From the NCBI GenBank assembly GCA_947474995.1, contig CANJNJ010000013.1, positions 1-53,665 on the forward strand: DNA of 53,665 nt, read 5' to 3'. The stretch's first letter is position 1, and each line of letters opens with the position of its first letter. Under the pieces are notes generated by a model, which was not told the origin of the DNA, made no database searches, and worked only from the letters and a program-made list of their open reading frames with translations. The translations under genes and the position numbers were made by a program. Origin of the DNA: Opitutaceae bacterium. GTDB lineage: Bacteria > Verrucomicrobiota > Verrucomicrobiia > Opitutales > Opitutaceae. This document shows positions 1-53,665 of this stretch, piece after piece.

Positions 1-90
1 CATGTTGTCCGCGGCCTGGTCCACCCGACCGAGCATGACCGGATCCAATTGGAGGCGCAGGGCTTCAACTTTCTGACGTTCGATGCTCAT
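1..90 (-). CDS. 5' end of an unidentified gene, truncated by the window edge
   Basis: An open frame starts with ATG at 90 and runs off the left edge, giving 30 residues beginning MSIERQKVEALRL and ending DQAADNM. It lies 25 bp downstream of kdsB on the same strand, so it is probably the next gene of that operon. In many bacteria kdsB neighbours Kdo-pathway genes such as the arabinose-5-phosphate isomerase gene. The amphipathic N-terminus would not contradict that, but it is too short to assign. Confidence 0.5.
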   Translation of the reverse strand, partial: MSIERQKVEALRLQLDPVMLGRVDQAADNM

Positions 91-115
91 ATAATTTTCT
101 TAAAAGACTCCGGGC

Positions 116-871
116 TTACGTGAGGCCGCGCTCCCGCAGCATCGCCTCGGCACGAACCAGATCCGCCGCGGTATCCACACTGAATCCACTGAACTCGTGG
201 TCAGCGCATCGGGTGATCACGCACCGGATCCGATGCCCGTGTTCCAGCACCCGCAATTGTTCGAGTGACTCGGCTTGCTCCAAGGGTGTGGGCGGCAGCG
301 CCGCCAGTTGGAGGAGAAAATCCCGTCGATATCCGTAGAGGCCCACGTGCTCGTAGACGGGACTGGGCGACGGGACCCGTGGGTAGGGAACCAGCGAACG
401 GGAAAAATACAGAGCGTTACCCGCACAATCCACGACGACCTTCACCACGGCGGGATCCGCGAAATCGGCGGGGCGATGGATCGGATGCATCAACGTCGCC
501 ATCTGGAGCGCCGGAAATTCCTGCAGCGGGCCGACCACTTCATCAATCATCAGCGGATCTAAGAATGGCTGGTCCCCCTGAATATTGATCACAATATCCG
601 CTTCGATCGCACGCACGGCTTCGGCCAAACGATCCGTTCCGCTCGGATGATCCGGCGACGTCATAATCACTTGCCCCCCCCAACTCTCGACGGCGCTGGC
701 GATGCGCGCATCGTCCGTGGCAACGTAAAGGCCCGCCAGCGACCGAGCCTTCCGGCCGGCCTCGTAGACGCGCTGAATCATCGGTTTGCCCAGAATAGGC
801 TTCAGGGCCTTACCCGGCAAACGGGTCGACGCATAGCGTGAAGGAATAATCCCAACGATTCGAAGTTTCAT
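116..871 (-). CDS. kdsB: 3-deoxy-manno-octulosonate cytidylyltransferase (CMP-Kdo synthetase)
   Basis: This 251-residue protein activates Kdo with CTP to give CMP-Kdo for lipid A/LPS core assembly in the cytoplasm. The N-terminus has the nucleotide-binding signature IIPSRYASTRLPGKAL (residues 8-23) followed by the GKPMIQRVYE segment. NIQGDQPF near residue 96 holds the conserved Asp and Gln of the family, and the length is normal. It has no signal peptide. It lies 27 bp downstream of a sialidase-like gene and 25 bp upstream of a truncated gene on the same strand, so it is probably the third gene of a four-gene transcript. Its presence shows that the host makes Kdo-containing lipopolysaccharide. 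The pairing with a sialidase-like protein is unusual. Confidence 0.95.
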   Translation of the reverse strand: MKLRIVGIIPSRYASTRLPGKALKPILGKPMIQRVYEAGRKARSLAGLYVATDDARIASAVESWGGQVIMTSPDHPSGTDRLAEAVRAIEADIVINIQGDQPFLDPLMIDEVVGPLQEFPALQMATLMHPIHRPADFADPAVVKVVVDCAGNALYFSRSLVPYPRVPSPSPVYEHVGLYGYRRDFLLQLAALPPTPLEQAESLEQLRVLEHGHRIRCVITRCADHEFSGFSVDTAADLVRAEAMLRERGLT

Positions 872-898
872 GGTGATATTGAATCCACTGGCGCGGCT

Positions 899-2026
899 TC
901 AGCGGCCCCGGGATCCCACGGCCCCGGGATCCCAAATTGTTGCCGCAATGATTCGTTCCGTCGCCGCCTTTTCCGGAAAATAGTACGCCGTGACAATCTT
1001 GCCATCCGTCCGCTGGGCGGTGCGAACGTAGCCGATGTCCCAAGCGGCCCCGTCGCTGCGCAACACGATGTCATCGCTCCATGTCCGGCCTTCGTCGGCA
1101 CTGAGCCGGGCCCGAATGCTGAAAGGCGGCGAGCGAAAGCCGTAGGTGAGACAAAGGCGTCCGTCCTTCAACCGGATCAAACTGGGCGGATTGCCGCCCT
1201 TCCCGCCAGTGAAGGGCACCGGCCGGCCGAGAAGTTTCCACTGTGCGCCGTTGTCGCCGGTCTCATAGAGGTCGATCCAGTCGTGCTGCGCGTCCCCGCG
1301 CACCCGCACGGCCGTGACCATCCGCTGCGGCGACAACCGCACCGTCGAGGGCATGATGGCAAATCCCTCCGGTTCCTCGCCAATCCACGACACAAATTTC
1401 CACGACAGGCCGCCGTCGGTGGTCCGCACGCATAACGGGCGCCCCTCCCGCCCGTTCTTCTTCGCCGCGGTCACAAACACGAACGCATCGTGCTCGCCGT
1501 TGATGACATAGTCCGTGCGCGCGGCGACCGCGGGCTGCTCGAAGACGGGAAACTCGAAGGCTCCCTGCCACGTGTGGCCGCGGTCAGTCGAGAACCAGAA
1601 ACGGGACGGCCCCTTGTTCGCGTCGTTGAACCGGACGGTCAGCACAAAACCGGGCTGCAGGAAGTTCATCGGCTCGCGCAATGGCACCGCGACCGGCCCG
1701 CCCTGTTCCTGCGGCAGGAGCGAGGGCGGCGCCTCGATCGACCAGGTCTTGCCGCCGTCCAGCGACCGCGCCAATCGCGGCTCTTCCGGCTTGGTCGAGT
1801 CATAGGGATGCACCTCGGGCGATTTCAACTGAAAGTACGCGGCGCTGAAGCCGAACACGATTTCGTCGCCCCACGACCAAATGCCGTGGTTGGCGGGCCA
1901 GCCGCCGAATCGCCCGGCCTCGCGGTAAACAACGACATGCTCAGGCGCGGCGGTCTGGCCGGCGGCCCCGAGTCCCGAGACAAGCACGCACATGAACCAG
2001 CCGGCGGCAAAGGAGTGTTTCATCAT
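899..2026 (-). CDS. Exported sialidase-like protein (BNR/Asp-box beta-propeller)
   Basis: This 375-residue protein has a Sec signal peptide (about 23 residues ending GLGAAGQ). The mature part carries at least four Asp-box-like motifs (SLDGGKTWS, STDRGHTWQ, RTTDGGLSW, LSADEGRTW) and one weaker copy (TGDNGAQW), typical of six-bladed sialidase propellers. The canonical FRIP motif of GH33 sialidases is not obvious, so the substrate (sialic acid, Kdo or another sugar) is not established. The last codons contain a 15-bp tandem duplication of a CCCCGGGATCCC-type unit (902-930) that has altered the C-terminus. It starts 10 bp after the SSS symporter gene and ends 27 bp before kdsB, so it looks co-transcribed with both. 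Confidence 0.75.
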   Translation of the reverse strand: MMKHSFAAGWFMCVLVSGLGAAGQTAAPEHVVVYREAGRFGGWPANHGIWSWGDEIVFGFSAAYFQLKSPEVHPYDSTKPEEPRLARSLDGGKTWSIEAPPSLLPQEQGGPVAVPLREPMNFLQPGFVLTVRFNDANKGPSRFWFSTDRGHTWQGAFEFPVFEQPAVAARTDYVINGEHDAFVFVTAAKKNGREGRPLCVRTTDGGLSWKFVSWIGEEPEGFAIMPSTVRLSPQRMVTAVRVRGDAQHDWIDLYETGDNGAQWKLLGRPVPFTGGKGGNPPSLIRLKDGRLCLTYGFRSPPFSIRARLSADEGRTWSDDIVLRSDGAAWDIGYVRTAQRTDGKIVTAYYFPEKAATERIIAATIWDPGAVGSRGR

Positions 2027-2036
2027 AGCTTATGGC

Positions 2037-3623
2037 TTAATCCAACTTCGTCGCATCTCTCGTCCACACCGTGAGATTAGCCAGCGAACGCGACCTCGCA
2101 GGCAAGAGGGTGGCGCAGCCGAACCCCACTCCAAAGGAGAGGAGATTGCCGACAATCCCGGTGAAGTAAAAATCAAAATGGCTCGCGAGCGCGCTGGTCC
2201 ATGCGGCCGGGAGCCAGCCCAGACTAGCAAAGGAAATCAAGGTCGAGAAACCCACGGCGCAGGCGATGCCGATGCCCACCGCACGACCATCGACGCGCGT
2301 CGTGAAAAAACCCAGCAAGAACAAGCCCAGCAGCCCGCCCGCGAGAATCGACTGAAACTCCGTCCAAAGGTCCTGCAGCGTCTTGGATTCGGCGCGAAAG
2401 AGCAGCCACGCCCCGCCGATCATGATCCCCGAACTGAGGAGGGTGACCACCTTCGCCGCCCTGACGTAGTGGCCTTCATCGCGCCCGGTCGCCAAGTGCC
2501 GCCGATAGATGTCCGTGATCCCCACGGCGGAAATCGAGTTCATCGCGGAGGACATGCTGGACATCGCGGCCGCTAACACCGCCGCAATAACCAGTCCGGT
2601 CAGACCTGGCGGCAGTTGGGTCGCGACAAAGAACGGCACAATCTCCTCCGCTTTGCGCACCCCCGAGAGCATCTCGGCGACGCGCGGATCGGGGAAAACC
2701 CGGTAAAAGACATAGAGTCCAGTGCCCAGGAGCATGAAGTAACCCCAGGTCATAAGGCAGGACCAGCAGCAGATCCACATCCCCTGCCGCGCGGCGGACT
2801 CAGATTTCGCGGCGCAATACCGCTGCACCACTTCCTGATTCGTCACATAATCCGTCAGCCACTGGATCACGCCCACGACCAGGAGCATGACGAAGGTCTT
2901 GTGGGTCAGGGAAACGCCCCACGGGATCGCGTGAATCCAACCGTCCGCGCCAGCCTCGCCAAAAAGAAATTTGCCGTCCGCCGTCGCGACCGAAAGCAGC
3001 TGGCCGAAACCACCGGGCAGTTTCCAAAGAATGGTCCCCAGGAGCAGCAGACCGCCCGCCGTGAGGAGGACCGACTGGACGACATCCGTCCAAATCACCG
3101 CCTCCATCCCGCCAACGACCGTGTAATAGGCCGTGATCGCGCCACCCAGGAGCATGCACGTGAAGACGTCCCAGCCCGTCAGGCTGTGCATGAGCAGCGC
3201 CACCAGATAAAGGATGAGGCTGATGCGGATGCACTGGGCAATAATGAACACGCTCGCCCCGTAAACGCGCGTGCGCGGCCCAAAGCGCGCCTCGAGATAT
3301 TCATACAGCGAAGTGACGTTGCCGCGGCGAAAGAACGAGAGCAGATACCGGGAGGCGATCCAGACGCTCACGGGCAGCGTCAGACAGATGAGAAAACGCA
3401 GCCACGCGGTCTTGAAGGAGTCCGCCGGATAGGCCACAAAGGTAATCGAGCTGATCTGCGCGCCAAACAGCGAAAGACCGGCGACCCAGCCGGAATAGGC
3501 ACGCGTGCCCACGAAGTAACGGTCCGTGGTCTTCGCCCGCCGCGAGAACCAGAAACCGATCCCCGCCATCGCGACGAAGTAGAGGGTAATGACCAAGCCG
3601 TCGACGAAACGCAGTTGGTTCAT
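2037..3623 (-). CDS. Sodium:solute symporter (SSS/SLC5 family)
   Basis: This inner-membrane transporter has about 13-14 hydrophobic helices. It opens with VDGLVITLYFVAMAGIGFWF and then a TTDRYFVGTR loop, the usual SSS N-terminus. GAQISSITFVAYPA in TM2 and AAAMSSMSSAMNSISAVG in TM8 match the regions that form the Na+ and substrate sites. I chose the ATG at 3623 because it puts the first helix close to the N-terminus; an in-frame GTG at 3653 would add ten residues. It is the first gene of an operon with a sialidase-like protein and kdsB. This suggests import of a sugar acid released outside, such as sialic acid or a related ulosonate. That substrate is inferred from context only. Confidence 0.9.
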   Translation of the reverse strand: MNQLRFVDGLVITLYFVAMAGIGFWFSRRAKTTDRYFVGTRAYSGWVAGLSLFGAQISSITFVAYPADSFKTAWLRFLICLTLPVSVWIASRYLLSFFRRGNVTSLYEYLEARFGPRTRVYGASVFIIAQCIRISLILYLVALLMHSLTGWDVFTCMLLGGAITAYYTVVGGMEAVIWTDVVQSVLLTAGGLLLLGTILWKLPGGFGQLLSVATADGKFLFGEAGADGWIHAIPWGVSLTHKTFVMLLVVGVIQWLTDYVTNQEVVQRYCAAKSESAARQGMWICCWSCLMTWGYFMLLGTGLYVFYRVFPDPRVAEMLSGVRKAEEIVPFFVATQLPPGLTGLVIAAVLAAAMSSMSSAMNSISAVGITDIYRRHLATGRDEGHYVRAAKVVTLLSSGIMIGGAWLLFRAESKTLQDLWTEFQSILAGGLLGLFLLGFFTTRVDGRAVGIGIACAVGFSTLISFASLGWLPAAWTSALASHFDFYFTGIVGNLLSFGVGFGCATLLPARSRSLANLTVWTRDATKLD

Positions 3624-3672
3624 CGGGTCGGGAACGGGGTTAGAGCCGGACACATATTGATAAACATCAAAA

Positions 3673-3690
3673 AGCTAAAACATTTTAGCT
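3673..3690. promoter_or_regulatory. Perfect palindrome between divergent genes, candidate operator
   Basis: AGCTAAAA-CA-TTTTAGCT is a perfect 8-bp inverted repeat with a 2-bp centre, loosely extended by TTGATA on the left and TATCAA on the right. It sits in an unusually AT-rich stretch (3655-3710) between the SSS symporter (minus) and the second sialidase-like gene (plus). Position and symmetry fit a repressor or activator site serving both directions. No regulator gene lies nearby and no promoter boxes are certain. Confidence 0.45.
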
Positions 3691-3769
3691 ATCAAGGAAA
3701 ATAAAATTGCTACGTCGACGATTTCAACTACGCGTCCTCCGTTCAGCACATCCTCGTCGGTTTTTCCCC

Positions 3770-4927
3770 ATGCTCGCTTCCCCGTCTAAAACACCGCTCC
3801 CTCATCGGCTCAGCCGTGAATGCTCCACCCTGAATCCCGCCGCGATACGCACCGGGAGCAACCCGGCCCGCAGACTGATCGCTTTCGGGTGGCTGCTGGC
3901 GGTCGGCCTGACCGCGGCGGAGCCCACCCTCCCGCCCGGGATCATCTCGGCCGGCATCATCAACGGTGACGCCTCCTACCCCTCCAGCCATGCGTCGACC
4001 ATCGTCGCCACCGCGGACGGCAACCTCGCCGCCGCCTGGTTCGGCGGCACAGCCGAGCGCAATCCGGATGTCGGCATCTGGCTTTCGCGGCGCGAAGGCG
4101 GCCGCTGGCTCCCCGCCACCGAAGTGGCCACCGGCGTCCAGTCGCCCACCCTCCGCTTGCCGACGTGGAATCCCGTCTTGTTTCAGCCGCGCCAGGGTCC
4201 GCTGATGCTGTTCTACAAAGTGGGAGCAACCGAGGACGTGTGGTGGGGCGAGTTTATCACGTCGACCGACAGCGGGCGTACTTGGAGCAAACCGCAGCGC
4301 CTGCCAAAAGGAATTCTCGGGCCGATCAAGAACAAGCCGGTGCAGTTGGCGGATGGCACCATCCTCTCCCCAACGAGCGTCGAAACCCCCGACGAACCAA
4401 GCAAGTGGATGGTCTACTTCGAACGCTCCACCGATTTGGGCAAGACGTGGACCTCCACCGCCCAACTCAATGACGGCGTGACGATCACTGCGATTCAGCC
4501 GAGCATTCTCTTTCACGGCGGCGAAAAATTGCAGGCGCTGGGCCGCACGCGTCAGGGCAAGATTTTTGACCTCTGGTCGCAGGACAATGGCAAGACCTGG
4601 GGCCCGATGACCCTGACCTCCTTGCCCAATCCAGACGCGGGCACCGACGCCGTCACCCTCGCTGACGGCCGGCATCTGCTCGTCTACAACCACAGCACGA
4701 AGGCGCCCGGCAGCCGCGGCGGTGGTCCGCGTTATCCGCTGAATGTGGCCATCTCAAAGGATGGAATCGAATGGCGTCAGGTCCTCACCCTCGAAGACAA
4801 GCCGATCAAGCACGGTTACGCGTATCCGGCGGTCATCCAGGCGCCGGACGGCCTCGTCCACATCACCTACACGTGGAACCGGGAAAGAATTAAGCACGTG
4901 GTCCTCGATTTGAAAAAACTGCCGTAA
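3770..4927 (+). CDS. Exported sialidase-like protein (BNR_2 family)
   Basis: The opening of the mature domain, PSSHASTIVATADGNLAAAW followed by FGGTAERNPDVGIWLSRR, is characteristic of the BNR_2 propeller family, common in Planctomycetes and Verrucomicrobia and often called sialidase-like. Asp-box motifs STDSGRTWS, STDLGKTWT and SQDNGKTWG follow. Near the end is GYAYPAVIQAPDGLVHITYTW, another family hallmark. I chose the ATG at 3770; the frame is open from 3707. The hydrophobic signal (RRLIAFGWLLAVGLTAAE) lies about 25-45 residues in, so the true start could be later. It is divergent from the SSS/sialidase/kdsB operon and probably works with it outside the inner membrane. The substrate is unknown. 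Confidence 0.8.
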   Translation: MLASPSKTPLPHRLSRECSTLNPAAIRTGSNPARRLIAFGWLLAVGLTAAEPTLPPGIISAGIINGDASYPSSHASTIVATADGNLAAAWFGGTAERNPDVGIWLSRREGGRWLPATEVATGVQSPTLRLPTWNPVLFQPRQGPLMLFYKVGATEDVWWGEFITSTDSGRTWSKPQRLPKGILGPIKNKPVQLADGTILSPTSVETPDEPSKWMVYFERSTDLGKTWTSTAQLNDGVTITAIQPSILFHGGEKLQALGRTRQGKIFDLWSQDNGKTWGPMTLTSLPNPDAGTDAVTLADGRHLLVYNHSTKAPGSRGGGPRYPLNVAISKDGIEWRQVLTLEDKPIKHGYAYPAVIQAPDGLVHITYTWNRERIKHVVLDLKKLP

Positions 4928-4992
4928 GGCCGGAGGTTCCAAGCCGGGGCTCGTAACTTCGAGCGCCAACCGGACGGTTTGGTTTGGGAAAA

Positions 4993-5020
4993 TGCCGCCG
5001 GCCACGCGCAGCCGGCGGCA
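4993..5020 (+). terminator. Hairpin downstream of the BNR_2 gene
   Basis: TGCCGCCGGC / GCCGGCGGCA forms a perfect 10-bp stem with an 8-nt loop, 65 bp after the stop of the sialidase-like gene and before the convergent histidine kinase. There is no clear T-tract, so it may be a weak or bidirectional terminator, or a REP-like hairpin. Confidence 0.4.
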
Positions 5021-5067
5021 GCTCTTAACCCCAGGACTAACCCCGCCCGATCCTACACCAATCCAAA

Positions 5068-5136
5068 GGGGTCGAGTCGTTACATGTTACCATCTCCATC
5101 ATTTCTGGTACTTGTAACGTGTAACGACTCGACCCC
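5068..5136. repeat. Inverted repeat with 23-nt arms
   Basis: The arms 5068-5090 (GGGGTCGAGTCGTTACATG...) and 5114-5136 are complementary with one mismatch and enclose a 23-nt loop. A tandem copy of CCGTGAACCGGTC follows at about 5135-5160. It sits in the gap between the convergent sialidase-like and histidine kinase genes. It has the form of a small mobile fold-back element or bidirectional terminator. Confidence 0.6.
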
Positions 5137-5185
5137 GTGAACCGGTCCCGTGAACCGGTCTTTCCGGAACGGAGCGCTGGCTGGT

Positions 5186-7573
5186 TCAGGGGACCCAGAA
5201 TTCAAACGTCGAACCTTGGCCAAATCTCGAAAACACCTTGATTTCGCCGCCCATGGCGTGGACGAGTTTGCGGCTGATGGGAAGGCCGAGACCGGTGCCC
5301 GCTTGGGACAACACCCGGCTGTTCGGCAATTGCACAAACGGCTCGAAGATCGACTCCAGTTGCTCGGCGGGAATTCCGACGCCGGAATCCTGCACCGAAA
5401 AATAGAGCCGCGGCTCGGTGCCCGCCGTGGCCCACGTGGTGATTTTCACACCGCCCGTCGGGGTGAATTTCACCGCGTTGCCCACCAGGTTGACGAGCAC
5501 ATGTTGCAGGTGCGTCGCATCGCCGTTCCACTCGAACTCGGGCGCGACGCGGGTTTCGAGGTTGAGGGAGAGTCCCGCCTGCGTCGCGGTGGCGGCCAGA
5601 ATCGTAATGGCGTCGGCGGCAACCGCCGCAGGGCGGAAAGGCTGGCGCGCGATCTTTACGCTGCCGGCCTCCAGCTTGGAGTAGTCGAGGACATCGGAGA
5701 TCACGGACATCAGGACCTGGCTTGATTTTTCGAGGATGCGCAACGTGCGCTGCTCCATTTCGGTCTTGGCCGTGGGGCTCATTTTCAAGAGCCCGGTGCC
5801 CGTGATGATCGAAGTAAGCGGTGTGCGCAGTTCGTGGCTCACGGTGGCGAGAAACACCGACTTGGCGCGATCGGCCGCCTGGGCCGACACCAAGGCGGCT
5901 TGAAGCTCCTGCGTCCGGATTTGCACCCGCGATTCCAGCTCCGCCAGCAGCAATTCGCGCTGGGTGCGCTCTGACTGCAGCCGGTCCGCCATCGCCGAAA
6001 GATGATGGATGAGCTCGTTGAACTCTTGCGGGAGCTGGAGTCCGCGGGTTTGGTCCAAGCGGCGGGAGTTGACGATCGGATCGCGGGCAAACGCCAGCAG
6101 CCCACTCCAGGCACGAAGAAAATCGCGGATGGACCACGCGGTGAAGCCGATGGCGACCAGGGCCGCCAGCAGCGCGACGGCGATCAAGGCGAGATAGCCC
6201 GTGGTGATGGGCGAAAGGATGTCACCCCACTTCCGCTGCACGGTAATGGTCCAGCCGGCGCGCGGCACGGTGACGCTCACGGAAAGGAAGCTGACTCTTG
6301 CGCCCCCGATCTCGGCCGTATAGCGGGTTGGGCTTCCGGCGTTGGGGGCGCTGATCAGATCGCCGACGGCAGTGCCGGCCAAGGGCGTGAGGGGCGCATA
6401 GTCGAGATCGGTTCCGCTGATCACCTTGAGCTTGCGGTCGGTCAATAGCACCCGCCAGGCGTTGCCGGACGCTTTCACCCGCACCAGGGGATCGAGCATG
6501 CTCGCCTGCCACGAACCTTCGATGATGCCGATGCGGTCGCCCGCGCGACTGATGACCGGAGCGCTGACGGCAAAGAGGATGTCTTGGCCGAAGCCGCGGC
6601 CGCGGAAAACGTCGGAGATATAGGCCGATCCAGTACTGAGGGGGACGGAAAAATATTCGCGGTCGGCAATCGACCGGACACCGGCGTCCAATTGCGCCCC
6701 CCCAGTTTCGCCCCGGATGGAGGCGGCGATGACGGCGCCACTGGCGTCAGCCGCCAGCATGGTAATGAAGTGGGGGGCTTGGGTGTGAGCGACCTTTAGG
6801 TCTGCGGCCACGCGATCGTTCCGCTCCATTTTGGCAAGATACGACTGGCGGGCGGCGGTGGTGCTGACCGCGTCTTCGCCGGTTTCCAATTCATGCCCGA
6901 TTTTCAGCGCCAGATTCTCGGCCGTGGTGGCGAGATTGTTGCGCGCTTCCACCAGTGCGCTTCGTTCAAATTGCCGGGCCGCCAGCAAACCGGCGATCAA
7001 CACCGGAAAGGTTCCGAACGCCAGGTAGCGCTTGAGCAGGAAACCACGAAAACTGTCGTCGGATTCTTGACCGACCCGCGGCGCGAAAAATGGAATAAAA
7101 CTCGTGGCGACGATGGCGATCCAGACAGCGATCAAGCCGTTGGCCACTTGCACCACCAGCGCTTGTTCAAACGAAGGATGCGGAATGAGGTAGACGTATT
7201 TGTAGAGGACCCAGGATACGGGTGTGCCGACGAGGCCCCAAAACATTAAATCGGCCAGCAAGTAGGACCGTACCCGTCTCCAGAACCAGCCCACCCAGAG
7301 CCCCTCGAGCGCGACAATTGTCGATGAATACGGCTGACCCCATTTGAGGGTGAGGACCACCAGGCTGGTGAGCAGTACGGGAATCGCCCATCTGGGGCCG
7401 AGCCGGCGCAATGCGATCCAGTAGAACACAATCCCGAGCACCAGCGAATGGCCCGAAAATAGCACCGGCGCAAACCAGTCGGCCAGCCCGGCGCAGCCAG
7501 CCAGCATCAGGATCCACAGCACACGACCAGCGGGCGAATGAGGAGCGCTCGCGTTGCCAGAGGCGGGGCTCAT
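5186..7573 (-). CDS. Membrane sensor histidine kinase (MASE-like N-terminus, Cache-like sensor, HisKA-HATPase)
   Basis: This 795-residue hybrid-free kinase begins with about six hydrophobic helices (residues 15-170) resembling MASE1-type sensory membrane regions. A periplasmic Cache-like domain follows (about 195-440, FITMLAADASGAVIAAS, DREYFSVP, ISDVFRGRGFGQDILF). After another TM segment (about 455-480) come a HAMP-like linker, a coiled coil (SERTQRELLLAELESRVQIR) and the HisKA box SHELRTPL with phospho-acceptor His580. The ATPase domain has the N box NLVGNAVKFTP, G1 DSGVGIP and G2 GTGLGLPIS. It lies 36 bp downstream of a response regulator gene, forming a two-gene operon. No receiver domain is fused. 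The ligand is unknown; Cache domains usually bind small metabolites. Confidence 0.9.
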   Translation of the reverse strand: MSPASGNASAPHSPAGRVLWILMLAGCAGLADWFAPVLFSGHSLVLGIVFYWIALRRLGPRWAIPVLLTSLVVLTLKWGQPYSSTIVALEGLWVGWFWRRVRSYLLADLMFWGLVGTPVSWVLYKYVYLIPHPSFEQALVVQVANGLIAVWIAIVATSFIPFFAPRVGQESDDSFRGFLLKRYLAFGTFPVLIAGLLAARQFERSALVEARNNLATTAENLALKIGHELETGEDAVSTTAARQSYLAKMERNDRVAADLKVAHTQAPHFITMLAADASGAVIAASIRGETGGAQLDAGVRSIADREYFSVPLSTGSAYISDVFRGRGFGQDILFAVSAPVISRAGDRIGIIEGSWQASMLDPLVRVKASGNAWRVLLTDRKLKVISGTDLDYAPLTPLAGTAVGDLISAPNAGSPTRYTAEIGGARVSFLSVSVTVPRAGWTITVQRKWGDILSPITTGYLALIAVALLAALVAIGFTAWSIRDFLRAWSGLLAFARDPIVNSRRLDQTRGLQLPQEFNELIHHLSAMADRLQSERTQRELLLAELESRVQIRTQELQAALVSAQAADRAKSVFLATVSHELRTPLTSIITGTGLLKMSPTAKTEMEQRTLRILEKSSQVLMSVISDVLDYSKLEAGSVKIARQPFRPAAVAADAITILAATATQAGLSLNLETRVAPEFEWNGDATHLQHVLVNLVGNAVKFTPTGGVKITTWATAGTEPRLYFSVQDSGVGIPAEQLESIFEPFVQLPNSRVLSQAGTGLGLPISRKLVHAMGGEIKVFSRFGQGSTFEFWVP

Positions 7574-7609
7574 GAAATGGGCGGAGCGAGGGAAACGGTC
7601 GCCAGCGGG

Positions 7610-8017
7610 TTAAAAATCCGCACGGCCGGAGGCGGAATTAAGGTAACGCGTGACCGTGGCGATGAGTTTGCCGGGGTCGAAAGGTTTGGTGAGATATCCG
7701 TCGGCCCCCGCCTTGAGCCCAGCCTCCACGCGTTCGTCTTGCGCGTGGGCTGACATGATGACGACCTTGGTGTTTTGGTGCCGGGGCGAGGAACGGATCC
7801 AGCCGAGCAGCCAGTTGCCGTCCCCATCGGGTATCGAAAGATCGGTGATGACCAAGTCCACGTCGTTCGCCTCGAGAAAGCGGCTCGCTTCGTGCCCGCT
7901 GGCGGCCGTGAGCACCGTGGCACCGGTAAAACTGAGGAGATCCGTGGTCGTCTCGCGCACATTCAAATCGTCTTCCACGAATAGAATGATGAGATTTTTT
8001 TGGCCGTTGGCAGTCAT
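7610..8017 (-). CDS. Single-domain response regulator (CheY-like receiver)
   Basis: This receiver domain of about 135 residues has the acidic pocket FVEDD, phospho-acceptor Asp in LVITDLSIPDGDG (about D59), the switch Ser in VVIMSAH and the conserved Lys in LTKPFD. It has no output domain, so it likely acts by protein contact or as part of a phosphorelay with the histidine kinase encoded 36 bp downstream. I preferred the ATG at 8017 because it places the first beta strand near the N-terminus; the frame stays open to 8059. Confidence 0.9.
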   Translation of the reverse strand: MTANGQKNLIILFVEDDLNVRETTTDLLSFTGATVLTAASGHEASRFLEANDVDLVITDLSIPDGDGNWLLGWIRSSPRHQNTKVVIMSAHAQDERVEAGLKAGADGYLTKPFDPGKLIATVTRYLNSASGRADF

Positions 8018-8371
8018 GCGTATTACATCGGCATCATGAGCCGCGAGCCGCTCCCCCATGAAAATTTTCGGCTAATAGCCGGGGGGAACGTTCTCGCCTG
8101 ATTAGACAGGATTGTTCGGGAGGTAGTCAACTGGCGACGCGAACCAGTATGGCAGAAGTATCACACGGCCTACCCTACTTCGGGCAGCGACGCCGCGGGC
8201 ATCTCGCGCGAAGCGAAGCCCAAACGCCTCGGGCCCGCACCAGCTTGTCCTTTCCGGTGACTCCGCTGAACCGCAATCGGGCGATAAGTCGGCCCGGGCT
8301 TTGAACGGCGAACGCCCGACCCCGGCCCGTTTGACCGCGGAGATTTCTGTCCGGAGAAAAGACGAACGAGC
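8018..8371. other. Non-coding gap with no recognised element
   Basis: This stretch lies between the response regulator start and the hairpin after the aldolase gene. The open frames here read against or across the aldolase and have no recognisable product. I see no repeat family that occurs elsewhere in the window. It must contain the promoter of the two-component operon, but no convincing box pair stands out. Confidence 0.4.
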
Positions 8372-8399
8372 GCGCCGGAAGGCTGACGCCTTCCGGCGC
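8372..8399 (-). terminator. Perfect hairpin after the aldolase gene
   Basis: GCGCCGGAAGGC / GCCTTCCGGCGC forms a 12-bp perfect stem with a TGAC loop, 10 bp beyond the stop of the minus-strand aldolase gene. A short T-run (CTTTTC) follows on the minus strand after about ten bases, which fits an intrinsic terminator of moderate quality. Confidence 0.55.
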
Positions 8400-8408
8400 T
8401 CGACCGAA

Positions 8409-9419
8409 TCAGGCTTTCTTGGGGGCGGGAGCCGGGGGTGTTTCAATCCGGTTGCCCGACGCGTCGTAGCCCGTGTTGGTCGCGTTGCGCGTGCCTTGAA
8501 ACAGCCGGTAGCCGGGGCGATCCTGCCAGCTTGAGGGGCCGGCCAGAATCTTGCCGTGCTTGAGCACGGAATCCCGGACGAGTTTTTCGCGCGCATTGTA
8601 GCTCGCGTCGCCATCGCGGTCGCCCGCCTGCCAGCCGAAATCGTTGCTCGCGACCATGACGATATCGATGCCGGGAACCTCGTCGAGAATGGTGTCGATG
8701 AGGCCGACGCCCTCCGGGTTCTCGATCATGATCAGGATCAGGATATTATTATTGGCGTTCGTCTGGTACTTGGGGCCATACAGGGCGTTGAACTGGCCGC
8801 CACCCGAGCTGCGATGCCCCCAGGGCTTGGCGTTGGGATTGTCGCGATGGCCGATCGGCCATTTGGCAAACTTGACCGCATTCCGCGCTTCTTCGACGTC
8901 GTCAACCATGGGGACGATGATACCGAGCGCACCGGCATCGGTGGCCTTCTGGATGTCGCCTTCGAACGCACCGGGCACGCGGACAAAGGGGATGCAACCG
9001 GCCTCCACGACCACCTTGATGATGTCCTCCGTTTCACGCCACGTCAGGCGGGAGTGCTGCATCTCGATCCAGATGAAATCCTGACCGACGCAGGCTTTCT
9101 TCGCCGCCTCGAGGTCAGGTTGAATGATCGTGTTGCTGAAGATTTGCTTTCCCTCCTTCAACTTCGTGATGACCGTGTTGAAGGTGACCGAATTAGCCGG
9201 GAAGCCCGGGCCAACTCGTCCGCCGGCACCGCCGGCGGACGCAGCCGGAGCCGGCGCGGCGGCCTTGAGCGCCGGTTGCTGGGCGCTGGCGACCGAAGTT
9301 AACGCGACCAAGCCGGCCGTCGCGGCGAGGAAATCGCGCCGGTTGATGGGCGGCGTACCGGCCGCGGCGTTGGTCTCGTTCGGGGGAGTAGCGTCGTTCG
9401 TGGGGGTGAGGTTGTTCAT
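8409..9419 (-). CDS. Tat-exported HpcH/HpaI-family aldolase
   Basis: This 336-residue protein has the class II pyruvate-aldolase fold, which cleaves or forms 4-hydroxy-2-oxoacids with a divalent metal. Visible signatures are DFIWIEMQHS, the Arg-containing PFVRVPG, GALGIIVPMVDDVEEAR, the metal-ligand Glu in MIENPEGV and the Asp in ASNDFGWQAG. The N-terminus has a twin-arginine signal (NRRDFLAATAGLVAL) followed by an Ala/Pro-rich stretch. The usual cytoplasmic HpaI enzyme has no such leader. An exported aldolase fits the periplasmic theme of the window. The next gene (minus strand, upstream) is an exported MBL-fold hydrolase about 750 bp away, so co-transcription is uncertain. The substrate is unknown. 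Confidence 0.85.
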   Translation of the reverse strand: MNNLTPTNDATPPNETNAAAGTPPINRRDFLAATAGLVALTSVASAQQPALKAAAPAPAASAGGAGGRVGPGFPANSVTFNTVITKLKEGKQIFSNTIIQPDLEAAKKACVGQDFIWIEMQHSRLTWRETEDIIKVVVEAGCIPFVRVPGAFEGDIQKATDAGALGIIVPMVDDVEEARNAVKFAKWPIGHRDNPNAKPWGHRSSGGGQFNALYGPKYQTNANNNILILIMIENPEGVGLIDTILDEVPGIDIVMVASNDFGWQAGDRDGDASYNAREKLVRDSVLKHGKILAGPSSWQDRPGYRLFQGTRNATNTGYDASGNRIETPPAPAPKKA

Positions 9420-9589
9420 AACAATGCCAGTGATCGGATCGGATATCGGGGTGGAGGGAAAAACGGGAAATCAAACCCGCAAACCAAATTCAAATCTTGG
9501 TTTCGTCCTTTTCCAATAGCGGTGCGCAGCTGAACAACGCAAGAAATGAACGCGGAGGCGGGGCCAGGCCAATGGGTCGGGCATCGGAG

Positions 9590-9690
9590 CACAGGATGAA
9601 CAGGATTTACAGGAGGGTGGAAAAGCGGAGCGCGGCCGTGGTTAAATGTGCGCATCCGGTTCATCCGGTTTGCATCCTGTCCAGGGATGG
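9590..9690. repeat. Family B inverted repeat, copy 1
   Basis: The left arm ACAGGATGAACAGGATTTAC and a right arm rich in CATCCGGTTCATCCGG/CATCCTGTCC are imperfect complements around a core of about 35 nt. Other copies lie at 20347-20437 and 44451-44552. Confidence 0.65.
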
Positions 9691-9713
9691 GGGTCTTTCT
9701 TGTGGGTACGGCC

Positions 9714-9743
9714 AAAGCGGCACCAGGTCGCCGCACTCCGAAC
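9714..9743 (-). repeat. REP-like element C, copy 1 (GGAG head)
   Basis: Read on the minus strand this is GGAGTGCGGCGACC then TGCCGC, i.e. a GGAG head followed by a GC hairpin, the layout of REP sequences mobilised by RAYT transposases. Near-identical copies lie at 20463-20494, 46545-46576 and 48363-48393, with a degenerate one at 48230-48250. Confidence 0.65.
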
Positions 9744-9888
9744 ATTGGCTCGCTCCGTGGGCGAAGCGGCGGACGGGTCGGTGCACGTGCCCTGCCCCGA
9801 CCAGCCGGGTGCTGCGCCCCCGCTGGTCCACCGCACGTCATCTCCCCCCTGCCCTCAGGTCGAGCACGGTCGGCCTCACAACTCATCA

Positions 9889-10030
9889 AAATCCTGGTAG
9901 TCCATCTTGATAATCTCCGTGTAAGTGCCGGCGTTGAACGCGATCTCCCGCTCCTCCGTCAGGCTCGCCGCGACATAGACGGGCAGTCCGTAGAGGCGGC
10001 CGAAGGGCGGCGGGAGCCTGCAGCATCTCG
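9889..10030 (-). pseudogene. Possible remnant: 3' end of an unidentified coding region
   Basis: On the minus strand, residues reading GRLYGLPVYVAASLTEERE and ending in MDYQDFDEL before a stop look like genuine protein, unlike the surrounding repeat DNA. The frame runs upstream into a family G repeat at 10051-10146, so the 5' part is missing. It could be the tail of a gene broken by repeat insertion. I cannot assign a family. Confidence 0.25.
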
Positions 10031-10050
10031 GGCAGGCCGGCGCGGCGCCG

Positions 10051-10146
10051 GAGTAAGGGGTAAGGTTTAAGGAGTAAGGGGAAAAACAGTACGGCCGCGT
10101 CATCGACCTTCGGCTCGCCTCACACTTTACACCTTAAACCTAAATC
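10051..10146. repeat. Family G inverted repeat, copy 1
   Basis: The arms GGTAAGGTTTAAGGAGTAAG and CTTTACACCTTAAACC are complementary around a core containing CATCGACCTTCGGCTCG. The core and arms recur at 29140-29226 and 39977-40066. It lies just after the MBL-fold gene, where it may also act in transcript ending. Confidence 0.7.
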
Positions 10147-10172
10147 TAGCCGCGGGCTCACCGCGGCGATTC

Positions 10173-11120
10173 CTAGGGCCGCTCCGAAAGGTTGCGATAA
10201 ATAGCGCGGATCGACGTGGCGTTCGACGCCCGGCTGGCGCCCCACGGCTGGTGTTTGGACAGGTCGATTTCCTGCACGAGGCTGTCGGCCGTCTTGCCGG
10301 CTTTGAGGCCGGCCCGCACCTGCACCACGATGTCCGCCAGATATTCCCGCTGGCCGCGGAGCGCGTCGGTCGTACCGACCCGCCCATGGCCCGGCACGAC
10401 GGTCTTCACGTCCCACTGCGCCAGCAGATCGAGGGCCTTGACCCAATGATCAGGATCCGCGTCGCGGTCGCCGGTGTTGTTGCCGCTCGGCCAATTCACA
10501 CAGAGATCGCCGGTCACCAAAAGTCTCTCCTTCGGCAGGTAGGCGACGGAGTCGCCAATCGTGTGACCCGGCCCCACGCGAATCAACTCCACCCGATGCT
10601 CGCCGTCGTCAAAGACCAGGCGGTCTTCGAAGAGGAGCGTCGGGTGCTCGAGCTGGTATCCTTTGGTGCGGGTCTCCGCGGCGACGGCCTTGTCGTAGTC
10701 CGTCGCCTCCGGCCGCTGCCCGCGATTGAAGACCTGATTCCTCCAGTCGGTTTCGCCCTTGCTGCGGGATTCGGCCGCGGACTCCCGCGAGCTCACGATG
10801 GTTGCCCCCGCTTCCACGAAGATCCCATTCCCGAACGCGTGATCGGCGTGGTAGTGGGTGTTGAACACGAACCGGATCGGTTTGGTGGTGGTGCGCCTGA
10901 TCTCCGGCAGGATCTCCCGCGCGCCCCAGGGGAAGTTGGCGTCGATCACCAGGACGTAATCCTTGAAGATCACCCACGTGCAGTTCGCGGGGCGGCGGAT
11001 CACGGTGTCGCCCTGCCAGAAGTAAACTCCGGGGGCGAGTTGGGTGACCTTCTGGTCCTGCCCGAAGGCCAGAGGCAGGGCGGCGAGGGCGAACAGGGGC
11101 GCGAGGAAAATTGGTTTCAT
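10173..11120 (-). CDS. Exported metallo-beta-lactamase-fold hydrolase
   Basis: This 315-residue zinc hydrolase has a Sec signal (MKPIFLAPLFALAALPLAFGQ). The metal-binding motif is HYHADHAFGN (HxHxDH). Further ligands lie in VGPGHTIGDSVAYLP (His), LLVTGDLCVN (Asp) and VVPGHGRVG (His), in family order. The overall pattern, with ITVWVIFKDYVLVIDANFPWGAREIL-like beta strands near residue 50, resembles exported MBL proteins that accompany PQQ or sulfur-oxidation enzymes (SoxH-like and 'quinoprotein relay' hydrolases). This fits the many quinoproteins in the window. The actual substrate is not deducible. It is followed by a family G repeat and precedes a family A repeat on its 5' side. Confidence 0.85.
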   Translation of the reverse strand: MKPIFLAPLFALAALPLAFGQDQKVTQLAPGVYFWQGDTVIRRPANCTWVIFKDYVLVIDANFPWGAREILPEIRRTTTKPIRFVFNTHYHADHAFGNGIFVEAGATIVSSRESAAESRSKGETDWRNQVFNRGQRPEATDYDKAVAAETRTKGYQLEHPTLLFEDRLVFDDGEHRVELIRVGPGHTIGDSVAYLPKERLLVTGDLCVNWPSGNNTGDRDADPDHWVKALDLLAQWDVKTVVPGHGRVGTTDALRGQREYLADIVVQVRAGLKAGKTADSLVQEIDLSKHQPWGASRASNATSIRAIYRNLSERP

Positions 11121-11168
11121 GGCGGGCAGCGTAGGGTTTAAGGCAGCCAGACAGTGGCCGTATCCAAT

Positions 11169-11279
11169 GACAAATTTTCAATGCTCAATTTTCCATCTCC
11201 CGCCCGAACCGACGGAACCACCGCGAACGCGAAGCGAGCTCGCCGGCGCGGATTGAAAAGCGCCCATGGAAAATCTGTC
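11169..11279. repeat. Family A inverted repeat, copy 1 (degenerate)
   Basis: The left arm GACAAATTTTCAATGCTCAA and the right arm GATTGAAAAG...GGAAAATCTGTC are imperfect complements around a GC-rich core of about 50 nt. It sits between the MBL-fold gene start and the lipoxygenase-like gene end. Confidence 0.6.
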
Positions 11280-11326
11280 ATCGCTAACCAGCAGGCTGAC
11301 CCGAACACCGAGGCTGCCGGCCCTCG

Positions 11327-12811
11327 TCAGAAGCAGATGCTTTGGGCCATTTGCGTCAACGGCACCAGGGCCAGGCCCTCCTGCTCAAGCTTTGCTTCCA
11401 CCGCCTTCAATTCAGCGCAGAACCGTCCTTCGATCGCTTGCAGGTCGGGATCCGTGAAACCATAGGTCAGATGGGCGAGGTTGTTGGGAAATTTCTCCTC
11501 ATAGGAGAATTTGACGAAGACATCGGTGAAATTCTCGAACTTGGCGACATTGAGCGGATCGAACATCGCTGCGGGCTGAATTGGTTCCCCGTCCTCCAAG
11601 CGGTGGCGGAGCATGGGGCAGGAGTAGTTTCTGAATAATTTATAATAGGTATGATGGTCGGAGGAATGCAGAACCGATACCTGCCAGATAAAGGCGGCCA
11701 GCAGGTCCTTGCGATCAAACGCGGCCAAGCTTGCCGGGATGTATTGGTCGAGGGCCGTGAAAAGCTGATCCACCAGATCCAGTTCCAAGCGGTCGCCCAA
11801 GTCTTCAATAAACTGGCGGATGGCCTGATAGTAGGCGCCAACAAAGCGATGGTAGGGCAGTTCGGGGTTCAGCCGGGGCGGGGCGGAAAATTCTCCATCC
11901 AATTTGTAGAAATCCACCGTTCGCGCCTGATTGTTTTCCACGAAAGTGTTTCCGGTCATGGCAAAGGCCTGGAACGGATTAAGTCGTTTGCTCCACTTGT
12001 CCTGGTTGTTCGAGGTTCGTCGAATCCGCAGGGCCTGATGGTTGATCCGCATGGTAAACCGGGTATGAACAGACATAATCCGGTACAAGACGCTGTCGCG
12101 AGGGACGGCATTGAAAACGAGCGCGGAAACGACGCAGGGAAGCTGAAAATGCACCCAGGAATGCCCGATGCCCACGTTGAAATAGCTGACGCAGGTCATC
12201 GCGTGGATTTTTGCCTGCTCGTAGCTGGGATCGCCTTTCCCGATGCGACGGTTATGGCGGGTAATGATGAGAATCTCCTTCGTGTTGTGATTAATCTCCA
12301 GTCCCCGAACCTCGAAAAAGTAACCGGGAAATAGCTCCACGTTCATCAACTGGGCCATATTCATATGCTCGACTCCGGCCCGATCCGTGGGTCGCAGGTA
12401 AAAGGAATTGCCCGTGTTGGTGATGCTGCGATAAAAATGCTCGTCCGAGGGAGTTGTCACCGTCGAGGCCTCGCCGTTCACCCGAAAAAACTTTCGGTAG
12501 TAGCTCTCATAGCTCTCCTTCGTCAGGCGCAGATAGACGGGGCTGCGTCGGAGTAAAAAATCGTATTCAAGCGACCAGGGAATTAAGGTGACACCATAGA
12601 TGTTCCGCCACCTGACGATCTGGGCTTTTTCTTCCGTGGCCCCGCGCGCCTTGGACTTCGCTTTTGAGAGTGCCAGCGCGTAGCCGAAATCGAGCATTAA
12701 CTTTATGACTCCGGTCATGGACCTGGCGGCGAGGGAGTTTGAGACGGCCATGTGAGGATGGAGTCGGACGGTTAGTGAATGCGTTTCCCAGGCGGATTTA
12801 AATATATCCAA
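11327..12811 (-). CDS. Divergent lipoxygenase-like protein (no PLAT domain)
   Basis: This 494-residue protein aligns by eye with the catalytic domain of lipoxygenases, non-heme iron or manganese enzymes that dioxygenate polyunsaturated fatty acids. From AK (200-201) to HSWVH (217-221) the spacing equals that of plant enzymes. His217/His221 would be the first metal pair in HxxxH form, as in fungal Mn-lipoxygenase. PRDSVLYRIMSVHTRFTMRI (237-256) mirrors the conserved HP-LY-LL-PH-R-TM-IN segment. The second pair is His382/His386 in IWQVSVLHSSDH, matching the IW..S.LHAAVN segment. The C-terminus QSICF matches NSISI, with Phe instead of the usual Ile carboxylate ligand. It lacks the PLAT domain and any signal peptide, and is shorter than plant or animal enzymes. 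It stands alone between repeats. Function is inferred. Confidence 0.65.
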   Translation of the reverse strand: MDIFKSAWETHSLTVRLHPHMAVSNSLAARSMTGVIKLMLDFGYALALSKAKSKARGATEEKAQIVRWRNIYGVTLIPWSLEYDFLLRRSPVYLRLTKESYESYYRKFFRVNGEASTVTTPSDEHFYRSITNTGNSFYLRPTDRAGVEHMNMAQLMNVELFPGYFFEVRGLEINHNTKEILIITRHNRRIGKGDPSYEQAKIHAMTCVSYFNVGIGHSWVHFQLPCVVSALVFNAVPRDSVLYRIMSVHTRFTMRINHQALRIRRTSNNQDKWSKRLNPFQAFAMTGNTFVENNQARTVDFYKLDGEFSAPPRLNPELPYHRFVGAYYQAIRQFIEDLGDRLELDLVDQLFTALDQYIPASLAAFDRKDLLAAFIWQVSVLHSSDHHTYYKLFRNYSCPMLRHRLEDGEPIQPAAMFDPLNVAKFENFTDVFVKFSYEEKFPNNLAHLTYGFTDPDLQAIEGRFCAELKAVEAKLEQEGLALVPLTQMAQSICF

Positions 12812-13191
12812 CGGCCGATCTGTGCTCCGCAGCGTTTCATGGACATTGAAGGTAAAGCGGTTTCATCGCGAAGACAGTCGGGATCAAAATACCGGCTCTT
12901 CCGGGGGGTGGAGTTGGGGGAAAATCGGCGCAGGGGATGGTACAGATTAGGGTCGCCGCTCCGGCCGCCACGAGAAAAAACATTCGAAGCACGCCAATTC
13001 GGCGGAATTTGCCTTTTACAGACTACCTAATCGCAAAATCGCGAACCACACCGCAAACAGAGATGCCATAAGCAGGCTCTCGGCCATCCAGGCCTAGGTC
13101 GCGCCCCCGGATTAAAAATCACCTATCCGCCGGCGGCAGCCCGGCCACTTTCGTTTGCGCTACGGGCCGCGCGGGCTGCAGTCTCGCCGTT
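12812..13191. other. Non-coding gap between divergent genes
   Basis: This divergent spacer of about 380 bp lies between the lipoxygenase-like gene and the MFS transporter. It contains none of the repeat families found in other gaps. The promoters of both genes should lie here, but I cannot define them. Confidence 0.4.
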
Positions 13192-14505
13192 GTGAGCCAT
13201 GCCGTGCCCGCCAATCCGGATTCCCGCGCCGGAACCATCGCGCCGACGCCGGGGCACACCGGAGGCCCGCCCGACTCCGCCGGGGGCTCCGGATATGTCG
13301 AACGGGGCACACCGGAGTTTCGTCGCGCGGCCGTGGCGCTGTTCGCGGCGGGGTTCGCCACGTTTGCCCTTCTCTACTGCGTCCAGCCCCTGATGCCCGT
13401 GTTCGCGCGGGAATTCGGGCTCAGCGCCGCCACCAGCAGCCTCGTCCTCTCGGTGTCGACGGCCACGCTGGCCGCGGGACTACTGGTGACCGGGCCGATC
13501 TCCGATGCCGTGGGCCGCAAGCCCGTGATGGTCGCGGCGCTCCTGGCCGCGTCGCTCTTCACGCTCGCGAGCGTGGCCATGACCACGTGGCACGGCATCC
13601 TCGCGATGCGCGCGCTGCTGGGACTTTCGCTGTGCTGGCTCGCGGCCGTGGCGATGACGTACCTCAGCGAGGAAATCCACCCGCGCGTGCTCGGGTACGC
13701 GATGGGGCTCTACGTCGGCGGCACCGCCATCGGTGGCATGGGCGGCCGGCTGATCGCGGGCGTGGCCGTGGATTTTGTCTCGTGGCGCACCGCCCTGGGT
13801 GCGCTCGGCGGGCTCTCGCTCGTGGCGACCCTGGTGCTCTGGCGGACCGCGCCGGCCTCCCGGCATTTCCGGCGGACGCCACTGCGGCTGCGCGCGGTGG
13901 GGCACGCGTTCCAGCTGCATCTCCGCGATGCGGCGCTGCCCTGGCTTTTCCTCGAGGGTTTCCTGCTGCTCGGCGGTTTCGTGACACTGTTCAACTACAT
14001 CACCTACCGCCTGCTCGCGGCGCCGTATCACCTGAGCCAGGCCACCGTCGGCTGCCTCTCGGTGGTGTACGTGGCCGGCGTCTTCACGTCAGCGAGGATC
14101 GGCGAACTGGCCGACCGCCTGGGCCGTCGCCGGGTGTTTCGCGTGGTCATCGCGGTGATGCTGGCGGGGGCGCTGGTGACGCTGGCGCGACCGCTGTGGG
14201 TCATCCTCACTGGCATGGTGATTTTCGCGACCGGCTTCTTCGGCGCCCACTCGGTGGCGAGCAGTTGGATCGGGCGCCGCGCCCGGGTCGCCCGCGCCCA
14301 GGCGTCGTCGCTTTACCTGTTGTGCTATTACCTGGGTTCGAGCCTGGCCGGCACGGCTGGCGGGTACTTCTGGCATGTGGCGGGCTGGACGGGAGTGGTG
14401 GGATTCATCGCCTCCCTGCTGACCGTGGCGCTGGCGGTCGCTGGGTGGCTGATGCGCGTGCCGCCGCTGCCGGAGCCGAGTCCGCGTGCGACAACTGGCG
14501 CCTGA
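13192..14505 (+). CDS. Major facilitator superfamily transporter (YnfM/AraJ-like)
   Basis: This 437-residue inner-membrane protein has about 12 hydrophobic helices. The loop between TM2 and TM3 has GPISDAVGRKPVM, the MFS G-x-x-D-R/K-x-G-R-K/R motif; the corresponding loop of the second half is IGELADRLGRRRVFRV. FALLYCVQPLMPVFAREFGL at the start of TM1 is typical of the YnfM-like efflux group. The apparent start is GTG at 13192, because no ATG lies before TM1; this gives a Pro/Gly-rich tail of about 40 residues that may be partly untranslated. The gene stands alone, divergent from the lipoxygenase-like gene. The substrate is unknown; efflux is more likely than uptake for this subgroup. Confidence 0.9.
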   Translation: MSHAVPANPDSRAGTIAPTPGHTGGPPDSAGGSGYVERGTPEFRRAAVALFAAGFATFALLYCVQPLMPVFAREFGLSAATSSLVLSVSTATLAAGLLVTGPISDAVGRKPVMVAALLAASLFTLASVAMTTWHGILAMRALLGLSLCWLAAVAMTYLSEEIHPRVLGYAMGLYVGGTAIGGMGGRLIAGVAVDFVSWRTALGALGGLSLVATLVLWRTAPASRHFRRTPLRLRAVGHAFQLHLRDAALPWLFLEGFLLLGGFVTLFNYITYRLLAAPYHLSQATVGCLSVVYVAGVFTSARIGELADRLGRRRVFRVVIAVMLAGALVTLARPLWVILTGMVIFATGFFGAHSVASSWIGRRARVARAQASSLYLLCYYLGSSLAGTAGGYFWHVAGWTGVVGFIASLLTVALAVAGWLMRVPPLPEPSPRATTGA

Positions 14506-14603
14506 AAGGGGCGCGGCGGGATGGTGGCATGCGGAATCGGATTTCGTTACAGGTTTCGATCCGATCTCGTCCCGATATTCCTAGCTTCCCACAAATTGCC
14601 GAT

Positions 14604-14713
14604 TACCGATTTTCAATGCTCAATTTTCAATCTCACCAAACGCACGCGCCGCGGCGTAAATCCACGAGAACGACAGCGTCTCCTGATTGAAAATTACCAA
14701 TTGAAAATCTGTC
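14604..14713. repeat. Family A inverted repeat, copy 2
   Basis: The left arm ACCGATTTTCAATGCTCAAT (about 14605-14632) and right arm GATTGAAAATTACCAATTGA (14685-14713) are complementary with few mismatches. The core has AATCCACGAG..CGACAGCGTC, shared with copy 6 at 34552. The rest of the gap from 14506 to 14934 shows no gene. Confidence 0.75.
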
Positions 14714-14934
14714 GTCGCAAATTGCTCAAACCGCTCACGACGACAGAAGATCCGTAACAGCCCGCCGGAGCACGACGCGCCAATTCGACGGGGCCGGCCT
14801 GTCACCTGCTCGCCTGATCACGCCCGTCCGATCGCGGGCGCCCAACTTGGGGTTGATTTGGCGCGGGGCGGAACATTACACTTTTGGTGGTAGCGTTCAC
14901 CGCCCGGCCGGGTGGGATCGCTGCAAAGCCCCCA

Positions 14935-17802
14935 ATGACTGTCACCCCCTCTTTTTTGCGTGGGAATCCCCTTCGGTGGGGCGCCACTCTCGTCGCCTTC
15001 GGTTCGCTGCTGTGGCTTGCCCTTACGCCGATGCGCAGCGCCCCCGCCCTTGGCCCCGAGGTCTTCGCCTTCACCGACCGCTATTGTTCAAATTGTCACA
15101 ACGAGGTGGACAAGGAAGGCGGACTCGATCTGACGAGCTTCAAGGATCAACTCACCGATCCGAATGCCTTTCTGACCTGGGTCCGCGTGCACGATCGCGT
15201 CCAGAATGGCGAGATGCCGCCGAAGGAAAAGAAGCGGCCGGATCCCGCCGCGGCGGCCGCGTTCACCAAGAGCCTGTCCTCCTCGCTGGTCGCCTTCGAG
15301 GACGACGCCACGACCCGTTTCGGCCGGACGCAACGGCGCCGGCTCAATCGCGTGGAGTTTGAGAACTCGCTGCAGAATATTTTCCAGGCGCCGTGGATTC
15401 TGGTGAAGGATCTCCTGCCCGAGGACGGCGTCGCGGCGAATTTCAACAAGGTGTCCCGCGCCCTCGACGTCTCGCCGGTGCACGTGGAACGCTACCTGAA
15501 TGCCGCCGAGACCGCCATCAAGCAGGTCCTGGCGGTGGAATATGCGCGGCCCGCGACGAAAAAGGTACGCTATTGGGCCCGGGAGAACATCACGCTGGCC
15601 GACTCGATGGGGCATCCGAGCCGGGGCAAGTTTCCCGTCCTCGATTCCGGACCCGATCTTCCCGTCATCACCCGCACCGCGCCCTTGACCGTCGGCGACA
15701 AGGATTCCGAAAAACGCGAGCACGAGGCGATGGGCTGGACCGGAAGCCATTTCCAACCGGCGCTGCAGACGCATTGGAATAATTTTTATTCGCCGGTGGC
15801 GGGCCGCTATAATTTTCGCTTCAGCGCCTACACGATTTGGGTCGGACCCAATGGCACGCGCCACCCCACCCAATCGGCGGCCGGTACGACCCCAAAGGGC
15901 GGCGATTCCATGGCGCTCGCCTTTATTCAGCCGGAATGGGCCGTGCCCAATCACTACGACATCTCGGCGGGACGCCGCAACGAGCCGCTTCACGTCTATG
16001 CCCGCCTCATCCCCAATGCGGCACACCGGCTCGGCACGTTTGAACTCACGCCCGAACCGCAGGTTTTCGAACTCCCGAACGTGTGGCTGAACCTCAATGA
16101 ATTCATCATCACGGATGCCGCGCGCTTCTTCCGTTCGCGGCCTTTCACGCTCAACGACAATTACACCAATAAGCTGGCGCAGCCGGACGGCCAGCCGGCC
16201 GTCGCTTTCCGGTGGATGGAAATCGAGGGACCGCTGTACGACGAGTCGTCGCGCGCCGGCTATCGGCTGCTCTTTGGGGATCTCCCCTTGAAGAAAGTCG
16301 CCGCTGAGGCATCCGGCGTCCGAATCGAGATTCTGGCTCCTTCCAATTCGAACGAGAGCCGCGGCGGACGCGGTGGACGGGGCGCAAAAAAGGGCGGCGC
16401 CAGCGCGGCGGGCGAGCTCCCGGGGCGCGCGGCGCAACGGGCCGCGATCCTGGGCTCGCCGATTCCCGGCGGAGTCATCGCCCCGGTGATGGTCGACGTC
16501 GAATCCGCCAACCCGCAAGGAGACGGCGAAAGACTGTTGCGGACCTTCATGAGCCGGATCTTCCGGCGTCCGGTCGCGGAGCCGGAAGTGCAGCGTTTTC
16601 TGGGTTTGTTCAAACAGCAGCTGACCGAAGGCAACGGTTTCGCCACGTCGTTGCTGGCGACCTATACCGCCGTGATCGCTTCGGAGGGTTTCGTTTATCT
16701 CGACGAGGACGGTCCCGGGAAACTCGATGACTTTGCGCTCGCGACCCGCCTGGCGTTTCTGCTGGGCAATTCGGAACCCGACGCGACGCTGCGCGCGGTG
16801 GCCGCCAAGGGAGAGTTGCGTCAGCCCGCGGTCCTGCGCCGCGAAGTGGATCGGCTGCTGGCGGACGCGAAGTCCGACCGGTTCATCACCGCGTTTCTCG
16901 ACTACTGGCTCGACTTGCGGAAGATCGAGGACACCGCGCCCGACGTTGCCCTCTACAGCGACTATTTCATCGACGATTCGCTGACGGAGGCGGCCCTGGC
17001 AGAAACCCGCATGTTTTTCGGCGACCTCGTGCGCCGGAACCTGCCGGCGCGCACCGTCGTGGATTCCGATTTCACGTTCCTCAACGAACGGCTGGCCACG
17101 CACTATGGAATTCCCGACATCGATGGGGTCGCAATGCGGCGGGTGGCCCTGCCGGCCGGCAGCGTGCGGGGCGGCCTGATGACGCAGGCGAGCGTCCTGA
17201 AGGTCACCGCCAACGGCACCACCACTTCCCCCGTGCTCCGGGGCAAATGGGTCATGGAGCGCATCCTCGGGTATGAAGCGCCGCCTCCCCCGGCCGCGGT
17301 GCCGGCGGTCGAGCCCGACGTGCGCGGCGCCACCACGATCCGCCAGCAACTCGACAAGCACCGGGCGGACGAAAGCTGCGCGATGTGTCACCGGAACATC
17401 GACCCGCCGGGTTTCGCGCTGGAGAGCTTCGATGTCTTCGGCGGCTTCCGGACCAGGTATCGCGCGGTTAACGCGGCCGGACAAACGCCCGAGGTCGGTT
17501 TCGGCCACAATGGCTGGCCGCTCACCTATTTCTACGCGCTGCCGGTCGATCCGAGCGGCCAACTCGCGGACGGCCGCGCCTTCAACGACGTGCGCAGCCT
17601 GAAGGCCCAGCTGCTGAACGATGAGACCCAGATTGCGCGGAATATTGCGCGGCAGCTGATGGTTTATGCCACGGGCGCACCGGTGCGCTTCAGTGATCGG
17701 GCCACCCTCGAGCGCATCCTCGAAAAAACGCGCGCGAGCGGTTATGGCATTCGCAACCTGCTTATCGAAATTATCCAGAGCGACCAGTTCTTGAATAAAT
17801 AA
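14935..17802 (+). CDS. DUF1592/DUF1588/DUF1587/DUF1595/DUF1585 c-type cytochrome protein, copy 1
   Basis: This exported protein of about 955 residues belongs to the PVC-type multidomain family. A hydrophobic leader (residues 15-32) precedes the heme site CSNCH (51-55) in DRYCSNCHNEVDKEGGLDL. Then come a DUF1587-like RLNRVEFENSLQNIF, a long middle region, an RG/K-rich linker (SRGGRGGRGAKKGG), a DUF1595 segment (MSRIFRRPVAEPEVQRF), DUF1592 (ATRLAFLLGNSEPD), DUF1588 with GTTTSPVLRGKWVME and a second heme site CAMCH, and C-terminal DUF1585. The ATG at 14935 is preferred; the frame opens from a TTG at 14884. It is followed by a DUF1552 gene, its usual partner. It presumably handles electrons in the periplasm; the family function is unknown. 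Confidence 0.9.
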   Translation: MTVTPSFLRGNPLRWGATLVAFGSLLWLALTPMRSAPALGPEVFAFTDRYCSNCHNEVDKEGGLDLTSFKDQLTDPNAFLTWVRVHDRVQNGEMPPKEKKRPDPAAAAAFTKSLSSSLVAFEDDATTRFGRTQRRRLNRVEFENSLQNIFQAPWILVKDLLPEDGVAANFNKVSRALDVSPVHVERYLNAAETAIKQVLAVEYARPATKKVRYWARENITLADSMGHPSRGKFPVLDSGPDLPVITRTAPLTVGDKDSEKREHEAMGWTGSHFQPALQTHWNNFYSPVAGRYNFRFSAYTIWVGPNGTRHPTQSAAGTTPKGGDSMALAFIQPEWAVPNHYDISAGRRNEPLHVYARLIPNAAHRLGTFELTPEPQVFELPNVWLNLNEFIITDAARFFRSRPFTLNDNYTNKLAQPDGQPAVAFRWMEIEGPLYDESSRAGYRLLFGDLPLKKVAAEASGVRIEILAPSNSNESRGGRGGRGAKKGGASAAGELPGRAAQRAAILGSPIPGGVIAPVMVDVESANPQGDGERLLRTFMSRIFRRPVAEPEVQRFLGLFKQQLTEGNGFATSLLATYTAVIASEGFVYLDEDGPGKLDDFALATRLAFLLGNSEPDATLRAVAAKGELRQPAVLRREVDRLLADAKSDRFITAFLDYWLDLRKIEDTAPDVALYSDYFIDDSLTEAALAETRMFFGDLVRRNLPARTVVDSDFTFLNERLATHYGIPDIDGVAMRRVALPAGSVRGGLMTQASVLKVTANGTTTSPVLRGKWVMERILGYEAPPPPAAVPAVEPDVRGATTIRQQLDKHRADESCAMCHRNIDPPGFALESFDVFGGFRTRYRAVNAAGQTPEVGFGHNGWPLTYFYALPVDPSGQLADGRAFNDVRSLKAQLLNDETQIARNIARQLMVYATGAPVRFSDRATLERILEKTRASGYGIRNLLIEIIQSDQFLNK

Positions 17803-17860
17803 ATCCCGAACGTCGTGCCATCTTGGATCGTGAAATCTGAATTTCTAAATTCACAAACGC

Positions 17861-17942
17861 ATCGTAGCCCTGCGCGAGAGCGCAGGGACCGGCGGCATTC
17901 ATCACCCAACGCAGTCCCGCTGCTCTCGCCGCGGGCTACATC
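17861..17942. repeat. REP-like pair D (GTAG heads), copy 1
   Basis: On the plus strand GTAGCCC is followed by the hairpin CCCTGCGCGAGAGCGCAGGG. On the minus strand a second GTAGCCC is followed by a hairpin of the same type. The two face each other, the BIME-like arrangement of two opposed REPs. A single half-copy lies at 51063-51091. It sits between the DUF1592 and DUF1552 genes, so it would lie inside their transcript. Confidence 0.7.
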
Positions 17943-17998
17943 AGTAATTTCGGCCCGAATTACCCGCCTCTTTTAAGAGTTTAACAGCTCATCGATTA

Positions 17999-19339
17999 AT
18001 GAAAACGCCCCCCGCTTACGGCCCCTACATCAGCACCCGCCGGCCGCTGTCCCGCCGGCATTTCCTGCGCGGGGCGGGAGTCGCGCTCTCGCTGCCGTTC
18101 CTCGATGCGATGCTCCCGACCTTCGCGCGCGCGCAGGCCTCCTCGTCCCCGCTCGCGCCCGGTGCCAAGCCCCGGCGCATGCTCGCCATCATCAATAATC
18201 TCGGATTCCTGGGTTCGAACTTCTCGCCCAGCGGCGAAGGCAGCGATTACAAGCTCTCGCCCTATCTCGAGCTGATCAAGGACCACCGCCAGGACTTCAC
18301 GGTCCTTTCCGGCGTCTCCCTCCCCAACGTCTACGGCGGCCATCCCACCGAGGTCGCCTGGCTGACGGGCGCGCCGAGCCCGGCGAGCAGTTCGTTCCGC
18401 AACACGATCTCGCTCGATCAAGTCGTGGCGGGAAAGATCGGAACGCTGACCCGCTTCCCCTCGCTGAGTCTGGCGGTCAACATCCGCGACCGCTCGCTCT
18501 CCGTCAGCGGCACCGGCGTGACCATTCCGCCGGAAGACCGGGCCGCCAACGTCTTCAAGCAACTCTTCGTCCAGGGCACGGCCGCCGAGGTCGAGACCCA
18601 GATTCGCCAGCTCAACACCCGTCGCAGCATTTTGGACACGGTCTCGGGTCACGTGAAAGATCTGGAGAAGAACCTGGGCACGCCGGATCGCGAACGGATC
18701 GATCAATATTTCACCAGCGTGCGCTCGCTCGAGAGCCGGTTGCAGGCGTCGCAGGAATGGGAAAAGAAGCCGAAGCCCGCCGTGACCGCGCCCGTGCCGG
18801 TGGACCCGGCGAATCCGGCGCAATACTTTGAAAAGCTGAAGATCATGTACGATCTGGCCGTGCTCGCGTTGCAGACGGATTCGACCCGGGCCATCACCCT
18901 CTTCTCCGCCTGTGCGAACACGCCCGCGGTCGCGGGCAATTTCGACCTGGCAATCACCGAAGCCTATCACGGCCTCTCACACCACGGCCGCTCGCCGGAC
19001 AAGATGGCGCAGCTGCGGGTGCTGGACGTCGAGAACTTCAAGCTCTTCAACAAGCTCCTGGCCGGCATCAAGGCCGTGAATGAAAACGGGGAATCGCTGC
19101 TGGAGCGCACGATGGTGCTTTACGGCTCGAACCTCGGTGACGGCAACGCGCACTTGACCGACAACCTGCCGACCATTCTCGCCGGGGGCGGGTTCAAGCA
19201 CGGCCGGCACCTGGTCTTCGATTCGGCGCGCAATTATCCACTGACCAACCTGCACCTGACCATGCTGCACCGGCTGGGGATCGAAGCCGACAAGTTCTCC
19301 TCCTCGACCGGCACCTTCCGCGGGTTGGAGATGAGCTGA
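17999..19339 (+). CDS. Tat-exported DUF1552 protein, copy 1
   Basis: This 446-residue protein begins with a twin-arginine signal (SRRHFLRGAGVALSLPFLDA). The first mature block has KPRRMLAIINNLGFLGSNF, then QDFTVLSGVSLPNVYGGHP and AWLTGAPSP. Near the end are TMVLYGSNLGDGNAHLTDNL and PTILAGGGFKHGRHLVFD. These blocks define DUF1552, a sulfatase/alkaline-phosphatase-like family related to DUF1501. It almost always sits beside a DUF1592 protein in Planctomycetes, Verrucomicrobia and Acidobacteria, as here (about 200 bp downstream of one). The reaction is unknown. The second copy at 24865-26208 is closely similar throughout. Confidence 0.9.
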   Translation: MKTPPAYGPYISTRRPLSRRHFLRGAGVALSLPFLDAMLPTFARAQASSSPLAPGAKPRRMLAIINNLGFLGSNFSPSGEGSDYKLSPYLELIKDHRQDFTVLSGVSLPNVYGGHPTEVAWLTGAPSPASSSFRNTISLDQVVAGKIGTLTRFPSLSLAVNIRDRSLSVSGTGVTIPPEDRAANVFKQLFVQGTAAEVETQIRQLNTRRSILDTVSGHVKDLEKNLGTPDRERIDQYFTSVRSLESRLQASQEWEKKPKPAVTAPVPVDPANPAQYFEKLKIMYDLAVLALQTDSTRAITLFSACANTPAVAGNFDLAITEAYHGLSHHGRSPDKMAQLRVLDVENFKLFNKLLAGIKAVNENGESLLERTMVLYGSNLGDGNAHLTDNLPTILAGGGFKHGRHLVFDSARNYPLTNLHLTMLHRLGIEADKFSSSTGTFRGLEMS

Positions 19340-19400
19340 GCGCGATATCGAATCGAACTCACGAACCCTGTAACTGGCCTCGCCGAGGTCGGATAAATTT

Positions 19401-19510
19401 CCAATTACAGATTCTCAATTCTCAATTCTCAATTTTCAATCCCAGCAGCCGCCCCCCTCCGCAGCGTTGCTGCGCGATCGGCGAGGCGACCACCCAGCTC
19501 GAAAATTGTC
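19401..19510. repeat. Family A repeat, copy 3 (degenerate)
   Basis: The left arm is well kept (ATTCTCAATTCTCAATTTTC, with an internal TTCTCAA duplication). The right side retains only CGAAAATTG near 19500. It lies between the convergent DUF1552 and helical-protein genes. Confidence 0.5.
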
Positions 19511-19526
19511 GCGAGCAAGAGCGCGC

Positions 19527-20198
19527 CTACTTCAACTCGCCCACCAACCCATCCCACCCGGCCTTGGAAAATTCTTTCCCGAGTTGATCCCGCCGGTCCT
19601 TGAACCGCTTGATTCGCGCCTGCTCCGCCGGCCGCTCGGCCAGGCCCAAATCCGGAACGTGCCTTTCCAGTCGACGAATTTCCGCGTCCACGGCCTCGAG
19701 GGCGGCCTTCACCTCGGCCTTGTCATTCGGCCGCGGATTGAGCCGCGCCAGGTTGAGCGTGTGGGAACGGTCGGTCTTCGGGACGGGCGGCGTGCGGAGC
19801 GGCGCCATGGCCAGGGCGAGGCGCTGGGCTTGAAGATTGATGTCGGATCGCAGCTCGTCGAATTTCGAGCGATCAAAGGCCAAGCGGAGCGCTTCGACCC
19901 GGTCCTTCAGCGTCTGGAGTTGGCTGAGGATCGAGGGTTTCAACAGCAGGTTGTTGTACTGATGAAACAAGGTTTCGAAGCGAACCATGTCCAAGTCCAA
20001 CACCTTGAACTCCTCCGCATGGGCGTCGACCGGCTCAACTGGTTCCTGCGCCGCTGGCGCCGCCATGGTCAAAGCGATCAGTGCGATGCCGCCGGCGCAC
20101 AGACGTTGAAAAATTGAAAACCTGGAAACGGGGTATATTTTCACCGGATAACGTCGGCGGGACGGACGGATCAAGGTGTCCGCCCCAAACCCGCGCAA
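19527..20198 (-). CDS. Exported helical protein sharing a domain with the DUF1080 protein
   Basis: This protein of up to 223 residues is mostly alpha-helical and charged after a signal sequence (LCAGGIALIALTMAAPAAQ). It has no enzyme motif. The segment RFETLFHQYNN...FDELRSDINLQAQRLA matches the N-terminal domain of the DUF1080 protein at 23404-24420 (RFDTVLNSVTD...YDELRYDLNAEYQRLA), so the two share a domain. A GTG at 20144 would place the signal peptide at the N-terminus and may be the true start instead of ATG 20198. It is convergent with DUF1552 copy 1, while its relative lies directly downstream of DUF1552 copy 2. This suggests a conserved functional link with the DUF1592/DUF1552 pair. 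Function unknown. Confidence 0.65.
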   Translation of the reverse strand: MRGFGADTLIRPSRRRYPVKIYPVSRFSIFQRLCAGGIALIALTMAAPAAQEPVEPVDAHAEEFKVLDLDMVRFETLFHQYNNLLLKPSILSQLQTLKDRVEALRLAFDRSKFDELRSDINLQAQRLALAMAPLRTPPVPKTDRSHTLNLARLNPRPNDKAEVKAALEAVDAEIRRLERHVPDLGLAERPAEQARIKRFKDRRDQLGKEFSKAGWDGLVGELK

Positions 20199-20249
20199 TC
20201 CTTTTCATTTTTCAGGGTGCGGCGGCCGGTGGAGCGAATAGCACCCGGG

Positions 20250-20332
20250 TTGTCTCGGCTCGTCTCCTGTGGATTCGATCGTGGCTGGCTCGTTTGAACC
20301 GGAGTCCATCCGAGGCCGATCCGAGACAATCA
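20250..20332. repeat. Family E inverted repeat, copy 1
   Basis: The outer arms TTGTCTCGG and CCGAGACAA enclose CTCGTCTCCTGT and a loop containing GTGGCTGGCTCGTTTGAAC. The loop motif and arms recur at 39855-39947. Confidence 0.7.
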
Positions 20333-20346
20333 TCACGGCCGGTAAC

Positions 20347-20437
20347 GGACGGGATGAACAGGATTTACCGGATGACGGAGAATCGGTCACAGGGCGGTCA
20401 ATAATCCGGCGCATCGTGTCCATCCTGTCCACGGATT
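20347..20437. repeat. Family B inverted repeat, copy 2
   Basis: The arms GGGATGAACAGGATTTACCG and GTGTCCATCCTGTCC enclose a core with TCGGTCACAGG that is also present in copy 3 at 44451. Confidence 0.65.
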
Positions 20438-20462
20438 GGTTTGTTTCACTGGTCGGATTTTC

Positions 20463-20494
20463 AAAAGCGGCGCCGGGTCGCCGCACTCCCAAAA
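20463..20494 (-). repeat. REP-like element C, copy 2
   Basis: AAAAGCGGCGCCGGGTCGCC followed by GCACTCCC; on the minus strand it is a GGAG head plus GC hairpin. It is flanked by family B on one side and a 19-mer shared with 39.8 kb on the other. Confidence 0.65.
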
Positions 20495-20610
20495 GGCCAG
20501 TGCCTGGTTTTCTCTGCGCCGCCGCGCCGTGAGCGAAGCGGGCGGGAGAATGGGTTTGGCGAAAAAGGAAGATTTCGCGCGGAGGCGTGGAGGCACGGCG
20601 TGGGCCTCCC

Positions 20611-20635
20611 GACGCCGGTCGGAGACCGGCGCTAC
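20611..20635 (-). repeat. REP-like element F (GTAG head), copy 1
   Basis: On the minus strand GTAGCGCCGGTCTCCGACCG then GCGTC: a GTAG head and a hairpin with a 7-bp stem and 3-nt loop. It sits 15 bp beyond the stop of the downstream propeller gene. A copy lacking an intact head lies at 40077-40101. Confidence 0.6.
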
Positions 20636-20649
20636 ACCTGGCGGCTGAA

Positions 20650-21762
20650 TTACCGAAACGATCCGAAGTGCAGCGGCTCTTTGATCCGCGGATCATCGAA
20701 GGTCTGCAGCGTCGAGATGATATCGAAATTCTTCCAGTCGCGGAGCGCCCAGACGACTTTCTTGGCCGGAGTGACTTCAATCGCCTGCACGGGCGCCCAC
20801 AAATCCGGCGTGTCGCCCGGCCGCCAGGCAGTCTCGTTGTTGACCGTAACCAGCGTATTGCCGTTGGGGAGACGCATCGCCGCCTGCAGCTTGTCGATGA
20901 TATAGCCCTGCGCCTCGAGGTCGGCCGGCGTCAGTTTCCAGACCGTTTCGCCCTTCGGGTTCAGCTCGATCGTGTCCAACTGCATCGAGGCAACGAGCGT
21001 GTTGCCGTTCTTCAGCCGCTCCACGGACCACGGCTGCGCCACTTTTGCGGACCAGACTTCCTTGCCGCTCTCGTCGTATTCGGCGACTTTGTCGGCGTTG
21101 GTGTAAGCGATGACCGCGGTGCCTTGCGGCGTCAGCCGCATCCGGCGGGCCTGCATGTGCACATAGGTCGGCTCCTTCATATGCTCGGCGCCGGCGAGCG
21201 GAAGTTCGACGTCCTTCTCGATTTTTCCCGTCGTGATATTGGCCACGAGAATGTGGGGGCTCGGGTTGCCGTTTTGCAGGAACACAACGCGGTCCTTGCC
21301 GACGGGTTGCACCCCGTCGATTTCGTGTTCTCTCGGCTGCACGTCATAGCGCCAGACGATCTTTTTGTCCGGCGCGATGATCATCGCCCCATTGGCGTGC
21401 CCCAAGAGCAGGTTGCCGTTCGCCATCAGCGTTCCGTCGTAGTAATTACCTTTGACGGTGTTATCATAGAAGTTCCACGCGACTTGGCCGTTCTTGACCA
21501 TGACGATGCCCTTGCCATCCCGCGACGAATGCACGCCCGACGCAAAAAAATCATGTTCCATCAGTCCGCGGCCGGGGAGCGCCGCCGGAGCCTGCGGTTT
21601 CGTGAAGCCACCCGGGTGCTTGGTGATACCGCCTGAACCTTCCGCTCGTTTCATCGCCTCCGCGGACGGTTTGAAGGGCGCATCCTCAGCCAAAACGAAG
21701 CTCGTGATCGAGAGCGCGGCGATGCTGACGCCCACGGAATAAAGGAAACGGGGTGATTTCAT
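20650..21762 (-). CDS. Exported arylsulfotransferase-like beta-propeller, paralogue 1
   Basis: This 370-residue protein has a signal peptide (FLYSVGVSIAALSITSFVLA). Repeated blade motifs such as MVKNGQVAWNFYD, MANGNLLLGHANGAMI, DKKIVWRYDV, MRLPNGNTLVTVNNET and KKVVWALRDWKNFDIISTLQ resemble arylsulfotransferase-like/PQQ-like propellers. The catalytic His of true aryl sulfotransferases cannot be confirmed, so the label refers to fold only. It is a tandem duplicate of the gene at 22010-23149, and a third paralogue lies at 32377-33477. The 5' flanking bases of the two tandem genes (ATGGTGGGGAA...GAGGCG around the start codon) are conserved as well, so the duplication unit included the leader. It lies between the two DUF1592/DUF1552 modules. 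Confidence 0.75.
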   Translation of the reverse strand: MKSPRFLYSVGVSIAALSITSFVLAEDAPFKPSAEAMKRAEGSGGITKHPGGFTKPQAPAALPGRGLMEHDFFASGVHSSRDGKGIVMVKNGQVAWNFYDNTVKGNYYDGTLMANGNLLLGHANGAMIIAPDKKIVWRYDVQPREHEIDGVQPVGKDRVVFLQNGNPSPHILVANITTGKIEKDVELPLAGAEHMKEPTYVHMQARRMRLTPQGTAVIAYTNADKVAEYDESGKEVWSAKVAQPWSVERLKNGNTLVASMQLDTIELNPKGETVWKLTPADLEAQGYIIDKLQAAMRLPNGNTLVTVNNETAWRPGDTPDLWAPVQAIEVTPAKKVVWALRDWKNFDIISTLQTFDDPRIKEPLHFGSFR

Positions 21763-21826
21763 GGTGGGGAAAGAGGCGCGAGTATGTCGCTCGCCGGCTC
21801 GCCCACAATCCCCAAGTCGGGCTTTC

Positions 21827-21955
21827 CAGATTTCAGATTACCGATTTTCAATTCGCAATTTTCAATCCCCGTGAACGAGCGGACCATGGCGCCGTTCCGC
21901 GGGCCAAAGGTCGCGCCCCCGGATTGAAAATTGGTAATTGAAAATCTGAGATCTG
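21827..21955. repeat. Family A inverted repeat, copy 4
   Basis: The left arm 21827-21867 and right arm 21922-21955 are complementary (CAGATTTCAG.. and ..CTGAGATCTG ends) apart from a 7-nt insertion on the left. The core has a GC-rich sequence of about 54 nt. It separates the two tandem propeller genes. Confidence 0.8.
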
Positions 21956-22009
21956 CCATTGGCTCTGCCCGATACCAGATCCGCCCCTCTTCTGGGCGCC
22001 GAGCAAGGT

Positions 22010-23149
22010 TCAGTGGAACGATCCGAAGTGCAGCGGCTCCTTGATCCGCGGATCGTCGAGCGTCTGCATCGTCGAGACCACGTCGAAGTTCTTCCAATCG
22101 CGGAGCGCCCAGACGACTTTCTTGGCGGGATTGACTTCAATCGCCTGCACGGGCGCCCACGCATCCGGGGTGTCGCCCGGCAGCCAGGCCGTCTCGTTGT
22201 TGACCGCAATCAGCGTATTGCCGTTGGGGAGACGCATCGCCGTCTGCAGCTTGTCGATGATGTAGCCCTGCGCCGCGAGGTCGGCCGGGGTCAATTTCCA
22301 GACGGTCTCGCCCTTCGCGTTCAGTTCGATCGTGTCCAGTTTCATCGAGGCGACGAGCGTGTTGCCGTTCTTCAGGCGTTCGACGGACCACGGCTGCGCA
22401 ACCGCCGCCGACCAGACTTCCTTGCCGTTCTCGTCGTATTCGGCGACTTTGTCCGCGTTGGTGTAGGCGATGAGGGCCGTGCCTTGGGGCGTCAGCCGCA
22501 TCCGGCGCGCCTGCATATGGATATAGCGCGTCTCCTTCATGTTCGCGGTGGCCGCGAGCGGGATCTCGACGTCCTTTTCGATTTTTCCCGTCGTGATGTT
22601 GGCGACGAGGATGTGCGCGCTGGGATCGCCGTTCTGGAGGAAGACCACGTGGTCCTTGCCCACCGGCTGCACGCCGTCGATTTCGTGCTCGTCCGGCGAC
22701 GTCTCACCCTTCTTCCCGGCCTTGGGCGGCTTCACGTCGTACCGCCACACGATCGTCTTGTCCGGCGCAATAATCATCGCCCCCTGCGCATGTCCCAGGA
22801 GCAGGTTGCCGTTCGCCATCAGCGTGCCGTCGTAATAGTTACCTTTGACGTTCTTATCGAAAAAATTCCACACGATCTGGCCGTCCTTGACCATGACGAT
22901 GCCCTTGCCATCCCGCGACGACTTGACGCCCGAGACGAAAAAATCGTGTTCCTTCAGTCCATGGCCCGGGAGCGTTTCCGGAGCCTGTGGTTTGGTGAAG
23001 CCGCCCTCATGTCGAGTGAGCGCGAGCGATCCCTTGGCTCGCTCCTCCGCAGATGGGATGATGGCCGGCGCCTGGGCCAAAACAAAGCTCGTGATCGTGA
23101 GCACGGCGCAACTGATGCCAGCGGAATAAAGGTAACGGGGGGATTTCAT
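22010..23149 (-). CDS. Exported arylsulfotransferase-like beta-propeller, paralogue 2
   Basis: This 379-residue protein has a signal peptide (YLYSAGISCAVLTITSFVLA). Its blades are nearly the same as in paralogue 1 (MVKDGQIVWNFFD, MANGNLLLGHAQGAMI, MRLPNGNTLIAVNNET, KKVVWALRDWKNFDVVSTMQ). It differs by a nine-residue insertion KAGKKGETS near the middle and by a distinct linker after the signal peptide. The C-terminus KEPLHFGSFH almost equals that of paralogue 1. It is the upstream member of the tandem pair on the minus strand, and a family A repeat separates the two. Function unknown; probably periplasmic. Confidence 0.75.
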   Translation of the reverse strand: MKSPRYLYSAGISCAVLTITSFVLAQAPAIIPSAEERAKGSLALTRHEGGFTKPQAPETLPGHGLKEHDFFVSGVKSSRDGKGIVMVKDGQIVWNFFDKNVKGNYYDGTLMANGNLLLGHAQGAMIIAPDKTIVWRYDVKPPKAGKKGETSPDEHEIDGVQPVGKDHVVFLQNGDPSAHILVANITTGKIEKDVEIPLAATANMKETRYIHMQARRMRLTPQGTALIAYTNADKVAEYDENGKEVWSAAVAQPWSVERLKNGNTLVASMKLDTIELNAKGETVWKLTPADLAAQGYIIDKLQTAMRLPNGNTLIAVNNETAWLPGDTPDAWAPVQAIEVNPAKKVVWALRDWKNFDVVSTMQTLDDPRIKEPLHFGSFH

Positions 23150-23217
23150 GGTGGGGAAGAGGCGGGAGTATGCGGCTCCGCAGTGCGGTCACAATGTACT
23201 TTTGAGACTTCCCGCTG

Positions 23218-23352
23218 AAATTCCCAATAATCAATTTTCCATTACCAATTTTCAATCCGGGTCCGCCCCCTGCTATCGGGCGAATCCACGTCGCAGCGCG
23301 TTCGTCTACGGGGATTGAAAATTGGTAATTGAAAATTGGTAATTTGAAATTT
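23218..23352. repeat. Family A inverted repeat, copy 5 (longest arms)
   Basis: The arms 23218-23258 and 23312-23352 pair over 41 nt with about five mismatches; the inner 15 nt (ATTACCAATTTTCAA) are perfect. The core carries GAATCCACGTCGCAGCGCG, related to the cores of copies 2 and 6. It lies upstream of propeller paralogue 2 and downstream of the DUF1080 gene. Confidence 0.85.
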
Positions 23353-23403
23353 GCCGGCCCCCTGAAAAGATCCTTCGCACTAACCGCGATTTCCTGGTCC
23401 CGC

Positions 23404-24420
23404 CTATTTCAGCTCGAGGATCTTGATGTTCCGGAACCAGCACTCGTCGTTGTGGTAGGTGAGCATGATGGGCCCGGTGATCTTTTCACCGAATCCCGGG
23501 AGATCCTTGAACTTGCTCTTCGCCAGACCGGCCACCACCGGCGGGCTCCCCAGCTCGTAGGTCAGGACCTTCTGGCCATTCAGCCAGTGTTCAACGTGCC
23601 GGCCGCGGACGACCACTTTGGAGGTATTCCACGTGCCGACCGGCCGCAGCGCGGTCCGCGTATCCGCCGGCAGTACATCGTAGAACCCGGCCGTGAACTG
23701 GGTTGGACTCAACGGCGTGCCGGGGTAACCCCAGTCGTCGATCATCTGGTACTCGTGGCCGGGCGCCGCCGGCCGATCTTCCGTCACGAAGTATTTGATT
23801 CCGTTGTTGGCGCCATTGGCCAGCCGCCACTCCCAGGTCAGTTCGAAGTCGCGGAATTTCGCCTCGGTGATGAGGTCGCCAGGGCCGGACGGTTTTTCGC
23901 GGCCCACGCGCGGCACCGTGTGCAGCAGGCCGTCCCGAATTTCCCAGGCGTGGGCGGGCAATCCCGTTTGGCGAAATCCACGCCAGCCGGTGAAGGTCGC
24001 GCCGTCGAAGAGCAGCTTCCAGCCGGCGGCCCTTTCAGCCTGGGTCAGCCAGTTGATCGGCTTCGAATCGGCGGCCCCCGCGGGACCGTTGGTGACCGGA
24101 GCCGCGATCCAGCGGGCGAGCCGCTGGTACTCGGCATTCAAATCATAGCGCAGCTCGTCGTAGCGGGTCTGATCGTAGTTCGCCTTCAATTCAAAGACGC
24201 GCTTTCGCAGAAAATCCACGACCTGCTTCGTGCCGCCGCGCACCTGAATGTCCGTGACGGAATTCAACACGGTGTCAAAGCGCGCGAGTTCCCGGTCGAT
24301 TTCCCGAAAATGTTTCTGCTGCTCTTCGGTCAGCGGCTTGGATTCCGCGGCGTCGGCGGGGATGAGGAGGAAGACGGCCAGCACGAAGGTGGCACGGAAA
24401 AACAAACGGTAGGTGAGCAT
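23404..24420 (-). CDS. Exported DUF1080 (3-keto-disaccharide hydrolase-like) protein with helical N-domain
   Basis: This protein of about 338 residues starts at ATG 24420, which places the signal (RLFFRATFVLAVFLLIPADA) at the N-terminus. The open frame to 24483 runs into a fold-back repeat and is probably not translated. After a helical domain (YDELRYDLNAEYQRLARW), shared with the protein at 19527-20198, comes a DUF1080 concanavalin-like domain: GWKLLFDGATFTGWRGF, AWEIRDGLLHTVP, DFELTWEWRLANGANNGIKY, WNTSKVVVRGRHVEHWLNGQ and CWFRNIKILELK. Some DUF1080 members hydrolyse 3-keto-glycosides made by sugar dehydrogenases, which would suit an oxidative periplasm. It lies downstream of DUF1552 copy 2 across a repeat-filled gap of 444 bp. 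Confidence 0.85.
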   Translation of the reverse strand: MLTYRLFFRATFVLAVFLLIPADAAESKPLTEEQQKHFREIDRELARFDTVLNSVTDIQVRGGTKQVVDFLRKRVFELKANYDQTRYDELRYDLNAEYQRLARWIAAPVTNGPAGAADSKPINWLTQAERAAGWKLLFDGATFTGWRGFRQTGLPAHAWEIRDGLLHTVPRVGREKPSGPGDLITEAKFRDFELTWEWRLANGANNGIKYFVTEDRPAAPGHEYQMIDDWGYPGTPLSPTQFTAGFYDVLPADTRTALRPVGTWNTSKVVVRGRHVEHWLNGQKVLTYELGSPPVVAGLAKSKFKDLPGFGEKITGPIMLTYHNDECWFRNIKILELK

Positions 24421-24461
24421 AATCACTAGAGCGTTTTTAAAAAAACCGTGGCCGGACCATT

Positions 24462-24679
24462 GACCGCTAATGGATTTCGCCAACGGCGAAATCTTGGTGG
24501 GGTAGCTTCGGCTAATCGCCTTCGCCTCAGGGCTTGGGGCCCGCTAATCGCGGACGGCAGAACCTGCACCATTCCTTGTCTTTCGGCGGCGATAAGCAGC
24601 CGCCCAAGCTCTACGCCGGAGCCGATGAGGCGGAGGCACTGGAACAAGATTTCGCCGTTGGCGAAATCCATCAGCGGTT
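24462..24679. repeat. Family H fold-back element, copy 1
   Basis: The arms 24462-24496 and 24645-24679 are 35 nt long with two mismatches; the inner 25 nt (GGATTTCGCCAACGGCGAAA...) pair perfectly and are themselves palindromic. Pairing continues imperfectly inward through GCCTTCGCCTCA / TGAGGCGGAGGC. The ends (ACCGCTAAT) resemble those of the larger element at 32056-32331. Confidence 0.8.
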
Positions 24680-24743
24680 CCCCGTCTGTTTTGTTGCCGG
24701 CTTCGAATCTATTTAATAGGCTAAGGTCAGAAGATTTGCATCC

Positions 24744-24818
24744 GGGTAGGGCCGCCGCCCGTCGGCGGGCCGTTTTCGAATGAACACTGCGGCATGGCGC
24801 AAGCGCCAGCCCTACACG
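24744..24818. repeat. Opposed REP-like pair I (GTAG heads)
   Basis: Plus strand: GTAGGGC with hairpin GCCCGTCGGCGGGC. Minus strand: GTAGGGCTGGCGCTTGCGCC with its own hairpin. The outer ends GTAGGGC/GCCCTAC pair. This is a BIME-like arrangement upstream of the DUF1080 gene. Confidence 0.65.
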
Positions 24819-24864
24819 TGCCGGTTTTCGATCTTTCATCTAAAATGGTGGGAACGCGCCACCC

Positions 24865-26208
24865 TCACGTCATCTCCAAACCCTTCATCGCCCCGGTCGA
24901 GGAACCGAACTTGTCCTCGTTGATTCCCATGCGCTGGAGCATCGAGACATAGAGATTGGACAGTGGATAATTTTTGTAGCGATCGAAGGCGATGACCTGG
25001 CCGTGGCGGAAGCCACCGCCCGCCAGGATGACCGGCAAATTCGTCGTTTCGTGGGTGTTCGAGTTGCCGAAATTCGAACCGTAGAGGAGCATCGACCGAT
25101 CGAGCAGCGTGTCCTCTCCTTCCCGGACCCCTTTGAAATCAGTGTAGAGCTTCGCGAGCAGCTTCATATGCGAGACCTCGATCGCCTTCAATTGCGCCAG
25201 CCGATCGGGCTCCGAACCGTGGTGCGAGAGGTTGTGATAGGCCTCCGTGATCGTGGTCCCCGGTATTTCGAGGACCGGGGATCCCGCGCTGTCCAGGAAG
25301 AGGGTGATCGCGCGCGTCGAGTCCGTCTCGAACGCGAGCTGGGCCAGCCGATACAGTACACTCAGTTTCCCCATGTATTCCGCCGGATTGGTGGGATCGA
25401 TCGGAACCGGGGCCTTGACCACCGGCTTCGGCTTGTACTCCCAACCGCGTGACGCCTGCATCTGTCGCTCAAGCGTTCGCACGCTGGTGAAATATTGATC
25501 GAGTCGTTCCCGATCCCGGCTGGACCCCTGGTTTTCGAAGCGTTTCGTCTGCTCTGCGACGGCGTCGAGCATGCTCCGTCCACTGTCGAGTCTTCGGACT
25601 TCCGCTTCGATCTGGGCGGGCGTGCCCTGTAGGAAGAGCTGCTTGAAGACATCCGCCGCTTTTTCCTGCGGTGGGATCGCGACGCCATTGCCCGTATAGG
25701 AGAGGCTGCGCGTCTCGCGGGTGTTCAAGCCCAGGGTAATCGAGGGAAAGCGCGTCAGGAGCCCAATTTTCTCCGCCATCAGTTGATCGAGCGAGATCGT
25801 GTTGCGAAACGCGCCACTGCCCGGATGCGGTGCCGCCGTCAGGAAACACATGTCCGATTTGTGCGCCCCGTCGACGTTCACGTGGTACACGCCGTTGAAA
25901 ACCGTGAAGTCGCGGCGATGCTCCTGCAGCAGTTGGAGGTATTCGGACGCGACATAGTCCTTGCCGCTCCCTTGGGGAGCATAATGACGCTCGAGCAGGC
26001 CGAGGTTGTTGCAGATGGCAAACATCCGGCGCGGCTTCGCTTCCGCGGCGCTTTCCGCGCCCGCCGCTCGCCCGAGGCGCGGCATCATGGCATCGAGCAG
26101 GGGCAACCCCAGCGCGATGCCCGCTCCGCGCAGGAAATGGCGTCGCGAGATCGGGCGGCGTGCCGCCAGGTACGGTCCAAGGCCCAGGGGAAAGCGTGAT
26201 TTGTTCAT
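24865..26208 (-). CDS. Tat-exported DUF1552 protein, copy 2
   Basis: This 447-residue paralogue of the protein at 17999-19339 has the same length and block order. The twin-arginine signal is SRRHFLRGAGIALGLPLLDA. Conserved blocks are KPRRMFAICNNLGLLERHY, RDFTVFNGVYHVNVDGAHK, CFLTAAPHPGSGAFRNTISL, SMLLYGSNFGNSNTHETTNL and PVILAGGGFRHGQVIAFDRY, ending SSTGAMKGLEMT. The gene follows DUF1592 copy 2 with a 122-bp spacer and so repeats the gene order of copy 1 on the other strand. Its substrate and reaction are unknown. Similarity between the copies is clear in protein but the flanking DNA differs, pointing to an old duplication or separate acquisition. Confidence 0.9.
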   Translation of the reverse strand: MNKSRFPLGLGPYLAARRPISRRHFLRGAGIALGLPLLDAMMPRLGRAAGAESAAEAKPRRMFAICNNLGLLERHYAPQGSGKDYVASEYLQLLQEHRRDFTVFNGVYHVNVDGAHKSDMCFLTAAPHPGSGAFRNTISLDQLMAEKIGLLTRFPSITLGLNTRETRSLSYTGNGVAIPPQEKAADVFKQLFLQGTPAQIEAEVRRLDSGRSMLDAVAEQTKRFENQGSSRDRERLDQYFTSVRTLERQMQASRGWEYKPKPVVKAPVPIDPTNPAEYMGKLSVLYRLAQLAFETDSTRAITLFLDSAGSPVLEIPGTTITEAYHNLSHHGSEPDRLAQLKAIEVSHMKLLAKLYTDFKGVREGEDTLLDRSMLLYGSNFGNSNTHETTNLPVILAGGGFRHGQVIAFDRYKNYPLSNLYVSMLQRMGINEDKFGSSTGAMKGLEMT

Positions 26209-26260
26209 GGCGGGTTCATTCCGAATTATAAATCGTTACCCAAAGACAGGCCTACCGGTT

Positions 26261-26296
26261 GGGCGGTGCGCTCCGCGCGCGGAGCGCCCGGTCCAC
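26261..26296 (-). repeat. REP-like hairpin with GTGG head
   Basis: The palindrome GCGCTCCGCGCGCGGAGCGC at 26268-26287 is preceded on the minus strand by GGTGGACCGG. The layout matches the GTGG-headed pairs at 42173 and 51325. It lies in the spacer between the DUF1592 and DUF1552 genes. Confidence 0.5.
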
Positions 26297-26330
26297 CTTT
26301 CATGCGTTATTGCATTAAAAGTCTCGTTAG

Positions 26331-29066
26331 TCACTTGTTCAGGAAAGTCTCACTCTGGATCACTTCGTGAATGATGCTCCGCACGCCAAAGCCGTGGGCT
26401 CGGGTTTTCCGGAGAATCTCCTCCACCGCCGGACGATCGCCGAACCGCACCGGCGCACCCGTGGCGTACGTGACCAGTTGCTGCACGAGGTTGCGGGCAA
26501 TAATGTCCTCGTCCGCCAGTAAGAGCGCCTTGAAATCGCGCACGTCGTCGAACGCTCGTCCATCCGCAAGTTGACCATCCGGCTCGACCGGCAGCGCGTA
26601 ATGGAACGCATACGGCCAGCCGTTCTTGCCCCACCCGGGCTCGGGAAACCGGTTGCTCGATAACGCCCGATAGCGCTGGCGCCAGCCGCCCAGGATGTCG
26701 AAGCTTTCGAGCGCGAGTCCGAGGGGATCGATCTTTCGATGGCAGACGGCGCAGCTTTCGTCGGCCCGATGCTTGTCGAGTTGCTGGCGGATGGTCACCG
26801 CGCCGCGGATATCCGGTTCGACCGCCGGCACGGCGGCGGGCGGCGGCGGAACTTCGAAACCCAGAATGTGCTCGAGTACCCATTTGCCGCGGATGACCGG
26901 CGAGGTGGTCGTGCCGTTGGCCGTCACCTTGAGAATACTCGCCTGGGTGAGGAAACCGCCGCGCTCGGTCCCGGCCGGGAGCGCCACCGGCCGCATCGCC
27001 ACCCCCTCGACTCCATGCAGCCCATAGTGAGAGGCCAGCCGCTCGTTCAGGAACGTGTAATCGGAATCAATGATGTTCCGGGCGGGCAGATTCCGCGCAA
27101 CGAGATCCGTGAAATACATCCGCGTTTCCGCCTGCGCGGCGTCGACCAGGGAGTCGTCGAGGTAATAATCGTTATACAGCTTTTCGTCGGGATTGGTCTC
27201 ATCCATTTTCCGCAGTTCCAGCCAGTAATCGAGAAACGCATCGACGAACCGGGCTGACTTTGGGCTCTGCAGCAGTCGCTCGGTTTCCTCGCGGAGCACC
27301 CCTGGCTGGTGCAACTCACCCCGCCGGGCGCGGTCGCGCAAGATCGGGTCGGGTTCCGAATTCCATAGGAAAAATGCCAGCCGCGTCGCCAGCCCGCAGT
27401 CGTCCAGTTTGCCCGGCGCCTCGTCGAGGTACACGAATTCGGGGGACGCGAGGATGGCCGTGTAGGTCGCGAGCATCGAGTCGGCGAAACTAAACTTCAT
27501 GTCAGCGAAATGCGTGTGGAAGAGTTTCAGGAAAATCTGCGTGTCGGAATCGTGCACCGGCCGCCGATAGGCCCGCTGCAGGAACGAGCGAATCAGCCGC
27601 TCGGCATCGGCCGCCGGAGCCGCCGAGGTGACGTCAAACCGGACCTCCGCCGCGGCACCCCGTCCCCGCCCCCGCCCGCGTGCCGGTCCGTCCGTGGCCG
27701 CCGCGGTTGCGGCCACCGCCTGCCGCTGGAGGGGCAGATCTCCGAACATCAGCCGGTAGCCAGCGCCCGTTTTCTCGTCGTACAGCGGGCCCTCGACCTC
27801 CATCCACCGGAAGGCCACCCCGGGCATCCCGTCGCGTTGCGCGAGCGGACTCGTGTGCATCCAGGCGTTGGGCGCCGGTGACGGCCGGGGCCGGATGAAT
27901 CGCGTCGCATCGGTGATGGTCCACTCGCCGGCGTTTAGCCAGACGTTGCCCAAGTCGTGCACCGCCGCATGGGGCGTAAGATCGAAGGCCCCGAGGCGTC
28001 GCGCCACGCCACCGCCCGAGTAGATGATCACCGGTTCGGAGCGGCGGCCCGGCGAGAGGTCGTCGAAATTTGGCACGTACCACCAGGCGGGCTCGGGATG
28101 CCCGCGCGGATTGGTCGGCGTGGCGTCGTGAAAGTTCATTTTGTAGCCGCCGGGTCCCGCCCAAACGGTGTAGCCGCTGAATCGCATCCGGTAGCGTCCC
28201 GTCACCGGCGCGGTGAAATTGCGCCAGTGGGTGAGGTAGCCGATGACGTAGTTGCTCGAGACCCAGCCGACGGCCTCCAACTCGCGGGTCTTGGAATCCG
28301 AATCACCGACGGTGATCGGCGCCCGCCCCGCCCGCACTTCCGGCTGGGCTGAGTTTCCCAGTAGCGGGAACCAGGCGCGGTCGGGGGTACCCGAACCGAG
28401 ACGAAAGCCCACGGTGAATTGCGTGAGGCTGCTTTCATCGCGCGCGTAGTAGCGCACGGTCTTCGTTTCCGGCCGGAGCAGCCAGGCCTTGGTAACCTCG
28501 CGGAGCGCGTAGTCGGCCACACTCATGTATCGCGCCATGTGGACGTGCGAAACATCGAGTGCGTCACCGATTTTGTTGAAGCCATTCGCGACTCCGTCCT
28601 CGGGCAACCGATCCTTCAGTTGCAGCCACGGCGCGTCCAGCAGATCGCGCAGGGCATTCTCGTATTCGTAACGATTGAGCCGGCGCCGCGTCGCGCGGCC
28701 ATCGCGCTGCGTGACCGCGTGGTCAACCGCCGTCAGCCGCGCGGCGATGCCGGCGACAAACGCTTGCTGCTCCGCCGCCACGGGGCGCTTCTTCTCCCTC
28801 GGCGGCATTTCGCCCGTACGCACCCGATCGTGGATCTTCACCCAGGTCGAAAAATTCGCCGCGTCGTCCGGTGTGAAAGCCAGCGACGTGAGATCGAGGC
28901 CGCCTTCGCGATCCACGTCGTTGTGGCAGCTCGAGCAATAGCGATCCGAGAAGGTGAATGGATCCGATTCCGCGGCTCGCGCGCGAATTCCGGTCGTGAG
29001 CAAAATCAAGCTCACCGCCAGGGTTGCAACGCGGACACAGCCATTCTCTTGAAGCCTCGGGGTCAT
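26331..29066 (-). CDS. DUF1592/DUF1588/DUF1587/DUF1595/DUF1585 c-type cytochrome protein, copy 2
   Basis: This 911-residue paralogue of the protein at 14935-17802 has a signal peptide (VRVATLAVSLILLTTGIRARA). The first heme site is CSSCH (44-48) in DRYCSSCHNDVDREGGLDL. Then come RLNRYEFENALRDLLD-type DUF1587, an RG-rich linker (GPARGRGRGRGAAAE), the DUF1595 segment LQRAYRRPVHDSDTQIF, DUF1592 ATRLAFFLWNSEPD, DUF1588 with GTTTSPVIRGKWVLEHILGF, and the second heme site CAVCH. DUF1585 ends IQSETFLNK, as in copy 1 (IQSDQFLNK). It leads a minus-strand unit with DUF1552 copy 2 and is divergent from a PQQ alcohol dehydrogenase. Both copies keep Arg/Gly-rich linkers at the same place. Confidence 0.9.
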   Translation of the reverse strand: MTPRLQENGCVRVATLAVSLILLTTGIRARAAESDPFTFSDRYCSSCHNDVDREGGLDLTSLAFTPDDAANFSTWVKIHDRVRTGEMPPREKKRPVAAEQQAFVAGIAARLTAVDHAVTQRDGRATRRRLNRYEYENALRDLLDAPWLQLKDRLPEDGVANGFNKIGDALDVSHVHMARYMSVADYALREVTKAWLLRPETKTVRYYARDESSLTQFTVGFRLGSGTPDRAWFPLLGNSAQPEVRAGRAPITVGDSDSKTRELEAVGWVSSNYVIGYLTHWRNFTAPVTGRYRMRFSGYTVWAGPGGYKMNFHDATPTNPRGHPEPAWWYVPNFDDLSPGRRSEPVIIYSGGGVARRLGAFDLTPHAAVHDLGNVWLNAGEWTITDATRFIRPRPSPAPNAWMHTSPLAQRDGMPGVAFRWMEVEGPLYDEKTGAGYRLMFGDLPLQRQAVAATAAATDGPARGRGRGRGAAAEVRFDVTSAAPAADAERLIRSFLQRAYRRPVHDSDTQIFLKLFHTHFADMKFSFADSMLATYTAILASPEFVYLDEAPGKLDDCGLATRLAFFLWNSEPDPILRDRARRGELHQPGVLREETERLLQSPKSARFVDAFLDYWLELRKMDETNPDEKLYNDYYLDDSLVDAAQAETRMYFTDLVARNLPARNIIDSDYTFLNERLASHYGLHGVEGVAMRPVALPAGTERGGFLTQASILKVTANGTTTSPVIRGKWVLEHILGFEVPPPPAAVPAVEPDIRGAVTIRQQLDKHRADESCAVCHRKIDPLGLALESFDILGGWRQRYRALSSNRFPEPGWGKNGWPYAFHYALPVEPDGQLADGRAFDDVRDFKALLLADEDIIARNLVQQLVTYATGAPVRFGDRPAVEEILRKTRAHGFGVRSIIHEVIQSETFLNK

Positions 29067-29139
29067 TTCTCGCGGGGTTGGGGTAACAAAATTCTGCAGG
29101 CGATCGAGCGATGGTCAACCCCAGGCATTCCAGTCACGG

Positions 29140-29226
29140 CGGGTTTAGGAGGAAGTCATAAAGTGTTAGGTGGAAGAAACCGTGCCGTCCCATCATCGGT
29201 CTTCGGGTCGGCTTACCCCTTAGGCT
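29140..29226. repeat. Family G inverted repeat, copy 2
   Basis: GGGTTTAGGAGGAAG..AAAGTGTTAGG pairs with GGCTTACCCCTTAGGC. The core CATCATCGGTCTTCGGGTCG matches copies 1 and 3. It fills the divergent promoter region between DUF1592 copy 2 and the PQQ dehydrogenase. Confidence 0.65.
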
Positions 29227-29336
29227 TGCGCCGCGCTTTTTTTGTCTGTCGAGTTTCGCCGTCACGAACCCGCCGGTCCCAAAGCACCGGCATTCCCGCC
29301 GGATTCCCCTCCGGACCGCAGTTCCCCGTTTACCCC

Positions 29337-31001
29337 ATGTGCTCCCCTTTGCTTCCTCCTCCGCGTAGTGCATCGACCCAGCGGTCGTCCAACGGGTTCC
29401 GCCCGGCCGCGCTCGGCCTCCTGCTTTTCGGGGCCGCGACGGCGACCTTGGCCCAGACCAAAATCAAGGTCGATTACGAGCGCATTCTCCAAGCCAGGAA
29501 CGAGCCGGGCAATTGGCTCACGTTTGGCGGGGATTATTCATCGCAGCGGCATTCGCTGCTCACGCAAATCACGCCCGCCAACGTGGCGAACCTGCGGCCG
29601 GCCTGGGTTTACCAGCAGGCGGACACCAGCAAATGGGAAGTCACGCCGATCGTCGTGGACGGCGTCATGTATATCAGCGAGCGGCCGAATGTCGTCACCG
29701 CGCTCGACGCCAAGACCGGCCGACCCCTGTGGAATTACCGCCGGCCGGCGATTCCCGCCGACGCCCCGGTTTGCTGCGGCACGAACAATCGCGGCGTCAC
29801 CGTGCTGGGCGATGCTGTTTACTTCAACACGTTCGACGCCCATCTGGTCTGCATCGACGCCAACACGGGATTGGAACGCTGGGACAAGGTCGTCATCGAT
29901 TACAAGCTGGGCTATTCGACCACCGGCGCTCCGCTCGCCTTGAAGGACAAAATCATCGTGGGCATCGCCGGCGGCGAATTCGGCATCCGCGGTTTCCTCG
30001 ACGCCTATGATGCCAAGACGGGGGAGCGGGCCTGGCGGTTCTATACCATTCCCGCCCAGGGCGAACCCGGCAACGAAACCTGGGGCGGCGGCGACAGTTG
30101 GAAAACCGGCAGCGCCGCCACGTGGGTGACCGGGTCATTCGATCCCGCGTTGAACACGATCTACTGGGGCACCGGCAATCCGGGACCGTCCTACAACGGT
30201 GATGACCGGCCGGGCGATAATCTTTACGCCAACTCCGTCGTCGCGCTCGATGCCGACACCGGCAAGTTGAAGTGGCATTTTCAATTCACGCCGCACGACC
30301 TGCACGACTGGGATTCGTGCCAGGTCCCGGTGCTGTTCGAAGGCACGGTCAACGGCAAGCCGCGCAAGATGCTCTCGTTCACGAACCGCAACGGATTCTA
30401 TTTCGCGCTCGATCGTACCAGCGGCGAATTCATCTCCGGCGGCGCCTTCGTGAAACAAACCTGGGCCAAGGGACTCGACGATCGCGGCCGTCCGATTGTG
30501 CTGCCGGGAACAACGCCCACGCCCGAGGGGGTGTTGGTGTATCCGGGTCTCGGCGGGGGCGCGAACTGGGCGGCGCCCGCGTACAATCCGCTGACCGGTT
30601 TCATCTACGTCAACACCGCGGAGAATTTTGGGCAGACCTACTTCAAGCAGGTGCGGCCCTACGAGGTGGGCGGCCACTTCGAAAACGGCGGCGGCCGCAA
30701 TGTGCTGGGCGAAGAACCGTACGGCGCCCTCAAGGCGATCGAGGCGGCCACCGGCAAAATCGTCTGGGAGCACAAAATGCAGAACCGCTCCGGCGCCAAC
30801 GTGCTTTCGACGGTCACCGGACTGGTGTTCAGCGGCACCGCGGAGGGGGAATTCTACGCCCTCGACGCGAAGACTGGCCAGGAACTCTGGACCTTCGCCG
30901 GCGGCAGCCGAATCGGCGGCGGCGCGATCAGTTTCCTCGTCGATGGCAAGCAGCGGATCGCGGTGCCGATCGGCGCCGCGTTGTTTGTCTTTGGGCTGTA
31001 A
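29337..31001 (+). CDS. PQQ-dependent alcohol dehydrogenase (methanol/ethanol type)
   Basis: This 554-residue periplasmic quinoprotein has an eight-bladed propeller. ATG 29337 is chosen because it precedes a signal peptide (AALGLLLFGAATATLAQ); the open frame further upstream is antisense to another gene. The start NWLTFGGDYSSQRHSLLTQI is typical. Vicinal cysteines C146-C147 (PVCCGTNNRG) would form the disulfide ring over PQQ. FTPHDLHDWDSCQVP (about 318-331) contains the catalytic Asp region. TWGGGDSWKTGSAATWVTGS and GNPGPSYNGDDRPGDNLYAN are family blocks. It probably oxidises primary alcohols or aldehydes and passes electrons to the diheme cytochrome encoded 27 bp downstream. The metal (Ca or lanthanide) cannot be assigned with confidence. 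Confidence 0.92.
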   Translation: MCSPLLPPPRSASTQRSSNGFRPAALGLLLFGAATATLAQTKIKVDYERILQARNEPGNWLTFGGDYSSQRHSLLTQITPANVANLRPAWVYQQADTSKWEVTPIVVDGVMYISERPNVVTALDAKTGRPLWNYRRPAIPADAPVCCGTNNRGVTVLGDAVYFNTFDAHLVCIDANTGLERWDKVVIDYKLGYSTTGAPLALKDKIIVGIAGGEFGIRGFLDAYDAKTGERAWRFYTIPAQGEPGNETWGGGDSWKTGSAATWVTGSFDPALNTIYWGTGNPGPSYNGDDRPGDNLYANSVVALDADTGKLKWHFQFTPHDLHDWDSCQVPVLFEGTVNGKPRKMLSFTNRNGFYFALDRTSGEFISGGAFVKQTWAKGLDDRGRPIVLPGTTPTPEGVLVYPGLGGGANWAAPAYNPLTGFIYVNTAENFGQTYFKQVRPYEVGGHFENGGGRNVLGEEPYGALKAIEAATGKIVWEHKMQNRSGANVLSTVTGLVFSGTAEGEFYALDAKTGQELWTFAGGSRIGGGAISFLVDGKQRIAVPIGAALFVFGL

Positions 31002-31028
31002 TCTTCGTCCTCCATTTTCCCCTACCCC

Positions 31029-31991
31029 GTGAACTCCTCGATTTTTCCCCGACTGTTCTTCGTCCTGATCGGCCTGGCGGTGCTCGCGCTGCGAGCGCAA
31101 GACCATGCCGATCCCGAAAAAACCGCGCCCGCTCCGCGCCAGACGAAAGGCGGCGGCCGGGCGAACGCGGGCGCCGAGGGCGGGGTCCAGGAACGATCCA
31201 AACAAGCGGCCGTCACGGCCGCCGACCTGGCCGTGGATATCGAAAAAATCATCGCCAACCCGGCCGAACTGGCGAAAGGCCAGAAGATATTCGAATTGCA
31301 GTGCGGGACGTGCCACGGCCCCAAAGGCGAAGGCTCGCGGGGGCCCACGCTCGCCCAGCCCAAGTTGCCGCGGGCGACCGACAATCCGAGCCTGCTTCGG
31401 ATCATTCAGGGTGGCATCCCCGGTACGGAAATGCCGAACGCGCGGTTGCGACCGGGCGAGGCGCCGTATGTCGCCGCCTACGTGCGCGCCCTCGGGCGGA
31501 TGCCGATCGAGAAAGCACCGGGAGACGCGGCCAAAGGCGCCGTACTTTTCCAGACCAAGGGCGCGTGCCTGACATGTCACACGCTCAACGGACAGGGCCC
31601 CGCCATCGGTCCCGATCTGAGCGACATCGGCCTGCGGCGCGGCATGGCCTTCATGCGCCGGAGCCTCCTCGAACCGCAAGCGGAAGTACCGCAGTCCTTC
31701 CTGCCCTTCCGCGCCGAGATCAGCCTGCCGCTGAATTTCATGTTCGTCCGGGTCAAGACGAAGGAGGGCAAGGCAGTCTCCGGGATCCGGATCAACGAGA
31801 ACACCTACTCGATCCAGTTGCGCGACCTCACGGGCGCGATGCACTCCTTGCAAAAATCGGAACTGGCCGAGTTGCACAAGGACCAGGGCGTGTCCCCGAT
31901 GCCGGCCTTCGGCGGGGTTTTCACGTCGGCGGAACTGGACGACGTGGTCGCGTATCTGGTTTCGCTGCGGGGAGAGAATAAGACGTTATAG
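31029..31991 (+). CDS. Diheme cytochrome c, electron acceptor partner of the PQQ dehydrogenase
   Basis: This 320-residue exported protein has a signal peptide (LFFVLIGLAVLALRAQ) and two heme sites, CGTCH (in FELQCGTCHGPKGEGSRGP) and CLTCH (in GACLTCHTLNGQGPAIGPDL). Met ligand candidates lie in GTEMPNARL and PMPAFGGVF. The second heme domain resembles the PVC-type 'putative heme-binding' domain with a C-terminal beta-rich insert (VKTKEGKAVSGIRINENTYS, LRDLTGAMHSL). It starts 27 bp after the PQQ dehydrogenase and is surely co-transcribed, so it is the likely electron acceptor. A large fold-back repeat follows. Confidence 0.9.
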   Translation: MNSSIFPRLFFVLIGLAVLALRAQDHADPEKTAPAPRQTKGGGRANAGAEGGVQERSKQAAVTAADLAVDIEKIIANPAELAKGQKIFELQCGTCHGPKGEGSRGPTLAQPKLPRATDNPSLLRIIQGGIPGTEMPNARLRPGEAPYVAAYVRALGRMPIEKAPGDAAKGAVLFQTKGACLTCHTLNGQGPAIGPDLSDIGLRRGMAFMRRSLLEPQAEVPQSFLPFRAEISLPLNFMFVRVKTKEGKAVSGIRINENTYSIQLRDLTGAMHSLQKSELAELHKDQGVSPMPAFGGVFTSAELDDVVAYLVSLRGENKTL

Positions 31992-32055
31992 GCGAACCAA
32001 CCGCAGGCAAATTCATGAGTCCACCCTATCAGCAAACTCCCCTCCCCGAGACGGA

Positions 32056-32331
32056 GTTTAACCGCTAATCCACGCTAATGTTTCGCCTGCGCAATGGCTG
32101 CGGCGATGAGCGCTCACCGCGAATCGCGGCTCGCTGAGGGCGCCCCGGCGCGATGCGCCGTCACCGCTGCGAAGCGCAGCGGCCCGAGCGGGTTGACAGG
32201 AAATGTCGGCGCACAACGCCATGCGGGCTGCTCGGCAGCCGGGCGAGCCGCCCGCTTGCGGCGTTTCGCCGCAAGCGCTCATCGCGGGCCATTGGTCCGC
32301 GAAATATCAGCGAAGATTAGCGGTTAAAAAC
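32056..32331. repeat. Family H fold-back element, copy 2 (276 nt)
   Basis: The ends pair over about 45 nt with mismatches (GTTTAACCGCTAATCCACGC against a right end reading GATTAGCGGTTAAAAAC). Pairing continues inward through CAATGGC and GCGATGAGCGC / GCGCTCATCGC. GC-rich sub-hairpins such as CGCTGCGAAGCGCAGCG and GCTTGCGGCGTTTCGCCGCAAGC lie inside. It fills the convergent gap between the cytochrome and propeller paralogue 3. Confidence 0.8.
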
Positions 32332-32376
32332 TGCCCTGGGGTTTGAACCGCGCCGAAACTCGTCCACGGCATGTTT

Positions 32377-33477
32377 CTATCGTACCGAGCCGAAGTGCAG
32401 CTTCTCGGTGATGCGCGGATCGTCGAGCGTCTGCATCGACGAGACCCAGTAGAAATTATTCCAATCGCGCAGGGCCCAGACGATCTTCTTGTCCGGCGTC
32501 ACCTCAATCGCCTGCGCCGGGGCCCACGCGTCCGGGCCGCTCGAGCCCGCCTTCCAGGCGGTTTCATTGTTGATTGTGATCAAGGTGTTGCCGTTCGGCA
32601 GCCGCATGGCCGCCTGGGTCTTGTCCATCAGGTAACCCTGCGCCGCGGCATCAGCCGTCGTGAACTTCCACACGGTCTCGCCTTTCGGATTCAACTCGAT
32701 CGTCTCCATCTTCATCGACTCCACGAGCGTGTTGCCATTTTTCAGCCGCTCGACCGACCACGGCGTGGGCACACTCGCTGTCCAGACTTCCTTCCCGTTT
32801 TCGTCATATTCGGAGACCTTGTTGGCGTTGGTGTAGGCAATCAGGGCGGTTCCCGCCGGCGTCAGCCGCAGCCGGCGCGCCTGCATGTGCACATAGCGTG
32901 GTTCCTTCACGTCGGCCGTCGCCGCGAGCGGGACCACGACTTCCTTCTCGATCTTTCCGGTAACAATATTTGCGACCATGATGCGCGCCGTGGGGTTGCC
33001 GTTCATCAGGAACACCACGCGGTCGGAGCCGACCGCTTGCGCGCCATCGATTTCGTTCACGATCGGATCCACCTCGTATTTCCAAATGACTTTCTTGTCC
33101 GGCGTGATGATGCGCACGCCCCGACCGTGCGACAGCAGCAGGTTGCCGTTAGCCAGCATCGTCCCGTCGTAATAGGCGCCCTTCACTTCCGGATCATAGT
33201 AGCTCCAGACCACTTGGCCGCCCTTGACCAGCTTGATTCCCTTGCCGTCGCTCGAGGAACGGACGCCCATGAGGATGAAATCGTGCTGCGCCAGCCCCTT
33301 GCCCGGCATCGTCGCCGGAGACTGCGGCCGGTCGAACTGGACTGCCGGATTGGCTTTTTCTTTTTTTGCGGCCGGGGCCGGAGTCGCGCGCGGGGCTTCC
33401 GTCTGCGCGGCGGACATGGCCACCGCGGTAAGAGCAAGGCCGAACAAAACGGCCGAATAGTTTTGGGGAGTATACAT
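32377..33477 (-). CDS. Exported arylsulfotransferase-like beta-propeller, paralogue 3
   Basis: This protein of about 366 residues uses ATG 33477, which leads directly into a signal peptide (YSAVLFGLALTAVAMSAAQ); a TTG at 33504 is also in frame. Blade motifs follow paralogues 1 and 2 closely: LVKGGQVVWSYYD, MLANGNLLLSHGRGVRI, DKKVIWKYEVDP, MRLPNGNTLITINNET, KKIVWALRDWNNFYWVSSMQ, ending LHFGSVR. An Ala/Lys-rich linker follows the signal peptide. It is about 10 kb from the tandem pair and convergent with the PQQ dehydrogenase operon. Function unknown; periplasmic. Confidence 0.75.
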   Translation of the reverse strand: MYTPQNYSAVLFGLALTAVAMSAAQTEAPRATPAPAAKKEKANPAVQFDRPQSPATMPGKGLAQHDFILMGVRSSSDGKGIKLVKGGQVVWSYYDPEVKGAYYDGTMLANGNLLLSHGRGVRIITPDKKVIWKYEVDPIVNEIDGAQAVGSDRVVFLMNGNPTARIMVANIVTGKIEKEVVVPLAATADVKEPRYVHMQARRLRLTPAGTALIAYTNANKVSEYDENGKEVWTASVPTPWSVERLKNGNTLVESMKMETIELNPKGETVWKFTTADAAAQGYLMDKTQAAMRLPNGNTLITINNETAWKAGSSGPDAWAPAQAIEVTPDKKIVWALRDWNNFYWVSSMQTLDDPRITEKLHFGSVR

Positions 33478-33641
33478 AGGGGAAAGCAGGCAGGTATAGC
33501 CCAAGGCAGGGTCGCGCCAAGGACGGAGTTCGTTTGGGCGAATGGCGGTGGAGCCAGCATCGGTAGTTGCCGTAAATCGGTCCCGTGCTCACGGTGCTGC
33601 TAAGGCAGCCATAACCCCAATGCTCGAGGAGGACACCCACC

Positions 33642-34490
33642 ATGGATGAGATCAGACGCAATCTACTGAAAGCCGGCGCCGTGGCGACCGCGATGGCGGC
33701 GGCGCCGCGAATGTTGGCCCAATCGGCCGGACCAGGAGAAGGCGCGCCCACCTTCTTTGAGAAAGGCCCCGTTCGCATCCGCTATCAGGAGGTCGGTGCC
33801 GGCTTCCCGCTGTTGCTCATCGCCGGCGGAGGATTGAACTCGACGATGGCTGGCCTGACCAATCCCTTCAACGCGATCGAGGAGTTCAAGGGCGAGTACC
33901 GCTGCATCGCGTCGGACCTGCGCACCGCCTATGCGGGCCAATCCACCGGTCCGCTAGAAATCGACCGGCCTTGGGATGCGTTCACCGACGATCATATCGG
34001 CCTGATGGATCACCTGCGCATCGACAAGTTCATGGTGATGGGCTTCTGCATTGGCGGCCCGTTGATCTGGAATCTGCTGAAACGGGCCCCTCATCGGGTG
34101 GTGGCAGCCGTCGTGGCGCAGCCCAGCGGGTCGCGGCCCGAAAATCGCGATCTGTTCTACCAAACCAATACGGCCGGCTGGGGCCCGGAGATCAGAAAGC
34201 GCCGGCCTGACCTCACGGCCGACCTGGTCGACAGATTTCTGACGAAGATGTACCGCAACAATCCCGACTTCGTTTTCACGGTGACGCGTGATTTCGTGCG
34301 CAGTTGCCAGACGCCGGTATTGATCCTTCCAGATGATATTCCGGCCCATCCGTACGCCGTCGCCATGGAGAGCGCGATGCTCGCGCCGAAGGCCGAGGCG
34401 AGCCTATTCCCGTGGAAGGAACCCAAGGAGCGAATTCCCCTGGCGGTGCGGCAAATGCGTTCCTTCCTGCGGGCACATCGGCCGGCTTAG
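33642..34490 (+). CDS. Exported alpha/beta hydrolase with Cys at the nucleophile position
   Basis: This 282-residue protein has a twin-arginine-like leader (IRRNLLKAGAVATAMAAAPRM). The fold is alpha/beta hydrolase: VRIRYQEVGAGFPLLLIAGGG with an oxyanion-region GGG, DLRTAYAGQSTGPLE, and the nucleophile elbow MGFCIGGPL with Cys136 in place of Ser, as in dienelactone hydrolases. The acid could be Asp231 or Asp232 (LPDDIPAHPY). No His occupies the usual late position (SLFPWKEPKERIPLAVRQM), although similar proteins annotated as enol-lactonase-like share this block. It could act on lactones formed by the quinoproteins, but this is inference. It is followed by family A copy 6. Confidence 0.75.
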   Translation: MDEIRRNLLKAGAVATAMAAAPRMLAQSAGPGEGAPTFFEKGPVRIRYQEVGAGFPLLLIAGGGLNSTMAGLTNPFNAIEEFKGEYRCIASDLRTAYAGQSTGPLEIDRPWDAFTDDHIGLMDHLRIDKFMVMGFCIGGPLIWNLLKRAPHRVVAAVVAQPSGSRPENRDLFYQTNTAGWGPEIRKRRPDLTADLVDRFLTKMYRNNPDFVFTVTRDFVRSCQTPVLILPDDIPAHPYAVAMESAMLAPKAEASLFPWKEPKERIPLAVRQMRSFLRAHRPA

Positions 34491-34550
34491 GCGGCGGGGA
34501 CGATGCCGGCGCGGGATCGTACGTGGGGTTCGGCGATTCGTGCTGGCTAC

Positions 34551-34712
34551 CGGCAAATTCCAGATTACCGATTTTCAATTCTCAATTCTCAATCTCCACC
34601 GAGCGAACGCACCGCAGCGTTAATCCACGAGGGGCGACTGCGTCCCCGGATTGAAAATTGCCAATGTCTGTGGTCGCTTCGGCCAGTAGAAAATCTGTAA
34701 TCGGAAATTACC
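34551..34712. repeat. Family A inverted repeat, copy 6
   Basis: The left arm 34552-34594 (ATTACCGATTTTCAATTCTC...) pairs with 34649-34711, interrupted by a 22-nt insertion in the right arm. The core has AACGC..GCGTT, AATCCACGAG and GGGGCGACTGCGTCCCC. Confidence 0.8.
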
Positions 34713-34739
34713 CAAGCTGGCCTACCCTCCCCTTTCACC

Positions 34740-37406
34740 ATGATTGCTCTCAAGCCTCTTTCCCTCGCGCTGCTCGCCAGCGTCATCGTCACCACCGGCT
34801 GGGCGCAGTCCTCGCCCCGCGATCGCGCGTTTCCGCCGGCGTTGCAGAAGATGCCCGCGCAATCGCCGGCGCTCACCCCGCAAGAAGCGCTGCAGACCAT
34901 CTACATGCCGCCGGGCTATTACCTGGAATTGGTGGCGAGCGAGCCCTTGGTCCGCGATCCCGTCTCGATCGAGTGGGATACCAAAGGACGCCTGTGGGTG
35001 GTCGAAATGCCGTCCTACCTCCGCAACCTCGAGCTTCCGGAGCCCAATCAGGACCCCATCTGCCGCATTGTCGTGCTCGAGGACACCGATGGCGACGGGA
35101 AGATGGACCGCCGCACGGTGTTTGCCGACGGGCTCGTGGTGCCGCGCTCCGTGAAGGTCCTCGAGCACGGCGTCCTCGTCGCCGAGCCGCCGAACATCTG
35201 GCTGATGCACGATAACGACGGCGATCTGAAGATGGACACGAAGGAACTCATCACCACCGGCTACGGCCGGCGCGAGGGCGCCATCGAAGGCAACGCCAAC
35301 GGCCTGTTCTGGGCGATGGACAACTGGATCTACACCGCGGAGTGCGACATCTACCTGCGGTTCAAGAACGGCAAGTTCGAGGTGAGAAAAACGCTTCCGC
35401 GCGGCGAGTGGGGCGTAACGCAGGACGATGCCGGGCGCGTTTACCGCAACACCAACGAATCGGCCCTGCATATCGATTTCGTGCCGACCCCCTATTACGC
35501 CCGCAACCCAAACCTCCTGCGCACCCGCGGCAGCTACGACGCGCTCGGAGGGTTCGACGAAGCCAACACCGTCTGGCCGGTGCGGCCCAATCCCGGCACC
35601 AACCGCGCCTACCAGGTGGGAATCGATCGGCCGGACGGCACGCTGGCGCGCTTCACGTCGGTCTGCGCCCCGACGGTGTACCGGGGCGACCGGCTGCCGC
35701 TCGAGCTTTACGGGAGCGTGTTCCTCGCCGAACCGGCGGCGAATCTCGTGGGCCGCGTGAACGTGGCGGATACCGGCAAGACCCTGGGGGCGCGCAAGGC
35801 CTACGAAAACGGCGAGTTCGTGGCGTCGACCGACGAGCGCTTCCGCCCGGTCTATCTTTCCAACGCCCCGGACGGCACGTTGTACCTGGTCGACATGTAC
35901 CGCGGCATCATCCAGCAGCGCATCAGCATCACCCAGTATCTCCACGGCGAGATCACGAAGCGGAAACTCGAGCAGCCCATTGAGCGCGGTCGCATCTACC
36001 GGGTCATGCACACGACGACACAGCGCGACACCTCGCCGGCGCTCGCCGGGTTTTCCGCCGGGCAGCTGGTGGCGACGCTCGCGCATCCGAACGGCTGGCG
36101 CCGCGATCGGGCGCAACAAGTTCTGGTCGAACGCGGGGACAAATCGGTCGCGCCGGCGCTCACGAAGCTGGCCACCACGGCGCCGGATCCGCGGACGCGG
36201 CTGCACGCGCTCTGGACCCTCGACGGCCTCGACGCCATCGACGCGGAGACCGTCACACTCGCATTGGCCGACACCTCGCGCGACGTCCGCGTCTCCGCCA
36301 TTCGAATCGCGGAGCGCTGGCTCGCGGAGCCCTCCTCACCGATGCAGCGCGCGGTCTTGCAGCGACTGGACGATCCTGACTGGTGGGTGCAGGAACAACT
36401 GGCGGCTTCGCTGGGTGCTCTCCCCACGGGGGCGCGGGAAACCGCCATCGCCCGCGTGCTCACCCGCCATGCCAGCGACCCGATCGTCGTGGACGCCGCC
36501 ATCAGCAGCATCCGCGGCACAGAAGGAGCGGTGTTGGAACAAATGTTCGCGGCCCCCCAAGCCCTCCCCACCGAGACGGCGATCACGATGTTGGCGGCCA
36601 CGGTGATGCGCGGCGCGCAGGATGCCGCCGCCCAACGGGTCCTTGCCTGGGTGGCAGAGGAAACCCGCCCCGCGTGGCAGCGCGCCGCCCTGCTCAAGGG
36701 AGCCGAGGTTGCGTTGCTCGGCGTGACGACCCCGGGCACCATCCCGCGCGAACGGCCGGCACTCGGCGCTCGCGGCGGCCCGGCGGGGCAGTTCAAGTTC
36801 GACCGCTCGCCCGCGACGGATGTCCCCATTGGCGGGCGCGCCCCCGCGGGGGCGCGTTCGCTGCGACTAAACCGTGAACCGACGGCTTTTTCTGCGCTGG
36901 CAGCGGGAGGTGAATGGAAGAACCGGGCGTCCGCGGTACTTCTGCGCATGGACTGGCCGGGCAAGCCGGGATCCGCCGCCCCGGTGGCGCCGCTTTCGAG
37001 CGAGCAGCAGCAGCGCTTCGATCGCGGACGGGAAATTTATCAGAACATCTGCCAGGCCTGCCACCAGCCGGATGGCCGCGGCCAGGACAAAGTTGCGGCG
37101 AACCTGATCGATTCACCGCTGGCGCTGGCGCCACCCGAGGTCACCGCACGCATTCTGCTCAACGGCAAAGAGGGACCGATCGGTCTGATGCCGCCGCTGG
37201 GATCCGTGCTGAGCGATGACCAGGTCGCTTCCGTGCTGACCTATGTCCGGCGCGAATGGGGGCAGACCGGCTCACCGGTTGAACCAGCCGCCGTAGCGAC
37301 GGCTCGAACGGCGGTCGCCGCCCGCCCCCGTCCGTGGACCAACGAGGAACTGTTCGCGCTGCCCGAAGCGGCCGCCCTGCGCCAGCCGGGCCGCAAGGGG
37401 GGCTGA
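34740..37406 (+). CDS. PVC-type heme-binding protein: beta-propeller + HEAT repeats + cytochrome c
   Basis: This 888-residue exported protein has a signal (LSLALLASVIVTTGWAQ). Residues about 50-430 form a sorbosone-dehydrogenase-like propeller with MPPGYYLELVASEPLVRDP, DTKGRLWVVEMPSY, NGLFWAMDNWIYTAECD and two DxDGD loops (DTDGDGKMD, DNDGDLKMD) that look Ca-binding. YLVDMYRGIIQQR closes the propeller. About 440-690 is HEAT-like and alpha-helical. The C-terminal cytochrome c has CQACHQPDGRGQDK and a Met ligand candidate in GLMPPLG. The family is abundant in Planctomycetes and Verrucomicrobia and of unproven function, probably sugar or alcohol oxidation with heme transfer. It stands between two family A repeats. 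Confidence 0.9.
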   Translation: MIALKPLSLALLASVIVTTGWAQSSPRDRAFPPALQKMPAQSPALTPQEALQTIYMPPGYYLELVASEPLVRDPVSIEWDTKGRLWVVEMPSYLRNLELPEPNQDPICRIVVLEDTDGDGKMDRRTVFADGLVVPRSVKVLEHGVLVAEPPNIWLMHDNDGDLKMDTKELITTGYGRREGAIEGNANGLFWAMDNWIYTAECDIYLRFKNGKFEVRKTLPRGEWGVTQDDAGRVYRNTNESALHIDFVPTPYYARNPNLLRTRGSYDALGGFDEANTVWPVRPNPGTNRAYQVGIDRPDGTLARFTSVCAPTVYRGDRLPLELYGSVFLAEPAANLVGRVNVADTGKTLGARKAYENGEFVASTDERFRPVYLSNAPDGTLYLVDMYRGIIQQRISITQYLHGEITKRKLEQPIERGRIYRVMHTTTQRDTSPALAGFSAGQLVATLAHPNGWRRDRAQQVLVERGDKSVAPALTKLATTAPDPRTRLHALWTLDGLDAIDAETVTLALADTSRDVRVSAIRIAERWLAEPSSPMQRAVLQRLDDPDWWVQEQLAASLGALPTGARETAIARVLTRHASDPIVVDAAISSIRGTEGAVLEQMFAAPQALPTETAITMLAATVMRGAQDAAAQRVLAWVAEETRPAWQRAALLKGAEVALLGVTTPGTIPRERPALGARGGPAGQFKFDRSPATDVPIGGRAPAGARSLRLNREPTAFSALAAGGEWKNRASAVLLRMDWPGKPGSAAPVAPLSSEQQQRFDRGREIYQNICQACHQPDGRGQDKVAANLIDSPLALAPPEVTARILLNGKEGPIGLMPPLGSVLSDDQVASVLTYVRREWGQTGSPVEPAAVATARTAVAARPRPWTNEELFALPEAAALRQPGRKGG

Positions 37407-37433
37407 CGAAACAGCGGCGGAACCGCAATGGGA

Positions 37434-37551
37434 GATTACAGATTTTCAATTGCCATTTTTCAATCTGGGTACGCGACCGTTCACGGGCGAACTGGCGCGA
37501 CAGCGTGCTCGACTACTGGGATTGAAAATTGAGAATTGAAAATCGCTAATC
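37434..37551. repeat. Family A inverted repeat, copy 7
   Basis: The arms 37434-37465 and 37520-37551 pair over 32 nt with about five mismatches; GATTTTCAATT / AATTGAAAATC is perfect. The core is 54 nt. The right arm includes the TTG at 37536 that opens the next gene's frame. Confidence 0.85.
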
Positions 37552-39785
37552 TGGAATTCGACAGAACCCAGCCGGAGTCCTCGCGCACGCGCCGTCTCGT
37601 GACGGCACTCGTGATCTTTGCGCTCACGTTGGTGGCCTATTTCCCGGCGCTGCGCGGCGGACCGCTCTGGGATGACGATTTCCACGTGACGAGTCCGGAC
37701 CTGCAATCCGTCGACGGCCTTCGGCGCATCTGGGGCGAGCTCGGCGCGACCCAGCAATACTACCCGCTGCTGCACTCCGCCTTTTGGATCGAGAACCGCC
37801 TGTGGGGCAACGCCGTCCTCGGCTATCATCTCACGAACGTGCTCCTGCACGCGCTGGCGGCGTGCCTGGTCGTCGCGGTGGTGCGCCGGCTGGCCTTGCC
37901 CGGAGCCGAGCTCGCCGGATTGATCTTCGCGCTGCATCCGGTAGGCGTGGAATCGGTCGCGTGGATCTCGGAGCAGAAGAACACGCTTTCCGCCGTGTTC
38001 TACCTGGGGGCGGCGTTGATTTATCTTCGCTTCGATCAAACGCGGCAGCGGTCGACATACCTCGGCGCCCTCGGCCTGTTCCTTCTCGCGCTCCTGACCA
38101 AGACGGTGACCGCGACGCTGCCGGCGGCGTTGCTGGTGGTGTTCTGGTGGCAGCGCGGACGGCTCGATTGGCGACGGGACGTGGGCCCGCTGTTGCCATG
38201 GCTGGCGCTCGGCATGACCGCCGGCCTCTTCACCGCGTGGGTGGAGCGAACCTTCATCGGCGCGCACGGCGAGGCTTTCGGTCTGGGCCCGCTCGAACGC
38301 GGCCTGCTGGCCGGTCGGGTGATTTGGTTCTACCTCGGGAAACTGGCCTGGCCCGCCGAACTGATGTTCATGTATCCGCGGTGGGTGGTGGACGCGACCG
38401 TGTGGTGGCAATGGCTCTTTCCGCTCGGCATCGCGGCGCTGCTCGCCGCCTGGTGGTTCGCGGCCCGGTCGCGGCGCGGGCTGCTCGCGGGGTTCCTGAT
38501 TTTTGCCGGTACGCTTTTCCCCGTGCTTGGTTTTGTGAACGTCTACCCGTTCATCTACTCGTATGTGGCCGATCACTTTCAATATCTCGCCCAGCTCGGG
38601 ATCATCGTGCCGCTGGCGGCCGGCCTGACCGTCGCGGCGCAGCGCTTGCCGAGCGGTGCACCCTGGCTGGCTCCGCTCGGCAGCGCCGTGCTGCTCGCCG
38701 CGCTGGGGGCGCGAACCTGGAACCAGTGCGGCCTCTATCACGATGCCGCCACCCTCTATCGGACCACGCTCGCCCAGAATCCCGCGAGTTGGATGGCCCA
38801 CGACAACCTGGGGGTACTCCTCGTGAAACATCCCGCCCTCGTGCCCGAGGCGATCGAGCACTTTCGGGCGGCCATCCGATTCAATCCCCGGGATGTCAAC
38901 GGGCACAACAATCTCGGCCACGCGCTCGCGGAGAATCCCGCCCAGCTCGCCGAGGCCATCTCCGAGTACGAAACGGCGTTGCGCCTCGATCCCGATTACG
39001 GCCCGGCGCACAACAATCTCGGGGTCGCCCTCTCGCAAATCCCCGGCCGATTGCCGGAGGCGATCACGCATTTCGAGGCGGCGGTCCGACTCGCTCCCCA
39101 ATTGCCGGATATGCAGGACAACCTCGGCGTGGCGCTCGCCAAAGTCCCGGAACGGGCGTCGGAAGCGACGGCGCATTTCGAAGCGGCGGCGCGTCTCCGG
39201 CCCGATTCCGCGGCCATGCGGAGCAACCTCGGCGTAGCGCTCACCAAGCTTCCCGGACGGATGCCCGAAGCCATCCGTCAGCTGGAAGAGGCCGTGCGCC
39301 TGAATCCGGCGTCCGCGGAAATGCAGGGCAATCTGGGCGTGGCTCTGGCCAGCCAGCCGCCGCGCCTCCCCGAGGCGATCGTCCATTTTCAGGCCGCCGT
39401 GCGGCTCGCTCCGCAATCGGCCGCGGCCCACAACAATCTCGGCGCCGCCCTGAACCAGTTGCCGGAACGCCTGCCCGAAGCGATCGAACACTTCGCGACG
39501 GCCGTGCAGCTCAATCCCGACTTCGAGGAAGCGCGGGCCAATCTCGGCAACGCCCTCGTGCGGATCCCCGGGCGGGCCCCGGAGGCCATCGAGCACTTCG
39601 CGGCGGTCGTCCGGCTCAATCCGCGCTCCGTCGAAGCCCATTTCGCGCTGGGGATTCTGCTGGCCGGAACCCCCGGGCGCGGGGCCGAAGCGCTCGCGCA
39701 CTTCGAGGCGGCGTTGCGGATCAATCCAGAGTTTGCCCCGGCGCGCGCCGGCATTGAGCGACTCCGCGCAGCAGGGAAGGAATAG
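37536..39785 (+). CDS. Membrane GT-C-like protein with C-terminal TPR array
   Basis: This protein of up to 749 residues has about ten TM helices (20-410) followed by soluble TPRs. The first periplasmic loop has LWDDDFHVTSPDLQ, the acidic motif typical of GT-C glycosyltransferases that use lipid-linked sugars. ALHPVGVESVAWISEQKNTL and the overall plan match bacterial TMTC-like proteins. The C-terminal half has nine tandem TPR-like units of exactly 35 residues (105-nt period, about 38778-39722), each with a NLGVAL..P..LPEAI..F.AAVRL pattern, one residue longer than a standard TPR. The frame opens at TTG 37536, inside family A copy 7; GTG 37599 is an alternative start. Substrate unknown. Confidence 0.8.
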   Translation: MKIANLEFDRTQPESSRTRRLVTALVIFALTLVAYFPALRGGPLWDDDFHVTSPDLQSVDGLRRIWGELGATQQYYPLLHSAFWIENRLWGNAVLGYHLTNVLLHALAACLVVAVVRRLALPGAELAGLIFALHPVGVESVAWISEQKNTLSAVFYLGAALIYLRFDQTRQRSTYLGALGLFLLALLTKTVTATLPAALLVVFWWQRGRLDWRRDVGPLLPWLALGMTAGLFTAWVERTFIGAHGEAFGLGPLERGLLAGRVIWFYLGKLAWPAELMFMYPRWVVDATVWWQWLFPLGIAALLAAWWFAARSRRGLLAGFLIFAGTLFPVLGFVNVYPFIYSYVADHFQYLAQLGIIVPLAAGLTVAAQRLPSGAPWLAPLGSAVLLAALGARTWNQCGLYHDAATLYRTTLAQNPASWMAHDNLGVLLVKHPALVPEAIEHFRAAIRFNPRDVNGHNNLGHALAENPAQLAEAISEYETALRLDPDYGPAHNNLGVALSQIPGRLPEAITHFEAAVRLAPQLPDMQDNLGVALAKVPERASEATAHFEAAARLRPDSAAMRSNLGVALTKLPGRMPEAIRQLEEAVRLNPASAEMQGNLGVALASQPPRLPEAIVHFQAAVRLAPQSAAAHNNLGAALNQLPERLPEAIEHFATAVQLNPDFEEARANLGNALVRIPGRAPEAIEHFAAVVRLNPRSVEAHFALGILLAGTPGRGAEALAHFEAALRINPEFAPARAGIERLRAAGKE
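38778..39722 (+). repeat. Nine tandem 105-nt TPR-coding units
   Basis: The encoded units are each 35 residues, from NPASWMAHDNLG through NPRSVEAHFALG, then a partial tenth. The constant Pro in the inter-helix turn (e.g. KHPALVPEAI, QIPGRLPEAI) is unusual. This is an in-gene repeat, not an independent element. Confidence 0.85.
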
Positions 39786-39854
39786 CACCTCGGCGGAAAA
39801 AGGAGCCAAGACCGGGGAACTGGGCGGGAGAATGGGTTTGGCCTAAACGCAGGG

Positions 39855-39947
39855 TTGTTTCGGTTTTCCTCGGTTCGTCTCCTGTACCATCCTACGTGGC
39901 TGGCTTGTTTAAACAGGAGACAATCCGAGATCGAACCGAGACAATCA
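39855..39947. repeat. Family E inverted repeat, copy 2
   Basis: The left arm 39855-39885 and right arm 39915-39946 pair closely; GTCTCCTGT / ACAGGAGAC is perfect. The loop contains GTGGCTGGCTTGTTTAA, as in copy 1. The 19-mer GGCGGGAGAATGGGTTTGG at about 39824 precedes it and also occurs near 20542. Confidence 0.8.
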
Positions 39948-39976
39948 GGGGCGCGCGGCGCGCCCGAACGTCGCAG

Positions 39977-40066
39977 GTTTTAGGAGTAAGGCGGGACAAA
40001 GACGACGCGAAGGAAGATCGTCGATCTTGGGCTCAGCTTACCCTTTGCCCCTTAAACTTTAAACTC
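39977..40066. repeat. Family G inverted repeat, copy 3
   Basis: TTTTAGGAGTAAG pairs with CTTACCCTTTGCCCCTTAAAC; the core has GATCGTCGATCTTGGGCTC. It is adjacent to an F-type hairpin. Confidence 0.7.
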
Positions 40067-40076
40067 GCCGACCCCC

Positions 40077-40101
40077 GACGCCGGGCGGAGACCGGCGCGA
40101 C
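40077..40101. repeat. REP-like element F, copy 2 (head lost)
   Basis: GACGCCGGGCGGAGACCGGC then GCGAC matches copy 1 at 20611, with GTCG replacing the GTAG head on the minus strand. It lies 20 bp beyond the quinohemoprotein stop, the same position copy 1 has beside its gene. Confidence 0.55.
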
Positions 40102-40120
40102 TTGCGCGGCACCCCGCCCC

Positions 40121-42082
40121 TTACGGCAAGGCGAACGCGATGATGTTCGGGCCGGCAGCGACCGCGAGGTACTGTTTATTGTCGAATTGGTACGTCATCG
40201 GCGACGCCTTCCACAGCGCGCTCGTCTGAAAACTCCAGAGCGCTTTCCCGCTCGCGGCATCCGCCGCCATCAGTGCACCGCTGTCCTCGCAGAAGATCAC
40301 CACGCCACCAGCGGTGCTGAGCACGCCGCCCCACGAGTCGACTCCCCCAACTTGGGGTAACGACCAGACCGCTTTGCCGGTCGTAATGTCGATCGCTCGC
40401 AACACCCGCTGCGCGCCCTCGGGTACCGGCGCGAAGGAACCGCCCATGTACCGTTTGCCGGCGGCCCACTCGGCGGGGACCTTCGTGAAGATGCCGCCCT
40501 TGTCGTTCGTCTGCACGTAATAGAGCTTCGTGATCGGATTGTACGACGTGGAGTACCAGTTCGACGCGCCGTCGAGCGCGGGGTACACGCGCCGGCCCTC
40601 AAGCGTTGGCTCCATGTTCGGCGCGACCAGCGGCCGTCCGTTCGCGTCGAGGCCCGTCGCCCACGTCACGGTTTTCACGTACTGCGTGCCCTGGAGGAAT
40701 TTTCCGTTCGTGCGGTCGAGCACATAAAAGAAACCGTTGCGATTCGCCTGCACGAGCAGCTGGCGCGGTTGGCCCTGCCACATCGTGTCGATGAGCGCGG
40801 GAGTTTCCTGGGCGTCGTAGTCCCACACATCATGCGGCGTGAACTGAAAATGCCACTTGAGCTTGCCGGTCTTGGCGTCGAGCGCGACGACGGAGTCCGT
40901 ATAGAGATTGTCGCCGAGGCGATCCTCGCCGTAGAGATCCGGACCGGGATTCCCGACGGTCCAGTAGATGAGGTCGAGCGCGGCATCGTACGTGCCGGTC
41001 ATCCAGGTCGTGCCGCCGGGATGATCAATGCCCTTGCCCTGCCAGGTCTCCGCACCGGGTTCGCCGCGTTTCGGCGTCGTCCAGAAGCGCCAGACTTCCT
41101 TCCCCGTCGTCTGATCAAACGCGGCGACGAAGCCGCGGACGCCTTCGTCGCCGCCGGAGGATCCCGTGATTACGAGGTTGCCCACCGGAAGTGGAGCGCC
41201 GGTGGCGTTATAGTTCTGGCGCCAGTCGGCCATCTCGGTTTCCCAGAGCAGCGCGCCGGTGACTTTGCTCAACGCGATGACATGCGCGTGGTCCGTCACC
41301 ATGAACAACCGATCGCCGGCGATGGCGACCCCGCGGTTGATGCCGCCGGAGGCGTTGCCGACGAGTTCCTTGGTCCGTGCGCGCTGGTAGTGCCAGATCT
41401 CGCGACCGGAGCCCGCGTCGAGGGCGTAGCATTCATTCGCGGCCGTCACGTACATCACGCCCTCCGACACGGTCGGTGTCACCTGCAGGTTGCTCGTGTT
41501 GCGGAAGCTGAACACCCACTTCGGGGCGAGCGACGCCACGTTGTCTTTGTTGATTTGAGTGAGGGCGCTGTACCGGCTGCCGGCGGGTCCGCCGTTGTAG
41601 GTGGTCCAATCGGTCTGCGACGTCACAGACCGGAGCTGCGCGCCGGTTTTCCGGAACAGGTGCAGCTTGCGGTCGTCCCCGAGCATCTGCAGGTCGAACT
41701 GGCTCTGGTTGAGCACCAGGCCGGCGAACGTCTTGCCGCCGGCCGTGACCGTCGCATGCGCGGGCGCACTGCCTTCCCGCGGCTTTATTGTGCGGAGATA
41801 TTGAATAAGGGCCGACGTGTCGCTGTCCGTCAGCGGCGGAGCCGGCGGCATGCCCGAGGCCGGGAATCCCACCCGGAAGACCATCCTGAGTTCGTCATCG
41901 CTTCGCATCGGCACGCGCGTGGCGATTCCCGGCCCGAGTTCGCCGCCGTTGCCATCGGTGCCGTGGCACGGGGCGCAGCTCACGGCAAACACCTGCCGGC
42001 CGGCATCCTGGCCAAAGGCGTTGAGACCGACGAGCGAGAAACCGAGCAGGGGTAGGAGCATTTTCATAAGGCGTAGTGTCAT
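40121..42082 (-). CDS. Quinohemoprotein: N-terminal cytochrome c fused to PQQ dehydrogenase
   Basis: This 653-residue exported protein has a signal (LPLLGFSLVGLNAFGQ) and a cytochrome c domain (CAPCHGTDGNGGELGPGI, Met candidate in GMPPAPPL). A PQQ propeller follows (TDWTTYNGGPAGSRYSALTQ, GNPGPDLYGEDRLGDNLYTD, FTPHDVWDYDAQETP with the catalytic Asp region, NRNGFFYVLDRTNGKF). The heme domain is N-terminal, whereas classical quinohemoprotein alcohol dehydrogenases carry it at the C-terminus. The vicinal Cys pair expected near residue 235 is absent; NASGGINRGVAI stands there. It probably oxidises an alcohol or aldehyde with internal electron transfer to heme. It follows the cytochrome-Vgb gene on the same strand, about 200 bp away across a REP pair. 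Confidence 0.9.
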   Translation of the reverse strand: MTLRLMKMLLPLLGFSLVGLNAFGQDAGRQVFAVSCAPCHGTDGNGGELGPGIATRVPMRSDDELRMVFRVGFPASGMPPAPPLTDSDTSALIQYLRTIKPREGSAPAHATVTAGGKTFAGLVLNQSQFDLQMLGDDRKLHLFRKTGAQLRSVTSQTDWTTYNGGPAGSRYSALTQINKDNVASLAPKWVFSFRNTSNLQVTPTVSEGVMYVTAANECYALDAGSGREIWHYQRARTKELVGNASGGINRGVAIAGDRLFMVTDHAHVIALSKVTGALLWETEMADWRQNYNATGAPLPVGNLVITGSSGGDEGVRGFVAAFDQTTGKEVWRFWTTPKRGEPGAETWQGKGIDHPGGTTWMTGTYDAALDLIYWTVGNPGPDLYGEDRLGDNLYTDSVVALDAKTGKLKWHFQFTPHDVWDYDAQETPALIDTMWQGQPRQLLVQANRNGFFYVLDRTNGKFLQGTQYVKTVTWATGLDANGRPLVAPNMEPTLEGRRVYPALDGASNWYSTSYNPITKLYYVQTNDKGGIFTKVPAEWAAGKRYMGGSFAPVPEGAQRVLRAIDITTGKAVWSLPQVGGVDSWGGVLSTAGGVVIFCEDSGALMAADAASGKALWSFQTSALWKASPMTYQFDNKQYLAVAAGPNIIAFALP

Positions 42083-42172
42083 TAATTATTGAGGAACAGG
42101 AAGCCGGATTTTCAGGAGGAGCGGAATTGAGCGGGACACCACGGATTCCAAAGCTAGGAAACGAGTCTCATT

Positions 42173-42254
42173 GGTGGGCCGGGCACTCCGTGCGCGGCCA
42201 TTGAAAGTGAGACCGATCCTACCGATCGGCCGCCCACGGAGTGGCCGGCCCACC
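42173..42254. repeat. Opposed REP-like pair J (GTGG heads)
   Basis: The 27-nt arms 42173-42199 and 42228-42254 differ by two mismatches (GGTGGGCCGGGCACTCCGTG...). Each arm has a GTGG head and its own hairpin potential. It lies between two minus-strand redox genes. Confidence 0.7.
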
Positions 42255-42280
42255 TGGTACGTTGGCCGTTGGCCCGCGGT

Positions 42281-43522
42281 TTACGGCAGCGTGACCAAGG
42301 CCACGCGATTCACGCCGCTTTCGGCCAGCGCCAGGTTGTTATCCTTGGTGACGCTCACGTTGCGGACGACCCCGCCGCCGGACGGAATAATCCACGATTG
42401 GAATTTTTCGGTCTTGGGCTCGAAGCGGACCAGCGTGTTGGGGCGGACCGCGGATTCGTTGTACCAGATGACGTCCTTGATCGCGATGATCCCATAAGGC
42501 TGCGATTGCGGGCCGCTGGGTGAGGGCCATTCCTTCACGGCTCCCGTGGCCAGATTGAGCCGGCCGAGGTGACCCGTCGCGTAGTCCGCGTACCAAATCA
42601 GATCATCGCTGGTGATGGCGATACGGCGGGGGCGGGACTCGGCGTTGGGCAGCGCGTATTCTTTGATCGCCATCGTCTCGAGGTCGAAACGGGCGATCTT
42701 GTTCGTGCCAAAGAGACAAACGACCGGCGTGCCCTTTGACGTCATCACCATGCCGTAGGGATTCGATCGCGGCGTGGGCATCGTGACGAGTTTGATGGCT
42801 CCGGTTTGGGGATTGAGCCGGCCGACCATATTGGAGTTTTGCAGGGTGAACCAGAGATTGCCCTTCACGTCGAAAACGGGGGTGTGCGGATCGCGCGCCG
42901 CCGGATCGGGCATCGGGTATTCGGTGACGGTGCCGGTTTTGGGATCCAATTTCCCGACATAGCCTCCGGTATTGGCGGTAAACCAGATACTGCCGTCCTT
43001 GCCTTCGGTTAGTCCATGCGGGCCCGATTTGGGTGTCGGCAGCGGATATTCTTTCATCGCGCCGGTCTTGGGATCGAGCCGCCCGACGACGTTGGCAAAC
43101 ATGCCGGTCCACCAGATGGCGCCATCGGACGTGGCGAGCGGATCGTGGGGACGCGAGCCGAGGCTGGGCACAATCCATTCCTTGATCTCCACCTTCAATG
43201 CACCCGGCACGACGACGGTGGGCGGGCGCGTCTTGGCGCTGAAATGCTCGCCGAGGTAGCTGGTGATTTGGGTGCGCGCGTCGGGGGTCAGGTTCACCAT
43301 CGACGCGAGCAGTTGCTCCCAACCCTGCTTGTCGTAGCCCCAACCCTGGGTGATGTTGTTCAGCGTGTGGCAGGTGACACAAAGCGCCTGCACGAGTTGC
43401 TTGCCTTCGCCAGCGGGTAAATCGACTTGGGCGCCGCGGCCAAGCTGCGCGCGCGCGTCAACGCCGGCCAGGATCGGAACCGTGGCGAGCAAGAGTACGA
43501 GGAATCGTTTGCTTTTGGTCAT
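42281..43522 (-). CDS. Cytochrome c fused to streptogramin-lyase (Vgb)-like beta-propeller
   Basis: This protein of about 413 residues uses ATG 43522, leading into a signal peptide (RFLVLLLATVPILAGVDARA). A short cytochrome-like domain has CVTCHTLNNITQGWGYDKQG. Then come repeated blades of the virginiamycin B lyase type: GRLDPKTGAMKEYPLPTP, SGPHGLTEGKDGSIWFTANT, GYVGKLDPKTGTVTEYPMPD, GNLWFTLQNSNMVGRLNPQT. The Vgb catalytic His and Glu residues cannot be confirmed by eye. Antibiotic inactivation is unlikely for a heme-fused, exported protein; a sensor, lyase or electron-transfer role is possible. It may be co-transcribed with the quinohemoprotein downstream. Confidence 0.8.
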   Translation of the reverse strand: MTKSKRFLVLLLATVPILAGVDARAQLGRGAQVDLPAGEGKQLVQALCVTCHTLNNITQGWGYDKQGWEQLLASMVNLTPDARTQITSYLGEHFSAKTRPPTVVVPGALKVEIKEWIVPSLGSRPHDPLATSDGAIWWTGMFANVVGRLDPKTGAMKEYPLPTPKSGPHGLTEGKDGSIWFTANTGGYVGKLDPKTGTVTEYPMPDPAARDPHTPVFDVKGNLWFTLQNSNMVGRLNPQTGAIKLVTMPTPRSNPYGMVMTSKGTPVVCLFGTNKIARFDLETMAIKEYALPNAESRPRRIAITSDDLIWYADYATGHLGRLNLATGAVKEWPSPSGPQSQPYGIIAIKDVIWYNESAVRPNTLVRFEPKTEKFQSWIIPSGGGVVRNVSVTKDNNLALAESGVNRVALVTLP

Positions 43523-43781
43523 GGGTTTTCCTGCTCGAAGCAGGGTTTTTAGGGGGATTGGGTTTGCCGGGGCTTGGCGACGGCAGAGGCAGACCAAGGC
43601 AGACCTTTGTCTCCGAAGGGTAAAGGGCAAAAGCCCTCGCCCGTGCGGTCGGTCGGGACCCGACGCAGCTCAGACGCTCCGAGCGACTCGCCGCTTTATC
43701 CGGCTGCTATCAAACGGACGCGCCGGGGCTCACCCGTTTCGCGACGTGACGCCGACCGACCTTCGGTCATAGTCCGCAACC

Positions 43782-44393
43782 ATGCGCGGCACCCTGATCG
43801 CTTTCGTCTCCCTGATTTCGCTGGCCGCCCTGACCCCGGCCCCGAAACCCGTCCGGCTCACCTCCCCTGCGTCCTACTTCATCGAGGACGGCAAGGGCAT
43901 TGCCGGGTTCGACGCCGCGGATCGCCAACTCGCGGAAATGGCGCTCGCGGCCTGGGCCCGGGAGAGTGGCGGGCATTTGAAGTTTGTTCGCGCGACCGAG
44001 CCCGCCAGCGCGTTGGTGCGGATTCGATGGATTTCCCCCGACGAAGGGGTCTACGGCGAAACCGAGCGGCTGATGGTGAAGGGCAGGCCCGGCGGCATCG
44101 TGAATATCGCCCCGGCGATCGCGGGCCTCGGCGAACCGCTCGCCACGTTGACGAAGCAAGACCGCTTGCTGCGCGACAGCATTGTCTACCTCACCTGCGT
44201 GCATGAGATTGGTCACGTCATCGGCCTGCCGCACACCCGAAAATTCGAGGACATCATGTACTCGTTCACCTATGGCGGAGACATCGTGGAGTATTTTTCC
44301 CGCTATCGGAGAAGCCTGGGCTCCCGCGCGGATATCGCCACCGTTTCCGGGCTGTCGGACAACGATCGGGCCGCGCTGAAGTCATTGTACTGA
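43782..44393 (+). CDS. Small secreted metzincin-type zinc protease
   Basis: This 203-residue protein has a signal peptide (LIAFVSLISLAALTPA). The zinc site HEIGHVIGLPH (His141, Glu142, His145, His151) is a perfect HExxHxxGxxH, and DIMYSF provides the Met-turn (Met159). The upstream part is an alpha/beta subdomain (AEMALAAWARESGGHLKFV, ALVRIRWIS) as in matrixin-like proteases. No propeptide with a cysteine switch is visible. It stands alone with a family B repeat downstream. The substrate is unknown. Confidence 0.85.
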   Translation: MRGTLIAFVSLISLAALTPAPKPVRLTSPASYFIEDGKGIAGFDAADRQLAEMALAAWARESGGHLKFVRATEPASALVRIRWISPDEGVYGETERLMVKGRPGGIVNIAPAIAGLGEPLATLTKQDRLLRDSIVYLTCVHEIGHVIGLPHTRKFEDIMYSFTYGGDIVEYFSRYRRSLGSRADIATVSGLSDNDRAALKSLY

Positions 44394-44450
44394 CGCAGGC
44401 CCCCCGTAGGATCCGATCGAGGCTTTCAATCATCGCATCTGCCAAACAGC

Positions 44451-44552
44451 GACAGGATGAACCGGATTTACAGGATGAGGCCAGATTCGGTCACAGGTCG
44501 GGAAATTAACGCTCGCATCCGGTCCAGCCGGTTCATCCGGTCGAAGGATTGG
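44451..44552. repeat. Family B inverted repeat, copy 3
   Basis: The left arm GACAGGATGAACCGGATTTA and right arm rich in CATCCGGTCCAGCCGGTTCA are imperfect complements. The core TTCGGTCACAGG matches copy 2. It lies between the convergent metzincin and amidohydrolase genes. Confidence 0.65.
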
Positions 44553-44601
44553 GTCCTTCAACATGCCTTCGTCGGGGAAAGGACCCCGGACTGAATCACT
44601 G

Positions 44602-45408
44602 TTATACGCCGATTATCCTTTTGGCGTTCCCTGATCTTATCAGCTCCTTGGTGGTCTCGTTGGCTTCCGTGGCCCGCAGGGACTCAATCCGCAACAAACC
44701 TGTGAGGTAGTCGAGGATCGGCGAATGCGTGCCCCAGGCAAATTTCTCCTTACCGAAGGTCTTAATCAGCGCGCCCAGATTTGAAATGCTCTTGCCTGAC
44801 GTATCAAAGACGAGGTCGGTCTTCTTGAACAGGGCCGTGTCATCATCACTCAGGGTCATGCTGTTGGCCACATTCAGGATGATGAATTTCGCATCCGGCA
44901 CGGCCCGCACGATCGGGACGACATCCTTCAAATCCCATTCGGGCTGGGGCGACTCAAAGATGTACGGGATGTCCATCCACGACGTCGTTCGGCTGTCGAC
45001 CATCCGAATCTTAAACGCCACCGGCAGGCCCCGGTCACGGGCCCGTTTCACCAGCTCGATGAGGGCAGGCTCCGTTAGTCCGTAGTTGTGATACTTCGGG
45101 TACAATCGCAGTCCCTTCATCCCAAATTTGGAAATGCAGGTTTCAAAATCCTCCCGCCAGCCACCATAGGTCGGATTGATGACCGCAAAGGGAATAAAGC
45201 GGTCGCGGAAACGCCGGTTGGACTTCAACTCGTCCACCAATTCCTCGTTCGCCGACTGGACATTCTTATAAAATAGGCCGTGGAGATGACTCACGACCGA
45301 GACCTCGGCTCCATACTGGTCCATTTTTTCCAGCAGCTTTTCGCAGGTCGTAACCCGAAACTGCTGGAAGGGCCAGTGCCCGACGTAGGCATTGATATCA
45401 ACCAACAT
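44602..45408 (-). CDS. Amidohydrolase-like TIM-barrel protein lacking the HxH motif
   Basis: This 268-residue protein has no signal peptide and belongs to the amidohydrolase-2-like superfamily by fold (VDINAYVGHWPFQQF start, FIPFAVINPTYGGW, GMKGLRLYPKYHNYGL, KFAWGTHSPILDY end). The metal-binding HxH is replaced by NAY, and the late Asp (usually GSD) by THS. It may be a non-metal or inactive paralogue. The start overlaps the end of the upstream amidohydrolase by 11 bp, implying translational coupling. The partner carries a full metal site, so a heteromeric pair or a regulatory subunit is possible. Confidence 0.75.
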   Translation of the reverse strand: MLVDINAYVGHWPFQQFRVTTCEKLLEKMDQYGAEVSVVSHLHGLFYKNVQSANEELVDELKSNRRFRDRFIPFAVINPTYGGWREDFETCISKFGMKGLRLYPKYHNYGLTEPALIELVKRARDRGLPVAFKIRMVDSRTTSWMDIPYIFESPQPEWDLKDVVPIVRAVPDAKFIILNVANSMTLSDDDTALFKKTDLVFDTSGKSISNLGALIKTFGKEKFAWGTHSPILDYLTGLLRIESLRATEANETTKELIRSGNAKRIIGV

Positions 45409-46312
45409 TGTGGCCCCCTTTCTTCATTAAATTGACGTAGTTGTCCCAGAAAATCTTCTTTCTCTGCGCGTCGGTGGCGCTGGACGCCAGGATCTTGCCG
45501 ACCGCCTGGTAATACGATCCGTCGGAGGCAAAGAAGATTTTGTTTTCGTCGAAATGCTTCAGGACCGTGTCGATGAGCGTTTCCTCGTTATCACTGGCGC
45601 CGGCATTGACGTAGATATTCGGACATTCCTTGAGCACCTTGCAGGCCCACTCAAAGTCGTTGCCCGTGCCAATGTGCGCATACTCAAACACGGCTTGGGG
45701 ATACCGCTTGGCCGCGATCACATAATCTTCCGGCAGGGAAGCATTCGGGGCGACGCTGATGTCGTATTTTCTCCGGAAGTAGCCGTCACATTCCGAGTGA
45801 ATATGCACGAGCAGCTTATGTTCGATGCACTTTTCGATGATCGGATAGTAGAGGGGATCGCTGACCTTCACCTCGGTGTAGCCTTTGTAACCAATCAATC
45901 CATTATCCAGGCAGCGCTTCATCTCCTCCATCGATTCCTTGGGATAATTTGGATTCAGGGTAAAAAATCCGATGAATCGCTCCGGGTGCTGTTTGACCGC
46001 CGCAATGGCGATATTGTTGATGGCCCGATACGCGTCCATGCCGGGAAAGGGAGGATAGGCATGGTTTACCATGACCATCTTTTGGATCCCGAGCCGCTCA
46101 CCGATATCGATCATCGGCGCGAAGTTGGCCTCCTTGGCGTGCATGTGCGTATCGATTTTCCGATACTTCATCACGTCCTTCATAATATCGTAGGAGGACA
46201 TCTTGGCGTCCTTCTCCGCCGTTGCGCCATCAAGCTTACTTCCCAGCATCAGGCCCACCGCGGAGAGCGCCGCATTGGCCACGAACTTCCGACGATTAAT
46301 TGTCTTTTGCAT
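45398..46312 (-). CDS. Amidohydrolase family protein with Tat-like leader
   Basis: This protein of about 304 residues starts at ATG 46312, giving a leader (MQKTINRRKFVANAALSAVG). The metal ligands are complete: KIDTHMHA (HxH), LVHIHSECDG, FEYAHIGTG and FFASDGSYYQ (Asp). The fold is the amidohydrolase-2 (decarboxylase/lactonase-like) TIM barrel, with RFIGFFTLNPNYPKESMEEM and NGLIGYKGYTE as typical strands. A TTG at 46336 is an alternative in-frame start. The gene overlaps the following amidohydrolase-like gene by 11 bp. The substrate is unknown; such enzymes often act on lactones or aromatic carboxylates. Confidence 0.8.
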   Translation of the reverse strand: MQKTINRRKFVANAALSAVGLMLGSKLDGATAEKDAKMSSYDIMKDVMKYRKIDTHMHAKEANFAPMIDIGERLGIQKMVMVNHAYPPFPGMDAYRAINNIAIAAVKQHPERFIGFFTLNPNYPKESMEEMKRCLDNGLIGYKGYTEVKVSDPLYYPIIEKCIEHKLLVHIHSECDGYFRRKYDISVAPNASLPEDYVIAAKRYPQAVFEYAHIGTGNDFEWACKVLKECPNIYVNAGASDNEETLIDTVLKHFDENKIFFASDGSYYQAVGKILASSATDAQRKKIFWDNYVNLMKKGGHNVG

Positions 46313-46544
46313 AAGCAGTGCTTTTTCGGTCAACAAACTGGGGCTGGCGGGTCCGGATTTTCGAGACGCGCTTGAGTTTGGTTGGGGTGACTGGTTGAGG
46401 TTGAAACGCCTGGCGCTGGTTGTCCATCCCGGGTTCCCATTGACACGTTCATTCCGGAAGCAGCCGTGAAGCGAAACGACCAGACGGGAAACGCATTTCG
46501 GTCTTCGCGCTGTCGCGCCGGGAGTGAAACGAGCGCGAGTTTGG

Positions 46545-46576
46545 AAAAAGCGGCGCCAGGTCGCCGCACTCCAAAA
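46545..46576 (-). repeat. REP-like element C, copy 3
   Basis: AAAAAGCGGCGCCAGGTCGC then CGCACTCCAAAA. On the minus strand a GGAG head precedes the GC hairpin. Flanking GAGTTTGG and CCAAAACGCTC extend the stem. It lies between the amidohydrolase and propeller genes. Confidence 0.7.
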
Positions 46577-46751
46577 CGCTCATCGACTGAATGCCGCCTC
46601 GCCCCAAGGCCCCAGGCCGAACTCGGATTTTTGACCCGCACCTTGACACTTTTCCGAGCCCCTATCGAATACGGCGGTCGCCCCCTCCACCCCGCGGGCG
46701 ACGCGCACCCTGTCTTCCTTGTCAGCCCCATGCCATAACGAGGCACCTCCT

Positions 46752-48215
46752 ATGAAAAACCCTCCGATATCGGATAATCACTGCCGCCAGATCCTCAATC
46801 AAACCGCTTCGACTGTGGCCGTGAATCGGTCGGGCAACAGGAGGCAGGCGCGGATTCTCTGGGCCGCCGCCGCCGGCGCCCTCCTGGCCGCGTCCGGGTT
46901 GGTGCGGGCGGCAAATGCGGACACGACCCCCGACGGCGTCCTGCTGGAGAATGCCAAGAATACTCTCGAGCGGCCTTACCGGCAGGCGGGAACATCCGAT
47001 CCCCGCGATCGGGGGCCGCAGGTTGCCCACGGATTTGGCAAGCGGGACCGCCGCTTGCTTTACATCGCCTTGCCAGGCGGCACTTCCGGGGGACAGGTTT
47101 CGCCGCAAGCCACCGGCACCGGCATTGTGGTGCTGGATCTTGATCCGGCGGGCGAATCGAGCGCGCCGTCAAAAGACGGCACGGCGCCCCGGCCGAGCCT
47201 CCAATTCATCAAGCGCATCCCCACTTGGGATTTTGCCGCCAGCACGAGTCCCGATGAGGTGGCCGGCATCGCCGCGAGCCCCGCGACCAACATGGTCTAC
47301 CTCAGCACCCGAGGTCACCTGGCTGCGTTCGACCTGGCCACCGATAAAAAGGTGTGGGACCAGACTTACGACGGCCACGCCGCCGAACGCGCCGAGGTTA
47401 CGCCCGACGGCAAAACCCTGATCGTGGGCTCCGACCTGCAGGATTACTGGTATGTCGTGGACGCGCAGACCGGCGCGCTAAAGGGAAAAATCCAGGCGCC
47501 GATGAGCAACAAGGCGCACAACATGGGCCTGAGCGCGGATGGGAAGACGGTCTTCATGGCGCCGAATGGCGTGACGATGACGGTCGGGGATGTCCCGTCG
47601 ATGAAGGCCATCAAGACGATCACGTTTTCCGATCACGTGAGAGTGTTCGTGATTAATCACGACGCCACCCGGGTGTACGCCAATCTCAATAATTTATTGG
47701 GCTTCGAGATCGCCGACGTCGCGCTGGGGAAAGTCATCAAACGGATCGAGGCCCCGGCCGAGATGTGGAAGCCGCAATGGCACGATTTGAGCAAAAAGTT
47801 CTATGGCCACAGCGGCCCCGTTCATGGCATCGCGCTGACGCCCGATGAGAGCGAACTCTGGGTGGTGGATAACATCAATTACGGGGTCCTGATCTACAAC
47901 AACACGGGCGAATGGCCGGTGCTGGAAAGTTCGTTCAAAACGACCGCGTCAGCCTGCTGGATCACGATGGGGATCGACGGGCAGTACGCCTACCTGTCCT
48001 CCGGTGACGTGGTCGATGTGAAGAACCATACCATCGTCGGGCAAATGAAGGATGAGTACGGCCGGCAGATGCGCAGCGAAAAGTACCTCGAAATGACCTT
48101 CTCGAACGGCAAGCTCCAGCGCACGGTTTCCCAGTTCGCGGAGGGCATCCCGAGCGCGGTGCAGGCGCGTTTGGCCGCGGCGAAGTCAGGCGCCAAGAAG
48201 CCCGCGGCGAAGTAG
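46752..48215 (+). CDS. Exported YVTN/WD-like beta-propeller protein
   Basis: This protein of about 487 residues starts at ATG 46752, preceded by GAGG at about 46740, a plausible ribosome site. A long, charged n-region leads to a hydrophobic leader (ARILWAAAAGALLAASGLVRAA). Blades include TNMVYLSTRGHLAAFDLATD, EVTPDGKTLIVGSDLQDYW, MGLSADGKTVFMAPNGV and GIALTPDESELWVVDNINYG. This resembles quinoprotein-associated or methylamine-dehydrogenase-like propellers, but no cofactor site is evident. The C-terminus is Ala/Lys-rich (AAAKSGAKKPAAK). Function unknown. Confidence 0.75.
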   Translation: MKNPPISDNHCRQILNQTASTVAVNRSGNRRQARILWAAAAGALLAASGLVRAANADTTPDGVLLENAKNTLERPYRQAGTSDPRDRGPQVAHGFGKRDRRLLYIALPGGTSGGQVSPQATGTGIVVLDLDPAGESSAPSKDGTAPRPSLQFIKRIPTWDFAASTSPDEVAGIAASPATNMVYLSTRGHLAAFDLATDKKVWDQTYDGHAAERAEVTPDGKTLIVGSDLQDYWYVVDAQTGALKGKIQAPMSNKAHNMGLSADGKTVFMAPNGVTMTVGDVPSMKAIKTITFSDHVRVFVINHDATRVYANLNNLLGFEIADVALGKVIKRIEAPAEMWKPQWHDLSKKFYGHSGPVHGIALTPDESELWVVDNINYGVLIYNNTGEWPVLESSFKTTASACWITMGIDGQYAYLSSGDVVDVKNHTIVGQMKDEYGRQMRSEKYLEMTFSNGKLQRTVSQFAEGIPSAVQARLAAAKSGAKKPAAK

Positions 48216-48229
48216 GGTTCCGGAGGCGA

Positions 48230-48250
48230 AGCGGCGGCGCCAGGTCGCAG
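48230..48250 (-). repeat. REP-like element C, degenerate copy
   Basis: AGCGGCGGCGCCAGGTCGCA lacks the right half of the consensus. It lies 15 bp after the propeller stop. Confidence 0.4.
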
Positions 48251-48362
48251 AAAGTTGATTTTGCGCCGCGCGTCATAGTAAACTGGGTGACGAACGCGCA
48301 GTCGCCCGACCGTTTCCCGTTGGCGCCAAGTTTGGCATGCGGCGAGCCGGCGACGCGCCTCG

Positions 48363-48393
48363 AAAAAGCGGCGCCAGGCCGCCGCACTCCAAA
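48363..48393 (-). repeat. REP-like element C, copy 4
   Basis: AAAAAGCGGCGCCAGGCCGC then CGCACTCCAAAT. It follows the same consensus as copies 1-3 and lies 30 bp after the HEAT-protein stop. Confidence 0.65.
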
Positions 48394-48421
48394 TAATTCC
48401 ACCCTACCCCGGCCCCAAGGG

Positions 48422-49330
48422 CTACGGCTTGCTCGACAAAGCGAGGATGGCCCACGCCAATCCTACCCGTTCGTCGCCCTTGGCGTGCTCGAGTCTGGCC
48501 TGCAAGCGATCGACATCCGCCGACGTCATGGCTCGCACCAGCGTGTGGCACACCTCGTAGCGGGCATCGTCGACCCCGGAATCGAGGACGGCTTCAAGCT
48601 CAAGGCCCCACGCCAGCATTCGCCGGGAATCAGCGTTAAGGGCAAAAGCCGAACCCTTGACGTAGGGCGCGGCCTTCGAATCCGCCGGCTCCCGATCGGC
48701 GGCTCGCGCCAACGCGGTGAGGATCGCCGCATCATCGGTTACTCCGATCCATCTCAGCGCATAGGCGCCGCGCAATCGCGCCACCCAACTGGTCGACTGC
48801 AGCGCCGCCGCCAGGTGGGTGCGGGCCGACTTGTCCCCAGCAAGATGCAGCGCCCACCAGGCAAAGGGCGCGAAATCTTCGCTCGGCCCCGTCGCCATTT
48901 GTCGAATCGCTTCCAACAGCGGGCCCTTCGCCTGGACGCCGAGCTTGCACAAGCTCTCGAGGGCGTGCACCCGGTCCGGATTCTCGGGACCAAGAAACAC
49001 CGCGGAGATTTTTTCAACGTATTGCTCCCGCTCTCCCGGCGTGCGGGCCGCCGCGGCCAACGCCCGCCACAATCCAATGCGGACAATGGGCGTCCGCTCT
49101 GCACCAGGCAGATCCCGCTCAAAAACACCGCGGACCTCTTCACCTTGGCCCGCGGCGATTAATTTTTCCGCCGCATGCAGGCGGATCGAACCCTGCTCGG
49201 TTTGCAGAGCTTGGCGCAAGGCCTCAATCGCCACCTGGACGTGAACGTCTCCGGGCTTGAGGGCGAGTTCACTGGCGAAATTCATGCGGGGAAAAAGCAG
49301 AAGGAAAACGCCGGCGGCAGCTACGGCCAT
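48422..49330 (-). CDS. Exported HEAT-repeat-like protein
   Basis: This protein of about 302 residues uses ATG 49330, leading into MAVAAAGVFLLLFPRMNFAS; the frame is open to 49405. The mature protein is all-helical with HEAT-like pairs (LRLHAAEKLIAAGQGEEVRG-like, RVHALESLCKLGVQAKGPLL, ARLRGAYALRWIGVTDDAAI). HEAT repeats act as protein-binding scaffolds. It is divergent from the AGE-family gene and probably periplasmic or secreted. Partner unknown. Confidence 0.75.
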   Translation of the reverse strand: MAVAAAGVFLLLFPRMNFASELALKPGDVHVQVAIEALRQALQTEQGSIRLHAAEKLIAAGQGEEVRGVFERDLPGAERTPIVRIGLWRALAAAARTPGEREQYVEKISAVFLGPENPDRVHALESLCKLGVQAKGPLLEAIRQMATGPSEDFAPFAWWALHLAGDKSARTHLAAALQSTSWVARLRGAYALRWIGVTDDAAILTALARAADREPADSKAAPYVKGSAFALNADSRRMLAWGLELEAVLDSGVDDARYEVCHTLVRAMTSADVDRLQARLEHAKGDERVGLAWAILALSSKP

Positions 49331-49569
49331 TCGCCAGTGGAAGGGCCTTCCACCAACCCGCGGAAAATCCACGGCGAGATGACAACGGAAACGCACGCCT
49401 GGCATGCGTGGAAGGTGATCTCATCCCGGCGCGCGTTTGTCCAGCAGGGATCCCGACGGGGACTTGCACCCATCGGGCGAACTGCAACCCTCAGTCACTT
49501 TTTCGGCCGGAGATTCTGCCCCAAGGCCCGGAACTATCGCCCCAGCCCACAACCCTGAAAAAACGAGCC

Positions 49570-50982
49570 ATGAAACCAAAGTGGCAGGGCACCCTGATCA
49601 AGGAACCAACCCTCCGGAATATTGCGGCCGTCGTGCCCGAGTACGAGGCGATGCTCCTGTCGATACTCGAAACGATCCTCCGACGTTTTGAGCGCAACCC
49701 GGAATATCGCTTCGTCGACACGAAGCTGAGCCCGCTCACGGGATTGGATTTCTCCAATGGGGCCGACCCGGAACGCGACTTTCTGGGCACGAACTCCATC
49801 TATGGATGGATCCAAGGACGCGGCTTGGAAGCGCTGGCCGGCCACCTCGAATGGCTGCCAAAAGTTTCCTGGCTCTCGGCGCCGGAACGCGAAGATCTTC
49901 GGCACCGGCTCACGGCCATGCTGGCGGCCATTCTGGATCACTTGGAAAACCTTCGGCGGCAAAATGGCGGCAAGCTGGCTTTTCTCATGACGCCGGAGGG
50001 GAAGCCGCTCGGGCGGGGCTCCGATGGGCGGAGAGTACGGGTCTCACCGGATCCACCCATCAGCACGACGACCGATCTGTTCTACGCCAAAGGCCTGTTT
50101 GCCGCGGCGACGACTTTGGGACGGTCCGACCAAGCGCAGGAGGCGGTTGAACTTTTTCGGGACGTGGTCCGCCACATCGAAGACGAAACCCACGTCATCG
50201 ATCAGATTTCATTCGATCCGAAGAATATCGTCGTACCCAAACCCGGAAGGCGAAGCCACGGACCGCGGATGATCGCGATCTACGGCTGCGGGTTGCTGGC
50301 GGAAAAACTGCCCTCCGAGGAATGGCAGGCCACCGGCGCGCGGCTCGTCCGTCACGTCTTGGATCGCCACGTGAATCTTGGCCAGTGGCCTGACCTCGAA
50401 CTTTTCGACTTCGTGGAGGCCATCGACGAGACCGGCAAACCGTGGCGGGATGCCGGCACCGTGCTGTGTGACCCCGGTCACGTGCTCGAATTCATCGGAC
50501 TGGCGACGAAGTTCCTCCTCCGGCTGCAACAAAAGGCGGCCCCTTCGCCCGCCGACGTCGACCTTTTGACCCGGGGCCGAGCGGTATTTCCCAAAATACT
50601 TTTCCAAGGCTTTCGTCATGGCTTCAACCGGGAGGTCGGAGGCATTGGCAAGGCCTACGACTTGGCCGCACGGGCGCCCCTGAACCGCGACATGCCGTGG
50701 TGGAGCCTGCCGGAAGCGCTCCGCGCTGCGTCGGGGTTGCTCGTGCTCAGCCGGGACCACGAGCATCACGCGGCATTGCTAAGAATTATGGCGGAAAGCT
50801 CGAACGCATTTTTCGCCAATTACGTCAACCCGGCCTGTCACCTGATGGCCTACCAAACGCTCGACGCGAAAGGGAAACCCATCGCCGTGATTCCCGCGAC
50901 GCCCGACGCCGATCCCGGATACCACACCGGGCTGAGCGTCATCGATTTCATAGACAACATCCGGCGAAGCCGGGATGAATGA
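49570..50982 (+). CDS. AGE-family (N-acylglucosamine 2-epimerase-like) alpha/alpha-barrel enzyme
   Basis: This 470-residue cytoplasmic protein starts at ATG 49570, after a non-conserved open stretch. It has the (alpha/alpha)6-barrel pattern of sugar 2-epimerases: FLGTNSIYGWIQGRGLEALA near residue 75, CDPGHVLEFIGLATKF (PGHxxE motif, about 300) and MPWWSLPEALRAA (WWxxPEA motif, about 378), with candidate catalytic His residues near these. It is longer than typical epimerases (about 400). The actual sugar (GlcNAc, cellobiose, mannose or other) is not clear. It could feed sugars from the periplasmic oxidation island into metabolism, but that is only an idea. Confidence 0.7.
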   Translation: MKPKWQGTLIKEPTLRNIAAVVPEYEAMLLSILETILRRFERNPEYRFVDTKLSPLTGLDFSNGADPERDFLGTNSIYGWIQGRGLEALAGHLEWLPKVSWLSAPEREDLRHRLTAMLAAILDHLENLRRQNGGKLAFLMTPEGKPLGRGSDGRRVRVSPDPPISTTTDLFYAKGLFAAATTLGRSDQAQEAVELFRDVVRHIEDETHVIDQISFDPKNIVVPKPGRRSHGPRMIAIYGCGLLAEKLPSEEWQATGARLVRHVLDRHVNLGQWPDLELFDFVEAIDETGKPWRDAGTVLCDPGHVLEFIGLATKFLLRLQQKAAPSPADVDLLTRGRAVFPKILFQGFRHGFNREVGGIGKAYDLAARAPLNRDMPWWSLPEALRAASGLLVLSRDHEHHAALLRIMAESSNAFFANYVNPACHLMAYQTLDAKGKPIAVIPATPDADPGYHTGLSVIDFIDNIRRSRDE

Positions 50983-51062
50983 CCTTCCAAGCCTGAGCTG
51001 CATTCATGCAGCCCAGGAACGCAAAACGTGTTTTGCTCCGGACAGGAAGAAACGAACGTTTT

Positions 51063-51091
51063 TGTAGCCCTGCTCGAGAGAGCAGGGATGT
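51063..51091 (+). repeat. REP-like element D, single copy
   Basis: TGTAGCCCTGCTCGAGAGAG then CAGGGATG: a GTAG head followed by a CCCTGCTC/GAGCAGGG-type hairpin. There is no opposed partner, unlike 17861-17942. Confidence 0.6.
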
Positions 51092-51107
51092 CCTTCGGTT
51101 CATGGCT

Positions 51108-51240
51108 GATACCAACGGCTCTTATGAAATGGACTATTGTGAGGTCGGGACGGCTCTCCGCGCCGTCCGCGGTCCGCTCGGAGAGCGGCCCCTACCGCGC
51201 TGCCGCGCGAAAGTTCAAATGTCATGAGCAACTGGTATGA
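51108..51240. repeat. Nested inverted repeat with REP-like core L
   Basis: The outer ends GATACCA..GCTC and GAGCA..TGGTATGA pair loosely. Inside, 51144-51195 has two hairpins: GGACGGC/GCCGTCC and CCGCTCGGAGAGCGG. The right end on the minus strand has the head GTAGGGG. Confidence 0.5.
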
Positions 51241-51324
51241 GTCCCGCTTCTCTCGAAGCGGACTACAACGGCGCCGTTTCCTAAGAGTCGGAGTGGGTTC
51301 CCTCTCCGGGAACGAATCCACGGC

Positions 51325-51405
51325 AAGGTGGAACCCCGATGTCCTCATCGGGTTTTGAACGGCGCACTCTCCCGTCAGCCCGTTGGGGACAACGGGCTCC
51401 ACCTT
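51325..51405. repeat. Opposed REP-like pair K (GTGG heads)
   Basis: The outer AAGGTGGA / TCCACCTT pair. The two inner hairpins are CCCGATGTCCTCATCGGG and CCCGTTGGGGACAACGGG. It has the same layout as pairs D, I and J. Confidence 0.7.
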
Positions 51406-51511
51406 CCATGGCATCGTTGCGGCTCAGACCGAGAATCCGGAACGTCGGCGAAACGCATTTGCGCGCCGGCTGGGCCCTCCGCACGCGAACAGAGTCTTCG
51501 GACCGCTCAGT

Positions 51512-52600
51512 CTATTTCGCCGCCGGGACGACGGCGATGCCCCAAGGACTGCCCGGGGACTTAAGCCGGGAAACTTCCTTTTCCGCCACGAGATCCACCA
51601 CCGAAATGTCGTCCGAGGGGCCATTGGCCGCAAAAAGGAATTTACCGTCTGGCGACAGATCGATCCCCCACGGCCGAGCCCCGACCTTAATCGTGCTCAA
51701 GAGATCGTAAGTGCCCGCGTCCACCACGGAGATCGTGCCGGCGCGGCCGTTGCTGATATAAATCTTCTTTCCGTCCGCTGACACCCGCACTGTCATCGGG
51801 CGCGAACCTTTGGGCAGTGCAATGATCTTCAGCAGCTTTTGGGTCGCCGTATCGATGACGTTCAATTCGCCCGTGGACTCGGACGGAATGAACGCGCGCG
51901 AGCCGTCCGGCAGGAACGCGATGCTGCGGGGACGGGGATGCAACTGGAGTTGCCCGACCACCTTGAAGGTCTGCGCATCGATCGCGAACACATCGCCGCC
52001 CGTCTCGCACGTGACATAGAACATCTTTCCGTCCGGCCTGATGCCCACGCCTTCCGGTTCACGACTGACCTTGACCAGGGACAGCATCTTGCCGGTCGTG
52101 GCATCGAGCACCGTCGCGGCGCTGACATCCTCGTTGGCAATGTAGATCTTTTTTCCGTCCGGGCTCAGGCAGAACTGCTCGGGATCGGAACCGGCGGAAA
52201 TCTTGCGCAGGAATTTCCTTTGCGCGACGTCCACCAGGGCGATGCCGTCGGCGGATTTGTCGGCCTTGACCTTGTCGTCGTCGTCATCGCGCGCTTTTTC
52301 AAAAACCAGATTGCCATTGGCATCGATTTTCGGCGGCGGCTCGATCGGCGTCCCGCTCACCGCCACGTAGAGCGTTTTTCCATCCGGGCTGGCGTGAACA
52401 CCGCGGGGGCGTTTGCCGACCGGAACGGTGGCGGAAACTTGGAGCGTCGCGCCATCGATAACGGTGAGATTTCCCGACTTCTCGTTGGTGACAAAGACCT
52501 GATAACTGGCGTTGGTCTGGCCGCGGACCGACGCGAGGGTGAAAACAACCAACCCGCCTAGGGCAACGGCGAGCCGGGCAGAAGGAAATGTAATGTTCAT
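51512..52600 (-). CDS. Exported YVTN beta-propeller protein (PQQ-catabolism-associated type)
   Basis: This protein of about 362 residues starts at ATG 52600, before the signal ARLAVALGGLVVFTLASVRG. It has seven YVTN-type blades: YQVFVTNEKSGNLTVIDGAT, GVHASPDGKTLYVAVSG, FCLSPDGKKIYIANEDVSAA, VGIRPDGKMFYVTCETGG, VRVSADGKKIYISNGRAGTI and IDLSPDGKFLFAANGPSDDI. An acidic insert with a DDDDD run lies in blade two. It resembles the propeller proteins that accompany PQQ-dependent alcohol catabolism. It is divergent from the cytochrome b561 gene. Confidence 0.8.
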   Translation of the reverse strand: MNITFPSARLAVALGGLVVFTLASVRGQTNASYQVFVTNEKSGNLTVIDGATLQVSATVPVGKRPRGVHASPDGKTLYVAVSGTPIEPPPKIDANGNLVFEKARDDDDDKVKADKSADGIALVDVAQRKFLRKISAGSDPEQFCLSPDGKKIYIANEDVSAATVLDATTGKMLSLVKVSREPEGVGIRPDGKMFYVTCETGGDVFAIDAQTFKVVGQLQLHPRPRSIAFLPDGSRAFIPSESTGELNVIDTATQKLLKIIALPKGSRPMTVRVSADGKKIYISNGRAGTISVVDAGTYDLLSTIKVGARPWGIDLSPDGKFLFAANGPSDDISVVDLVAEKEVSRLKSPGSPWGIAVVPAAK

Positions 52601-52749
52601 GGTAACGGATGAACTGGGTTTGGGAAACTGACGAGGAATCGTGCCCGTCACGGCAAAAGAGTAGCAAGCTGATTTCGCGTGCGGAGATAGGCTTGATGGC
52701 TACCATCCGATCCCATGGTCTGTTTTGCAGGCCGGTCCGTCCACCTTTC

Positions 52750-53343
52750 ATGCAGCGCGAACTTCCGACCCACTATACGCCGACGGCAAAAGTCCTGCAC
52801 TGGCTAATCGCCGTGTTCGGGTTCGCGCAGCTATCGTTGGGTACTTGGATGATCGGGATCCCCAAGACTCCGCCCGGCGTGCGGGCGAGCTGGTTCAACC
52901 TGCACAAGTCGATCGGCATCACGTTGGGGCTGCTCATCCTGCTGCGCCTCGCGTGGCGACTCACGCACCGGGCCCCGTCATTGCCGGAAACGATTCCCGG
53001 GTGGCAGCGATCCCTGGCCAAATTTTGCCACTTCGCGCTCTACGTCTGCATGGTGGTGATTCCCTTGTCGGGCTACCTGGGCTCGTCGTTCACGAACTAC
53101 CCGATCAAGTATTTCGGTCACACCCTGCCGCAGTGGGGTTGGGATTCGCCGGCCCTGAAGGAACGGTTCAGCCAGGTGCATCTGACGGCGATCGTGATCT
53201 TCGTGGTCTTGATCGCCCTTCACGTCGCGGCCGTGCTGAAGCACCTGCTGATCGACCGCGACGGAATTTTTCAGCGCATGGGATGGACGCGGCGTGCCGT
53301 GAAGCGCGATCTTGGCGGTTCGGGGCCGGGACCCGCGCAATAA
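52750..53343 (+). CDS. Cytochrome b561
   Basis: This 197-residue inner-membrane diheme b-type cytochrome has four TM helices. Heme His candidates are in VLHWLIAVF, FNLHKSIGIT, FCHFALYVC and VHLTAIVIF/ALHVAAVLKH. LSGYLGSSFTNYPIKYFG is the family's conserved periplasmic loop. ATG 52750 is chosen because the family begins with a short YTPTAKVLHW-type N-terminus. It moves electrons between quinone and periplasmic carriers, so it could link the c-type cytochromes of this window to the respiratory chain. Confidence 0.92.
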   Translation: MQRELPTHYTPTAKVLHWLIAVFGFAQLSLGTWMIGIPKTPPGVRASWFNLHKSIGITLGLLILLRLAWRLTHRAPSLPETIPGWQRSLAKFCHFALYVCMVVIPLSGYLGSSFTNYPIKYFGHTLPQWGWDSPALKERFSQVHLTAIVIFVVLIALHVAAVLKHLLIDRDGIFQRMGWTRRAVKRDLGGSGPGPAQ

Positions 53344-53483
53344 AAGCCGTTTGAATAAATGCGCCGTCCGCACATATTTTTGGTTGTGATGACGAATCCG
53401 CATCCCGCCCGTCGGTCTATCCACGCAATGAACGCAACTGCGCCCGAATGGTCTCGGGCGATCCCGTTTCGTCTCCAAAGCGC

Positions 53484-53665
53484 ATGACGCGGGCCATGCG
53501 TTTCCTAAATTACTTCAGCCGGCGTTCCTTCGCCGCCGCCATCGTTGGACTCGGCGCCCTGCTGTTAACCTTATCGGCCCGAGCGGCCTCTTCTGCCCCT
53601 TACGGATTGGCGGTCCGCCCCTCGAGCAAGGCCTATCTCCACATGCCACCCGATGCGGACGGCCC
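53484..53665 (+). CDS. 5' end of an exported protein, truncated by the window edge
   Basis: About 60 residues are visible, with a signal peptide (SFAAAIVGLGALLLTLSARA) followed by SAPYGLAVRPSSKAYLHMPP and DADGP. The YLHMPPDADGP start resembles exported proteins that pair with diheme c-type cytochromes or sugar dehydrogenases in PVC bacteria, but too little is present. ATG 53496 is an alternative start. Confidence 0.6.
   Translation, partial: MTRAMRFLNYFSRRSFAAAIVGLGALLLTLSARAASSAPYGLAVRPSSKAYLHMPPDADG

Follow-up and report, generated by a model that had tools for sequence, protein, structure and literature searches.

The minus-strand gene at positions 11327–12811 of the window (the whole 53,665-nucleotide stretch of Opitutaceae DNA analysed here) very probably encodes a compact lipoxygenase (LOX)-superfamily protein from a deep, unnamed bacterial clade, whose members would share the LOX fold, a single metal ion, and LOX chemistry. 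What is new is the aromatic-terminus branch of LOX, compact LOX without a PLAT domain being already known. The features are as follows, ligands being predicted from alignment.

11327..12811, minus strand: compact lipoxygenase-superfamily protein, 494 aa, TTG start, with an ATG at residue 21 also possible
12023..12223, minus strand: first metal-ligand helix and following segment, residues 197–263, best local match to a LOX profile
12161..12163, minus strand: His217, predicted metal ligand 1 (sLOX1 H499), His in 8/8 members
12149..12151, minus strand: His221, predicted metal ligand 2 (sLOX1 H504; HxxxH spacing), His in 8/8
11666..11668, minus strand: His382, predicted metal ligand 3 (sLOX1 H690), His in 8/8
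11654..11656, minus strand: His386, predicted fourth-position ligand (sLOX1 N694 column), His in 8/8
11330..11422, minus strand: C-terminal helix and tail, FCAELKAVEAKLEQEG...AQSICF, residues 464–494, with the Phe494 carboxylate as predicted metal ligand

The open reading frame (ORF) reads from 12811 to 11327 and specifies 494 residues, the candidate start codons being the TTG at residue 1 or an ATG at residue 21 or later. GC at codon positions 1, 2, and 3 is 0.543, 0.380, and 0.691, the frame ranks top of six against the codon usage of the remaining window ORFs, and no open run exceeds 243 codons in 500 shuffles, as against 494 codons here. Base composition by codon position and the length of the frame together mark the ORF as a coding gene. 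In its product no signal peptide is evident on inspection by eye, and the Pfam scan finds no PLAT domain.

Taken alone, the window protein matches no family in Pfam or NCBIfam at E ≤ 10 and only three unrelated chains, at chance level (E 0.65–1.3), among PDB sequences. Single-sequence searches for relatives in 200 genomes of the family, 387 of the phylum, and 27 of the genus return only the window gene itself, and neither scans for exact peptides in genome and viral contigs nor plasmid and phage searches with the query reveal a relative; plasmid searches with two of the relatives described below are likewise without a match. The Pfam family of canonical bacterial LOX, PF00305, has no match in the 387 phylum genomes, a result of little weight alone, with none in 14 control genomes either. 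A degenerate-codon pattern, H-x3-H-x27-H-x-R-x-T-x-x-I-N, picked out 25 stretches in genome contigs, all of which were read and none of which is a relative; judged against the alignment of the relatives the pattern was too strict, because from its second His to its third they are shorter by one residue or more, and the R or the T-x-x-I-N is missing from most of them. Six pattern-matching stretches in the scanned contigs, five of them viral, yielded no relative by tblastn, and no LOX was confirmed in viral contigs.

Statistical tests on the single sequence range from weak to strong. With hhalign against a first LOX profile, the best local match covers residues 197–263, with H217 and H221 near register (P = 0.055); with hmmsearch and a five-LOX profile, 5 of 2000 shuffles outscore the protein. 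Against another LOX set, the local mode of hhalign places residues 449–480 at the LOX C-terminus, a score exceeded by one of 200 shuffles, and the global mode finds nothing (P = 0.65). When the alignment to an eight-LOX profile is anchored at the C-terminus, none of 1200 shuffles reaches the query score (z 5.4 and 6.9), nor does any of 119 real ORFs at three gap settings; at a fourth setting, with cheap long gaps, 13 of 117 real ORFs score as well (15 of 119 when two non-LOX ORFs that had been set aside are counted). After masking of 20 motif residues, the score is reached by 0 to 2 of 300 shuffles, across three gap settings, and by 0 to 1 of 300 column-permuted profiles (z 2.8 to 4.4). At the level of alignment, the LOX resemblance of the protein exceeds chance. 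AlphaFold2 run on the single sequence without an alignment gives a pLDDT of 34.2 for the whole protein and 34.0 for residues 190–494, values too low to count for or against the LOX fold with one metal cavity that the preliminary description expected.

Relatives come from other phyla. In a sample of 247 genomes, by general taxonomy presumably Bacteroidota (it shares its phylum with a Saprospiraceae record), the query matches three at E ≤ 0.01, one of which was kept; in a sample of 349, which we take on the same grounds to be Pseudomonadota (it shares its phylum with a Pseudomonas record), five genomes match and four were kept. The matches L046, L047, L052, and L061 (genome G1182) were dropped as chance, with E values of 0.0008–0.01 over 46–107 matched positions; the appearance of the translated sequences also counted against L046, L047, and L052, and L061 has a frame of 37 codons and a stop codon within the matched stretch. 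Profile searches around two relatives matched 3 of 17 genomes, the starting genome included, which added two new members, and 2 of 18 genomes, namely the starting genome and one that was dropped. The compact family thus comprises the query and seven relatives, in genomes G997, G1185, G1188, G592, G659, G917, and G909; its members are 386–517 residues long, and the query shares 19–24% overall identity with the relatives. In the sample of 349, the compact clade occurs in four genomes and PF00305 in one, small numbers that suggest that the compact branch is at least as common there as PF00305 and that the Pfam and NCBIfam thresholds miss it.

It is the family profile that carries the assignment. 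Built from the seven relatives with the query excluded (alignment A7), it gives the query 102.8 bits (E 9.1e-29 at Z = 100000), and no shuffle out of 2000 scores above 3.7 bits. The next scores belong to LOX of Nostoc (37.1 bits, E 8e-9) and Acaryochloris (24.9 bits, E 4e-5), followed by five other bacterial LOX at 9.6–16.4 bits; soybean LOX-1 scores only 4.7 bits, and manganese LOX (Mn-LOX) is not among the best 24 rows listed. Against PDB sequences, the same profile gives 58 matches at E ≤ 10, 54 of them LOX, including all of the first 51, with a best E of 3.6e-13 over profile positions 102–472 of 489. A six-member profile that includes the query matches only LOX in the PDB (41 of 41, best E 2.3e-10), and hhalign aligns it to five canonical bacterial LOX with a probability of 97 (E 1.1e-10) over 340 columns, reaching the C-terminus. 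PF00305 is the top Pfam family in four of the five relatives scanned at E ≤ 1, at 14.0–17.9 bits, which is below its curated cut-off of 23.6 bits; no relative passes that cut-off, two near copies scanned at E ≤ 0.001 match no Pfam family, and the query matches none. Because the seven relatives bridge the query to LOX as intermediate sequences, the LOX call can be regarded as settled, and the window protein is, by alignment, a very distant LOX homologue, recognized via the family profile rather than from the query alone. The preliminary description had called it a stand-alone, highly divergent LOX-like protein, a view that the profile score and the leading place of LOX among the PDB matches bear out; the LOX-family profile search that it proposed stays below Pfam detection with the query alone and succeeds through the seven-relative profile.

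In a tree of 19 rows, the eight members form one clade (support 98/97), which is recovered in 96% of 200 bootstrap trees, in agreement with the separate compact subfamily that had been suggested. The query and G909 sit on long branches, the end branch of the query measuring 1.95. G787, which carries the canonical LOX L038, gives no match in a translated profile search, and the compact clade is therefore well separated from canonical LOX.

The ligand anatomy is family-wide. In the joint alignment, the first two His lie in an HxxxHF motif in all eight members, and the residue before the fourth His is Asp in seven members and Glu in one. Three His positions of the LOX type (H217, H221, and H382) are thus present as predicted metal ligands, and H386 would fill the fourth position. 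In a 2026 review (PMC13059375), the fourth LOX ligand is given as His, Asn, or Ser and the terminus as usually Ile and very occasionally Val. The window protein ends at the LOX-aligned position with an S-I-x-x tail like that of LOX, but with Phe as the last residue. The chain end is S-I-x-F in six members and S-I-x-Y in two, with no other ending among the eight, and the aromatic C-terminal residue is accordingly, as far as the alignment goes, a hallmark of the clade and no oddity of one protein. The residues first pointed out, H217, H221, S240, H382, H386, the 247–257 segment, and the terminal Q-S-I-C-F, are all in the translation; the terminal Phe, listed there as a deviation, does differ from the known Ile or Val, but F/Y in 8/8 members means that it is not peculiar to this protein.

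Between the ligand pairs, the query segment 247–257 reads S-V-H-T-R-F-T-M-R-I-N and is soon followed by a hydrophilic RRTSNNQDK stretch. S240 replaces the His of the HP motif, which is retained in G592 and G659. In the joint alignment, most members lack 3 residues in the region of the Coffa site and Leu clamp; when this gap is allowed, Leu stands in the clamp column in six of eight members, the query (L261) among them. A gapless reading instead puts Arg264 of the query at the clamp, an assignment since withdrawn, which leaves Leu261 as the candidate clamp residue. According to PMC12383934, fungal LOX with an altered clamp bind metal but have only nominal activity; thus, a LOX fold is no guarantee of LOX activity.

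Comparison with known LOX places the clade apart from each established type. Canonical bacterial LOX (PF00305; Pseudomonas 15-LOX 4g32/4rpe, Nostoc, Rhodococcus, and Pantoea) share the order of ligand segments, the W/Y-x-x-A-K helix, the H...IN segment, and the C-terminal helix, but have HxxxxH, Asn in the fourth position, and a terminal Ile in place of the HxxxH, His, and F/Y of the compact family. In length the query falls approximately 90–205 residues short of the five bacterial LOX compared, and it has no above-cut-off Pfam match. Animal LOX (ALOX12 and 5-LOX; 8ghb, 3o8y, and 3rde) are the best PDB matches of the family profile, and the HSSDH of the query corresponds to HSSNH in 3rde, which also has a fourth-ligand His; in contrast to animal LOX, the query has HxxxH spacing, an aromatic terminus, and no PLAT match. 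Fungal Mn-LOX (5fno and 5fx8) share the HxxxH spacing of the first two ligands, but carry Asn as fourth ligand and Val at the terminus, and do not group with the compact clade in the tree, where branches are long. The HxxxH-type spacing has a bacterial parallel in the LOX of Myxococcus fulvus, for which PMC6612559 lists His372 and His376. The cyanobacterial mini-LOX NsLOX of Nostoc sphaeroides, an active enzyme of 455 aa, is compact and stand-alone like the query, but its ligands are H192/H197 (HxxxxH), H367, N371, and Ile455 (PMC10177866). Membership in the Mn-LOX, despite the fitting HxxxH, or in the mini-LOX was rejected, because the fourth ligand and the terminus differ: His and Phe replace Asn and Val in the former case and, along with HxxxH for HxxxxH, Asn and Ile in the latter. 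Of the novelty first seen in a compact protein without PLAT, the separate clade stands; being compact and free of PLAT is not in itself new, given the mini-LOX of 455 residues in print (PMC10177866).

Two plasmid-borne proteins are worth recording beside these. The Aureibacter plasmid protein at L011:2089–3927 (plus strand), annotated as lipoxygenase and next to hmpA, has GH....WH in common with the query, and the tree places it beside the compact clade (87/90, on long branches in both cases). Where the clade has His as third and fourth ligand, however, it carries G and M, and its last residue is Thr instead of F/Y; by its sequence it is possibly an inactive LOX. The Nostoc plasmid LOX at L010:1640–3478 (plus strand) has Gly both as its last residue and in the column of the fourth ligand, and its gene overlaps the one annotated after it; it would be either truncated at its end or an unusual variant.

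In the window, the gene stands by itself. A metallo-β-lactamase-fold gene (10173–11120, minus strand) lies 206 bases downstream, and an MFS transporter gene (13192–14505, plus strand) and PSCyt/DUF1592 and DUF1552 genes are also neighbors; these neighbors include no obvious operon with the LOX-like gene, and no cyclase was found among those scanned. Histidine kinase and response-regulator genes occupy 5186–8059 (minus strand), at a distance of over 3 kb from the LOX-like gene, with aldolase-family and metallo-β-lactamase-fold genes in between. G+C falls to 0.53–0.55 per 500-base window over 11250–12999, a dip that covers the LOX-like gene and is the lowest within 7000–18000, where the remainder is 0.57–0.72. 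This dip is consistent with recent lateral acquisition. Given that the GC of the gene is 0.538, which is 8.6 points below the 0.624 of the window, and that the single-sequence search finds it in 1 of 27 genomes of the source genus, a laterally acquired, solitary copy is suggested.

Several relatives sit in a different setting. In G997, G659, and G1188, a gene for a kinase–AAA–GAF–class III cyclase protein follows the compact LOX gene on the same strand after 6, 34, and 6 bases (the 34-base gap of G659 assumes a start codon picked by eye), and in G592 the compact LOX gene overlaps the preceding 7TM-DISM–cyclase gene by 7 bases. A class III nucleotide cyclase is thus head-to-tail with the compact LOX in four of the six relatives with readable flanks, which represent three lineages because G997 and G1188 are close. 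G917 and G909 have no cyclase, their neighbors being an RHS/ADP-ribosyltransferase-like gene and two T2SSE-family ATPases, respectively, and the contig of G1185 stops 52 bases past the compact LOX gene, leaving that flank unreadable. The adjacency, in what appear to be operons, is an association and not a statistical test. G997 and G1185 also encode a second LOX, 721 aa long, whose gene and that of the compact LOX are transcribed divergently (PF00305 44.9 and 39.0 bits for the longer protein); these Bacteroidota genes, at L064:4243–6405 and L069:1045–3210 (both minus strand), show HxxxxH, HxxxN, and a terminal Ile. The RHS-repeat gene at L067:137–2293 (plus strand), approximately 600 bases upstream of the compact LOX gene in its Pseudomonadota genome, has an ADP-ribosyltransferase-like end (Scabin-like and Pertussis_S1 Pfam matches), and its product looks like a polymorphic toxin. 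Neither an aromatic-terminus LOX clade nor a LOX–cyclase operon was found among the literature titles and abstract openings listed, in which subscription journals are thinly represented.

The fold, metal, chemistry, and substrate of the window protein we infer from sequence. The protein most likely folds as a LOX catalytic domain without a detectable PLAT and would be cytosolic, with one non-heme Fe or Mn ion held by H217, H221, H382, H386, and the Phe494 carboxylate. The metal(III)-hydroxide would take a hydrogen from an unsaturated lipid, to which O2 would then be added, giving a lipid hydroperoxide. More tentatively, and with rather less than even confidence, the compact clade may be a lipid-oxidation signaling module, in which a cytosolic LOX with an aromatic metal-binding terminus is made together with a cyclase receptor. 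The partner would be a kinase–AAA–GAF or 7TM-DISM receptor bearing the class III nucleotide cyclase, the oxidized lipid or the LOX-like protein itself would set the cyclic-nucleotide signal, and the copy in the window would be a solitary side branch gained by lateral transfer; a role in cyclic-nucleotide signaling is possible for the relatives alone. Oxylipin signaling is known in Pseudomonas aeruginosa, with oxylipins derived from oleic acid (PMC6377657, in part).

The family could also consist of LOX-fold metalloproteins with other chemistry or a regulatory role, in which the metal site is kept and the remodeled pocket and aromatic terminus would suit another substrate, or would turn the protein into a sensor of lipids or redox state that acts on the partner cyclase. 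The changed Coffa and clamp region, the hydrophilic stretch near the H...IN segment, and the four relatives in apparent cyclase operons speak for such a role, which we nevertheless consider less likely than not: the ligand positions, kept in 8/8, are best explained by catalysis, the clamp column holds Leu in six of eight members once the deletion is allowed for, L261 included, and the scanned neighbors in the window include no cyclase. That the gene is a decaying or inactive LOX remnant, acquired laterally, is less probable still. Its restriction to one of the 27 genus genomes, its low GC, its long end branch, and the loss of the HP motif would fit decay, whereas an intact 494-codon frame with a codon-position signature, and ligand positions and a terminal motif preserved despite such low identity to the relatives, would not be expected of it.

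That the motifs agree by chance, in an unrelated helical protein that is not a LOX at all, has hardly any probability left. Such a reading could draw on the lack of any family match for the query alone and on the weak local tests (one of 200 and 5 of 2000 shuffles higher, with nothing in global mode), but it is contradicted by the intermediate sequences, whose profile reaches the query on one side and places LOX first in the PDB on the other. The reading as a member of the compact LOX clade is the one with which the alignments, the tree, and the conserved ligand positions are most consistent.

Bacterial LOX are thought to be rare, occurring in <0.5% of sequenced species (PMC6612559, excerpt). 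An aromatic residue as the C-terminal metal ligand, if true, would give LOX a kind of coordinating terminus not seen before, and through the cyclase operons a direct connection of lipid oxidation to cyclic-nucleotide signaling in bacteria becomes testable.
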